64,000 nucleotides of DNA from Lichtheimia corymbifera B2541 (lineage: Eukaryota > Mucoromycota > Mucoromycetes > Mucorales > Lichtheimiaceae). Location of the stretch: contig JNEU01000984.1 of assembly GCA_000697475.1 (NCBI GenBank), positions 1 to 64,000 of the forward strand, read 5' to 3'. The notes beneath the pieces are model-generated. The model had not been told where the DNA came from, searched no databases, and was given only the letters and a program-made list of their open reading frames with translations. The position numbers and the translations under genes were made by a program. The first letter of the stretch is position 1. Each line of letters begins with the position of its first letter. Of the stretch, positions 1-64,000 are shown in pieces.

Positions 1-855
1 GTTCCAGTTCTTTTGGTTAAGAATGGCTTCAAGAGCGACAGCGGTCTTGCCAGTTTGACGATCACCAATGATCAATTCACGTTGACCACGACCAATAGGA
101 ACCATGGAGTCAACAGACTTGATACCAGTTTGCATAGGCTCGTTGACAGAGTGACGGGGCAAGATACCAGGAGCCTTGACTTGGACACGGGAGCGGCCAA
201 CAGTCTCAAGAGGACCCTTGCCATCAATGGGGTTACCAAGGGCATCAACAACACGACCAAGGACACCAGGACCAACAGGGACGTCGACAATGGCACCAGT
301 ACGCTTGACAGTGTCACCTTCCTTGATCAAACGATCGTTACCGAAAACGACAATACCAACGTTGTCAGGTTCCAAGTTAAGGGCCATACCCTAATCATTC
401 AAATATGAAATGTCAATATAAAAAAGGGCGTATTGTTGATGATGATGATGATGTCAATTGTTACCTTGAGACCGCTGGAGAATTCAACCATTTCTTCAGC
501 TTGGCAGTTCTTCAAGCCATAGACACGGGCAATACCGTCACCAATGGACAAGACGCGACCAGTCTCTTGGAGATTGGCTTCAGATTCAGCACCAAGGATA
601 CGTTGCTCGAGAACAGAGGAGACTTCAGAGGTGGAAGCCTTAGCGGTGGCATAAGTGCGCGAGATGGCACCCAAGTTCAAGCGGGCCTGTAGAATGGGGT
701 TGTGAATGGGAGGTGAGTTGATAATGAGTCGAATGCTGTTGCGTATATAAAAAGTAAGCTATTTTTGAATAGAATCAACTTACAGCAGGAGCAACAGTGC
801 GAGCAGCAGCTGCAATGGACAAAGGACGGGCAACACGAGCAACGTTTCTGAGCAT
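1..855 (-). CDS. ATP1: ATP synthase F1 subunit alpha, mitochondrial (3' end outside window)
   Basis: Alpha subunit of the F1 head of mitochondrial ATP synthase, which binds nucleotide and forms the catalytic interfaces with beta. Exons read on the minus strand: 855-784, 686-465, 390-1, all with GT-AG borders and consistent frame. The first about 30 residues are basic and Ala/Ser-rich ([20 protein letters not shown]), as expected of a mitochondrial presequence. The second exon carries the beta-barrel start ([20 protein letters not shown]), and the P-loop GDRQTGKT lies at about residues 207-214. The visible part covers about 228 of the usual 540-550 residues; the remainder lies beyond position 1. 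The start is the only upstream ATG in frame with the presequence. Confidence 0.97.
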
Positions 856-1612
856 TGTGGTGTGTTGAAAAGGAGAGGGAGCAACTAAACTGATGGCGCC
901 TTGGGGAGAAATTTTTTTGGGAGCCAACCGACTAGAACTCAGGGGTGTGGATGCTCATTGTTCAAGCCTGCGTCATCACTCGCCCGCTCTCTTTCAACTT
1001 GCGGACATGTCTGTGCCACTCATTGGATCAGATAATACAAATCCCTGCTACTGCTATATTATGTCAAACTACATAATTTTATTACTTTCTTGATATCATT
1101 TTCCCCCTCCCCTTGATCATATTACCTATTCTTCATCCTAACAACCATCATCCCAACAATCCTAACAAATGATGTCAAATACCATCCTCCTCCTCCATCC
1201 ACAACATCAGCTAATAGAAGATCAATAACAATATATTACCACCTTCACTTTTAAGCTCTCAACTCCATGATTTGTAGCAATGACTTGAAATGTGTAAAAG
1301 CTGGGTTAACCGAGGTCGCGCGCGGATGAACCGGGAAAGAAGTATTTAATTAATCAAACGGTCCGAGAAGCCGCACAAGACGTTCTTGTATTGTGTAAGA
1401 CAACCATGCCGCCGGAATTGACAATTGGCTCAATGGAGTTGAAAGTCGGCCCGTGTTTTCCGTCATATGCAAAGGGCGATCATTACATGTATGAGAGGAT
1501 ATCCCCGGTCAATTATTACCCCGTACCCCGGGATCAGAATAATATATAAAGTGGATCGTGTCAATCTTCATCGGTTTTCTATATCGAACTTTTTATTCAA
1601 ATCTTCTATAAC
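856..1612. other. Intergenic, divergent promoters of ATP1 and the first Sulfotransfer_4 gene
   Basis: No convincing coding sequence. The right side holds the promoter of the gene at 1613: a TATA box (TATATAAA) at about 1543-1550 and, 15-30 bases upstream, the motif TTACCCCG followed by a CCCGGG. CT-rich stretches at 1095-1200 are typical of fungal 5' regions. Confidence 0.5.
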
Positions 1613-2442
1613 ATGGCTCCTCTTCAAGTTATTGGCGCTGGCTATGGCCGTACAGGCACTGATTCCCTTCGTGAAGCTCTCAACATTTTGGGGTAATGCA
1701 ATCCTTTATATCCATCCGGTCAAGATGATGCTAATAAGAATACATATTCATTTTATAAAAGCTATAACTGCCATCATATGAGAGAACTACTCGCACAAGA
1801 TCGTAACCCAGAAATCTTCCTTGAAGCCTATCAGAACCCTGACAAGCCTGCTGATTGGGATAAAGCTTATGAAGGATTTGATGCAGCTGTTGACTGGTAA
1901 GGCTGATGAGAACATGATATGTCAGCAGCAGTGAATTGAATATGATATGTGATAGGCCTACTGCTTCCTTTGTTGAACCACTTTTGAAAAAGTATCCCGA
2001 TGCCAAATGGCTATTGACCGACCGGGATCCCGATACCTGGTACAAGTCTGTAAAGAATACAATCCACCAAGGTGCTGCGACACGAACCCCAGAGGAGATT
2101 GCTGCCTTGCCTGACTATTTACAAAGGACCTTCAAGATGGCAAAGACGGTTGTGATGGATGGTGCTCTTGGCGACGCTGAACGTTTTGCCGATGAAGAAG
2201 CCATTAAGGAAAACTTTAGGAATCATTACGAGTGGGTCAAAAAGACCATTCCTGCCGACCGGCTACTTGTATTGCAATTAGGCGAGGGCTGGGATAGATT
2301 GTGTGAATTCCTCGGCAAACCTGTTCCTGATGTGCCCTATCCTCGATCTAACTCAACCGCTAATTTCCGTAATGAATTCTTGAAAACCTTTGTTCCTGCT
2401 GCCAAACAGCAACAAGAAGGAAATCAAACAGCAGCTGCTTAA
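1613..2442 (+). CDS. Sulfotransfer_4 family protein, copy 1
   Basis: P-loop protein of the Sulfotransfer_4 family, often mislabelled as an NAD-dependent epimerase. Exons 1613-1692, 1762-1896 and 1956-2442 give 233 residues. The N-terminal loop GAGYGRTGTDSLREAL (residues 8-23) resembles the 5'-phosphosulfate-binding loop of sulfotransferases, and TDRDPDTWYKSV matches the family's conserved central block. By family knowledge it should transfer a sulfuryl group from PAPS, but no member close to this one is known to me to be characterised, so the substrate is unknown. It is followed 1.2 kb downstream by a tandem copy that shares its first two intron positions. A strong TATA box sits about 65 bases upstream of the ATG. 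Confidence 0.88.
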
Positions 2443-3637
2443 AAGCAATATATCACCGTTTTCACTTGAGAACACCTTTATATAAAGAATAAATACCTTT
2501 TCTATATGGAGTAGTACGACGTTACCAATATTTGATCTGGGTATTTCGCTATATGACGCAATATTCGAAATCCGTGATCCAGTGTCGGACATTCTTTTGA
2601 CCGAGTTCCATGCATTACGATATACCCATTCCCCGCCAATACCTCCAACACCCCTTTTTGATCGTATCACAGCATGATTTTCTACGTTATGAGTGAGACA
2701 CCATGAGGAATCACGAACATCTTAATCTTTACTCTTATACATTCATGCTTCGTTCTTTTGTATTTTACCTCATTGTGGAACAGCACGACTCGCTGCTTGT
2801 CGCCTTGTTGAGGCAACCCTCATCTATTATAAGCGTGACATTGTATAGGCTGTGCTGACCTTTTAAAAATGATTCCATGGCAATAACAGCATAATGGGAT
2901 AACACATGCATTGTGCAGCTTAGTGAATATAAAAATGCGTTTAGCGTTTTGCTAGGTGTCCATTGTTGTTTGTATGACACCTCGTGTTCACAGGGCCCTG
3001 CCGAGCTGAGTTACGCATTCTAACCATGCCCTTAAGCCCCATCTCCCTGCGTAAGCAGCCAGTATGGTTCCCCAGCGGCTGTATTATCCTTCTACCCATA
3101 CATTGTACATTCATTGTCGACATTCAGTATGTAGCAAAGTACACCATCCTGCCAACAAATCATCATTCTCCTCCATTCTATTGTTAGGCTATACCACAAC
3201 GTGATACCATTACGTTGTTCACCTACAGCCACCCTTGCCATCCCCAGCCTTATTATCATATTTCAACTTGAAACGTGTGTAACAAACAATAGCAGAATGC
3301 CTACTGATTAAAGCACCAGGTTTGTGGTAAGACATCCTGTCATCAGACGTCTTTTACAAATGGGCCGAAAAGAAGCCGAACATGCTATGCTAATATTATC
3401 AGGCTCTATACAAACATTGGTCCATAGAACTACCACATGTCTCCAACTTTTTTTTAGAAACGATCCAGTCGCCTGCAAATTAACAATTGAGCCATGTATC
3501 CTTGACCGGGTGAACATGATACAGGAGCAGCCCCCACCTTCGTGTGTCGTATTCCGTAAAAAACGCCATTTATAACGAGCCTAAATCTACCGCTTTGAAT
3601 CCTGGTTCATCTTTCTCTTTCCCATATCTCTTATAAT
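2443..3637. other. Intergenic between the tandem Sulfotransfer_4 copies
   Basis: About 1.2 kb. Short ORFs exist on both strands but none has protein-like composition or splice signals that join them. I see nothing else. Confidence 0.4.
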
Positions 3638-4568
3638 ATGGCCCCTTTGCAAGTTATTGGTGCTGGTTGCGGCCGTACAGGCACTGATTCCCTTCGTGAA
3701 GCTCTCAACATTTTGGGGTATGTAATGCAATAGCAGTGAAATCTTTATCTCGTCCGCATGGGATACTAATAATAAGAATGCGCAATCATTGATAATATAG
3801 CTATAACTGCCATCATATGAGAGAACTATTCAATCAAGATCGTCATCCAGAAGTCTTCCTTGAGGCGTATAAGAACCCTGACAAGCCTGCTGATTGGGAT
3901 AAAGCTTATGAAGGATACGATGCGGCTGTTGATTGGTAATAATAATTGATGATAGTACTGGAGAGGTCGTCAATGCGCAACAGCAATGAATTGAATATGA
4001 TGTATGATAGGCCCACTGCTTCCTTTGTTGAGCCTCTTTTGAAAAAGTATCCTGATGCCAAATGGATATTGACCGACCGGGATCCCGATAAGTGAGTGAT
4101 CTGTCAACATGTCGTCTACATATGCCGACTCACACGGTAACATTTGGCGACATCAATGATAGCTGGTATGAATCTGTAAAGAACACGATCCACCAAGCTG
4201 CTGTGTTACGAACTCCAGAAGAGATCGCGGCCATGCCTGAACACCGGCGAAGGGCTCTGAATATGGCAAAGACGGTGGTGATGGATGGTGCACTTGCCGA
4301 TCGTGAGCGTTTTTCGGATGAGGACGCGATAAAGGCGTATTTCAATAATCATAACGAATGGGTGAAAAAGACGATTCCTGCCGACAGACTGCTCGTCATG
4401 CAATTGGGCGAAGGCTGGGATAGGTTGTGCGAATTCCTTGGTAAACCTGTCCCTGATGTGCCTTATCCACGAGCCAACTCGACTGAAACCTTCCGTAATC
4501 GATGGACAGAGACTACAGCTTCTCTTGCTAAGACTTTGAAAGAACAATCAGTCTCAGCATCACAGTAA
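3638..4568 (+). CDS. Sulfotransfer_4 family protein, copy 2
   Basis: Tandem paralogue of the gene at 1613, also 233 residues. Exons: 3638-3717, 3801-3935, 4011-4091, 4163-4568. The first two introns are at the same positions as in copy 1. A third intron (4092-4162, 71 bases, GTGAGT...AG) splits the Asn codon in DPD-N-WYESV, a place where copy 1 and the copy at 33.2 kb have continuous coding sequence. Removing it restores exactly the same total coding length (702 bases) as copy 1, which supports the model. The P-loop reads GAGCGRTGTDSLREAL, with Cys replacing the usual aromatic residue. Function as for copy 1: predicted sulfotransferase, substrate unknown. Confidence 0.87.
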
Positions 4569-5319
4569 CCTAGCAATGATAGCTTCACCTATTGTGAACG
4601 AGGGTGTTCCTATCCCTTCAGGTCATCCCGTAGCTAACAGAGAAGATCACGTGTCAACATCATCAATAAAACCTTTAAATGATATACACTTACTTTATCC
4701 TCCTGATGCAAGTAATCAAGTAGAAGGGCTTCTTCCCGATAACTCCTTGTAGGTGTGCGATTTCAAGCATGCTTTGATCGTAGCGATGACTGCTATTGAC
4801 AAAGGTAATGAAGACGACGTCGACAACAATCAAGGCGCATACACCAGCAATGTAACGTAGGCCAGGCTTCCATTGGTGATTCCGCGAAGGAAAGAAGTGG
4901 AGGGATCATGCATTGATAGAGGCCATTTAAATTACATCTCCGTGTTCTGGCACTCTGGTACCAACCAAAAGAAATTACAGCCAGGCGATACAGGCATTTG
5001 CTGTGTACATAAAACGAAGAGTTTGAGATGGTGCATGACTTAGCAAAGTGATGTGCGACATCTACAATGAAAGGGAATTGGTGCGATGATTGTCTATCAT
5101 GGAACCATGACACAAATAACAATGAGCATTTTGGTAACAATGGATGGTCCCCGTTTACTAACGAATAAACAAGGGGTCACACATCCCTGAATGTTTGTTT
5201 TGGATTATGAGACAATCGATGATCCTGATTCACATTGACAAGGTCCGAGATCTACATCGGCTTTTATTGACACATGTCATATATACTATTACTCCTCATC
5301 TTTCTATTTACTAACATCA
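4569..5319. other. Intergenic
   Basis: No supportable gene. A minus-strand ORF at 4793-5140 lacks protein-like composition. Confidence 0.35.
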
Positions 5320-5517
5320 ATGAATTCCTTGCATGAACAACTTGATCAGGTGCAAAGCCCGTCGACTCCCATTCCCCGTACGACAGATGAGCATCACCCT
5401 ATATATAGACCTGATTCCCCACGCACGCCAGAGCCAACGGCAGTGGTTCAGACTACGACCAACAATGGAACACCACCAGGAATAGAACACCTTGGATTCG
5501 ATGCAGAGGGACATTGA
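5320..5517 (+). CDS. Possible small proline-rich protein
   Basis: A 65-residue ORF starting at the first ATG after a TATA-like stretch (CATATATACTATT near 5277-5290). It is rich in Pro, Thr and Glu (for example SPSTPIPRTTDEHHP), so is probably disordered, with no recognised domain. It ends 134 bases before the D-amino-acid oxidase start on the same strand, so it could instead be an upstream ORF in that gene's leader. Not recognised; coding status uncertain. Confidence 0.3.
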   Translation: MNSLHEQLDQVQSPSTPIPRTTDEHHPIYRPDSPRTPEPTAVVQTTTNNGTPPGIEHLGFDAEGH

Positions 5518-5651
5518 GATAATTTCCCCGCCATGAATCAAGATGGCACACACCATATCCAAAACGAGTTATTTCGTACCACAAGATCTCGTAAGAATAA
5601 TATAGAATTTGGCCCTATCATGAACGCAACAATGAACATTCTTTTTCCGAT

Positions 5652-7157
5652 ATGACCAAGCATGTCGTTGTAGTTGGAGCCGGTATCGTGGGATTGTCGA
5701 CGGCATTGGCGCTATTGGACAAGGGATTCAAGGTCACCATTCTCGCTCAATGGCAGCCGGGAGACTTCCACATTGAATATACATCGCCTTGGGCAGGTAA
5801 TGAGAAACGCGAGGCTGCTATAAAGAGCATAGGTGAGTGTAGTTGCTGATCAAAGCTGACACACATTTGTTGTTGCTTAGGTGCTCACTGGCGTACAATG
5901 GCCCCCAACTCGGATAAACTACTACAAGGTGAGAGTGAACTATGGCTTCCTCTTGCAAACACGTGACTCAATGATCTCTCTCTAGACTTCGATGCTGCCA
6001 CTTATCGCAAGTTTATGCAACTATCAAGAACGCATCCCAAGGAAACTGGAATTATGGTGATACCAAGCACGGATTACTATGATGAGTTGATACCAGAAAC
6101 CACTGATCCATGGTTCCGGCACCTTGTTTCTGACGTGAGTATCGGTGATTTTATGAAGAGTGCCACCAGCAGACTAACCTACTATCTGATACCTAGTTTC
6201 AATTCGTCCCAAAAGAAGCCTTACCACCTGGAGCCAAAATTGGACATCGTTACACCACAGGTAATGTGAATGCTATCATCATGTGACCCTGGGATCGTAA
6301 TAACATGTTGTATTATGCAGTGGTTGTAAATGCACCCCACTATATCCGATGGCTGCAGCATCAATTTATTTCCAATGGCGGTAGAATCATGAAAAGAGCA
6401 CTAGCACATATTAGTGAAGCCTTTGATCTCGGAGATGGTCTGCCATCGGTGGATGCAGTGGTCAATTGTACCGGGCTTGGCGCACGCTATTTGGGTGGTG
6501 TTGATGATGACCAGGTGTATCCAACACGAGGCCAAACGGTGGTGGCATATGCACCTTCGATCAAGGAAACTATTACACATTTGGGTAAGTATCGTGGTAA
6601 TATATATGCAGTAATGAGGCTTACGATATGTATGTAGGCAAAGATTTCATCACCTATGTAATACCTCGCTCGGATGGCACAGTAGTTCTTGGAGGCACTG
6701 CAAATAAGAATGACTTGTGAGTACATAATCCTTTGCTGTCAGCTCCCACGTAACTCATATATACACAATTACAAGTAATCCCAATCCAGAAAAGGCTACT
6801 ATTGCATCCATTCTTGAACGCACTCAAGTTATTTGTCCTGCATTGAAAGATCTCGCTCCCCTAAAGATAGTAAGAAATGCTGTTGGCCTTCGACCCTCAC
6901 GCATAAATGGTGCCCGTATTGAAAACCAGTATTATACCAAACCCAATGGCCGCAGAATCCTCGTTACACATGCATATGGACATGGAGGTAAGTAGGCAAC
7001 ATGTTCATTTGATATGGTTTGGTTCAACAACTTAACAATGCATACATAATATATTGGAAATCATTTAGGATTTGGATATCAATCCAGCGTAGGAGCAGCA
7101 GAATATACAGCTAGGCTTGTGGAAAGGGGATTGGTGTTGGGGAGTCCAAAGCTATAG
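5652..7157 (+). CDS. DAO1: D-amino-acid oxidase
   Basis: FAD-dependent oxidase that converts D-amino acids to 2-oxo acids, ammonia and H2O2, usually in peroxisomes. Eight exons: 5652-5832, 5881-5928, 5986-6134, 6197-6260, 6321-6584, 6638-6716, 6776-6987, 7069-7157 (361 residues, normal for the family). Seen: the FAD dinucleotide loop VVVGAGIVGLSTALAL (residues 5-20), the family block EYTSPWAG, the substrate-carboxylate-binding Arg in VGLRPSR, and the C-terminal HAYGHGGFGYQ block. The protein ends in -SPKL; the last three residues PKL are a weak variant of the SKL peroxisomal signal, so import is plausible but not certain. Confidence 0.94.
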
Positions 7158-7209
7158 CAAGGTCGTGATGATAGATGTAATAATAAAGACGGTCTTGTGA
7201 TTCATATGT

Positions 7210-8753
7210 TCACTTTTTATCGGTAATAGCTGCATAGAAGACAAGGTTGTTAATGATTTTCTTGTGCTGGAATAAAAGAAAGCGACTTACGTTCAATATG
7301 GGCGGCTTGGTAAACTCGTTTGAGGTTGATGTTACGTTCGAGCGAACCAACAGCAAGGCAATTGGGGCAGCAACGGATATCACGGATGAACATGGGCTTC
7401 AAGCAATCCTTGCAAAAGTTGTAATCGCATCTCATGCAATGTAAGGAGGCAAAGTGGACCAGGGGAATGCTTAAACCATCTCGATATTGCTTGTGGGAAC
7501 GATGGGCGACTTTATCATTGCAGATCAAGCACTGGAATTCTGGCTGTGTAAATGCAACCTCGATAAAAGACAAGTAATCTCGAATGCCCACTTTTCGCTG
7601 ATATTCACGATTGCATACACGCATCCAGATACGTCGATTCATGGCATCCAGAAGGATCGTTTTCTTCAGAGGATCATCCGGGATATACATTGCTCGATCC
7701 ATCTCCTTTTCAAGTATAGCCTTGTCAGATTCGAGTGTTGCTTGTATGTCTTGCTCAATCATGGTATCTGTGTAATCGAATGTCTTTGCTTGGCGCCCAT
7801 ATCCAACTGCTGGTTGTAGATTGTCAATGACACGTCGCATGGATGTCCAGTACTGGTGTCGCTTTTCATTTTGAGTATCTCGGTACATGGGGCAATGCTT
7901 TCGCATGAATCTTTGGCGTAAAGAAAAGAAAATACAATAAGTCTCTCTTGTTCCATTGATTGAGTCACTCCACTATGTACTTATCTTCAATTGACCATGG
8001 TGTAGGTGATGGGTCGTCCCTCCTCAACATGAATCTCCAAACTTTGAATCCCGAAGTGCCCTTGGTTGGCCAATACATGACAACCTTGTATACGCCGTCG
8101 TAGCGATATCCTTCGGATGGTCCATAACTTCTCGACCCTGAAAAACGCAAGCTTTTTGAACCGCGAACAACACGGATTGGTACGCCATTTCTCCAGTTAT
8201 CACCCGCATCACTGCCATTCTTCAGGTCGATAGGAACGGGACAACATTTTGCTAGCAGCAAGTTACGTCCATCCAATGTCTGATCAAAGGTTTGTTTTTT
8301 GCTGCCCGATGAAGAATCCCGACCTCCACTGCCAGTATAAATGATGTACTCGCCATTGTCCTCATTGTCCTCATATTCACCCGACATGGCAATGCTGAAT
8401 ACAATTCCCGAAGCTTGAGAGCCTTGAATACCTGCCATGAGTGCTCTATCAAAGCCATATAGTCAGATGAAATGATGCACGTAATAACAACGTTTTTACC
8501 TGTGTACTCCAACAGCTGCCATTTGTTTACGCGATTCTGTGCTGAAGCCGGTCATTATTGAAGGCAGTTTTCCTCTGTGTTCCTTGGTGAAGAGTCCCAT
8601 GACAGGATCGGTACTAGACTGAGACTGATCAAGTGGGATCGATCGTTGGAATTGGTTCGAAGGCGAGACAAGAGTTGCCCAATCGTTTTTGATAGTGACA
8701 CCTGGTTGGACGGCATCGTGTGGTGCAATGGAATGGGTTGCAATGTCGTTCAT
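7210..8753 (-). CDS. SRA/YDG-domain protein with C-terminal zinc finger, copy 1
   Basis: The SRA domain (about residues 45-240) is the fold that UHRF1 and plant SUVH/VIM proteins use to bind methylated or hemimethylated cytosine by base flipping; here it includes the blocks NGEYIIYTGSGGRD and EGYRYDGVYKVV. Exons: 8753-8500, 8445-7981, 7910-7291, 7229-7210 (452 residues). The last intron (7290-7230, GTAAGT...TGCAG) is inferred; without it the protein would end at 7250. The C-terminus has four Cys pairs (CLIC, CMRC, CKDC, CPNC, about residues 367-424) resembling a RING- or ZZ/IBR-type zinc module, so ubiquitin ligase activity is possible but unproven. No UBL, Tudor or PHD modules are present, unlike UHRF1. 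The ATG chosen aligns with the start of the tandem copy; an in-frame ATG 45 bases upstream is the alternative. Confidence 0.85.
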
Positions 8754-9041
8754 TTTGAGAGTAAGTTCGGGAAGAAGAAGACGAGTTGACAGGGACAAGA
8801 GAAACTTGTTCGCGATTTCCGCAGTCGAGGAGTGTCACGCAAATGCATAAACTGAAGTTTCTTGACAACATTGATGCCATCGCCTATTCTAAATGCCCCT
8901 TTTTATATTATCCTTTAAAACCATTGTATGCAGATGAAAAAGTATCAGTAAAAGTAAAGTGATATCATTTTTATACAACTTGGAGATTAACAACAGTGGT
9001 GGTCAATATATGAGCAAATTTGGGTACTAAGCTTTTAATGA

Positions 9042-10510
9042 CTACATAAATGAGTAGATGTGTGCAGCTTTGAACACGTTGATCAACATATCGTTCGTCT
9101 TCATGGAATCAAGGGTCATGCAATTTGGGCAACAGCAGCGGTGAATATCATAATCGGTGGTGGCATCGATACACTCCTTGCAAAAGTTGTAATCACATCG
9201 CATGCAATGGTATGAGTCAGCGCGCACAAGAGGAATTGACAATCCATCACGATACTCCTTGTTGCTGTTCTTGATGTGTTTCTCATTACAAAGAAGACAC
9301 TGGAATTCTGGCTGGGTCAATGCGACTTCAATGAATGATAAATAATCTTGGATCCCGACACGTTGTTGATACTCTTCGTCGCACACACGCATCCAAATAC
9401 GTCGATTGATGGCATCAGCGATAATGGCATGTTGAAGCCTTCTCGGTGGGGCATATACTGCATGTATCATTTGTGATCCCATAATGCTGCTGCAAGATCC
9501 AATTGTTTGCCGTTGATCCCTCTGTAGCATATCGTAGCCGTATTCGATTGCTTCTTCTTGTTCTCCATAGTAGGTAATGACTGGTTGTAAATTGTCAATC
9601 ACTCGCCGCATGAACATCCAATACTGGTTTCTCTTCTCCCAATCCTCATGTTGGAAATTAGGACAATGTCTCATCATCGATCGGTACCGTATACGATATA
9701 ACAAAGGACAATGAGCATCTTCATTGTTCCCTTCCCCCAACTTCATAATAATGAGCCACCATTATACTTATCTTTCATTGTCCAAGGTGCAGGTGATCGA
9801 TCACAACGCCGCAATGCGAATTGCCACACGATGTTCCCCTGAATTCCTCTTCTTGGCTTGTATTGGACCACCTTGTAGATTCCATCGTAACGAAAACCAC
9901 TGTATGGCATATACCTCTGGCTAGATCCAGAAAGACGCACTGATCCCGATCCACGAATGACACGAATGGGAGTACCCTGTAGCCAATATCCATGCGCATG
10001 ACTACCTCGCTTTGCATTGATGGGAGCAGCACAACATTTTGCCAGCATCAGATTGTATCCTTCGAGTTTTTGATCATGCGTCGCTTGCTCGTCATTGTTG
10101 ACATCACCGGTGAGGTCAGTGCCAGTGTATACAATCCAATCACCATAATCCTGATCATCCTCGCATCTTCCAGTCAATATAATGCTGGTTGTGGTTGCTT
10201 CTGTTTGAAACGCTCTATACACGATAGATTAGAATCAATGTATATAATGCAAATTTGATTGTGCGTACTTGTGTAACCCCACCGTGGACAAGAAACGGCG
10301 CATGTCGGTATTGAATCCAGTACGAATAGAAGGTATTGGTCCCACATAGTCCCTTGAAAATAAGCCTTTCACTGGCGATTGACTTTGTTGCGCTTGATCC
10401 AGGGCCAGTGGCCGTTTCATTTTCCCATAACTGGAAACCAACACGCAGTGATCTCCTCGTGGAATCACGCCAGACTTCATTGCAAATGGCGATTCAGCAG
10501 CATCGGTCAT
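9042..10510 (-). CDS. SRA/YDG-domain protein with C-terminal zinc finger, copy 2
   Basis: Tandem paralogue of the preceding gene, same strand, about 290 bases upstream of it. Exons: 10510-10269, 10214-9768, 9669-9042 (438 residues). The SRA domain keeps GFRYDGIYKVV but several loop positions differ from copy 1 (YTGTDLTGD in place of YTGSGGRD). The same four Cys pairs are present (CLLC, CMRC, CKEC, CPNC). The two proteins are strongly diverged outside the core, so the duplication is not recent. The second intron (9767-9670, 98 bases) has a weak acceptor (GATGAG); it was chosen because it is the only AG that keeps the frame. Likely role by family: reading 5-methylcytosine in chromatin. Confidence 0.84.
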
Positions 10511-10987
10511 GGTAGTTCACAATAGGAGTGTTGTCAACAAAGGATCAGGATGCATGAAGGGAGGGAGGAGGAGTGGTGATGAAAGAAGGAGGAGAAATTT
10601 ATGCATCTACATTGACAAGTGCACCCTTTGATTGTCTGTTACCCATATCATGTGATCATAAGGACGCAATCTTCCTCTGGATCCTATCTTAAGCTAGCCC
10701 TTGGATGACCTGTCATAATGATGAAAACGCTCCATGATTTATTTCTTAAAGTAACCTTCGTTCCTGAAAACCACTACTACGCACATGATATAATAACGAG
10801 TCTCATTGTATGATATTTACACATCAGCAATGACATGATAATTATGTGTGGTGTCTCGGCCCGGCTGTCATATTCGGCAATGCAGTGGTTGTTACACAAG
10901 GCTTGGATAGAATGGATTTAGCGCGCTGCCTGCCGTTGTTCCGTTGGCATTGCATATTCCTTTTTTCCACCTCATTAACTACTCATC
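10511..10987. other. Divergent intergenic region
   Basis: Shared upstream region of the SRA copy 2 gene (minus) and the severin-like gene (plus). No ORF of note; CT-rich just before 10988. Confidence 0.4.
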
Positions 10988-12553
10988 ATGCTTCGTAACT
11001 CTACCTGGCGTAAGTGAACAACCTTCATCTCGCCCTCATTGGACAAAGTGCTCATGTCACATCTTATTCATGCAGGCCTCGACGAAACCAATCTCGCCAA
11101 CTTTGGCTCTGAACTCGAACGTCAACATCGCAAGGAAGAAGGCTCTCTCGAGCAAGCATGGAACTATGAAGGATCTCCTATTGGCAAGGAACCGTATGTA
11201 TATACATATATATAAGAAAAGATCACATCATATTCATTCATTTTGTTTTAAAGAGGCATGTGGATTTGGCGTGTGCAGAGCTTTGAGCTTGTTACTGTAC
11301 CTGAGAACAAGTATGGTCAGTTTTATCAAGGTGATAGTTATGTCGTCTTGAAGGTAAGAGAGAATGATATGGCTTCAATCATATTCCAGCATCTCACAGA
11401 ATACGTGAAAATAGACCACGCTCAAGCAAAACTCGGATGCTCTCGTGCACAACATTCACTTTTGGCTCGGCTTGGAAACTACTCAGGTATTTCAAAAGCA
11501 TACATAGTAATGAAAGCATATATAACTTATCATTGGTTATGCGGTTAATAGGACGAAGCGGGTACAGCAGCTTACAAGACCGTTGAATTGGATGACTGTA
11601 AGTATGCCTCTACATTCTTCTACACCACGGAAGAGGACCCTGGACTAAAGTTGTCATTTATGTATTAGTTTTGGATGGTCTTGCTACACAACACCGTGAA
11701 GTCCAACGTCGTGAATCTCGCATGTTCAAGAGCTACTTTAGCACTTTGAAGTATTTGCAAGGTGGATTTGCTAGTGGATTCAACCATGTGGAGGAGGAAG
11801 AGTTTCACAAGCGCTTGTTGCGTGTCCATCGTCCCGATGCTCTTGAAGGAACACGTACGCGCAATGCTGTAGTAATCACTGAAGTCCCTATGAGCCATGA
11901 GAGTTTGCGTTCCAAGGCTGTCTTTGTACTTGATGCTGGTGCCAAGGTTTATCAATGGCAGGGTAAAGAATCACGTGGCGTTGAACGTGCCAAGGCTGCG
12001 GAGTATATTTCTCAGCTGATTAGCGAACGTAACGGTGATGGCGAAATGGTCGTGATTGGTAAGTAAAATGCGTACGTCGTAATAGAGGAAGCAAAGGTTA
12101 ATGATGATGACGGATCATGTAGAGCAAGATTCAGGCAGTGCACGTGAATTCTGGGAAGAGTTGGGCTCCGAAGGCGATATCGCTGACAATGATGACGATG
12201 ATGAAGTGGAAGAGGAAGTGGATGAGAGCCAAGATCTTCCCAAGAAGCTCTTTGTTTTACGCAAATCTCACGCCTCGCTCGGTCTCAAGCTCAAGTTCGA
12301 ACTCGTTGCTGAGGATAAGATCTCCAAGGAAATGTTCGATACCAACCACGTTTACATCTTTGATGTTGGTCACCAAGTCTATACCTGGATTGGCCATGAA
12401 GCAGGTCGCCGTGAACGTCGTGCTGGTCTTCAATATGCACAGGACTATGTCAAGGACAGCGGCCGTTCGGCATTCACCCCCATCTGTAAGATCGTTGAAG
12501 GTGGTGAAGATGAGCTCTTTGAATCCTCTCTTGAAGGATGGCAAGGCTGGTAA
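10988..12553 (+). CDS. Severin/fragmin-type gelsolin-family actin-binding protein
   Basis: Calcium-regulated actin severing and capping protein with three gelsolin repeats. Exons: 10988-11009, 11076-11193, 11254-11353, 11415-11486, 11552-11597, 11669-12058, 12123-12553 (392 residues). Evidence: the fragmin/severin N-terminal pattern [13 protein letters not shown], then [10 protein letters not shown]...[14 protein letters not shown] and [20 protein letters not shown] of repeat 1, followed by [16 protein letters not shown] (repeat 2) and [16 protein letters not shown] (repeat 3). An acidic stretch ([14 protein letters not shown]) separates repeats 2 and 3. The first coding exon is only 22 bases. 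Length is normal for severin (about 360-390). Confidence 0.93.
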
Positions 12554-12855
12554 ATTATCATCTGATACCCCCCCCCATCTTTATTCGTGTATGATTATCC
12601 ATGTAAAGCTTGATTCAATGAGTTTTGTCTTCAATAAATGTCAATATTAACAGACATCCAAACTTAATGCCTACATATAAGGAAAGTGCACAGACCGCAC
12701 GAACCCTCCTTGCACAAGAATTGGTCAGTCATCCACATGCTTTGACTAAATCATGTGAAAGAGGTGGTGATCGGCCAAAGTACTACGCTGATCATTTTTC
12801 AGGCATACATATAAAATTGGCTTTACGAATTGATCCAGGAACCACTTTTCTTCTT

Positions 12856-14351
12856 ATGCTTCCTTCATTCAGCTTTATTGACAAAGACCTGGCACCTGAC
12901 AGACTTGCCAATCTTAAACTTTACAAGTACAATGCTATTGATCGCTCATTCTTCTCTCGTTATCTATTACGACATTACTGGGATTGGGCGCACCAATGGT
13001 TTCCTTCATCTATGGCGTAAGCATGCATATGCTCAGTGATTCAAACATTGGACTATTAACAGTATATCGCAGACCCAATCTAATCACACTAACCGGTTTC
13101 CTTTTCATCATTGCCAATGTGGTGTTAGCAAGTTGTATAACACCGAGCCTTGAGTATGGAGCAGAAGGCATACATAGATGGGTGTATTTATGCTATGCTG
13201 CTGGAATATGGTTGTATTCTACGTTTGACAATGTGGATGGGCGACAAGCACGAAAAACAAAAACGTCTAGTCCTTTGGGCGAGCTTTTCGATCATGGATG
13301 TGATGCACTTAACACCATGTTTTCTGCAGTCTTGCAAGCAAGTGCTATTGGATCAGGACATTCACGAGCTACTTTATTGTTATGCATTGTCGAAGCACTT
13401 GGATTCTACTTTTCAACTCAAGAGGAATACCACACGGATGTTCTTTACCTTGGTTATGTAAATGCACCCACTGAAGGGATTCTTTTGGCCGTCTTTGTAT
13501 TCACCCTTTCTGGTATTTATGGTATGTACATCAACATGATGTAGCCCGATGGGTGTGGGGTTGAAGGATTGTCACGTTAATGCTCACCTGCATGGTGCTA
13601 TCCAATTAGGTTCAAGCGTGTGGATGGTCTCAGTGGGGCAAATCATTCCTTTCATGCCATCGATTGTCGCCAACATGTCATTTTCACACGGCTGGATTGC
13701 GTTGATCTCAGTATTTAGCTTAATGGTCCATTGCCCTCTAAGGTAGGTTGGAAGGTATCGCCCAGCAGCCGCTACATCTTCAACCTCTCATCGATGTACA
13801 TATGTATATATTCGATAGTCTTTACACAATACGCAAGGCTTGTCACGATGAAGACAAATCTTTCGTGTCTATCTTAATCCGAGAAGATAGCCCCATCCTC
13901 ATCTATTGCATAGCTATACACGCTTGGTGCACATCCCCATACTCTTACATTCTCTCACACCAGTACCTTATTCCCTTTACACTAGCCATTGGAATTGTAT
14001 TCGGACATATGGCAAGCAAGATCATCCTAGCCCATGTTACTAAATCCACCTTTCCAAAGCCTAGTATATTGCTCGTGCCCCTTGTTGGCGGTGCCCTTGC
14101 TGCCAATTGCCCGCGAATCTCTGAATTGTAAGTATACTACTCTAGTGTTCCTGTATTTGAATGGCTGATGGCATATTGTTTCTAGGTTTGCGTTTACTCC
14201 ACAATCCGAGCTGCTGTATATCTTTGGGTTCCTGATGATCTCGGCAAGCGTTTACCTCTATTGGGTAGTAACCGTGATCAATGCCTTTTGTTCCTATCTT
14301 GACATCCAGTGCTTGACAATCCGAGAGAAATGTTCAAACAAGACCCAATAA
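12856..14351 (+). CDS. EPT1: Ethanolamine/choline phosphotransferase
   Basis: Final enzyme of the Kennedy pathway in ER/Golgi membranes, moving phosphoethanolamine or phosphocholine from its CDP derivative to diacylglycerol. Exons: 12856-13016, 13073-13521, 13610-13742, 13819-14127, 14186-14351 (405 residues). The CDP-alcohol phosphotransferase motif DG(x)2AR(x)8G(x)3D(x)3D is complete in NVDGRQARKTKTSSPLGELF plus DHGCD (about residues 107-131). The N-terminal LKLYKYNAIDRSFFSRYLL and C-terminal LDIQCLTIREKC are typical of EPT1/CPT1, and there are several hydrophobic segments. The start is the in-frame ATG closest to the family N-terminus; earlier in-frame ATGs at 12625 and 12667 exist. Choline versus ethanolamine preference cannot be read. 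Confidence 0.93.
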
Positions 14352-14428
14352 TCCCTCTATGACAATTCTAGTAATAATTTAATGGGGGGGTAAAAGGCCA
14401 CAATAATAGGGTAATAGTCTAAATGTTT

Positions 14429-14988
14429 CTATGGCAACGACCGCTTCCACATTTTGTAATGGGGTGTACCATCGACAGGATAAGCTTCTTCATCGCCTTT
14501 TTCAATGACAAATCCCAGCTTCTCGTAGAATCCACGCTTATCGACTTGAGCTTCACACATGATAGCATCCAATCCGCGTTCATGAGCTGACTGGCAAAGC
14601 GTCTTGACAAGTGATTGACCACATCGTAATCCCCGTGCATCCTGAAGAACGGCTAAACGACCGAGCTTGCCTACTTTTTCTCCCACCATATACATTCGTA
14701 CAGTGCCAACAGGTACTCGCACACCATCCATGTTCTCGCATGTCAATAGCCAATGGTCACTCACGGAGTCATACTTGCTATCCAAGGAGCATATATGTTA
14801 TTAGAAAGTTACGTATGTAGTAGAGTGCTGATGCTGTGGGGTCAGAATAGGACTTACTCATGTATCTCGCTTTCCAAAGTATACTTTTGCTCATCGACGA
14901 AGACCTTGACACGGACATCGAGACATTGCTTCTTATCGTTCTCTGTCAATGCAGCCTTGATTTCTGGATTGGTGTATTGAACAACCAT
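14429..14988 (-). CDS. GNAT-family N-acetyltransferase
   Basis: Acetyl-CoA-dependent N-acyltransferase of the GNAT fold. Exons 14988-14858 and 14777-14429 give 159 residues. Visible: the beta1-alpha1 segment (CLDVRVKVFVDEQKYTLE), beta4 (GKLGRLAVLQDARG) leading into the pyrophosphate-binding loop (RGLRCGQSLV), and the beta6 region with FYEKLGFV. It resembles small single-domain acetyltransferases acting on small molecules or N-termini; the substrate cannot be inferred. It starts 82 bases from the divergent MPP6-like gene, so the two share a very short promoter. Confidence 0.88.
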
Positions 14989-15070
14989 AGCGACCGTTAA
15001 AAGAGAGCAAAAGACAGATACCCAGCAGCATTTTTTACCTTCCTCTTTTTGACATACGACACAACCCACA

Positions 15071-15781
15071 ATGGCCGACAAACGAGTCAAACAACCGTCG
15101 AACCGATTGCTCGGCATGAAGGTAGACCAATGTCACTCCTGTCCATGATGCAGTGTCTCAACCGTTACGGATCTCTCTCTGTCTCTCCCTTTTTACATGT
15201 AGTTCATGCAACGATCTTTGGAAAAGGAAAAGCAAGAAGAGCTTGAACGTGAAAGGAAACGTATTATCACAGAAGCCGAATGGGTGCTAGAATATGAAAC
15301 AGATCAAGTACAAAAGCCGTAAGTGGGAGGGATCATGCTGGATGAGGAGGTGTGTGTTATGGGTGTGTGCCCTATTGCATAATGGTATGCTCATCATTTG
15401 AGATTTAGAAAAATTCGCGTGGATTATCAACCAAGTTATCTGGCATTCAATGACACTCGGCCGAATCTAGGACGTCAATCATTCAAGGAATTCAATAAGG
15501 TGGTTGAGGTAAGATATGGAAGGGAGAGAAAAAGAACAAATGACTCATCCCATCCTCTCTAGCAAACTGAACAGGATGCAGCAGAACAAAAGGAAAAGGA
15601 AAAGCAGGATCAACGGGATCGAAAAGCTCAGCAACAAGAAGATGAATACATGGACACTATGAAACAAGATTTACGAGAGAGGAGAAAAGGAGGAAAGAAA
15701 CGACGAGCCGCTGATGATAGCAAGGGAAAAAAGAAAGCAAAGAGTGATAAAGCACCACAAGGATTCATCAAACCAGAATAA
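15071..15781 (+). CDS. MPP6: MPP6-like nuclear exosome cofactor
   Basis: Homologue of MPHOSPH6/Mpp6, which binds RNA and docks the Mtr4 helicase to the nuclear exosome. Exons 15071-15121, 15203-15318, 15409-15508, 15563-15781 (161 residues). Matches: RLLGMKFMQRSLEKE followed by an EAEW block near the N-terminus, then GRQSFKEFNKVVE, a highly charged Lys/Glu/Arg tail, and GFIKPE at the very end (the family ends in a -FLKPQ-type motif). Length agrees with the family (about 160-185). Confidence 0.88.
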
Positions 15782-16600
15782 ACATCATCGCATTTCTTAC
15801 GCATACACAAACGATCTCCCACCGTATATAAATAAAGATAACTGTCTTAAAAGTCCAAAGGATGATGATAGTAGCTGCCATGGAATAGCGTGTAAAGTAG
15901 TATAAGTACCAATCGTTTGGGGTGAAGCGTCAAGGTCAAGTTGACAATGGATGTACCCTTTTTCCACGTGTTGTATACGCACCCACATCCTTCCATCCCA
16001 TCACCAAAACAATATTCAATAAGAATTCGTATGTATTGAAAGCAAGTTGCTACACATAAATAAAGCTTGCTCTATTTAATGACTATCTGCTGTTCAAGTG
16101 AAAAAGGCTGCTGCAAGTAACTTGGGATATGGGAGTAAAGACTTGGCTGATAGCAACTGCTGGGTACGCTTGGTCGCGGCAGAGAAGTGTGCAAGCGTGT
16201 GTGTTGTAGAGTGACAAGACGGTGAATGCTGTTTTAGACAATGCGGTAAAGACATCGCTAATAGCAACTGCTGGATTGAGGCTGTTACGATTGATTGTGG
16301 CAGAAGAGTGTACAAGGGAACGTCCAGTGTCAAGGATTGCAGGTGTTGTTGTAGTGGAGTGCTGACGCCATGAACTTGCCATTCAGTCAAAGGCTTTCAG
16401 ATCAAGACAGTTATAGCATTAACATGATGGGTTGAAGCAGGACAATCGATCGCAGGCGGTAATTGTACTTGAATGGGGCAACAGTTGTGAATGGAAAAAG
16501 AGGCAAGAAGTTGGGAGTGGGAAGAGGTGGAAATTAAATCTGTCAGGCAGTCAGACATACCCATATACACTGGTATCAATGCATGATATTGGGATTGCCT
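15782..16600. repeat. Intergenic with a two-copy tandem repeat of about 115 bases
   Basis: Two imperfect direct copies lie at about 16095-16215 and 16216-16330, recognisable by the shared core GATAGCAACTGCTGG preceded by GTAAAGAC. On the minus strand the block is open as a 99-residue ORF (16083-16382) with an internally repeated sequence (PAVAIS-VFT), which I take to be a by-product of the repeat. No gene seen in the flanks. Confidence 0.5.
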
Positions 16601-16605
16601 GTTTC

Positions 16606-17120
16606 GAACCTCAAACTTTCACACAGTATGCTCTAGGACATCCTGAACAACTTTGTCTTAAAAAAGAACCCACACTTCATTTGAAAATTTCGAAAAGGAG
16701 AGCATAATGTGGGGTTGACTATGATGGATGAAAATTGGGAAAGCGCCGGATTTATGAAAAAGTCAATTAGTATGTAGTTTCTTGAGATTCCCCATTTCGC
16801 ACTTGAAACTTGGTCAGAAGGTTCTCTGGGACATGCTGATCAACTCCATTCATTTAAAAACCGCATGGTTCATTATGAACATTTTGAATGCCGGCCAGCC
16901 CAAATGTAAGAGAAAAGTAGGTCGGCGCTCCTGTTCCTCGAGATTGCCCACGTTGAACCTGAAACTTACACACAACACTCTTTCAACCACGTCGAGCAAT
17001 TTCGTTCCCATAAAGACCCCAGAGTTCATTATGAAAACATTGAATGTGGGAGAGACGACGAATGGATGACAACATAAATAGGGTGTACGGCCGTGCGCGC
17101 CGATATTGCTCTTCGGGACG
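16606..17120. repeat. Array of three diverged copies of a fold-back element arm
   Basis: Direct, diverged copies of a roughly 80-base motif at about 16615-16695, 16800-16885 and 16963-17045; a fourth begins at about 17120 and forms the left arm of the next element. Each has the pattern GAAACTT, then about 25 bases to GA(T/G)CAA, then an A-rich stretch with CCC(A/C) and TTCATTATGAA. Spacing is about 160-185 bases. The same motif in better-preserved form makes the arms of the elements at 17120-19340. Confidence 0.65.
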
Positions 17121-17515
17121 TCGAAACTTCGTCAGGAGGTGCACTCGGTCATGCTGATCAACATCGTTCTCATAAAGCCTCTACACATCATTATGGGAAT
17201 TTGAAGAAACAGGTACCTTCATGTTTTACCTATGCTGTAAGTGTGATGCCATAGGAAAGGTGGTGTTTGTTCATTGTCAAGTAGCTTGACCCTGATAGAG
17301 CGGAAGATGCAGACGGACTTCTTTGTGCAACACAGCTCACTTGCATGATACTTCACAATGAGCAAACACCACTTATCACATAGCATCATGGTTACAGCAT
17401 ATGTAAAAACACAAAGGTGACTGTATCTCCAAACTTTACAATAAAACGTGGGGTCTTCAATCGAACAAAGTTGCTCGTCGGGGTGAAGCGCACCTTGGGT
17501 GCAAGTTTCACGATC
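17120..17515. repeat. Fold-back element A
   Basis: Left arm from about 17120 (GTCGAAACTTCGTC, strongly diverged) and right arm ending at 17515 in GTTTCACGATC are inverted relatives of each other, separated by a core containing GATGCAGACGGACTTCTT. The arms contain the conserved blocks CATATGCTGTAA and GTGTTTGTTCATT and their complements. No coding capacity. Confidence 0.75.
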
Positions 17516-17650
17516 AGGGTCGCCGATCCGAGATTTCGCAATGTCACCACCAGCCAAAGTGGATCGTGGGTCGACCTCTCGAATTTTTTTTTCGACTTTG
17601 GCTGGTGGTGACATTGCGAAATCTCGGATCGGCGACCCTGATCGTGAAAC
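17505..17650. repeat. Perfect palindrome, 56-base arms
   Basis: 17505-17560 and 17595-17650 are exact reverse complements (56 of 56 by eye), ends GTTTCACGATCAGGG and CCCTGATCGTGAAAC, with a 34-base loop containing a T9 run. The outer 11 bases coincide with the terminal bases of the neighbouring elements, so it works as a linker between element A and element B. Confidence 0.9.
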
Positions 17651-17909
17651 TTTTTTTTTTTTGTGTATGGCCCGTAGGCGTTTATTGTAATACGACCTCG
17701 TATCGCAGAGTGACGTGGCCGTGGCAGATACAAAAAGTGATCAAATGGAAATACAAAATAAGAGTCTATATAGTGGGCTAATTATACTGATAAAGATGAA
17801 TATAGATGGCTGGCATGTGCAGCCACAGCTGTGGAGATAAAAGTGGTGTTGTTGAAGATGGTAGACCAATGGGCGGACCATATGGCTTGGAGAATTGATC
17901 GTGAAACTT
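17640..17909 (-). mobile_element. 5'-truncated LINE-like retrocopy with poly(A) tail and 13-base target-site duplication
   Basis: Direct repeats GATCGTGAAACTT at 17640-17652 and 17897-17909 flank 244 bases found nowhere else in the array. Read on the minus strand the insert has an open frame of about 37 codons (including QAIWSAHWSTIFNN) ending in TAA near 17773, then a 3' untranslated part, AATAAA at 17686-17681 and a poly(A) run at 17662-17653. This is the signature of target-primed reverse transcription. The coding fragment looks like the C-terminus of a non-LTR reverse transcriptase, by general resemblance only. Removing it restores a direct join of the palindrome linker to element B, just as the second linker joins element C. 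Confidence 0.75.
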
Positions 17910-18294
17910 GCACCCAAGGTGCGCTTCACCCCGACGAGCAACTTTGTTCGATTGAAGACCCCACGTTTCATTGTAAAGTTTGGAGATACAGTCACCTTTG
18001 TGTTTTTACATATGCTGTAACCATGATGCTATGTGATAAGTGGTGTTTGTTCATTAAGAAGTATCATGCAAATGAGCTGTGTTGCACAAAGAAGTCCGTC
18101 TGCATCTTCGACACTATCGGGGTCTACCTAATTGACAATGAACAAAGACCACTTGTCATATAGCATCAAGCTTACAGCATATGTAAAACATAAAGATAGC
18201 TGTATCTCTAAACTTTACAATGAAACGTGGGGTCTTCAATCGAACGAAGTTGCGCGGCGGGGTCAGGCGCACCTTGTGTAGAAGTTTCACGATC
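17897..18294. repeat. Fold-back element B
   Basis: Begins GATCGTGAAACTTGC at 17897 and ends with the inverse, GTTTCACGATC, at 18294. The arms of about 165 bases (17897-18060 and 18131-18294) are near-complementary over their length and flank a core of about 70 bases. It is the best-preserved copy of the family and has no coding capacity, so it resembles a MITE or fold-back element. Confidence 0.85.
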
Positions 18295-18430
18295 GTCGTG
18301 GCCATTCTCAGATTCACCCAATGTCACCCACCAGCCAAAGTGGATCGTGGGTCGACCTCTCGAATTTTTTTTCAACTTTAGCTGGTGGTGACATTGCGAA
18401 ATCTCGGATCGGCGAGCCTGATCGTGAAAC
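18285..18430. repeat. Second palindromic linker (diverged left arm)
   Basis: Same organisation as 17505-17650: right arm 18375-18430 is nearly identical to its counterpart, the left arm 18285-18341 has accumulated many differences. It lies exactly between the ends of elements B and C and shares their GATCGTGAAAC termini. Confidence 0.8.
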
Positions 18431-19340
18431 TTGCACACAAGGTGCGCTTCACCCAGACGAGCAACTTTGTTCGATTGAAGAACCCACGTTTCATTGTAGG
18501 ATTTAGAGATACAGGCACCTTTATGTTTCACATATGCTGTAAGCGTGATGCTATATGACAGGCGGTCTTTGTTGATTGTCAAGTAGCTTGAGCCTAATAG
18601 AGCCAAAGATGCAGAGGGGCGTGTTTATGTAGCACATCTGTTTGGGGGTGAACAGAAAGGGCGAATGCATGATAGATAATGTATGATTCGATAACGGTCA
18701 TACATTGGCAGCTAACATGTACTTTTTTTTTCATTCCAGCTTTTGCTCAATCCACTTGATGGGAATGATGCGCCTACTCCAGTCGAGCACTTCCATGATT
18801 CAATTGTCTTGATCCGAGCTGATTTGGCTGAGTTACGCGCAAATAAAGAGATATCAGTTGAGATATATAATGCGTGCTATATGTATGAGCTGATATGCTC
18901 TTTGTTTGAGCGTAACTCGGTCAAATTGGCTCGGATCACGAAAGTTGAATCATGGAAATGCTCGACTGGAGCATATGCATCGTTCCCATCAAGTGGGTTG
19001 GGCAAAAGCTGGAATGGAAAAAAAGTACATGTTAGCTGCCAACGTATGCATTGAAAATGAAGTTTGTGTACCTGTAATGCATTACCCTCCCAGGTCAACC
19101 CAACCAGATGTGCTACACAAGCACGTCCCTCTGCTTCTTTGGCCCTATTAGGCTCTAGCTACCTGACAATGAACAAAGACCACTTTCCATATAGCGTCAC
19201 GCTCACAGCATGTGTAAAACAACATAAAGCTGCATGTATCTCTAACCTTTTCAATGAAGCGTGGGCTCCTTAATAGAACAAAGTTGCTCGTCTTGGTCAA
19301 GAGCACCTTCTGACCAAGTTTCATGTTCGAGTTCACCGAT
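18420..19340. repeat. Fold-back element C, about 920-base imperfect palindrome
   Basis: Left arm 18420-18862 and right arm about 18895-19340 are imperfect inverted copies over some 440 bases each. The outer parts repeat the arm of element B; the inner parts add a segment containing TTGGCAGCTAACATGTACTT and its complement, with a central loop of about 30 bases. Mirrored short ORFs on the two strands come from the palindrome and are not genes. After 19340 a diverged piece of linker arm (CACCGATCCCTGATTTTGC) continues to about 19365. Confidence 0.85.
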
Positions 19341-19593
19341 CCCTGATTTTGCAGAGCCGCCTATCATTATATTTGCTTGTATGAATAGAGCAATAATGAG
19401 TTACAGTTCATGTAAAAATGAATGCTACGTAATTGTTGTAATGTGGTTGAATAAACGTGTAAGCTAATAATAAACCATCAGTCCATGGGTAGTGGTGAGA
19501 AGCTCATTCAACGAGAAATCAGTTCACACGCGAAGTGAGCAAGCCGGGTCGTTTATAAGGGTGGAAATTGGATTTATTTGCGATGGCCTTCCA

Positions 19594-20632
19594 TTACAAT
19601 ATATCATTCATAAAGCTAACAATGAGTTGAATAACTTCTTGAACTCTCTTGACATTGAGCTCATTGCTGAAATCAGCTCCGGCTCCAGCAAATCCATGAG
19701 GCATGTCTATACATAACACAAACGTCAATGTTGAGGAATATACTGGCATAAACTAGAAAATGTTACCATCAAATCGCTTGAGACCACATTTGTCACCGAA
19801 TGGTTTCTTTGAAAGGATGTTCATGTATTCAGTCTAAAAATACAAATCTGTGTATTAGCAACAACAAAGAAACCATGGAAGGAAAAAAAAGTTGATTACC
19901 ATATCCGGCTCATCTTTGGATGGGAGTGCGAGGATAGGAGCACCTGCTTCTTCAGCGTCTTTGAGATCCATCAAAGCTTGATGAACAAGGACAGCACCAT
20001 TGTAAAATGAATCACGACCCGTCAACTGGGGACCAACCTGAAGAGCAAAACGAGTTCAAGTTGATATGATGCCAACGTCTAAAGCTATTCCTTTTACCTT
20101 GCCACCCCAGCAGAGACCAACAATACCACACCTGGTAACTCCTTGTTCTTTCAACCAATCACGAACGAGGGCAGCAGGTTCAGAGATCTACATTACATCA
20201 AAAGTTATACCTCTATTCCATATGTATTGGCATAGTAGTAGGCATACCACATCAATTGAGCCATTCTTCATAACCCAAGCAATCATCTCCTCGCGAGGTA
20301 AGCCGAGCACATTGAAAGGCTTTTGTCCTTTGAAAAGGAAATCAGGCATGACTACCTTGTAGCCAGTTTCACTCGCTATCAAATCGCACAGTTGCTTTGT
20401 GTTATCGCTACAGCACACACCACGTATCAATACCATGCTTCATTGCTTCATGCATAGCTACTTACTGAAAACCATGGATATCATAAAACACGAAAACAGC
20501 CTTGGTGGCATTTTCAGGACCAATCACATAGACAGGCAAGTTTTCACGAAGGTTGACCAAGACACCTTTGGGCTTGTAGTTGTTTTCGACTGGGGGCTTT
20601 CTGCAGCAGTGCTCTGAGTATGATGATGACAT
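19594..20632 (-). CDS. Dienelactone hydrolase family protein
   Basis: Alpha/beta hydrolase of the dienelactone hydrolase type, cytosolic, with a Cys-His-Asp triad. Exons: 20632-20466, 20407-20248, 20187-20098, 20037-19900, 19833-19767, 19706-19594 (244 residues, normal length). The nucleophile elbow is GLCWGG (Cys about 135), the His is in DMPHGFAG (about 211), and the acid is probably the Asp in ALPSKDEPD (about 181). The N-terminal block VFVFYDIHGF and the VVMPDFLFKGQ segment are typical. The natural substrate of such fungal proteins is generally unknown. Confidence 0.92.
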
Positions 20633-21206
20633 TTTATGCAATATAGAATTTCCTTGTGAGTTCAATATTCTCCTTTTATATACAATTATCTGTGTCTCCA
20701 TGCATAGTCTGTGCACTACTCGTGACACCTGTCTTTATACTACTAGCCGCCAAGACACATAATCTATCCACACAATAGATATGACTTTACTACGTGTACA
20801 TGCCTCTTTTGTCAGAATCGTATTTATTTTGACGAAGAACTTTTTCAATATGAATTGATGGTATTTGCTTGCTGCTCTATTCCTACACCAAAGGACCAGT
20901 ATGTGTGTACCTGATAGTTGAAGCGATTCCTTTTCGGGATAAACGCTGACGACAGCATTTACTATTTGGAGTCTCTCACGGGCAAATAATCCCTCCGTCT
21001 CCGTGGGCTTCTTATCATGGCTTGTGGCAGTAATGGTTGTCAACTCTTTCAAGCATGCATTGTTTGTGCAACCAAAGCGGTGGAGAGATGAAAAGTTGCT
21101 TTCACCATGTTGTTGATCTTCGTGGCGGAGGATGATGCCTTCTGCATAAATTTTTTGATCGAAGGGGTGTGTGTGGCTTTCTTCCTCTTGTAATATCATC
21201 ATCACC
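20633..21206. other. Divergent intergenic region
   Basis: Lies between the dienelactone hydrolase gene (minus) and the BMT5-like gene (plus). A long minus-strand ORF (20735-21421) overlaps the BMT5-like first exon in antisense; its composition does not look coding. Confidence 0.4.
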
Positions 21207-22297
21207 ATGGGTCCGCCCAAGAAGGAAAAACTGGTGCAATCGCTCAATAAGACCCTCAGAAAAGTTGAGAAATGCAATATCCAGAAAGCAAAGCAGGAAA
21301 GACGAGAACAACAACTCGCCAAAACCAACAAGCAAAAAGTATACGAACGCAAACCGACATTTGACGAGAACGATCGGATCTTGTTGATTGGCGAAGGCAA
21401 CTTTTCATTTGCGCGTGCCATTGCAGACCACTATATGCAACGCAATCCAGCATTGATCACGGCGACATGTCTTGACAGCGAGTCGGTTTTATATGAAAAG
21501 TATGGAGACGAAGCCAAGGACAATATCGAAGCATTGCAGGATCTTGGTGTCACTGTATTGTTCGAGGTGGATGGCACGCAATTGGGCAAGCACAAGCTTA
21601 TCCGAAAGAATCGATATACCAAGATCATATTCAACTTTCCTCATGCAGGTAAAGTACAATAGTGGAATGCATTGTGATGTAATAATAACTCGGATGACTA
21701 GGTGCCGGTATCAAGGATCAGGATCACAATGTGCGTGCCAACCAAGCACTTTTGAACGACTTTTTCGCATCAGCCACACCTTTTCTTTCAATACAAGGGG
21801 AGAAGCGTCGGCATCGATCTGGGAATAGCAATGTGCTTGATATGGAACCTGAAAATGAAGAGGAAGGAGGTGAATTGGCAACAGCAAGTGATGAGCCATT
21901 ACCGGATGGTGAGATCCATGTGACCATCAAGACATGTAAGCCGTATAACTTGTGGGACGTCAAGAGGCTAGCCAAGACTACTGGTGCATTAGCTGTCAAG
22001 GCCACGTTACCATTCAACCCGACATTTTATCCTGGATATGAGCATCGTCGCACTTTGGGTTTCAAGGAAGGTGTCAGCCAAGGCAACAACGCTGAGATTC
22101 TAAAGTCGGATCCAAAGACTTTTGTCATTGTACGCAAGGAAGCCATGGCTCAAGAATTTGAGAGGAGCAAACAGGGCGCCATCAACAAAAAGAAGGAGTT
22201 ACAACGACAAGCCCTGCTCAGCAAAAGGAAAAGGAAGCAGCGACCACGGAATCAAGATGATGATGACGACGATGACGATGACGATCATGATGATTAG
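21207..22297 (+). CDS. BMT5-like 25S rRNA uridine-N3 methyltransferase
   Basis: SAM-dependent methyltransferase of the DUF2431/Bmt5 family; the yeast member makes m3U in 25S rRNA in the nucleolus. Exons 21207-21648 and 21702-22297 (345 residues). The SAM motif LLIGEGNFSFARAIA is at residues 59-73, followed by TATCLDSESVL and IIFNFPHAGAGIKDQD, all diagnostic. Both ends are rich in Lys/Arg and the protein finishes with a run of about ten Asp, as often seen in nucleolar proteins. The region around GEKRRHRSGN and EPENEEEGGE is a low-complexity insertion within the fold. Confidence 0.92.
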
Positions 22298-23831
22298 AAT
22301 ATATCCTACCCCTTTTTTTACACCTTGTTTTATTATGCATCAATCATACTTTCAAAAATGTATTACTATTACTACATCATGGCTTGTGTCACTGTTACGG
22401 AAAAGACCCGATGATGGATCGTGCGATTGTCTTGTTTGTTTCTACTTGAGTAACTATTTGTGTCATTTACCCCATGGTAGAAGAAACAATGGTTTATGGG
22501 TATTATGGACTCCAAATGTATGTAATGATAACAACAACAACATTGCAGCAGTGGCTAATTAAACGCTGGATGCATGCACATGTGTAAGAGGAAAAAAGAG
22601 GCTGTACATACCTTCGAGACTCGGCCTAGAAGCTGCTGCATAGAATCAGCTGATATAGAACCTTGTGCCTCGGTATAATGAACACATTTGCTTTTTGCTG
22701 TTACAGAAGGCTGTCAAGACCTTCTGAATCTCCTGATTTTGCATATAAAAGATGGGGGGAGGGACTTGAGAGAAGAAAGGAAGCACAGAGATGATCGGCT
22801 AGTACCAAGTTTGTCGGCATGCCAACAAGTTGTTGTTCGTTATCGTTACTGAACAAGGTCATCGGGACAACACCCCATATCATTATAGATGCACGAATGT
22901 TGCACAGTGTTCTCATTCTTTTATATGTGCATACTTTGTTCGTCATCAACGTGTTGCTACTAACATGACGAGATACAAAGACAGCAGCGGCGGGCTGTGG
23001 TGGTGATGGTGGTGCAAAGGAGGAGAAGAGGAGGAATGTGAGATGTGGAAAAAGCATAGTGCAACACCGGAGGATAAGACCGTGTATGTGCGCTTATGTG
23101 TGCCACAGATGGAAAAGCACCCGGAACGAGACACACATACTCAGAGAGAGAGTCCGCACTGTCTGCTGTATGTATCTATGCTTCTGTTCTCCTTGATACC
23201 TGCAGTTGGGCCTGTAAGAAAAGGGGGGAAGGTGGATTATATATAAAGGATTTCAACACAAAGAAGCATCCCAATGATATGTTTTCAAATGAGAAGGCGA
23301 ATGGTGATGACGACTACAACTTTGATGGTCGATGTGCGTTTTGTATTGCAAACAAAGGCACCAGATGATGTGTATGCAGCCAACACATCAATCGTTTGTT
23401 GCTATACACCAGATACGTCGACGCACTGTGCACATCAATCCTCCCCCTTCTGTTTCATCATTATCACCCAACAACAACAAAATCATGACCCCCGGTACAT
23501 GAACTTGATCCCAATCATCCACGAAATTGTCAAATGAAACGTGTATCTCATATAACAAGTGTTAATTCAGGGGGAGAAAAAAAAAGTTGAAATGTAATCA
23601 TTGTCATTAGTACAGAACGGAAGGGCCGCCGGGCATCACCTGTGTAACAAGCCCGATCCAACCTTGTACACCTTTCCTTGTACTCTTTGCCTTCTTCTGT
23701 CTCTTTTCCTCTCTTCTTTTTCCAGTTGCCAACACTTTTTATCTCCTTTTTTCTTTTGTACATTGTTCATTGGGCAATCAACACAACATCTCGTGTAAAT
23801 AACAACAAGCAGATAATAATCAATCACCCCC
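22298..23831. other. Intergenic, kinesin upstream region
   Basis: About 1.5 kb with no supportable gene. The last 250 bases are strongly pyrimidine-rich on the plus strand and then carry a GT/TG microsatellite inside the first kinesin intron (23852-23875). Confidence 0.4.
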
Positions 23832-26800
23832 ATGACTTCAACTGCTGTGAGGTGTGTGTCTGTGTGTGCGTGTGCCTTGGTTTGCGGAGACACGGCATAA
23901 TAAATCATCTCCTCTTGTTCCGACCCGAATCACTCCATTAAACGACATCATCCTTCCTTTCTTTAGGGTGGGCTTACGTGCACGGCCTTTGACACAAAAA
24001 GAACGACTCAGCAATTGCACCGAATGCGTTTCTTACATTCCCAATGAACCTCAAATTCTCATCGGCACCGACAAGTCTTTCACCTACGATTATGTGTTTG
24101 ACAGCAATACCGATCAAGCAAGCGTTTACTCGACTGCTGCTCTCCCATTAGTGCAAAAGTTCATGGAAGGGTAAGCGTCGTATCATACTACACGTGATGA
24201 TGGCCTTTCTCTTACACTTTCATACACCTTGGTTCTCCTTTGCAGTTTCAATGCTACCATTCTTGCTTATGGACAAACTGGATCTGGCAAGACATATAGT
24301 ATGGGCACAGGTCTTGAACATACCAATAACCCTGATCATGAAGGTACCTTTATTACTTTTGCTTCACTAGCAACGAAGTTATATTAAAGCATGTCGTTTC
24401 TAGGCATTGTCCCGCGTTGTATCGTTGATCTTTTCGACAAGCTTGAATCTCGTGCACAAGAAGAGACCGACTTTAGCTATGAGATTGCAGTATCCTTTTT
24501 GGAATTGTACAACGAAGAGCTTATCGACCTGTTGAACCCTGCCACCAGTCAAAAGAGGAAAAGCAATGCCAACACTATTGCAAATACGACCGAAGTCACC
24601 ATTCGTGAAGACATTGCTGGCAATATCTACTGGAGCGGTGTTCGAGAAGAGCCTTGTCAAGATCCTGAAGAAGTCCTTGGGTAAATTAAATGCACACAAG
24701 CATTAACTTTATCTTGCCATTATTGATTATAATCTCTAGATTCCTTGCCAAAGGTTCATTATGTCGTACCACGGGTTCCACTGATATGAATACGGTGTCG
24801 TCAAGATCACATGCCATCTTTTCCGTGATTTTGAAGCAGAATCAACCTGATCAAGATGGTTCCACCAAGTCATTGACAAGCAAATTCCATTTTGTCGATC
24901 TTGCAGGTTCAGAGCGTGTAAGTGAAAAGCATCCACACCCAGCTACTTTGGACTTTTATTCACTCGTCAATATTTTATGATAGTTGAAGCGCACCAATGC
25001 ACAAGGTGATCGAGCGAGGGAAGGCATTGCTATCAACTCTGGTCTTTTGGCTTTGGGCAACGTGATCTCTGCTCTTGGTGATGAATCACGGCGTTCCGCT
25101 CATGTTCCTTATCGAGACTCCAAGTTGACACGTTTACTGCAAGATTCATTGGGTGGCAACAGTCAAACCTTGATGCTTGCATGTGTATCCCCAGCTGATT
25201 CCAATTTCATGGAGACACTGAACACACTCAAATACGCCAATCGTGCACGCAATATCAAGAACAGAGTCACCATCAACCAAGATTTTGCTGGCAACTCAAT
25301 CGAGATCAATCAACTACGCTCCTTGGTAGCACGTTTGCGCATGGAGATTACAGCACTGCGGGCGGAAAAGACGGGAGACAGCTTTGCTGATAGCATTCAA
25401 CGTGACGATCATACGATTGCCTTGAAGAAAGAAAACGCTCGATTGCGAGAACGTATTGATGACTTGAGTGCCAACTTGATTCAAGCAACAAGCGAACGTG
25501 ATACTCTTATCATGGAGCGTGAATTGGATGAATTTGTTACATCACCTCAAGAGAATGACAACAGCAATGGTTCCCATGACAACACTACACCCTCTACTCA
25601 AAGAAACGTCCATCCAATCATTGCACAATATCAAAAGACGATTCAAGATCTCAATAATGAGCTTGCCGATACCCGTGATCGTTTATCTTTCCTCGAAGCT
25701 ATGAAACCCGCCATGGATATAGCACGGGCCAACTTTTCAGGCACAACAACTACTACCACCACTGCATCGCATCGACCACGTAAGAATCCAAGTGCATCCA
25801 CCAGTCAACGAAGAAAACGTCATCATCGACGACGTCGTGGTGGTGCCAACAATGGACGAATGAATCCCAGCACAAGTCTCACCACTTCCAACAGCAATGG
25901 TACACGCTCTGCTCGGTCAAGACACCACAAGCTCAAAGCTACCACGTCACATGCCACCAACACGTTCCAAGACCTTGAAGAGGACGAAGGCTTTGTCAAT
26001 GATATCCAAGATGAGAATATTCGTCAAGAAGTACGTGATAGTATTGCCAAAGCACGTGATGAAATCAAAAAAGGCATGCAAGTGCTTGAATTGATCAAGG
26101 TATGTGTATTCATTGTTTGTAAATTATGCAAGATTACTCATTTCATTGTTGTACATTTATATATATAGCCTTTGGATGACACCGCCAAGGCCTGGGAAGA
26201 AGAGCTCAAGATGTTTGAAGATGAAGAACACCGTCTCAATATGGAACGCCAGTCATCAGATGAAGGACATTATTCGGCTGCACCATCCCCAGTCAATGAC
26301 AATGGTGAAGATGATGACGATTACCTTTTGCATGAGCTTGAACATTTGGTACGTATCTATGCTGCTGCTCATCTATGACGATGTATTAATATTATTCTCA
26401 ACAGGCTGTGCCTACATGGGAAGATCCTGTCAAGCTCAATCAGAAGCAAGAGTGTGATGGCAAATCAGAAACGACGACCACTGAGCAATCAATCCACAGC
26501 AAATCTAGTGCGTTTGAGCAACTACAGCAGCAAGTGGACAAGAGCAATCCGCAAATGGCACGAATGCTGCACCAAATTCAATCTGATATCAAGGTCAAGC
26601 AAGAGCTCGTATCGCATTTGGAGAAATCAGAGACTGAATATGCATTCATGAGACGCAAGTTTGATGACAAGATCGCTTATTTCCAATCACAACTTGCTGA
26701 ATTGCAACGTGAACGAGATGAAGCATTGGACCGTACAAAGTCTCGATTCAGCACGAATAAGTCCAACAAGGCTGATGTGGCATTACAACAACGAGAGAAG

Positions 26801-29077
26801 CAGCAATTGATTGATATTCGCCACGCATACGAGGCCAAGATGAAGCACTTATTGTGCGAGATCCAAGATCTGCGTCGAAAGTATTCTCAGATGACATCGA
26901 CTATGCAAGCGACTCGCAACCAGAACGAGACGTTACTGAGATCCTTGCGTGCCAACGTTGAGACATTGCAAGTGGAGAAGAAGCGTATGGTGAAACGTAT
27001 GAAAGCTGAAGCCGAACGTGTGCGAGAACAAATGTCTACTCAAGAACGACGCATTCATCAACTTCAACGTCTTCAAGCTGAAGCGAACATGGCCAAACAG
27101 CGACTGGAACGTGAGCATGAGAATCAAAAGTTAATACTCAAGAAGCGTAGCGAGGAGATCATGGTGAATCAAGCTCAGCTCAAGCAACTTGTCAATGTCT
27201 TGAAAAAGGCGGTGCGTGAAGGCGGTGTGCTTGACGAGCGATTGTTGGGTCGTGTGTCACATATTGTCGGTGGTAGCTTTGCCATTGTTGCTCGTCGTGG
27301 TGGATTTGGTTACAGCAATAACAATGGCCGACGTCGTGGTGCTAAACGGGTAAATCCAATTCCAGTGCAAGTCCGTGCCACACGCAAAAAGGAGCTCTTG
27401 GACAAGGCATTGGGTCAATTCATCCAAGGCAAACAAGCGGTTGCTGAGATGGAGCAATTACTTGTACGTCGCGAACGTTTGGCTACTGAAAAGGTGGAAT
27501 TGCTTGAGGAACGCAAGCAGATTTATATGGCAGAAAAGGAGAATGCTGATACCACGGGAGAACCTATGGATACAATGGCGATTGAATTGATGGATGAGCG
27601 CATTGATCTAATGTCAGCAGAGATTTCATATCTATCGGCTCGGATTCGGGCTTTGCAATCTGAAGCAGCGGGGGATGATAATACCATGGGACAATCCGAC
27701 GACAACAATAACCATGGTGGTACAACCACCTCGCGTGTTGAGAAACATGTCACTTTTGCCGACGAGATTATCACCGATCCACAGCCAACAGATGAATGGG
27801 CCGACATGGATGCCTTTGAAGAACATTACAATGTACCCAGCAATGCCGCACCTGAAGTTGCTTACGATGTCACGGTGAAACTACTCAAGTCTTTGGAAAC
27901 GGATGAATGCAGACGTATCACTGAAGCATTGGTGGATGATATTATGAGTCTCAGGATGAACGAATGCAATCGACAATCCATGCAACAGAATTTGGAAAAG
28001 ACAGTGATGGATTTAAGACGCACATTGATTGTCATGAAGAGAGCAGCCATAGCAACGACGGTAGAAAACGAACGACGTATTCGCAAGTTGGAAGAACTCA
28101 GAGATGGCGGTGTCATTGACAGATCCAAGTCACCCATTGATGTCAAAATCGAGGAATATATCAATGGAGGCAACACAATATTCGACAAGATCTACGAAGA
28201 TGGCATACGAGGATTGATCAACACAACCCCTGAGCCTGGAATGGAAGATGAGGATGATTTTATCATGAACAGCAATAGCAGTACTGGTGGTGGTGCTGCT
28301 GCTGATGCTGTAATAGGAGGGACGTCATCTGGATCTTCGGTTGTTTCTTCTGGTACATTATCCTCAGGCGACGGTGGTAGTAGAAGCAGCCGTGGTAGCA
28401 GCGGAGGTGAACGAGGATCTCCAAAACCACCTAAATCACTTAGGGTGAACAAGACACCAGTGCCTGGAGGAGGACAACGAGAAACAACACCATCACCGGA
28501 TCGATTTTACAACATGATTCAAAAGCGTTTATCTTGGCAGCAGCAAAGAACGGGTGGATCTGAATCACCAGTGCCAATCACAATGATTAGCCCTGCTGAA
28601 TTTGCACGCTATACCGCTGATCGAGACTCGTCGACATCATCGATTCGAAGCAATCATCTCCGACGATCGTCAGTCCAATCAGATTTTTCTTCTTCTTTGA
28701 GTTCCTGGAACAACACATCGTCATCCAGCAGTCTTCATCGTAAACCTCGCCATCGTGCTTCTCTACGTGAACTAAGCCAAGAAGGGCTGTTTGAACAATA
28801 TCCACCGCCACTCCCGCCATCATCACCGCTCGCTAATTATTCAACACAGACACGCCAACAACAATATCGACGTCAAACTGTACCAATGGTGGAACATCGG
28901 TCCATGACTCCCAACAGTAGTGGCAACGTTTTCGATCGACTTGCACAGACACCTACTCGTGCCTCCCGCGCAAAAATGTCTTCCCAACGCCATAGCAGCG
29001 GCAGCTTTGAAGAATTGCGACAACGCTGGGATAGCATACAACAAGAACGTGTTGATAGCCCTGCAGCTGTATATTGA
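23832..29077 (+). CDS. Kinesin-4 family motor (KIF4/KIF21-like)
   Basis: Plus-end directed or microtubule-stabilising motor; kinesin-4 proteins act on spindle midzones and microtubule length. Exons: 23832-23851, 23967-24170, 24246-24343, 24404-24680, 24740-24917, 24984-26099, 26169-26348, 26405-29077 (1581 residues). N-terminal motor (to about residue 355): P-loop GQTGSGKT (84-91), switch [10 protein letters not shown], switch II DLAGSER, and the kinesin-4 hallmark [20 protein letters not shown] with [17 protein letters not shown]. Long coiled coils follow, interrupted by His/Arg-rich and Gly/Asn-rich linkers, and a Ser/Pro-rich tail without WD repeats. The first exon is only 20 coding bases (MTSTAV); its join makes [11 protein letters not shown], a standard motor start. 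Confidence 0.94.
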
Positions 29078-29652
29078 TTGAGATGAATGCTATACCCATC
29101 CATTCACCACCATCACCCATATATGATATATATCTATATACATATTCCCTTTTTTCTTCTTCTTTTTCTGTAAATTAGAATAGTAAATCATCAGGCTGTT
29201 GTCTCATTTCCCCGCTTGTTTAAAAGTGAAACAAATTCAACGTGGCTTTCGTGCCTGATTCCCAGGGGCTGGTTAATTTGTGTCGAACTAAAAAGGATAT
29301 GCACAAATCATGTGGTACACACACACAGCTGCCGTGCACTGACATGTTGTCAATCATCACCATTTATCTTCATTGCTAACCAATGTGACACACAATAGTT
29401 GAACAATGATCGTTTTACCATTGACATAGTACACTACTTTAGGTGGGTTTCGGGGGGAGAAAGTGGAAATCACGGGTCACCATCAGGTACCCTGCTCATG
29501 CTCAGAAAATGATCTGAAACAACCGACAAATTAGAAGATCTTCGCCCTAAGGTCTGGAAGCGATCAACATATATAAAAGCAGAGGGTCCAAAAGTCGTGT
29601 CGATAATATTATCATTCCACATTTCTTCTATTTTTCATTCCATTCATTTAAC
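29078..29652. promoter_or_regulatory. Intergenic with the GH17 promoter
   Basis: A TATA box (TATATAAAAG) at about 29570-29579 lies some 75 bases before the GH17 start. Nothing else coding is seen. Confidence 0.5.
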
Positions 29653-30519
29653 ATGTTGCTGCTGGTCCAGCTTTATATTTTCGCTTTTGCTGCTCTCGTC
29701 ACTGCTCTTCCTGCTGCCAAACGCGGTGGTGGTGGTAGCGTCTACGGCATCACGTATACCGGCAAATCAGCTGATGGCAGTTGTCACTCTTCCGACCAAG
29801 TATCTCAAATGGTGAAACGCTTCCAAAAGAACGGCATTCAACGTATCCGCACTTATTCGCAAGAATGTGATATTCTTCCCAACTTGCTCAAGGCAATCCA
29901 AAACACTGACATGCAGGTCGTGGCAGCTGCTTGGATTGATGGTTCTGGCAAAGACGAAAAGGAAATCAGCTCGCTCGTCAACAATCTCAAGAATGCCAAT
30001 AGCGACCAAATCGCCGGTGTTGCTATTGGTAACGAGTGTGTCCAAGGAGGCCTTATGAGCGCATCCGATGTTGCTAGCAAGATTAAAGAAGTCAAGGGCA
30101 AGCTCGGTGGCAAGTTCAAGGTTGGCACTGTTGATACTCCCACTGGTTTCCAAGGTGCCATGTTGGATGCTTCCGATATCGTCTTTGTCAACATCCACCC
30201 ATTCTTTGGTGCTGTGACCGCTGATGATGCCGTCGACAATCTCAACCAACAACTTGGCAGCTTCAAGGGCAAGGCTGGTGGCAAGGATGTCATTGTCGGT
30301 GAAGTAGGCTGGCCCTCTTCTGGTGACACCAATGGCAAGGCTGTTCCTAGCACTGCCAATCTTGCCAAGGTGTACAATGCTCTCAAGGGCTCTAGCATCA
30401 AGTACTACTTTTTCGAAGCTCAAGATTCCAACTGGAAGAACGGCGGCGCTTTCAACGTTGAACCTCACTGGGGTCTTATCGATGCTAATGGCAAATCAAA
30501 GATTTCCGAGTTTCAATAA
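29653..30519 (+). CDS. Secreted GH17 glucan 1,3-beta-glucosidase/glucanosyltransferase
   Basis: Single-exon 288-residue glycoside hydrolase of family 17, acting on cell wall beta-1,3-glucan. An N-terminal signal peptide is evident (MLLLVQLYIFAFAALVTALP). Acid/base Glu128 is in VAIGNECVQGG and nucleophile Glu217 in VIVGEVGWPSSG; NIHPFFG and YYFFEAQDSNWK are further family blocks. The lack of a C-terminal hydrophobic tail suggests a soluble or wall-bound enzyme rather than a GPI-anchored one. It is intronless, unlike nearly all neighbours, and has a strong TATA box, consistent with high regulated expression. Confidence 0.94.
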   Translation: MLLLVQLYIFAFAALVTALPAAKRGGGGSVYGITYTGKSADGSCHSSDQVSQMVKRFQKNGIQRIRTYSQECDILPNLLKAIQNTDMQVVAAAWIDGSGKDEKEISSLVNNLKNANSDQIAGVAIGNECVQGGLMSASDVASKIKEVKGKLGGKFKVGTVDTPTGFQGAMLDASDIVFVNIHPFFGAVTADDAVDNLNQQLGSFKGKAGGKDVIVGEVGWPSSGDTNGKAVPSTANLAKVYNALKGSSIKYYFFEAQDSNWKNGGAFNVEPHWGLIDANGKSKISEFQ

Positions 30520-30604
30520 ATTACAGTGATTGCTGGTCAACACTAAACATAATGTTTATTGTCTTCTTTTGTGTATGATTATGTATATATATAGTATGCT
30601 TTGT

Positions 30605-32880
30605 TTACATCTTCCATCGGGGATCACCTCGTCGTTTTTCCGTTTCTCGTATCTCAAACATGATTTGCACTGCGATAAATAAACACACGGTCACCGCGAC
30701 AAGATACATTAATCCTATTATGATTCATGAATATTAGTGCACTCCATCTAGTGATGTTTCAATCGTTGCTCCCTTACCATCCACCGTTCCGAAAATGTGT
30801 GTCAGCATATCCACCATTCCATCAACGCCAACACAAAATCCGACCAGATTAGCAATCATCATCATGAGGATATTGGCAACAGCACCAAGACCGCACACAA
30901 ACCGATAGTATGGCTTATGTCCAAACTAAAAGAAAAAGGATACCCAATCAATGATCAATGCCACGGACATCCTTATCCTGCTTACCTTTTTGTACGTGAA
31001 TAAGCTTGAAGCAATGATCTCCGGTAACAGGAATAAACAAATCAACCATCCCCATGCCAACAACTTGAGCTCAATATCGTGCCACAAGGCAACAAACGTG
31101 AATACCGGCCACATGTTGTACATGAAATACTTGGATCCTCCCAATGGAATAAAGATGTATCTGTTACATACGCACACAATTAGTGGATCATTTTGCTGCA
31201 TATCTTTTCTTAGCGTACCTCACAGTCCATCGGTTGAATGTACGATGCCAACTCTTCCAGAACCGCTGTGCTGAAAAGTTGTTGCTCATACATCGAACCA
31301 TGTTTTCTTCGGTAAAGATGCCATCAGCCAAACTCCACAATCGGAAGAAACGCCAAGGGATCAATAGCTTCATCCAAATAATGACAAGGTTGAAATAGCC
31401 AATCATGCTCAATTGCAAAGGTGTATCACCATCCCATGCCTTAGCCTTGCTTATAGCGACCACATACAAGTAATGTAGCGTGAGCTCCATGACAAGGATG
31501 ACTGCAGCTAATCGGATAGCGTAGGTAATAATGAAGCGGCGAGTGATTTTGGTAGATGGATATCTGATCTAATCAATGCATGTCAATTTAAACCATCGTT
31601 TTGGATATTGCTTGTAATATTACCTGGGAGATGAAGTCATTGAATGTAATGATAGGGCCGCAAAGATAAAGTGGTGGATATAGAACGTATGCAATGAAGT
31701 TGGTATAGTTGTAATCGGATGCGAAACAGGGCATGGTGATACGATCCTTGTCACTGGTAGGGCCACCCACTCGATCATCCTTCTTTTTCTTTGTTCATTA
31801 GTCGAAGGTCCATGTTTGAGACGCACGTATAATACAATACACACCTCATATTGATCCCGTGGTTTCTTTACTTGCCAGTAGTAATCCATATTGAAGGATA
31901 CGAGCCGCAGCATCACAAAGTTGAAAAGGATATGCCATCTTGGTTGTACTCCATTGTAGTCATCCTTAGAATGTCACACATTTCAGTGTTGTTGGCTCGA
32001 TGTATCCAAAGAATTCATTCCACTCACCATCCATGCAAAGCTGGGGCCCAACAAGGAAGCAAATTCATAGCCATGATACCATTCATTCAGGAACAAGATA
32101 GCGAGATTGAATGTCCAAGATAGGATAGGATTCAGCATGGATCCACCCGTGTATTGACCGATTGCATAGCTGACGGTGATGATGAACAAGATTTTCAATG
32201 CGCTGGTGCCGTGGAATGCACAAAGGACAATGAGTGCTGATACGAAAAAGAAATAGATGCGATGAAGAGGTTGATGAGCTTGTTTAACCGGTAGATTGGC
32301 TCCTGCTGCTGATGATGGCATGACGTATATTCGGTAGAAGTGACTCAGGCACAGGTATCCCACCATGAGGCCAAAGAGACGCGGTATATTGTCGCGAAAG
32401 GTGGCATATTGCGCATCACTGTTGTCCTATACACACAACACATATCCCAATTAAGCTCCCATACAAATACAGGTTTGATCCAGCTTCAACCCCTTGACAC
32501 CCGTACAGATACTAACCACTTTCCGATTGGGAATCCAGCCCTCGGATAGCAAGTCTTTGTATTCTTCATAGTGTGGATCGTCCTCTTTTAAATCACAGTA
32601 TCAGCCTTTGCAATGACACACGCTAGATCCCCCTCCATCGTAGTGATCCTTACCTGTACTTAAGCGATAGGTGACATAGAACATGTACGGTACCACAATA
32701 GTAAAGCAGACATAATAAAAGTAGAACTCTATATATACACATCCTGATGTGAATGGACCGGCCAATGCAAAAGTAGTTGAAGGAATGTGATGTACCTCGA
32801 GTGTGCCAACGTGAAGGACTTGTGTCTGGTAGCGATTTCGTTCGTTTCTCGTCCTGATGTTCAGCGCGTGTCTCGTCCAT
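30605..32880 (-). CDS. GUP1: GUP1-like membrane-bound O-acyltransferase
   Basis: Multi-pass ER protein of the MBOAT family; yeast Gup1 remodels GPI anchors by adding a long acyl chain. Ten exons: 32880-32796, 32743-32654, 32584-32517, 32426-32028, 31964-31845, 31788-31624, 31568-31219, 31160-30986, 30925-30778, 30714-30605 (569 residues; yeast Gup1 is 560). Diagnostic blocks: [20 protein letters not shown] near the N-terminus, [11 protein letters not shown], the MBOAT Asn/Trp region [13 protein letters not shown], and the active-site His in [17 protein letters not shown] (about residue 453). Many hydrophobic segments are visible throughout. Confidence 0.94.
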
Positions 32881-33239
32881 GGTTACTGCAACCAGAGAAA
32901 GAGCCAGTGGTCATTGCATGTCCGAAATTGGCTATTTAAAGTGGCACAAAAATCAATGATCCAACCCCCTACTGCTATTTGATAGGTTCGAATTGACAAC
33001 AGAATGTGAAAATGCTTTTCCATTAATGCCGTTCCACGCGCTTGATTGTCATCATCTGCAGGCTGTCACCGTAGTAGATCCAACTTTTCCTCTAGTGAAG
33101 ACTCATTCTATCATAAATCACAACATTCAAGATTGAGCTTGACCACCCTTTTTGTTGTTTGTTGCTTGTAGTAGTAGCAAGTGTTTTGGTTTATTTGATT
33201 AAAGATGATATAAATGACCTTTTGGTCTGCTAATAGTAC
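32881..33239. other. Intergenic
   Basis: Upstream of GUP1 (minus) and downstream of the third Sulfotransfer_4 gene. No ORF or repeat of note. Confidence 0.4.
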
Positions 33240-34153
33240 TTAAGAAGAACCGGCAGCGCTGGCATCCTTGCCGTATCCATACATGTCCTTTATTCTGTCA
33301 AAAAAGTTAACGTCAGAATTGATCATCTTCTTGAATGCATCAGTGCTGTTGACGCTAGGATAAGGTTCGCTTGGCACAGGCTTATCCAAGAACTTGCACA
33401 ATCTCTCCCAGCCTTCACCGAGCTCCATGATCAATAAGCGATCACTGGGGATGTTCTTCTTGACCCATTCGTTATGAGCGTTATACAATCCCTTGATACG
33501 TTCCTCATCCAAAAAGCGGTCAAGGTCATCAAATGCACCATCGAGAACAATAGTACGGATCATTTCACCCTGATTCTTGATATCCTCAGGCAAATCATCG
33601 GGTTCATCTTCCTTCCTGGTCTTGTGTTGCACTTGCCAAATCGTGTTCTTGACGGATCTGTACCAGCTGTCGGCATCTCGAATAGTCAAGATGAACTTGG
33701 CACCAGGGTATTCAACCATCAATCGATCAATAAAAGTTACGGTAGGCCTAGAAGTAGTTGACATGTTAACACGCATGAAATTTATAGCTCAGCTATACAC
33801 CCATACCAATCCACGGCAGCATCAAATCCCTCATAGATCGTGTCCCAGTCAACAGGTTTCTCAGGATGCTTGAAAGCTTCAGTGAACTTTTCTGGGTGAC
33901 GTCCGGGAGCGAACATTTCACGCATGTGGTCTTGCGATTACAAAGTCATGAGTCGAATGGTCAGCATTATAGACACCCCAACCCCACAAAATACATACGA
34001 CACTTGTAGCTGCGGACATATATAGTATTAGATGTTTGTTCAAATGACATGTGTGACAATAAAAGATACATACCCAAGCATGTTCAATGCTGTACGAAGA
34101 CTATCTGTGCCAGTGCGTCCATAGCCTGCGCCGATTACTTTAAGAGGAGCCAT
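33240..34153 (-). CDS. Sulfotransfer_4 family protein, copy 3 (with an 11-base microexon)
   Basis: Diverged paralogue of the genes at 1.6 and 3.6 kb. Exons: 34153-34074, 34009-33999, 33930-33807, 33747-33240 (240 residues). P-loop GAGYGRTGTDSLRTAL; conserved TIRDADSWYRSVKNT and LIMELGEGWERLCKFL. The second exon is only 11 bases: an extra intron splits the His codon in GYKC-HHMREMF where the other copies are continuous, while the intron found only in copy 2 is absent here. A longer acidic insertion (RKEDEPDDLPED) follows the WYRSVKNT block. The upstream region has TATATAA at about 34212-34218 and the motif CGGGGTAA, the complement of one upstream of copy 1. Confidence 0.86.
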
Positions 34154-35235
34154 TGTTTAAGATGATGTTGTTGTTGGTGTGAATCGGCTGTCCTTGATTT
34201 GCGAGGCGCTTTATATAACCCAGCCTATTATCGGCCACGTGCCGTTTTACCCCGGGACCAAGTTGACTCAACGGCTTTCCACGTATCCATCATCATCTGA
34301 CACTTCTTTACGGCCCCTTCGTCATTGCTCATTGTTATATGCCATACTTGCGGATTCTCCCTTTTGAAAACAATAACCTTAAAACCTCTCAAATGGCTGT
34401 GAGAATACACACATGAGAACCACTAATCACTTATTGAGCGTGTGATGTGACACGACCTTGTATCTCCTTGACTGGGTTGCGCCATAATGCGCAAATCCTT
34501 CGGTGTAACCATCAATCGCTCAATTTGTTGTATCCGCAGCCTTCAACACCTTCGAATATTTCTAGCACCCTTGTAAATAGCCGTTAAATATGGGTGCATC
34601 ATAAGCACTTTTAGGATATTCAACCGTTGCTGGAGAACAATGAGACTCAAAGCAGTGCGGGGATTAGCGGTGAAAACCTTAATATCATCAGGTCTAGTGG
34701 GGTTTCGGTGTCTGGTGTAGAAGTCCTTCCAATGTCTATATTCTTCTTTTCTTCCCATGATTACCCTCTCTCTCGTAAGCAATAGCTTTCTTATATAACA
34801 ATGGATTCACTTCAAATGGTTACAATGTAGCCTTTCTCTAATAACGCTTCTTTTCCCGAACATGGATTTGATGAAAATAGACAATCCATGAAGGGGCTGA
34901 GTAAAAAAGTGCATATGATATTGATCGCTTTATGCTTGGGGTCAGCTGCTTGGTGTAAAGGAAGAGCTGCCCGAGTTCCTCTCTTTTTTATCCGCCCCTT
35001 ATTATCATTGGACAGCCACGTATACCTTTAAACACATTATTGAAGTACATAGCATTTCGAAGGCTATGCAAATGGGTGATGATTAGACAGCTAGCTGGAA
35101 TTTACAAGGGGTTTGGATTGAACAAAACGTCCCTTTTTGTCTCACGCGACTCTACAATGTCACTGCACGTGATCTTCACCACAATCCTTTCTACAATTTT
35201 ATGCATTCATACATGTACCAACTTGGTTTTATTTG
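34154..35235. other. Intergenic
   Basis: About 1.1 kb. One minus-strand ORF (34543-34782, 79 residues, basic) begins near a TATA-like TTATATAA (34792-34799) but is unrecognised and could be chance. I see nothing else. Confidence 0.35.
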
Positions 35236-36732
35236 CTAATTACTACTATATTGTTTATCATAGGCCTCGACTGATGCAGCCAAACGTGCCTTGATGAGTT
35301 CAGGATAAGCTTCTTCGTATTCCTTCCTCGCTTGTAGAGCTTCGGGAGTGTCAGCCTCGGCTAAAAGAGACAGGATTTACTTGATTAGTGATATACAATA
35401 CCCTTGGCTGTAACACACTTACGCAGAGATTCGGTAAACTGATGAGGGCGGATAATATCACCAGGGAGTGCCAAAAGTACTTGAGCTGTAAAAGGTGTGA
35501 GCCATAGGAACATGGGTCGTTTTGACCAGCAGCCTCAAAACCCAACCCCCCCCTTATTATCACATACCATTGCGAGTCTCATCCTCCATCAATGTCAATA
35601 CTGCCTTCACTACAGTTTCCACGTTCACACGAGGGAGCTTTGAAATCAACTTCAATTGTGGGAACTGCTCGCCTAATTCTGGGGAAAACTTGATAATGTC
35701 GGTTTCTAATGCAGAAATGATCAATACATCAATGACGTTTTTTTCACGTTTTGATTCTTTACCTGCATAATAAGGGCATACTAATAAGGAGATGAATCTG
35801 AATTAGCATGCAATAATCATCATGATAGATCCAACAAAAGCATAGCCTACCAGCGTTAACGCGCACATTGCACGCCTTGTGAAGCATGTAGAGACTTCTC
35901 GTCCATCCAACCACCGCATGTTTTGATGCGACATAACTGCAAGGGAAACTGACCACATATCATCCAGATAAGCCATATGATGAACCCAATATCATGACCC
36001 CTTTCACTTACGCCTCAGGAAAAACGCCGTAAAAGGATGCCGTATTGACGATGGTACCGCCACCACGCTTGGCCATATGGATCAAAGCTACTTTGGTTCC
36101 TGTAATAAAATGCACCATTAGTGATGTTGCTTGAAACATAATTAGCATTCCTTCCTACCTTTCATAACGGCTGTAGTATTGATATCCATGATCCGCTCGT
36201 CCGCTTCATCTATAATATCACGTGAATTTTAACCTGACGTTGTTGTTGCAGGATGATGGCTATTATGTGATACGTACCATCAATGGGGCCAAAGAGCGGA
36301 TCACTTTGACCAATACCAGCATTCAAGAAAGCAATCTAATACACATGTCACATGTTAAACTGGATACCATGCTGTAGGAAATCGCTACGAGTTCACTTAC
36401 ATCGACACCACCAAATTCTTTCTCTGCCACCTTGAACATGGCAACGTTGTCCTTGTATTTGGTCACATCAGTGCGGATGAAAGCTGCTACTTTGGCATTT
36501 GCCCTAGATATGAACATGGGTTAGCATGGGTTGAAAAGCCAAGAATACAATGAAGAATGCATTACTTTGAGTTGAGCTCTTGAGCTGTTGCCTCGCCTTC
36601 GGCTTCGAGTACATCGCCCAACACCACCTTGGCACCTTGTTCGACGAGTGCAGTAGCAACGGCCTTTCCTATTCCTCTGCTTCCGCCAGTGATAACAGCG
36701 ACACGGTTTTCAAATTGTTTTGTATTGGTCAT
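35236..36732 (-). CDS. Short-chain dehydrogenase/reductase (15-hydroxyprostaglandin dehydrogenase-like)
   Basis: NAD(P)-dependent classical SDR. Ten exons: 36732-36566, 36503-36401, 36335-36278, 36209-36159, 36099-36012, 35936-35851, 35780-35763, 35705-35568, 35485-35423, 35360-35236 (298 residues). Cofactor loop ITGGSRGIGKA (residues 14-24), a conserved Asp after the second strand (VLGDV) that favours NAD, FLNAGIG for the NAG motif, and catalytic Tyr157 and Lys161 in YVASK. The catalytic Ser is in TIVNTASFYG. Exon 7 is a microexon of 18 bases coding only VCPYYA, which is essential because it holds the conserved CP(Y) segment after the active site. Substrate unknown. Confidence 0.92.
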
Positions 36733-36946
36733 TTCGGAGTAAAAGTGAGAAGTAATATGAGTCGAAGAAGGCTGATGTCTATCCTGGCTTTTTATATTAA
36801 CTTACCTTCCTGCTGTGTAACAATGCCAACCTTTATCGGCTTAATTCTCAGGCTCAGTATTACCGATGACTGTTAGCATTTTCGCTTAGTATTGCCGTAT
36901 CCGCCTTTGTGTTGGTTGAAACGTCTTGCCAGATCCAGGAATCCTT
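36733..36946. other. SDR promoter region
   Basis: Short upstream region of the SDR gene; a TTTTATATTAA stretch at about 36788-36799 could be its TATA element. No gene seen. Confidence 0.35.
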
Positions 36947-37600
36947 TCAAGAAGTAGCTTGTTGGATGTAAGCAAATACTACAGAATGGCACATGCAATT
37001 AGTTCTTTGCCAATCCTTATCTTGCATATAACGATTGTTACCTTTTATATTGTCCATATCGTCAACTTTTTCTTTCCAATGCGGGCGAACCTTGTGTAAG
37101 ATACCATGGTAAACCTTATCCATTAAGAATGGAAGGAAAGTTGGAAGAGAAAGCAAAGCAATCTGAGAAATGTAAAGGAGAATGAAAAAAACTGCCACTT
37201 TGGGAAGGAAGCCCCGGAAACTTACAAGGTTTCATGCATGATGCTGGTCTTGAACCGCTTTCTTTGTCTTGGATAATAGCGAACAAGTGACATACCTCCT
37301 GAAGGGAACAATGCACTGAGAAGGGTAACAATTGAGTATACGGCTTACACTGCAACTTGAACTGACATTGATGAGCAGCATCGCTTACCATTGCCTTCTA
37401 CCCATTGGACCTCAAGAGAACCATGTAGTAGTTGTGTTCATGAAGCATCCGGCGTGTCGCTCACAGTTCTTGATGGGCGCTCAATGACTTGGGGAAAGGA
37501 CGTGCGCGAAGGGAGCAGCAGCAAGAGGAGCAACGTGATCACCAAGATAATGGCAGTGTGGACAAGCTATCCCTCTATCAACTGTCGTTTTCGTTTTGCA
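36947..37600 (-). other. Possible unrecognised spliced gene or gene remnant
   Basis: On the minus strand several pieces look coding but do not join cleanly. A hydrophobic run (IILVITLLLLLLLPSRTSFP, about 37555-37495) looks like a signal peptide or membrane anchor. It can be joined over a GTGAGC...GAG intron to QWVEGNGVHCSLQEV and, over a strong GTAAGT...TTTCTCAG intron near 37223-37163, to a short Cys-containing end. In another frame the last exon reads IALLSLPTFLPFLMDKVYHG. No start codon was found for either reading. It may be a real small secreted or membrane protein, or a decayed gene. Confidence 0.22.
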
Positions 37601-37699
37601 TGCCATGGATGGAACTCTCTGATTGTGGGACATAACAAAGATGACACCTTCAAGTATTGACAAGAGAACTATGAGATTGTTGGCATAAAAGGTAAGTAA

Positions 37700-38654
37700 T
37701 GATGATTGTATCATTATTACTCTTGATTGACACATTGCGTATAGGCTCTTTCGACATGCTAGCATCAATCCTCTTGATCCGTCAACTTCTTTTCTTTTGC
37801 ACTTTATGCGACACACGCTGCACACAGCATCTGGCGATATCCAACATTGATACGACCATGGCCAAAAACTTTATCGTCTCAAAGCGTTGCTGCGAATACA
37901 TGCGGTACGACATGGTCAGCTATGTCAATAACATCTCCATGGACACCATTCTTCACCTGTAGCATTATTGCAGTCGGCTCAGTTAGTCAGTAACACCAGT
38001 CGAAGGATTATACGGACAATAAACTATCAAAGGAAGATGTGTATGATTGACACCAATTCGGCAGCACAACCACAAGCACACCAAACGCACATTGCGTGTG
38101 GTTCTTTCTGGCCTCTTGGTTACTCAATGATCAATATTGGTACAGTATTCTTGGAATATGGGTCAAAAGACGTGAATTCATTATACCCTGCTAGGTTGCA
38201 TATTCCCCAAAAAAGAAAAAGAACAGCACCATCGGCATCTTATTCAATATTGTACAAAGAACACCACCATCCATCCATTTACAAGCTTGGCCCCTGGACA
38301 ATTCGTTTCTTTACATAGCATCGCCGATAACAGCCTTTTCTTCCAGCATGGATCATACTCTATTATTTATACCACCAGCTGCATGCAATTTCATCAGATT
38401 AGAATGACAATGAATAAACTCTTTGAAGGAATTCCAAGCCAAAAAAGGACGTCTGCCATATTCCATATTTAGACTTTTTCACCCACCAGAGTGCTGCTGC
38501 TGCCAATAAATTCAATGATCACAAAAGTAAAGAATCTACATCTTGAAGACGTTTGATTCGTTCAGCTTCTGTGCAACATTGCCGCATGAAAACGTCAGCT
38601 TCGTACGAGTATCCTACATCTACACGTTGTTTTTATTATGTAACTTTAGGGAAT
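37700..38654. other. Intergenic
   Basis: No supportable feature; short ORFs only. Confidence 0.35.
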
Positions 38655-40129
38655 CTAAGCAAGTGGTGGTTTCTGAGCAAAAGCCCGAGTAAATGGTACG
38701 CATGTCTGGTATTGTTTGCATTCCTCTCCAGTCTCCTCAATGTACTTTTCAAAGGCACCTGGTGCCGCAATATCAGGATGGAGTTTTGCCCAAATGGGGC
38801 GTGCTGAGTGATAGCCTTGTTGAAAATCCTCCCTAAAAAAGAGGTGTTGTGTTATCATCATTATCCAAGTGGGCACTGATCTTTTACTCGCTTACCAGAA
38901 AAGCTCGCCCACCTTACCGCCATGGTTCATGGGCATATCAAAGGACCGTGTTTGCACATTCACAAATCCAGCATCCTTTAACATAGGCTCCAAGCTATTG
39001 GCAAGGTCAATGTCCATCCCACCCTGATTCATCACAGTAATAGCTATACATAGTCATTCAGTATTAGCCACCCTGTTCCTTTCATGCCATCATCCTTTTG
39101 CTCTTTGTATAATCAATACCAGTATCGAATGTCAACTGTGCCTTTGGGCCTGCATTAACGAGTTTTGCGTATGAGAGCTATAAAGGTGGACCATGCAAAA
39201 ATGTCAGCTGATCATAGCTTGCACGTGGGTTTTGATTCAATAAGGTACCTCAGTCAACTCAATCCATCCGCCAGGCTTAAGAGTGCGCAAATGGTGTGCC
39301 AGAATCTATTATTTTCGCCCAACATTAAACTCACAGCTTCCCCCCCCCATATGTCAAACGACCACCCTCTTCTTTACTATACCTGTGGCCAATCCTTCTT
39401 TGCGATACCGAGCAGTAAAAACCGTTGATGAATAAACCCAAAATAATCATTGGGAAAAGGAGGGCTCTCAACAATGTTGTGCACAAGGAATTCACAGTTA
39501 CTGGGTTTGATCGAATCCGGGAAACGTTCGGAGATATCCGTGCCATATACTTTGCTCTTGGGATAAGTCTTTGCCATTTGCATTGCCCAAGTAGCTGGTC
39601 CTTTATCATTTTCGATAATTTAACATAATAAAAAGTACACTCGTCAATACCCAAATCGCTCATACCAAAACGTTGCAATTGCAAAGCAGCGGTGGTGGTG
39701 ATGGTGGGAAAGGTAGGAAAAAGGATCAACGTACCACAAGCAGAATCTAACACGTTGGTACCTGCCTCGAGCTCCGCTTGCACCGGTGAGTCGAAGTGGG
39801 AACCAAATGCAAGCGCAACAAGAAAGTGTTGTTGATGCATACGATCATCCTCTACAATATGATGTACTTGGTGAATAATTCGTTTATGGTATGTATACAA
39901 AGACGCACGTACCTTCATTGTCATTTGGTAATAGATAGGCTACCTTCTCGTCTCCATGGTAACGACGACCACCGTCATATCGGTACTTTGATGAAGATGT
40001 GCTCGAGGTGAATGAGACGTCTTGCGAAGATGATGACACACTACTCATACGAGACTGTTGTTTGACCCTTCCGGAAAGTGATCTGCGAGCCTTTCGATTC
40101 AATACACGGAAAAAGTTGAAAAAACTCAT
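38655..40129 (-). CDS. LaeA-like SAM-dependent methyltransferase, paralogue 1
   Basis: Class I methyltransferase fold of the LaeA/TAM type. Exons: 40129-39913, 39851-39735, 39600-39383, 39305-39249, 39177-39120, 39043-38896, 38832-38655 (330 residues). SAM motif I is VLDSACGPATWAMQMA, followed by YGTDISERFPDSIKP, the family block FGFIHQRFLLLG and the post-motif PGGWIELTE. The N-terminus is basic then Ser-rich, and carries a block shared by its paralogues just before the fold (GGRRYHGDEKVAYLLPNDNE). One of five related genes at 38.6-55.5 kb. The substrate is not predictable; fungal relatives include regulators of secondary metabolism, but function cannot be assumed. Confidence 0.88.
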
Positions 40130-42447
40130 GACTATGGGTCATGTGTATGCTCACCAGATACGTATAAAAGAAAGAGGTCGCCATGAATTGCGCATGTTTT
40201 GAAAGAATATAGCTTAAAGTGAAGTGGTACAAGATCTTGTGCATTACACATGTATATGCGGGCTCCAAATCAAGCGAATGTTGGTCCGTGTTTTTTGTTA
40301 TATCCCGCTGCCTTGTCTCACACACGTCGTAATCAGCCTTTGTTACTCACTGCTCATCACAACCTGCTTTGTAATCACACTCCGTTTTGCTTTGGCTGAG
40401 GATGGTGTCGTATCTTCTATTATAGTAGCTAGCAATGCATTGTGCTGTATGATCAAGGGGTTCATTATAACGCAGTAGCCCATCGTCCTTACCGCCGAGT
40501 TAAGGTTTGTAATTCATGGTGTCCTGTACTACTGTTGCACGCCGAGCAACAGCTGGTGTATTGTGACATCCTGCTACTAAGTCTTGGCTTTTGGATATCA
40601 TGCCATCACCCTTACATGTAAATAAGCACATCCAAATGGGAGGAATATAAAGGTGTGCCTGGCATATTCGTTGCCCGTTACCCCTCTTGCTTAGACATCC
40701 TTGGCCTATATGTCACATGCATCTAAATCCAATGCCATTCAGATGCTGTTGCTATGGTGGTTGTATATATGCTTAACGAGGTGTTATGTGCAGGCTAGCA
40801 AAGCAGCAAACCAATCGTCGTTAGAGCTCGATATGTAAGAACCATCTTCGTCTTCTTTGTACAGCTTTCGGGAAGGCCGTTATAACGTATCAAACTGTGG
40901 AACCCAAAATTCACCTTTAATTGAAACCCCATTGTTGGGTTACAGGCAATTTTCAGCCATTAATAAAGTAAATGTATTGCCGCCTTGTGTGATCACAGAT
41001 CGTGGTCAATACTACAGCGACTACATAGATAACACCATGCATTGTGCACGCTAAGGTGTGGATACATTCTAATGATGACATAATGGTGGCATCGTTGAGG
41101 AATGTTATGTGTGCAAGGCTGTTACGATATCAAGAAAAAGCTAGAGAAGCGTATTGAGAGCCTTCGAGAAGGTCTCTTAGAGTTCAACGCTAATGATGGT
41201 ATCTCGATTTGCAGGAGGATGTTATGAAATCCGGAAATCGGCGACCCGGTACACTGGAATAAGGTGTTGTACATGTGGGAAAGTGACATTCGATATCTCG
41301 ACAATGATGATACAGTATCACCTTGTTCAATTACATATATGCTATGTTATCATTGGTCAATGAAGCAGAGCTATCCTAGCTACTCGCAAGGGGGAAATTA
41401 CTAGCCCGTTGAGCCGGGATCCTGGGTATGATAAGGCCCGAGCCAGTAAAGGCAAGTCTTCCTCATTTGACGTAAAACATCAGCCGTGTCCCACTGTAGC
41501 GGTAAGCATTAGCTGCTGACGTTGTATGATGCCATTATCAGGTATGCTATTAACCAATATTATATGCATGAAAATGCTTTATGTCGAATTTAGTAGTGAT
41601 CAACTAGGTCTAATTCACTACCATGCAAGGATACCTTTGACATGCAACCCATTGCTACTACTATCAACTCTATATTTTTGACATTTGTTTACCGACGCAT
41701 GCATTAAGCTAATGGTGGTAAACATCGGTAACAAGAATTTCCTTTATCGTGCACGGAGGTTGCCGATCTCTACATAAACCTGTTTTATGTAAAATCCAGC
41801 CAAAAAGAACATTCGACTATTGCTGCGCGCTAATTTTGCGATACGTATACGCAATTCTGGTCGTTTGCGACATGAAAGAGACCCTTAGATAGTACTCGGT
41901 GTTCAGATCCAATGTCGGAATGACGGTCCTTGACTATGGATTTTTTGACTTTGGAACAAATTCCCTATGTGTCCCATCTGGGGACACAGTACCATCCCCA
42001 AATGAAGGATAGCGTCCCACGTGGTGCACACACGCATGACAATTTCCGAGGTATATGCTGCATACCTAGAGCAAAGATAGTAGTTGAGACTGAAAACAGC
42101 TGAATCCGTGTAAACCTACTTGCTGACTCACTCCTTGAGATCCAGGGGATAGGTTAAAATGCATTGTTAGCTTAGGATGCTCATTAACATGGGAGGTGTA
42201 AAGTTTACACGAACCTATTGTAACACGCGGGGTAAGCGTTGTTTCAAGTATTTTACAAAGAATCGAGATCTCTACAAATCCATTTGCGATTATAGGTGCT
42301 AAAGGGTATATACGACTCCATTACAGGCTTGTATCACACGCTTTATCGTTTTCTAACGCGGGGCAAGCCTCTTTTGGTTATCTCCCATTGATTTGCATAA
42401 AAAGCACGCTCACATGCTCTTCTTTTTCCTTCTCTTTATTATTCACA
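40130..42447. other. Long intergenic region with a possible ORF relic
   Basis: About 2.3 kb between methyltransferase paralogues 1 and 2. At 41102-41370 a plus-strand frame reads protein-like sequence (DIKKKLEKRIESLREGLLEF, then after one TGA at 41225 NPEIGDPVHWNKVLYMWES), suggesting a decayed coding fragment of unknown family. A hairpin GTGTCCC-atct-GGGGACAC lies near 41970-41988 and a GTGTAAA-g-TTTACAC palindrome near 42197-42211. Confidence 0.35.
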
Positions 42448-43783
42448 ATGAGTCGTACACCTTGGTTTCTGCGCTTTTTATCTCCCAAGAAACGAAAGCA
42501 ATCGATATCCTCATCCACCACAACATCAGCATCTGATCAACAACGTTCATCAACGTCACTACCATATGGCACATCACTCTCCTCGAATTATATTATTATG
42601 GATGGGGGACGCCGGTATAACAATCGAGACGATATACCTGCATTATTCCCTGAAGATGATGAAGGTGAGTATTAAATCGATCCCGCCATCCTCACTTGCA
42701 GCACGCATTATCATAATAAAACATGAGCTGATGATCCAACGTTTTAGAAAACGATCGCAGGCATCGTCAGCACTGGACCCTTAAACTTGCTTTCGAGGGA
42801 AATTTTGATGCCCCTGTAGAAGAGTCACTTGTCGAGGGTATCAAGGTTCTTGATTGTGCTTGTGGCCCGGCAAGCTGGACCATGGAGATGGCAAAGGACT
42901 ATCCTCGTTCTGAATTCGAAGGGCTTGATGTTACAACATCGTTCCCAAATGCTATCAAGCCAGAGAATTGCCATTTTACCGTCCACAATATGATTGATCC
43001 ATTTCCATTTCCGGCAAATCATTTCGAATATATCCATCAGCGACTTTTGGTACTAGGCCTTCTCGCCTCTGAATGGGATAGTGTAAGAATTACAATCATG
43101 CCAGTATTCGCACGTACACTCTCTCATATATTTATGACCCTTAGTTCATACAAAGACTTGTAATCATCCTCAAGCCAGGCGGATGGTTCGAGAGCACAGA
43201 GGTAAAAAATCATAAACCATCGTTTTCGCTCCCATGTTGCATGCATTGATTCATCTTTTGACAATGCAGGTTGCCTTTGGAGAACTTGAAAACGCTGGTC
43301 CTATGGGCGAGGTAGTTAATGAAGCTGGTTAGTTGAAGTCCTATTCCATGTTGGAGATATATCACAAATAGTATCCATGATTTTCTAATAGCGAGTATGC
43401 TTTTTAGCCAATGCACTTACAAGCTCGAGAGGATTGAATGTGGATATTGCTAAAGAACTTGGTGATCGATTTGAGAAGGCTGGCCTTGTCAACATCAAGA
43501 CTCGAGCGATATCTGTACCTGTCAATCAAGGCGACAAGCTAGGTCAACTCGCATGGTATGTGTTTTTCAAGCGATAAACCTATCCATGCACAATCCAATT
43601 CACATGGGTTTCTATTACAGGGAGAACTTTCGTGATATATTCCTGGCGCTCAAGCCTTTTGTACGTCAAACGCACCCGCAATTGGATGAGGAATTTCTAG
43701 CAGCATTTGGTGAGGAATGCAAAGTATACAACACAAAGACTATTTGGTATCGCACCTATGGGCAAAAACCAAAAGCAGAATAA
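42448..43783 (+). CDS. LaeA-like SAM-dependent methyltransferase, paralogue 2
   Basis: Exons: 42448-42664, 42748-43082, 43145-43201, 43270-43327, 43408-43555, 43621-43783 (325 residues). Motif I VLDCACGPASWTMEMA, then FEYIHQRLLVLG and KPGGWFESTE. The first exon has exactly the same length (217 bases) as in paralogue 1 and the 57- and 58-base exons are conserved, but the intron that interrupts motif I (after the Cys codon of ACG) in paralogues 1, 4 and 5 is absent here. The pre-domain block reads GGRRYNNRDDIPALFPEDDE. Ser/Thr-rich N-terminus. Same functional inference as paralogue 1. Confidence 0.87.
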
Positions 43784-44578
43784 ATACAAAGGTAAGCCAT
43801 TGTTTCGCATCCAAGCAGCATGCACTAATGACAGCTGTCAATATCGCAGAAACGCTTTGGTGGGTCAAACATTTCTGGTCGAGCCTTGCTTCGTGAAACA
43901 AATCTGTGATACCTAACACCAAATGTCACTCGTGCAGCATGTACATACTTACCTTGCATATGGATCCATCAGCGCTGGCGTGCCACTTCTTTTGGAAAAT
44001 CCTCACATGCATATCTCGATGCATTGCAACACCTCATGTTACAAGATCCACTTCTATTGTCCCTCATCCACCCATCTCATTCGTTCCTCTACTTGTCATA
44101 TTTAGGCATATATGTTGTTTTTCTCGAAAGAAGCGAGCCATTTCTTCATACACACCAATCCTTATATACCAAAGAGATTTATACCCGATCTTCTTTTTCC
44201 ATGACAAGCAATATAGATACCATCTTTGAACACATGTAGTATACATCAGGTGCTTTTTTTATGCATAGAAAAGTTGTATGTGTATAGCTAGTATGTAGCC
44301 ATGACCCGTCAAAGGAGAAGCACATGGAAAATAATAATGCACATGAGATATTAGAAAGGTTTTATATGAGAAGCTTCAAAGGTATTAAATGCTAGGTACA
44401 AATGGCTATAGCTGAAAGGATCTTCAGGGATTGAGGTATGCTAGATCACGGATACACCAGCATGAAGGCAGAGGCGGATTGTGCAAATTGATGACGTTGA
44501 TTGGGATTCCGATAGACTTGGCGGATAAACAAGCTGTTGGTGGTGTAGCTTGTTCACTTTACACCTATTTACACAGCA
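43784..44578. other. Intergenic
   Basis: No supportable gene; several short ORFs only. Confidence 0.35.
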
Positions 44579-44880
44579 ATGGCTCACGGTATCAAGATCG
44601 ATCCTGCAATTGAGCGTTGGGCCCACCTTCGTGAAAACACCCACCTTTACTTTGCTTGGAACAAGAGAACCACTAGACGCTCGCTTTTCTGGCTCGCTGT
44701 TGTACCCGTTGGCTTGACCTACCTTGCTTACAAGACTCAGGTAATTACATTAGCCACACCATAACACAACCGATCCAGCATCTTACTCATACATTCACTC
44801 TATAGGGCGTGTGGGACTTTGCTGCTTCTCAAACCAAGGCTGAAATGTGGAAGGAAGATAAAAAGGAAGCTTCGCAGTAG
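44579..44880 (+). CDS. Complex I accessory subunit NDUFB4-like
   Basis: Small accessory subunit of mitochondrial NADH:ubiquinone oxidoreductase in the membrane arm. Exons 44579-44740 and 44806-44880 give 78 residues. It has the short polar N-terminus with DPAIERWAHLRENTHLYF, the basic WNKRTTRRS before a single hydrophobic segment (LFWLAVVPVGLTYLAYKTQG), and a charged C-terminal tail, the pattern of fungal NDUFB4/NB5M proteins. It is a housekeeping gene sitting between methyltransferase paralogues 2 and 3. Confidence 0.75.
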
Positions 44881-45221
44881 AGAAAACGGATCAGTTCAAT
44901 AAACACAACATATACACGCCTTGTTTTCGACGTCATTTTATTCACGATATCATCTCATGTTCGACAAAGCAACAGTATGCGAGTACATGTCACGATGCAT
45001 TCATATGGTGTGATATCAAAACGGGGGATAGTCGCTATGAGGAATTGGTTTTCACACTTTTATTGATACGACCTACGATATGAGTCGAGTACATGGATCT
45101 ACATGAGGGCGTTTCTGTCTATTGATCATATATGGGCATGATATGGGATTTATCTCGAAGTATCAGGAAATGAATGGAATGCTGGCATAATAGGTAGGAA
45201 GGGATGTTGTGAATCTATAAT
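44881..45221. other. Intergenic (convergent ends)
   Basis: 3' flanks of the NDUFB4-like gene and of methyltransferase paralogue 3. Nothing else seen. Confidence 0.4.
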
Positions 45222-46528
45222 CTAATCGCTCGTGGACGATGGCTTTTGACCATAGCATCTCACCAAGTACATGCTGGTCTTGTTTTCTTTGCATTCTTCG
45301 GCACACTCTTCCAGGAATTTTTCATACAAGCCAGGACCATCGAGATCAGGTCGTATTTTGATAATGACAGGCTTCAATGCTTCAAATCCAACTTTAAAGT
45401 CGTCCCTATAGGTGATTGGTTTCAATACTGGAATTCATCGTTTCCATGGAGATATCATAGTACCAAAAAAGTGATCCAAGTTGTCCATCATGGTTGAGCG
45501 GAGCGAGGATCCTACGTGTAGCAACGTTGACAGCACCTGCATCCTTCAAAAGCGAATCAAGTCTCATGGCTATGTCAGGATCAAGTCCCTTCCTTTTACC
45601 GCCATATTCGGATACTAGGTAGGTAACCATATAGCTTATCATCTCGTCTTATTTGGCAACGCGATTACTTACTGGCATGCAACAAAAGCTTGATACGAGG
45701 GCCTCCATTTTCGCATGTAGACAGCACAGCCTATCAAGGTACCCAATGAGCATCACGACTCAGCCGATATGAATATCACCTTACGTACCTCACTCAACTC
45801 GATCCAACCACCGGGCTTCAATAGCCGCATGAATGTTGCCACAACCTATGGTACATGGAATAGTTGTAGATGCTGGTTTAGAGCGTATTAGCATGCATAT
45901 TATACCTTTTCCCAATCGGATGACAATAAACCAAGCACAAGCAATCGCTGATGAATGAACCCAAAATGATTATCAGGGAAGATGGGATCATGGATAATGT
46001 TGTGAACATGATATTCGCAATTAGGTGGTTTGATTGCTTCAGGAAAACGAGAGGAAATGTCTGTGCCATGGAATTTGGACTTTGGGTACTCTTTGCCCAA
46101 TTCGCATGTAAAGGTGCCTGGTCCACAACCAGAATCCAAGACTACGATACCTTGTTCGAGAGCATCATGGACCGGCGAGTCAAAGTTGTTGCCCCAAGCT
46201 AGCTTCATAATCCAATGCTGCTGATGCAATCTATCATCCTCTGAACGTTCCATTAATCACTTTGACATGTAGGTTACAAAGAGCAACAATGTAACTATGT
46301 ATATATACCTTCGTTATCATCAGGCAAAATGTAAGCGACATCATCACGGCTATGATATCGTCGATTCTTTAGTGTGGTCAATCCTTGCATTGAAGTAGAA
46401 GAGGTTGGGGTAAGCGAGATATCAGAAGACATCGAGGAAGAAGTGCTTGTAGCAGTCGTCGAACAAGAAGTCGTTATATTTTTGCTTCGCTTTTTAAAAA
46501 GAGTTCGGAGGCGCCAAAAGCTGCTCAT
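45222..46528 (-). CDS. LaeA-like SAM-dependent methyltransferase, paralogue 3
   Basis: Exons: 46528-46309, 46240-45906, 45845-45789, 45730-45673, 45614-45464, 45405-45222 (334 residues). Motif I VLDSGCGPGTFTCELG, FHGTDISSRFPEAIKP, FGFIHQRLLVLG and KPGGWIELSE are all present. As in paralogue 2, the motif-I intron is missing. N-terminus: basic start, Ser/Thr-rich stretch, then NRRYHSRDDVAYILPDDNE. Exons of 57 and 58 bases are again conserved. Confidence 0.88.
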
Positions 46529-48442
46529 TGTACGCTCATAACTCAGAAGCGAGAAAAAAAAAGGGAAATAGATGCTACAAAGGGGGATTGTTTGGCTTTT
46601 AAATCATCGTGTGATTGGGAGTAATGTGGGATGTCATCTATACTACCACGATTAAAAAGGATATGAATCCATCTTACCTGTAGGACAAGTAGATGGTAAG
46701 TGATCCGGGATAGGGGCACGCGCTCAGGTACTGCTGCATGGCAAATGCGTATAATCTCTCCCTGCCGTTCTTTTGCTGATGGATGGTTATAGTGCCTTAA
46801 AAAAACATATATGGTTGGAAGTGCGGTGATTTCTCATAGTACAAGCCATTGTCATACCATTTGCATCAAATGTTCTTGAGAATCGAGATGCTCGAGCTCT
46901 CCTTCAAACGCCTAAGGCAGCAAAGCATACATTGATATCAACCATTACAACCGCTGGAAAAAGTAAGCATTCATATCTTTATTTGCATTAACATCCAATA
47001 TTGATCATGAAAGGGTTGCTTGTAGATGCCAAATCGCTGGTACATGGGACGATGTATGGTGTGATGATTCTCAAAGATCGTGCTGCAATGCGTAACGTAT
47101 CATCGTACAACATTGGGTAACCTGTCAACGTGTTTCTCCATCATCAGCAAATGCGGTGTCAATTAGTGTTTAACCTAAGCAAAGATCAAGTGATGCGGGG
47201 CCTATACTGTTTGTCATCAACAATGATCTTTCCATGGCCCCATGTGAGTTCAAAGTAACATGGCTATTGCCTGTCTCCTTGAACCTGCCGAATGTGTGCA
47301 ACGTTACCGATTCCTTTTGGGATGTCAGTTACTGTACCATCTATATCATCACACCCAATCATTTCATTACTCCATATCATGCCAAGATTTATAATAGATC
47401 TTTTGAATAACAAACCCCTTAACCATTGCGCCATTGAAATCTAGCACCATCCTCCTCATGCATGTATGAAATTTGAGATGCATTAATATTATCATCGGGA
47501 TTCCCCAAATCTTGCATTACGACCGTGTATTTCCATTCCATCTCCAAAACATTGCCCCGAGCCACAGTTTTCTATTCTGGATTTGATGTTGATTGCTGGG
47601 TCACTTTGCTTAACTTTCACAGCAGCCTATTAGTTATCACTTTTATCATGAAAGGGAATATAGGGGAATCCGTGTGACGCATATATAAGTTTGTTTACCC
47701 ACCTAACCGGTACATCGTTCACCTTGTGGTATGTCTACGTTATATACGACATTGATTGTAAGGATTGGGTTGGGATGGAGAAGGAAACGGGAACGTGGAA
47801 CGTGCTAGGTGCTTTCCGACAGGTATCAGGATGAAGATGAGAAAGATAAAGGATGTCTACTGGTCGAGACAGCAGTACAAGGGCAGAATGTGATGGAACA
47901 CAAAGAGAGAGATGAGTCAAGAGATATATATTAGAATACGACAAGAGATAACTGACTAAGGTTTATTGTAAGATGAATCGGTGGATATATATATGTGAAT
48001 AAGATCAGTGGTACTAGAAGAGATAGATATGTGATATATACAAAGATGAAGAGCAATAAACCTATGATGATAGAATATGCTAATATAGCCTATAAGGATA
48101 CGTCAAATCAATGATGGGATATGCTAATATAGCCAAGAAAGATATGTCAAGTCATGACATTGATGTACCACCTTATTGAACTACACCAGCATCCGTTCTC
48201 AGGGTGGGATATCGGACTTGCTAATGGAAATTTACTAGCCAATGGTCTATCCCAATCTCCTTTGACACTAAATTGTAATTCATATACCTTCCCAAACATC
48301 TTCATATTGTTCTTATCATCACCAGTATGTTTTCCGCTACATGTAGAGACCAAACACGATACATTTCAGATAGTTTTCGTATTAGGAAGTTGAGTGATTT
48401 ATATATGTCCGGCCAAATTAAAAAATAAGAAGGAATTTCAGG
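46529..48442. other. Long intergenic region
   Basis: About 1.9 kb, AT-rich, without a supportable gene. Near 48061-48150 the phrase ATATGCTAATATAGCC occurs twice about 60 bases apart (48075 and 48119), a small direct repeat. Confidence 0.4.
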
Positions 48443-48515
48443 GCCTAGCTAGCTCAATTGGCAGAGCGTGAGACTCTTAATCTCAAGGTTGGGGGTTCGA
48501 GCCCCCCGTTGGGCT
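48443..48515 (+). tRNA. tRNA-Lys (anticodon CTT)
   Basis: 73 bases, no intron. Acceptor stem GCCTAGC pairs with GTTGGGC (two G-T pairs); D arm AGCTC-AATTGGCA-GAGC; anticodon arm TGAGA-CTCTTAA-TCTCA with CTT in the centre; T arm GGGGG-TTCGAGC-CCCCC. Internal A and B boxes are intact. A small hairpin (CCGC-GATT-GCGG) and then T runs at about 48544-48555 follow, suitable as a Pol III terminator. Confidence 0.96.
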
Positions 48516-49527
48516 TCGTAATAACCGCGATTGCGGTGTAACATTTTATATTTTTCTTTTTCTGGGTCACGTGATTTGATCCTTCCGACCTTCACATGGC
48601 CAGAGTTAGAGGAACTAGTGCATTGAATAAAGTATATACGTAAGGAAATGTTTTATGGCATCGAAATGAGGGTGTTATATATACGTTAGTTATCAATGAT
48701 ATCGAGGGCTCAGGCAGTGACGTACACTCAAGAACTTAACCCACACACACATACACTCAAACATACAACACGCCCATCATCATCATCAACATCATGATAG
48801 ATAACGCTACATTTATATAAAACGAATCATCCTCGCGTACTACAAAAGGTGTCATTATGTATACATCATACATGAATGGTCCACCAGCAATAACTGTTCT
48901 CTCGCTACCAGGTTCCAAATATCATTATCATCATCTTTTTTTCTAGTATGCTCGACGTCTTTAACATACCAAAAATCCCGCTTTTACATGCGAACATCAA
49001 AATGGGCTTGGAAATGGTGCCTGTGATGTCCGTATGCGTGAGTATCATTCCAAGGGCTGGTCCCGTTACTTTTATTATGTATTCCTACACCCATCATTTC
49101 TAATATTATCAAGTATATATGGACACCTATTCACATAATAATTCGGTAGTTCATAGTCTCAGCGTATTCTTCACTGTCCCTTGTCTTTATTCGTGTCCCC
49201 CACAATGGCGGAGTAAATTTGCGTTTGGTGGTATGGTGGTGTCATTGGGATTTTTGCATGATTGCATGCAAAAAGTGATGACTGTTGAGCTTAGTTTCCC
49301 AGACGAGATTGCTCAGCGAAGTGCTGCGACATACGAGATACGTCCTTCAATTCCATGTCCTCATTGAGATTTTATTTCATATAATCAATCACTATATAGC
49401 TTATTTAAATCGCCAGTTGTTGTCGTCTTAATAGCCAACTCCAGATTCGCTAATGATGCCATTGCAAGGTCATGTGTCTGCTAGTCATCAATGTCTTAAA
49501 AACGCCATGGATGTTGATTGCTGGGAT
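48516..49527. other. Intergenic
   Basis: No supportable gene. A plus-strand ORF at 49119-49367 and others look like chance. Confidence 0.35.
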
Positions 49528-50492
49528 TTATTGTGTTTTGAATGCCATATGGAAAAACTCTGCTTCATTGACTACAACGCCATACTTGAGATCTTTCTGG
49601 TTGGAGCCGTTGTTGGTCATGTTGATATAGTCATACAGGTTCATTTTGGAGTCTAACCATGAATCTCTGTGTTCATTGTCTTTCCAAATGTTTTCATTGT
49701 ATGATTGTTCACTGACCTTTTGTTTCAATTGGTGGATATTCTGGTGGTGGAGATGTATATACGCCATCAACAAGCTTGTTGTATGGGTTAGAAAAGATCA
49801 TGTCTGAGAACCCCAAAGTCCCAATTTCTTACCATATGGCTACGATCAGAGGCAAATCCACGCAGATAGTCTTTCGCTGGTATTAGCCGGAAGCACCTTG
49901 ATGCATTGTATGAGTACCGTGTGGATAACAGAAAAATGACGATGATCATGTTGTGCACCTTTGATATTCTTCCTTGAGTTGCAATTCTGGCTTGAATGCT
50001 TTGATTACATATTCGTGAGCGGGGCATGGGAACGGTAACGCAGTATCCAAGTCATAGATGTACGCTCTAATCATATCAGCAGATCCAATTAATCAATGTT
50101 CATGTATGGCGATCCAACTTTGTCTCCTGCATACCTGTCATTGTCTTCGTTGTAGTATAAGATAACGTGGTAGTCCTTTGAAGAGCTCATTGTTATAAGC
50201 ATGATTGACCTCTTTGTTCATAATATAATTAACTTACCCAAACAACAGGATAGCCGTCTTGAGATGATTTTTGCATCCATATAGGAATCTAGTCAAGAAT
50301 GTTTAGCTGCTGGTATGAAAGCGTATTGATAAACGCAGTATTTACCTTTTTACCCGGGTTGCTAATAAAGACAACAGTGAAGCGATCCAGTAAAGCGCCA
50401 GACTTTTCTCCAATAGACTTGCACATCATATATATGTTTTCTTCACAATAGCATCGTGTGTATACTTGGTCATCGCGAATGAGGGGCCTCAT
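49528..50492 (-). CDS. NTAQ1: Protein N-terminal glutamine amidohydrolase
   Basis: Deamidates N-terminal Gln to Glu in the Arg/N-degron pathway. Exons: 50492-50346, 50288-50238, 50175-50135, 50066-49959, 49896-49833, 49774-49717, 49652-49528 (197 residues; human 205). The Cys-His-Asp triad is visible: Cys16 in RCYCEENIY, His69 in VVWDYHVILYY, Asp in IYDLDTALPFPC (about 85). Other family blocks: VVFISNPGKKIPIW, KDYLRGFASDRSHM, PPPEYPPIET and YGVVVNEAEFF. Its start lies 106 bases from the divergent IMP4 start. Confidence 0.94.
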
Positions 50493-50598
50493 TGAGGAAG
50501 GGCTGCATAAAAAAGAAGCGGAGGGAGATTGAAGGCATTTTTAAGCTGACTTCGAGGTGGCTTTTGGACATCACACTTACTCTTTACACTTATCCAAA

Positions 50599-51933
50599 AT
50601 GGTACTTGATCGCACATTATAGCGTGGCCACACCTATTAACCAGATTCTATTACTTTCAATCGATAGATCCGTCGAAACACACGCTTGCGTCGAGAATAC
50701 CTTTACAAGAAATCGTTGGAGGCCAATGAAAGGACCAACTTTGAAAAGAAGCAGGCAATCAAGCAGGCGATCGAAGGTAGATCTCACTTGTCACTGGCAG
50801 AATTGAACGCTCACACTAGCTTGTCAATAGAGGGAAAGGCTATACCGACTGAATTACGGAATATGAGCAATGAACTTCGGGAAGACTTACCATTCGATCA
50901 GGCACAAACTGGTATGGCATGCAAGAGAATGCTGCATTGTACGATATAACTCACTAGCATGGATACTACTAGCACCTACGAGCCATGTCGATGATGAATA
51001 TGCTCGAGCAGGCATTTTCGATCCCAAGATTATGATCACTACGTCTCGTGACCCAAGCAGTCGTCTACAACAATTTGCAAAGGTAATTGGATGGAGAAGT
51101 TGTCACTTTGTGTTGGGTATATCGCTGATTGTGTATCCTAGGAAATGCGTTTGGTATTCCCTAACTCGCAACGTATCAATCGTGGTGGTCACGTTATCAA
51201 AGACATTGTGGAAGCATGTCGAGCAAACGAGGTGACAGATTTGGTGATCCTGCATGAACATCGTGGTCAGCCTGGTAAGTACACAAGAAAAGATGAGAGG
51301 ACGCAATGGCCATTATTAATATGGTACATGCCATAGATGGTATGGTCGTATGTCATTTCCCCTACGGACCAACAACCTATTTTTCTTTGCACAACGTTGT
51401 TCTTCGGCACGATATCAAGGACCAAGGCACAGTATCGGAAGCATTTCCTCATCTCATCTTCCACAACTTTAGCTCCCGTTTGGGTCAACGAGTAAGTGAT
51501 GCTGGCAGGAATCCTTATGTGACGTATAGCAAATGCTAATCGGGAAAAACAGGTAACCAACGTATTGAAATATCTATTCCCTGTACCAAAGGAAGACAGC
51601 AAGCGTGTCATGACTTTTGCAAATGAGAACGACTACATTTCTTTCAGGTATGTCTCCAAAGTCGCACAAGGAGGTTTGTGCTCACGAGTGCTGGTCGTTT
51701 AGGCACCATGTTTATGTCAAGACTGGTAATAACGTTGAATTGGCCGAGGTTGGACCACGCTTTGAAATGCGGGGTAAGTTGAGAGCAGCAATGATGATTC
51801 GCTCATATCTCTAATCATTATGGATGAAATAGTGTATGAAATCAGATTGGGAACCGTTGATTTGGCAGATGCGGACGTAGAATGGCAACTTTCATCATAC
51901 ACTCGAACTGCTGGCAGGAGAATGGAATTGTAG
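50599..51933 (+). CDS. IMP4: U3 snoRNP protein IMP4 (Brix domain)
   Basis: Component of the small-subunit processome needed for 18S rRNA maturation in the nucleolus. Exons: 50599-50601, 50668-50776, 50831-50911, 50973-51082, 51142-51274, 51337-51491, 51553-51647, 51703-51773, 51833-51933 (285 residues, normal). The first coding exon would be the ATG alone, directly followed by GTACTTG...GATAG; the join gives [16 protein letters not shown], matching the conserved start [13 protein letters not shown] of the family, and no in-frame ATG exists in exon 2 before this block. Brix signatures: [70 protein letters not shown] and [13 protein letters not shown]. Confidence 0.94.
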
Positions 51934-52578
51934 TTTGTGACCTAATGTAAATAGCATCCAGATTATAAAAGATTTGCATAGACTTGTTCAAAGTATCAGT
52001 GATGTCTATATATAATGGGTCAACGTCATGGGAACATAGCTATTGAGGCGATGTTTGGGGACCATGTGGAGTGATGGAGCTCGTGAAATAGAGTTGAATA
52101 TAGTTCACGGTCCTGGGTATCGAAGTAACCCATTTCTTTTTAGGGCAATCAAGTAAATCAAGATCGCTCTCCGCATTTGAAATCTAAGAGCATGGCATGT
52201 TGCTTGTAACACGCGACATCCCTCCCTTTGAATTTGGGTGATTCGATATCACAAAGTGATACGTTATACAAGGACATCGCTCAGTTATGCTTACCACTGT
52301 AACGAAACAAAGACAACCATCCGTGGTGCGTCTTCTCGCAGTATGAACTATACAATCAAAAAGGGGAAATATGCATCCTGATGTAATAATCGACATTCAT
52401 TGTCTGAACCGCATTGATAGTGTACACATAGCTGACGTGGAAAAGCGAACCCACGCTTTTTTATCGGCGCTAGATGGAAAGGCGCAAGCAGGGAGAATGA
52501 GCCTGTCAACTTGTTATAAAAAGCCTACCAGGGTACAAGGCTTCTCTGCGATTCTTCTCTTCCCATACTTTGATAAAA
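51934..52578. other. Intergenic
   Basis: No supportable gene. Confidence 0.4.
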
Positions 52579-53864
52579 ATGAGCATCGGATCTGAACAAA
52601 ACTATCGTTACGAGAACGGACGCCAATATTATAACAATAAATCTGTTAGCTATGTGCTTCCCAGTGATGAAGAAGGTAAGACTTCAAAAAGGGCATGATA
52701 ATGGTATGCTTTAAGAACAAACTCACATTATCGGTATTCTGGTTTATAGAATCGAAGCGTGTATCGAAGCAGCATTTGCTCTTGAAAGCTGGCTTTGGCG
52801 GCAACTATGATGCCCCCGTGCGTGAAGCACTTGAAAAAGGAATCGTTGTTCTTGATGCTGGCTGTGGTATCTTTCGTTTCGTTACGCCTTCGTTATCTGT
52901 CAAGATCGGGTTGTTGACAATCGTATCCCTATTTAGGACCAGCCGCTTGGACAACGGAGATGGCAAAAGACTACCCGAATTCGACATTCCACGGTGTAGA
53001 TATTGCACTACGATGTTTGACGACTCCTCCTGCCAACTGCCACTTCCACACCAAAAATCTCGTAGAAGAGAAGCCATTCCCTGATAACCATTTGGACTAC
53101 ATCCATCAGCGTTTGCTTGTTTTAGGCTTACTGGAAGCTAACTGGGACAAGGTAAGCACTGCAATAGTGCACAATGTGTATCGCGCGATTTTGAACAAAG
53201 CGTGAAATATAGGTGATTGCACAACACATGCAAATGCTCAAGCCTGGTGGATGGATTGAACTGGTTGAGGTATGAGGTTGACAAATGGTGGTCTTATCAC
53301 CCATGGCTTTGGAAATTCAAGTATCTCTATTGTAGGTGACCTTCAGGGTTTTGAAAAACGGTGGCCCCAAGGCCACAAAGCTTATGCATGCAAGTTAGTC
53401 GATGCTTTTATGTCGTCGCTCATTGCTTTTGCCTAACAACATACATCGTTAACTATATCATAGTGGCCAAGAACGGAGGTGACAAGGGCCTCAATATGGA
53501 GATCCCGTTTCAATTGGAGGAGCGTCTCAAGAAAGCAGGAGCCGTGAATGTTAGCATGAGAATGGCACCAACACCTATCAACCACGGTGGAGAGATTGGT
53601 GATATATGCTGGTTAGTACCCCTTTCTTGTCGTTGTATAGAGCACAATATAAATTGGCCTTTTATTCATATCCAATGTAGGGAGGACTTTTATGAAGCTT
53701 TCTATGGCATGCAAGCTTTGATCGCTCAGGTCCATCCGGAGATGGGAGACGCCGACTATTTCAAAAACTACTTGCTTGAATGCAAAGAGGAATGCCATGA
53801 GTACAAAACCAGCCTCCAATGGTATCGCTGCATTGGCCAAAAGCCTTTGGACGTCACTCAATGA
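52579..53864 (+). CDS. LaeA-like SAM-dependent methyltransferase, paralogue 4 (short N-terminus)
   Basis: Exons: 52579-52675, 52750-52866, 52937-53151, 53213-53269, 53336-53393, 53464-53611, 53681-53864 (291 residues). Motif I VLDAGCGPAAWTTEMA, split by the intron between its Gly codons as in paralogues 1 and 5; LDYIHQRLLVLG and KPGGWIELVE follow. The N-terminus lacks the Ser-rich region of the other copies and begins almost directly with the shared block NGRQYYNNKSVSYVLPSDEE. The C-terminal end YKTSLQWYRCIGQKPL corresponds to the conserved tail of the family. Confidence 0.88.
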
Positions 53865-54174
53865 GCATAGGCTGCTGCCATTGTGGAAGATATGAGATGT
53901 CAATATACCGCCTATTATACGCTTTCTAATATAAACTTCAGTTGTCTAATAAATAAGTTGTCTCTTTTGATATGTTTGTAACACAAAAGGTTGCATGATT
54001 CTAATGTAACCAGCAGTCACTCCTACTATGTTGTTTCCAGGCTTCGTAGCTGAGTGAATAAAGTTGACTCGTGAAGCACGTTGCAATCAGATCAGATGTT
54101 TCCTTAATGAGCCTATATACCAGCATTTAGTGCTGAGCGTTCTTGTATCTTGTTTTTCTCTCTTTTGGGTTTTT
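53865..54174. other. Intergenic (convergent ends)
   Basis: 3' flanks of methyltransferase paralogues 4 and 5. Nothing else seen. Confidence 0.4.
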
Positions 54175-55474
54175 TTATTTTCTGTATGCCGTGGGTGGTT
54201 TCTGACCCCAAATGCGATAAAAGTAACCGAACATCTTATTCTTTTTGCACTCTTCTCCACACGCCTCCAGGTATTCAAGATAGCGTTCATCGTCTGCTAG
54301 CTCGGGCATGCTCTTAACAATGACCGGCTTGATGGCCTTGTATAAATCCAACATATCCTCCCTATAACGAGTGCATAGTTAACCTCAGCGAGCCGCTACT
54401 GAATAGCATTCATAGGTGCTTACCATGCAAGCTTGCTAACGGTGCTCTCGTGATTGATCGGTAGCTCTACTTCTTGAACCTTGATGTTGACGAATCCAAG
54501 ACGCTCGAGCATTCCTTCGAGATGGTTAGTGATCTGCCAATGTAGCCCTTTTGCTTTACACATTTCAACGACTATAAAGATGATCAAAAGCATTAGCGAT
54601 TATATTTCATCCATCTTTAGTTATCGTCCTTACAAATGTTGAATAATGCTGCAAGCTTTGGACCAATGTTGACGGTCTTTGCAACCGGTAACTAAGCATC
54701 CATTTAAGTAACTCATGCAAATTTGCCCATGTTCAAGCACCAACCTCCATCAATTCGATCCAGCCACCAGGTGCAAGCGTACGCCAATGTTCTTGTAACA
54801 CCTATGTAAATGTAACACATATAAGGAATGGGGCTTTTCAATACCTGTTTGTTGCAGTCTACCTTTTCCCAATCATCAACCAATAGACCAGCTACAAGTA
54901 GGCGTTGATGAATGAATCCAAAGTAGTTGTCTTGAAATTCGGAGCGCTCAGTTATGTTGTGAACGTAAAAGTTGCAGTTGGCAGGCTTGATAGTTTGTGG
55001 GAAATTAGAAGAGATATCGGTACCATGGAAAGTAGAATGAGGATATGCGTTGGCCATCTCAAGTGTCCAAGTAGCAGGTCCTTTTAAAAAAGGGTTGGAT
55101 AAGTTTTCGGAAAAGCTGGCAGGATTCAACAATGAGCGATTTACCACAACCAGAATCCAAAACCTGCATGCCCTCTTCAAGTGCAGATTCTACGGGTGCT
55201 TTAAAGTTGCCGTCAAATAACACTTTCAGCATCCAGTGCTGTTGATGCACGCGATCCATTTCTGATAACGATAACGATATTGGTTTAGAACATCAATGCT
55301 ATCACTTATATCCTTAGTATATATACCGGTTTCATCTACAGGCAAGACATAGGCGATATCATCACGAAAGCGACGTCCGTTACTATCAGTGCGATGACGA
55401 ATAGAGCTATCTTCTGATGCCTTGGTTGTCTGGGATGCCGATGAGGTCTGTGCATTACAGGTTGAAGCAGTCAT
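54175..55474 (-). CDS. LaeA-like SAM-dependent methyltransferase, paralogue 5
   Basis: Exons: 55474-55327, 55261-55145, 55080-54863, 54801-54745, 54691-54634, 54571-54424, 54361-54175 (310 residues). Motif I VLDSGCGPATWTLEMA with the split intron; FHGTDISSNFPQTIKP; FGFIHQRLLVAG; APGGWIELME. Pre-domain block NGRRFRDDIAYVLPVDET. It is convergent with paralogue 4. The C-terminal tail ends RIWGQKPPTAYRK. Confidence 0.88.
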
Positions 55475-57680
55475 GTTGCGGGATTCCTTAGTGGTACGCT
55501 TTTTGGAAGGTCATTTCTTGAGAAATCGAAAAACATGGATCATGACTGCAGCTTGCTTTTATATAGAAAAGAAATAACAAGGTTGGGAAAACGCCGGGAG
55601 AAAAAGAAACTCAGTGCTGTTATATCAAACGACGTGCACTTTTTATGTGCGTATACCAGCATTTCGTTCATCGTAAACCTGGTACACTTGTATGCATGCG
55701 TGGGTCACCATGACAATGTTACACATGTACATCATAGTACTCCCACTCCCAATACTAAGATATGTATTTACTCTTCATGTTCATTGCTAATGGGAGCATG
55801 ACGTAGCCTTTTACTCTGCTGCATATATACTAATGAATGCGTACATCTCGCTGTAGCAGCTTAATCATATTGAGCATTTAAGGGTGGTGCTTGTAAAGGC
55901 TGTGCGGGCCGTTCTCATTTGTCTTACCAATGAACTTTCCGATTGTGTTCCCAGTGTCAAGACCGAAGAATGTGTGCGTGTGGGTGTCCTTAAATCCTCA
56001 GTCAATGATATTCCGGCTATTTGGGTGATGCGCAATGCTGTGGTATCGATCAAATGCTAGTATGCTCGGCGAGCCATCACTAAGATAGGAGCTTAAAAGA
56101 TATACGGATTATCTGCAAGCCAAGTAGCGATTGAAAATATCTTGCTTCCCAAATTCGAGATTGGCGGTTTGTATTAGAGGAAAACAACTAGAATTGGGAC
56201 AATGGTTTAACTTGGGCAAGTCAGCCATCTGGTCGAGCACAATCAAAGTCCATGGCTTGTGCCACTGCGTACGCCTTTTTAAATGCTTGTAACGTTGCGT
56301 GGCAATAATCTGGCATCTCTCAACCTTATTTTCATTGTCGCACATCTTTAATTGCTCACAATCGAGGCCGTTACTTATCATGGGTGCATGTAGTCGCCAA
56401 GCAACGAGACCTTCTGTTAGTGGTGATGAACCAGGTGGGAATCGGTTACTTGCATAAATGTGACTCTGAGTAGCCAGCCATCTGAATACTATAAAGCAGC
56501 ATCCATTTTAATAAGTTCTTATAAGCTTTGTACATATTATTTATAGACATTGGCATGACGCAAGATGAGGAAAGAGTATTATCGTTCGAGTGTTGTGGCT
56601 AGATAGGTCGTGTGGTAGTAGCCAAGCAGGGCTCATTCATTTAGTAGCATAAGGAAAACAATGACAACTTCCTCTTTGATGCCATTGTTCTAGTGTGCAG
56701 GTAATTGGAGCGATGGATTAGAAGGGATAAGGGAGGAGATCTGAGAATAGAAAAAGTAACCATTCATCATAGATCCGCTGTGATATATATTGTGATCATT
56801 TCTGCCAATGAGACTTAGGGTAGATTGTATCCAAAGACGATGGGATTGATATCTTCAGGGAATGAGATCCAAGCATTACCTATTTTTTCCCTCCTCCCTC
56901 TCTATATATATAATATTTCGCTTTAACGAGCGCCATATCAGCAATGCACTAATAATAACCCACGCACTGATCTAATGGATGGATATCACTGGTCCTTCAG
57001 GGAGAAAATTTAAGATGTATTCCATGCATAGTAGTATGGTTGATTGCATTTTAAGCTATGCGACTCACCAAATAATTCCGGTGACCTACATCCTAAGTCC
57101 GCGTTGTTGTTATCACTAGCTATAAGGTTGAACCAGTACCAGCAAGCCAGTTTGTTGTAGTAACAGGCGAGACCATTTTACACCGCTAGGATGGATTCTG
57201 TCAATATTGAAATATTTTCGGATAACCCAAACACAGGTCCGCGATAGGGGAAAATGGAAAGGGGAAGAGCCAAGATGACAACAATGCAGCCGCAGCAATC
57301 AAGCAATTTCCTGAAACAAATATCATGCCCGTTCTACAGATTTCCAATTCCGGAACATCATGCAATGCGTGCACAAGCCATGTCATCCCTTTAATTGCTT
57401 AGTGTGTGCCCCAGTATCACACACATTGCACCCCTGGATTCCTTTCCATCACTCACTCTCATTTTCATCCACTCCTTTTTCCCAACTTGTGCCTATAGAT
57501 CGTCATGGATGGGTTGCTTCTTCAGGGGATACTGCTGCTGGTAGAATGGATTCACATGGGCAATTACAATGGGCTAGCCATCAAGGCACTTTTTGTGACA
57601 CGGAAGATCGATGCTTTAAAAAGGACCACCCGCATTTTGGGAAGAACTGGTAGCTTGCTCACTCTTCTTTTTCTCTCCTC
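55475..57680. other. Long intergenic region
   Basis: About 2.2 kb. A minus-strand 90-residue ORF at 56109-56381 (with RRTQWHKPWTLIVLDQMADL) has protein-like composition and might be a small gene or a decayed fragment, but I do not recognise it. Nothing else is supportable. Confidence 0.35.
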
Positions 57681-58194
57681 ATGTCATACCCCGCTCGCGA
57701 TTGTTGTGTTTGCCACTGCCACTATTCACCAACACCCAACGCCACCTCGCTTCATAACGCCACCACCACCACTACCATCGCTCGAAAACCCAGTAGTACG
57801 TTGACACCTCCTCGTCGCTGGTTCGACAAGATACGCCGCCGACCTTCGATAGAGCAGCAAGAACGTCGTAAAAGAGAAATGCTTCTTCAGTTTCATCATC
57901 TATATCACATAGTGCAAGAAGAGGTGAGTCACCTACACACATACATAAGGGGATTACCAGCTCATACATTGTATGCATCAGCTGCTCTACGCAACTGAGT
58001 CCCAGGGATCCGTCTACTATGAAGGTGATTTAATGGCAGCTAAAGAGGCGTTGGATGCATGGATACATCATTACCAAATCCTTTCTCGATATCTTGACCC
58101 AAAGGAGCTAACGACATTACATGAACAATGGGAAGATACTCGCAAAGAGTTACAAGAAAGCTTGGATAAACTCCCATCACCATTGTTACTTTAA
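57681..58194 (+). CDS. Small protein of unknown function
   Basis: Exons 57681-57923 and 57982-58194 give 151 residues. The N-terminus has a Cys/His cluster (CCVCHCHY) and a Thr-rich run, then a strongly basic segment (RRWFDKIRRRPSIEQQERRK) followed by helical, amphipathic sequence to the end (LTTLHEQWEDTRKELQESLD). No known domain recognised. The second exon is duplicated in degenerate form at 62.9 kb, which supports that this exon is real and older than the duplication. The start is uncertain, since an ATG in another frame at 57505 opens a longer reading. Confidence 0.55.
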
Positions 58195-58319
58195 TATTAT
58201 ACCCCTCCTTCCATTCACTGTATTCACATTTTGGCTGGCCCTGCTCTTATTGTAGATAATAACTTTATCCTCTATGGACTATAGGGTGGTATTAAATCGC
58301 TTCTATATATTTTGCTTAT

Positions 58320-59893
58320 TTAATGTTGATGTTGATGCTGTGATGACGAAGGAGGAGGTGGGGAGATGTTGTTGTTGGCGTTGGTATGATTGTTGTCTTT
58401 CGTCTCAAGGTGGATCATCACTTGTTGGATATCAGGGAAATGGCGTTTGATTGAATCCTGCACAACCTGTTCCAAATGATGGGCCTTGTGCATGGGAAGT
58501 TGTCGATCGACCCGCAATACCAGATCCACGTGATGAAAAGGTCCTTGCTTTCTACCACGCACCGAATGGAAATCAAGAAGATCATGCTCCTTTTTCTGAG
58601 TATGGTGTCAGTCTCGTATAGCAGCAAGAACTTGTTGTTCACATTGACAACATACCTTGACCTCCGCAATTGCCTGGTTGATATCCATGATTGTTTCATG
58701 ACCAATGCCCTTATCCATTAGTTCACGTAATGACGACATGAGGATACCGTTGCCACTCTTGATGATCATTGCCGACACAATCAAACCGCCAATAGGATCG
58801 AGGACTGGTATACCAGCATAGCTACCCACAATGGCTACTACAGATACAATGCTCGAATATGCATCCGCTCGATGGTGCCTTGGAAAGCATCCGGTGAGTC
58901 TTCAACCACCACCATGAAGATAGCAAAAGATAACTTACCATGCATTTGCAACCAATACATCGCTTTTTTCCTGCTTGGCGACCTTGATTGCTAAGGAAAG
59001 CCCACCCTTCAGTATGATTGTATACGAGAATAGAATCCCTGCTACTTACTTGCTCTGTATAATCCTTCCTTGATAATGACACTAGCAAGTGCAAACCATG
59101 CAGCATTTGGGTCGAGTACATCTCCATGGTGATGATGATGATGATGGAAAAATCCACTGCTGCTTTCTTGAGTAGCAACAGCAGCTGCTTCTTGTACCGT
59201 GGCAGGATTGATAGCAGCAAGGAGCAAATCAAAAGAATGAATACCAATACCAGCACCACCTGCAAGCAGAAATCCAGCTACTGCTAATGAACCCATGGTC
59301 TTAAATTTGCCTAAGATGTGCGAGGCGAGATTATCAGATCTACTCCCTGCCCAAATCATAGATGATAGAGACTTACCATATCCGTAAGGGTAAAAGTGCA
59401 TCTGGTGGCTTTCGTGACATTTTAAATGTGTACAAGGTTGTAAAGTCGCTCATTAGATCTATTTGACAATGAAATGGATGAGAACAATGCGTCATTGGAA
59501 GGAGTGAAAGAGAGCTTACCGCTGAGCGAATGGGTTGCATCAGCCAATAAGGGTGCCGAGTTACACATCCTATAATAGACAAAGAAGAACATGTTAGAAA
59601 AGATGTACCTATGACTGATAACATCCAGGGTACCGTGAATCTATATAGCTCACCATCCAGCGATGCCCTTGGATACTGTCAAGCCCACATTGGCAAATAA
59701 CCCGGAAAGTGTGTGATACGCATTCCTCGTTTGCCTGCAAGCTGTTTTAGTGATACGTCCTTATCATACGGTAGACAAGAACCTACTCGATTGCTGTAAA
59801 GTGCTAGCAAAATCAGTGTGCACATGACCCTCTTCGTGGTGGTGGTGGTGGTGGTGGTGATGTGCGCCATGAAAGGAAAGCGTACCCGCATCC
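58320..59893 (-). CDS. Cation diffusion facilitator transporter (MMT1-like), apparent frameshift, 5' end unresolved
   Basis: Metal efflux transporter of the CDF family, closest in pattern to mitochondrial MMT1/MMT2 iron transporters. Exons seen: about 59893-59788 (His-rich), about 59740-59654, 59569-59520, 59458-59377, 59310-59050, 58990-58939, 58878-58656, 58595-58320. Family blocks: NAYHTLSGLFANVGLTVSKG, NSAPLLADATHSLSDLMSDF, PYGYGKFKTMGSL, NAWHHRADAYSSIVS, and a C-terminal cytosolic domain HHVDLVLRVDRQLPMHKAHH. Two His runs (nine His near the start, seven near 59130-59150) probably bind metal. Exon 59458-59377 is one base too long to keep frame: the run AAAA at 59392-59395 should be AAA to read PPDALYPYGYG. 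The start codon was not identified. Confidence 0.82.
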
Positions 59894-59929
59894 GTACATG
59901 GTGAAAAAGCTTACGTGCATGTTGTAGTG

Positions 59930-60048
59930 ATAGTGTTATCTTACATGGATAACAATCTGCTTAGATAGTTGTAAAGTGTTACATGCGCCCTTTGTGGTGG
60001 CAGTAGTGGCAGTGGTGGTGGTGGGTGAATGCACATGAAAGGAAAGCG
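59930..60048. repeat. Decayed duplicate of the His-rich CDF exon
   Basis: On the plus strand it repeats the order seen at 59800-59890: TGTAAAGTG, a GTGGTGG run, then CATGAAAGGAAAGCGTAC. The His codons are broken (TGGCAGTAGTGGCAGTGG). It leads directly into the CGTACC repeat. Confidence 0.65.
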
Positions 60049-60198
60049 TACTCGTACCCGTACCCGTACCCGTACCCGTACCCGTACCCGTACTCATAGT
60101 ACTCATATACGTACTCATATACGTACTCATATACGTACCCGTACCCGTACCCGTACCCGTACTACTCCGACCGGGTACGGGTACGGGTACGGGTACGC
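60049..60198. repeat. CGTACC hexanucleotide repeat with inverted end
   Basis: Six or more CGTACC units, then a TACTCATATACG variant block, then four further CGTACC units, then after CCGACCGG the complement (GGGTACGGGTACGGG), so the right end can fold back on the rest. Open on both strands as Thr/Arg or Gly/Thr repeats, which I regard as non-coding. Confidence 0.9.
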
Positions 60199-61044
60199 TT
60201 TTCTTCCTCAAAAATAATGTCTTCATCCCAAGGTAAAAAAAAAAGGGCTTGCTATTTGCACCATGCCTCTTGCACCATCCTTTGTTCAAGCCGCGGTTGT
60301 CGCATACCAGGTGAGGCTTGATTGTTGATCAAATGTGGTCCTATCATCCTTGCTACTTACCGAACACGCACACCATTATTAAAGAGTAGGTTGACAACAT
60401 GGTAAGTCACCTTTATAATAACGGGGATGTACATTAGGCGTACAAGTGATTGATTTTCTTGATAGATTTCTTATCCCCTGCCGATGTACGCATAGACAAC
60501 ATTGCACCTAGACTCACCTGTTACATACGCCCCAACACTTTATCAGCTCATGCATCAATATATCAATACATCATCCCCAACAGACGGAAATACCCACGTC
60601 CATAATGCACAATAAAAGGATGTTGTCGCCGTTCATCATTCTACCGCACGTCTCTTTCCTGTGTCATTCTTCTTTGGTTGCTTACAAGGTCAAATTTCCA
60701 AGGTTTGTGTGTACATCACTGCTTGCAACTCTGTGAATAAGTGCTGATCCTTGGGGTCATCCATAGGGTTTCTGTGTTTTCTCGCTCTCATTGTTGTCGC
60801 CGTCCTCATTGTGATATTGGATTCTTATAAAAAGGTAAACCTCGATCATATCGCTTGATGAGTCATTACTCATGCAAGCCATCTTGTTGCTTTCGATATA
60901 ACTATATCTCCGTGAAGCATCTGCAAAAGTTGGTTTCGGTACCATGGTCTACGTCGGGTGCTGAATGGACGTGGTGCATTTGACATGGTGCAAATAGCAA
61001 AGTCCAAAAAAAAAGCAGCATTTTTCTTTGAGCGTTGAGTTTGA
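60199..61044. other. Intergenic
   Basis: No supportable gene, although a first exon of the following gene may lie here. Confidence 0.35.
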
Positions 61045-62088
61045 CTATACTTTGTGCCAGATCCCTTCCTCTTAACATATCAACTACCCCAATCGCCTGG
61101 ATCCGACAGCATCTCTAAATTGGTTCTCAAGTCTGACTTCGCTAAGGACATTATTACGAAGGCTCTGTTCGATCTTGAAGGAGGCACATACAGTGTTGGT
61201 GATGCAGAGTGGAATGACGGCTCGCTTTCGGACATCGTTTACGTCCCCCTTGATACCAAGCATCCTCCCGTAATAATAGAAGTTCAATACAAGGTTGACA
61301 ATGAATTCATGGTGCGCGCTACTCAGTATTGTGCTCAGGCCTATTTTCGTCATGGAAAACGTCTACCCATCCTTTTGATCTTCACCACACACGCCACAAA
61401 CATCCAAGTTGACAACCTTCCACGATCCCCAAATTTGGGTGGATATTTACTATCATGCGAGTACTGGGCTGAGAAGGTCGTACTTATAAATGCCACCACT
61501 ACCACGGATGCCAGCTTGACCACACCATTCCACATGTTATCCAAGTTATTGGTGCAAGATGAGCGATCCTTGATGGAATCAGAATCATGGCGGGATCCAA
61601 TTATGCAGCGGCTCATAACAATTGTGAAGGAAAATGCAACCGCCGATATCACGTCAAAGAAGTTATTATTGGACACCATCTCATCAATCTGCGCATCGGG
61701 TATCAGCACATTTGAGCGCATTCTTGGTACGGCTGATCATCTGCAATACGATTCTCCCGGTGTCCGTAGTGAAACCAAAGAACAAATAGCAAAGTTGAGT
61801 GCCATCAAGCGTCGGCATGAATTGATTGAAGAGCAAACCGAAGATGATTCACAAGGCAGCAGCAGCAGCAGCAAAGATGAGGTGCGGTTCTTGAATACAA
61901 TGAAGTATGTCGATGATTTCAAGGAACAACTACAAAGCAAAAGGACCAAAAAGGGCAAGGCGCCAGCGATGAATTGGATCAAATGCTACAATGAATTGAA
62001 AAAGCAAGTGAATGTCATCGAATACGCCAATTCTGAAAGTCTGCGCTCTCAATACACCAAGTACAAGAAATCATTGACAAAGAAGTAG
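61045..62088 (+). CDS. PD-(D/E)XK nuclease-like protein, start unresolved
   Basis: Open frame of about 347 codons with no ATG near its beginning; a likely splice acceptor (TTTGTGCCAG) precedes 61061, so a first exon upstream is probable. The core LSDIVYVPL...PPVIIEVQYKVDN (about 61222-61305) has the Asp and Glu-x-Gln/Lys arrangement of PD-(D/E)XK nucleases, followed by helix YCAQAYFRHGKRLP and strand ILLIFTTHAT. The C-terminal half is charged, with a Ser run and Lys-rich end. Many Mucorales genomes carry families of such ORFs, often related to Rpn-type recombination-promoting nucleases or transposons; that assignment is by fold pattern only. Confidence 0.6.
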   Translation, partial: LYFVPDPFLLTYQLPQSPGSDSISKLVLKSDFAKDIITKALFDLEGGTYSVGDAEWNDGSLSDIVYVPLDTKHPPVIIEVQYKVDNEFMVRATQYCAQAYFRHGKRLPILLIFTTHATNIQVDNLPRSPNLGGYLLSCEYWAEKVVLINATTTTDASLTTPFHMLSKLLVQDERSLMESESWRDPIMQRLITIVKENATADITSKKLLLDTISSICASGISTFERILGTADHLQYDSPGVRSETKEQIAKLSAIKRRHELIEEQTEDDSQGSSSSSKDEVRFLNTMKYVDDFKEQLQSKRTKKGKAPAMNWIKCYNELKKQVNVIEYANSESLRSQYTKYKKSLTKK

Positions 62089-62172
62089 AATCCCCATCAT
62101 TATCCCCATCATCATTCCCATCTTATTATTAAACGCGTGTTGGTAGTTGGTTGACATGAGTATATACTCAGT

Positions 62173-62735
62173 TTACTGAAAGGAGACAGTGGACAAAAAT
62201 GTGTCAGACACTTTCCTAAGGGCAGGCCTTAAGGAAGGCGAGTTTGTTCCATGCAAAAGAGTCCTGGATAAAGCGAGAAGCTCGTCTTTGTGATTGTTTG
62301 CATCATCAGAACTGCTGGACAAAAAGAAACATTTACGGCACCAAACAGTATTAGGCAATACATGAAGGTGGCGATTGCTTTCCAAGGGCAAGAAGGAATC
62401 AAGAAAAGGATCCGAAAGCTTGTCAGATGCTATGAATAAGACCAGCGGCAGTTGATTGTACTGTAGATAAATATCCACACAGTAGTCAATGGCGCTTATA
62501 TTACATCCTGGTTGATATGTGGCTGTATGCGCAAAATGATAGGTGGTAGCGCAATATCCAATCGTGGAATGTACATGACCATGACGCCGCTTGGCGAAAT
62601 ACGAGCAGAGTCGAACGCATAAGTATCTTCATATACATTGAGCAATTTCTTCGCTACTATGCCGACGACGACTTGCTCTTCTGACAGCACCTTACAAACT
62701 TGCTCTGCGTAAAAGGGAAAATTGGTAGAAGTCAT
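62173..62735 (-). pseudogene. Decayed relative of the PD-(D/E)XK-like ORF
   Basis: Two minus-strand frames (62735-62496 and about 62492-62173) together match the convergent ORF: YIPRLDIALPPIILRIQPHI against YVPL-PPVIIEVQYKV, then YCVDIYLQYNQLPLVLFIAS against YCAQAYFRHGKRLPILLIFT, then VWCRKCFFLSSSS against YWAEKVVLINATT. The frames are offset by a two-base insertion (TATA for TA) near 62493. The catalytic Glu of EVQ is replaced (RIQ), so it was probably inactive before the frameshift. Confidence 0.65.
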
Positions 62736-62911
62736 CTGGAAGTGGAAGAAGGAATTCCCAGTTTATTTCACGTTTACTTTGAGTTGGTGATTGGACATGT
62801 TGCTACCAACCAAACTGTCGGTTGACCTATCCAAAATATGAATGAGGTGACTCAAAATATACATACTTGCATTGCGCTGGGATAGACAGCTCATAACATG
62901 GAATGTATCAG

Positions 62912-63126
62912 CTGCTCTACGCAATTGAGTCCCAGGGATTCGTCCACCATGAAGGTGATTTGATGCAGCTAAAGAGGCGTTCGATGCATGGATACATCAT
63001 CACTACCAAATCCTTTCTCGACATCTTGACCCAAAGGAGCTAGCGACATTACATGAACAATGGGAAGATACTCGCAAAGAGCTACAAGAAAGCTTGGATA
63101 AACTCCCATCACCATTGTTACTTTAA
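62912..63126 (+). pseudogene. Degenerate copy of exon 2 of the unknown gene at 57.7 kb
   Basis: Nearly the same sequence as 57982-58194, but a one-base deletion (GATTTGATGCAGC for GATTTAATGGCAGC, near 62962) shifts the frame and there is a three-base insertion shortly after. The upstream exon is not present. It is the left part of the segmental duplication. Confidence 0.8.
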
Positions 63127-63253
63127 TATTATACCCCTCCTTCCATTCACTCTATATTCACATTTGGCAGGCCATATTCTTATTGTAGATAATAACTTTA
63201 TCCTCTATGGATTATATGATACTATATGGAATTAAACGATTCTATGATCTTGT

Positions 63254-64000
63254 TTAATGCTGATGGTGATGCTGTGATGACGAAGGAGGAGGTGGAGGGA
63301 TGTTGTTGTTGGTGCTGGTATGATTGTTGTCTTTCGTCTCAAGGTAGATCATCACTTGTTGGATATCAGGGAAATGGCGTTTGATTGAATCCTGCACAAC
63401 CTGTTCCAAATGATGGGCCTTGTGCATGGGAAGTTGTCGATCGACTCGCAATACCAAATCCACATGATGAAAAGGTCCTTGTTTTCTGCCACGCACCGAA
63501 TGGAAATCAAGCAGATCATGTTCCTTTTTCTGAAAATACCCTGTCAGTCTCGTATAGCAGCAAGAACTTGTTGTTCACATTGACAACATACCTTGACCTC
63601 CGCAATTGCCTGGTTGATATCCATGATTGTTTCATGACCAATGCCCTTATCCATTAGTTCACGTAATGACGACATGAGGATACCGTTGCCACTCTTGATG
63701 ATCATTGCCGACACAATCAAACCGCCAATAGGATCGAGGACTGGTATACCAGCATAGCTACCCACAATGGCTACTACAGATACAATGCTCGAATATGCAT
63801 CCGCTCGATGGTGCCTTGGAAAGCATCCGGTGAGTCTTCAGCCACCACCATGAAGATAGCAAAAGATAACTTACCATGCATTTGCAACCAATACATCGCT
63901 TTTTTCCTGCTTGGCGACCTTGATTGCTAAGGAAAGCCCACCCTTCAGTATGATTGTATACGAGAATAGAATCCCTGCTACTTACTTGCTCTGTATAATC
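63254..64000 (-). CDS. Second CDF transporter copy (MMT1-like), continues beyond the window
   Basis: Duplicate of the 3' half of the CDF gene at 58.3 kb, same orientation. Exons visible: 64000-63986 (partial), 63926-63875, 63814-63592, 63529-63254. Exon lengths equal those of the first copy and the frame is intact throughout. Differences are few, mainly in the C-terminal Asn/Pro/His tail (NNHTSTNNNIPPPPPSS) and in the last intron near the acceptor (TATTTTCAG for ACTCAG). The 5' part lies outside the window, so it cannot be said whether it carries the same frameshift. Confidence 0.85.

Follow-up and report, generated by a model that had tools for sequence, protein, structure and literature searches.

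A gene-free block in the genome of Lichtheimia corymbifera is best read as one locus of a high-copy, dispersed family of non-coding hairpin arrays in Lichtheimia, and these arrays as the target sites of one lineage of non-LTR retrotransposons, whose insertions lie at the arm end, mostly at AAGTTTCACGATC; we give this reading a probability of roughly 75%. The arrays are considered the target of a site-specific lineage because, among 17 copies detected of the element's 3′ end, 16 join an arm end and because two loci other than the window's duplicate their own variant of the motif. The sequence analysed was a stretch of 64 kb, hereafter the window, which is part of contig C314, and the genome searched comprised 35 Mb in 432 contigs.

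Structure of the hairpin block

Analysis of the window revealed a succession of modules in the order outer arm, diverged direct arm copies, hairpin A, linker 1, hairpin B, linker 2 and large hairpin C (Table 1), and GATCGTGAAAC delimits the linkers. The block contains no ORF of 150 aa or longer, in agreement with a first-pass annotation that had described it as gene-free, and the shared outer bases ascribed there to the linkers were likewise recovered. The left limit had to be moved. It had been set at 16,606, but the segment 16,014-16,605 itself matches other loci, so that the locus begins further to the left, with similarity to other loci from about 15,856 and a limit at about 15,850. On the right side, the similarity between loci stops within a half linker, near position 19,361 and slightly short of the annotated end at 19,365, and the right outer arm is missing from the window copy.

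Table 1. Modules of the array locus and of the inserted element, in window coordinates.
Feature	Position	Strand	Basis or remark
Outer flank, "type 2" side, common to some relatives	15850..16013	+	Similarity onset 15,856; graded, without sharp end
Outer arm containing its own short direct repeat	16014..16605	+	Genome matches; 25-mer count
Arm sequence, three diverged direct copies	16606..17116	+	Repeat detection, arm alignment
Hairpin element A, left arm diverged	17117..17515	.	Inverted-repeat detection, module annotation, arm alignment
Palindromic linker 1 (hp module)	17516..17639	.	98% complementary; 29-mer counts
Target duplication at poly(A) end, AAGTTTCACGATC on minus strand	17640..17652	-	AA indistinguishable from tail
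Non-LTR retrotransposon 3′ end, 5′-truncated, AATAAA and poly(A)	17653..17896	-	17 genomic copies found; 98% to C146 copy; junctions
Target duplication, second copy, also left end of hairpin B	17897..17909	-	Junction reading
Hairpin element B	17897..18294	.	DNA fold z -24
Palindromic linker 2, same site without insertion	18295..18419	.	Inverted-repeat detection, module annotation
Large hairpin element C, B-like arms flanking a second palindrome	18420..19328	.	DNA fold z -39; inverted-repeat detection
Inner palindrome of C	18640..19098	.	At least 40 places in genome
Half linker; right similarity limit	19329..19361	.	Linker likeness judged by eye

The construction of the block from one arm sequence in both orientations was borne out by the detection of inverted pairs and by arm alignment. 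A and B were recovered as an inverted pair of 317 nt (92%), both B and C were found to contain inverted arms, and the arms of the linker palindrome measured 61 nt (98%); the main arm pairs of the window are 80-92% complementary and so fall short of identity. The block (2,760 bp) contained 544 14-mers whose reverse complement lies in the same block. Over 200 shuffles that preserved dinucleotides, such 14-mers averaged 0.46 and never exceeded 5, and in 79 other segments of these 64 kb the median was 0 and the highest count 66, so that the block lies far above chance. When folded as single-stranded DNA, B and C gave z-scores of -24 (100 shuffles) and -39 (20 shuffles), respectively. Outside the block, inverted repeats were most numerous at hexamer microsatellites (CGTACC and CGGGTA units) at window positions 60047-60197.

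Alignment of nine arm copies in both orientations, selected by us, revealed 91-99% mutual identity among the right arm of A and the left arms of B and C, and 76-90% identity of the right arms of B and C to these three and to each other, with A's left arm and each of the three direct copies at 52-67% to all other arm copies. The three diverged direct copies annotated ahead of A were recovered in this analysis, but the divergence of the left arm of A equals that of the direct copies. Hairpin C corresponds to a B-type hairpin whose loop holds the second palindrome. Comparison with Rfam gave below-threshold matches only, the best being the plant miRNA hairpins MIR8675 and MIR1435; a relation to plant miRNAs was set aside, since such matches were read as generic hairpin likeness. 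The linker pattern had 0 exact matches in viral contigs.

Elsewhere in the window, a direct duplication at 1598-4396 was made up of four pairs of pieces, 77-92% identical and spaced about 2.0-2.1 kb apart, and probably represents two tandem copies of one gene, the start of which was read by eye as MAPLQVIGAGYGRTGTDSLREALNILG. A sulfotransferase domain was found at 33240-33776, and our guess is that the duplicated gene resembles it. The window also contains a kinesin-21-like frame that is 94% identical to an L. hyalospora protein.

Genome-wide distribution and module grammar

A search of the genome placed the block within an abundant dispersed family, not as an isolated structure. With up to 3 mismatches, a 25-mer of the outer arm occurred 653 times (325 + 328) in the 35-Mb genome against 0 for the reversed control, and a linker 29-mer was found at 221 + 201 places genome-wide (control, 0). 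The block gave at least 391 matches (40 of 1,201 first-look candidates scored) and the outer arm at least 41 (40 of 999 candidates scored), the long ones outside the window being 79-89% identical, and the inner palindrome of C was present at 40 or more places, that is, 80 matches on both strands (40 of 202 candidates scored). At roughly 2.4 kb per outer arm, a rough inference is that the arrays amount to about 1.5 Mb, or 4-5% of the assembled sequence. For L. corymbifera, the published genome description gives an estimate of 4.7% repeats by Repbase/Censor and a k-mer analysis that agrees with a low content (PMC4133162); the Repbase/Censor estimate could miss an undescribed family, whereas the agreement of the k-mer analysis counts against a large repeat content.

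Module annotation of 45 stretches, all chosen by similarity and including the window locus (also present as L051), showed a linker adjoining a hairpin in 44 of them, with L043 lacking a linker. The earlier reading of the block as element-linker-element-linker-element is right, and its hairpin-linker unit recurs in related stretches. Many stretches consist of outer arm, direct copies, hairpin, linker and hairpin, often mirrored on the opposite side and with a varying number of hairpins, and the array edges occur at differing module positions among loci. By eye, the flanks of the two-armed loci were of type 1 plus type 2 in seven of nine cases and of type 1 twice in the other two; exact termini were sought by aligning the type 1 and type 2 outer flanks, in which likeness fades gradually and neither is sharp. 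In L015, an insert of about 747 bp (3186-3932) splits a hairpin arm; by eye it consists of type-2-flank-like sequence and a G-rich end, and a clear target duplication was sought around it and not found. Among the 100 exact outer-arm matches listed, 16 lie near a contig start (<3 kb) as against 3.7 expected, so that the arrays probably break the assembly.

To compare arms between loci, 29 arms were used, including the window and leaving out L026 (split match) and L002-L008. Identity between loci was 0.892 for same-side arms and 0.893 for different-side arms. Mean identity within a locus was 0.924 versus 0.890 when permuted, a value reached in 0 of 20,000 permutations (9 loci), and the two arms of a locus were mutual nearest neighbours in six of the nine two-armed loci, the exceptions being L011, L014 and L015. 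The arms of one locus may be kept alike by gene conversion or by repeated inverted duplication. L010 (C174) shows an exact mirror of 851 bp just outside its arms, while the arms themselves are 93% alike, and L048 and L049 are large, symmetric palindromes that extend to contig ends; these exact or near-exact mirrors may be true young palindromes or assembly misjoins.

Retrotransposon insertion at the arm end

Linker 1, annotated at first as a palindromic linker, retains a 124-bp palindrome like that of linker 2, but the further 244 bp that separate this palindrome from hairpin B are a retrotransposon fragment with its target duplication, linker 2 being the empty form of the same site. On the minus strand, AAGTTTCACGATC flanks these bases on both sides, and they include AATAAA and poly(A) as well as a short 3′ sequence; in the C146 copy, the corresponding 3′ end is 98% identical to this piece. 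A search with the 3′ end, the query including one copy of the 13-nt target, resulted in 17 places (all 17 candidates scored), a lower bound given that diverged copies may be missed. With modules read by eye, the 3′ end was joined to the arm end in 16 of the 17 copies: in 14, poly(A) is followed by AAGTTTCACGATC or a one-base variant and then by the linker, which is the hairpin/linker junction, and in two (L061, L069) by the direct-copy version of the arm end. In the remaining copy (L062), poly(A) is followed by other DNA, outside the arm. The probability of finding at least 16 of 17 copies in arrays by chance is 2e-20 if arrays make up 5% of the genome and 9e-11 if they make up 20%, assuming independent copies; not all are independent, since L064 and L065, near contig ends, share 75 nt after poly(A) and look like one locus found twice.

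The duplications flanking the element differ among loci. The C408 and C212 copies duplicate AACTTTCACGATC and AAGTTTCATGATC, respectively, in each case the locus's own variant at both ends, as a true target duplication would give, and the C146 copy shows a shorter duplication, AAGTTTCACGAT. The length of the duplication is given as 11 to 14 bp because the AA of the motif is indistinguishable from the poly(A) tail. The copies differ in their 5′ ends but have a common 3′ end, which is the pattern that target-primed reverse transcription gives. Site use, tail and duplication are observed; as to mechanism, a putative endonuclease of the element would nick after GATCGTGAAACTT, and reverse transcription on poly(A) would be primed by the new 3′ end at the nick; the window carries one presumed product of this kind, 5′-truncated, in linker 1. 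By analogy with rDNA for R1/R2, the arrays may serve as abundant gene-free landing sites.

Upstream in the C146 copy, a reverse transcriptase frame was identified (RVT_1, E 9e-23), together with a zf-RVT match below its cut-off, and LINE-1 and R2 chains are among 10 PDB matches of this reverse transcriptase. Frames of 437 aa in C408 and 436 aa in C212 carry CCHC knuckles (20.6 and 21.0 bits, respectively; cut-off 20.8); they were considered as the partner of a DNA transposon and assigned instead to ORF1 of the retrotransposon. In both C408 and C212, an open frame starts in the hairpin arm and continues into ORF1, so that the arm might supply upstream sequence of ORF1, which we take only as a lead. 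Such frames lie at 946-2256 (minus strand) in L055 (C408) and at 798-2105 in L027. The 14 protein matches of ORF1 comprised seven from L. ornata, three from L. corymbifera, one from L. hyalospora, one unnamed and two weak ones (Parasitella, Mucor); the 12 relatives other than the latter two were 51-74% identical to the C408 frame. A protein of L. corymbifera JMRC:FSU:9682 matched an array-borne ORF1 with 99.7% identity over 315 aa.

Relatives of the reverse transcriptase gave 36 matches in the genome (44 candidates, all scored), of which six lie in frames of 1,287-1,297 aa. The 3′ region was read in three related ORF2-bearing copies. In L072, poly(A) is joined to the hairpin centre, not to the hairpin/linker junction; L071, in which no run of poly(A) is seen, ends adjoining an apparent linker arm; in L070, poly(A) is present, with only weak array (hairpin) remnants about 230 nt further on. 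We advance tentatively, and at less than even odds, that a genus-wide hairpin array is a dedicated home for several site-specific LINE lineages that differ in their insertion point, one using the hairpin/linker junction, another the centre of the hairpin and perhaps a third the linker arm, the array supplying upstream sequence for their transcription, in an rDNA-like arrangement on non-coding DNA.

Origin of the arrays

The arrays could be non-autonomous DNA transposons of Foldback type, with a transposase coded elsewhere and the retrotransposons as a secondary passenger, which we regard as doubtful. Direct copies inside the long inverted arms of two-armed loci and dispersed copies numbering hundreds speak for this, but the edges fall at different module positions, the arms show no left and right lineages, and a domain scan of 10 repeat-region ORFs found no transposase domain, its hits being a zinc knuckle (L027), a nucleoporin POM152 domain (L041, which looks like a host gene) and, below the cut-off, a Galactosyl_T match (L024). 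A MULE domain was found at nine genome places, none of them among the array places in our partial lists, so that neither the 10 scanned ORFs nor this comparison yielded the known transposon with a coding partner that the first-pass annotation had weighed against its own reading. The Merlin superfamily has been reported in L. corymbifera (PMC8101967). No clear target duplication of a whole array was seen in 15 loci, a negative result that is weak because the array edges are fuzzy; words of 8-9 bp were shared exactly near the edges in five of the 15, three of which (L009, L010, C136) lay within 30 bp inside both edges and not at them. A Foldback-like non-autonomous route is possible for the first spread of the arrays. 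A reasonable, though not favoured, alternative is that the arrays are no transposon but satellite-like DNA, in which a single arm is multiplied by template switching and inverted duplication: this would account for the occurrence of one arm sequence in both direct and inverted arrays, for the likeness of arms within a locus and for the large symmetric palindromes of L010, L048 and L049. The last two, however, stand at contig ends and may be assembly artefacts, and this process alone leaves unexplained the hundreds of dispersed places with the same outer arm.

It is improbable that the arrays are kept for a chromosome function, as replication origin, heterochromatin or a source of dsRNA for RNAi; in favour of this, the block is hairpin-forming, has no long ORF and is present in hundreds of genome copies, but the arrays differ widely in length and in the modules that they contain, and the copy in the window is truncated. 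Palindromic misjoins in the assembly, to which the exact mirror flank of L010 and the excess of outer-arm matches at contig starts could be ascribed, are a very improbable source of the family, since the main arm pairs of the window are not identical and copies differ among loci.

Relation to known systems and significance

Tx1L of Xenopus inserts into the Tx1D repeat and is thus a LINE with another repeat family as its specific target; the present system is alike in that a LINE targets a repeat family, but host kingdom, target structure and target number differ. A LINE-type reverse transcriptase, a 3′ tail at one motif in most copies and a target-site duplication were all found here. In the target-specific non-LTR elements of the Utopia, R2, Tx1 and R1 clades, in parts of the account given in PMC4640811, a reverse-transcriptase element likewise uses a single site within a multicopy sequence for its integration, whereas the target here is a dispersed hairpin repeat and not rRNA or snRNA genes or microsatellites.

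The arrays look like Foldback elements in plan, and membership is not claimed. They contain long, putatively terminal inverted repeats that hold tandem subrepeats; exact ends were looked for and not found. Long inverted arms, internal tandem copies, modularity and a majority of copies without coding region are shared with Foldback elements, as described in parts of the reports on Tetris of Drosophila (PMC4079207), with a target-site duplication of 8-10 bp, and on Galileo (PMC3573991). Unlike these, the arrays showed no clear target duplication in the 15 loci with fuzzy edges and no link to a transposase in the ORFs and places covered, form strings of hairpins separated by palindromic linkers with arms alike within a locus, and number in the hundreds within a compact fungal genome.

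Neither Foldback arrays nor target-specific non-LTR elements are new in kind (PMC4079207, PMC4640811, in the parts consulted). By title and start of abstract, the literature covered, which was partial and outside Repbase, holds no description of this array family or of a site-specific LINE in Lichtheimia. The apparent novelty, within that partial coverage, is the combination of a LINE lineage and the hairpin arrays that it targets in a fungus.

Some of the contig breaks in the assembly may be due to the arrays, and these raise the question of whether, by possibly making double-stranded RNA, they silence or shelter their resident elements. If our reading is true, Lichtheimia would provide a natural system of site-specific retrotransposition in early-diverging fungi, with an abundant non-coding target, that would be useful for studies of target choice and for targeted insertion tools.
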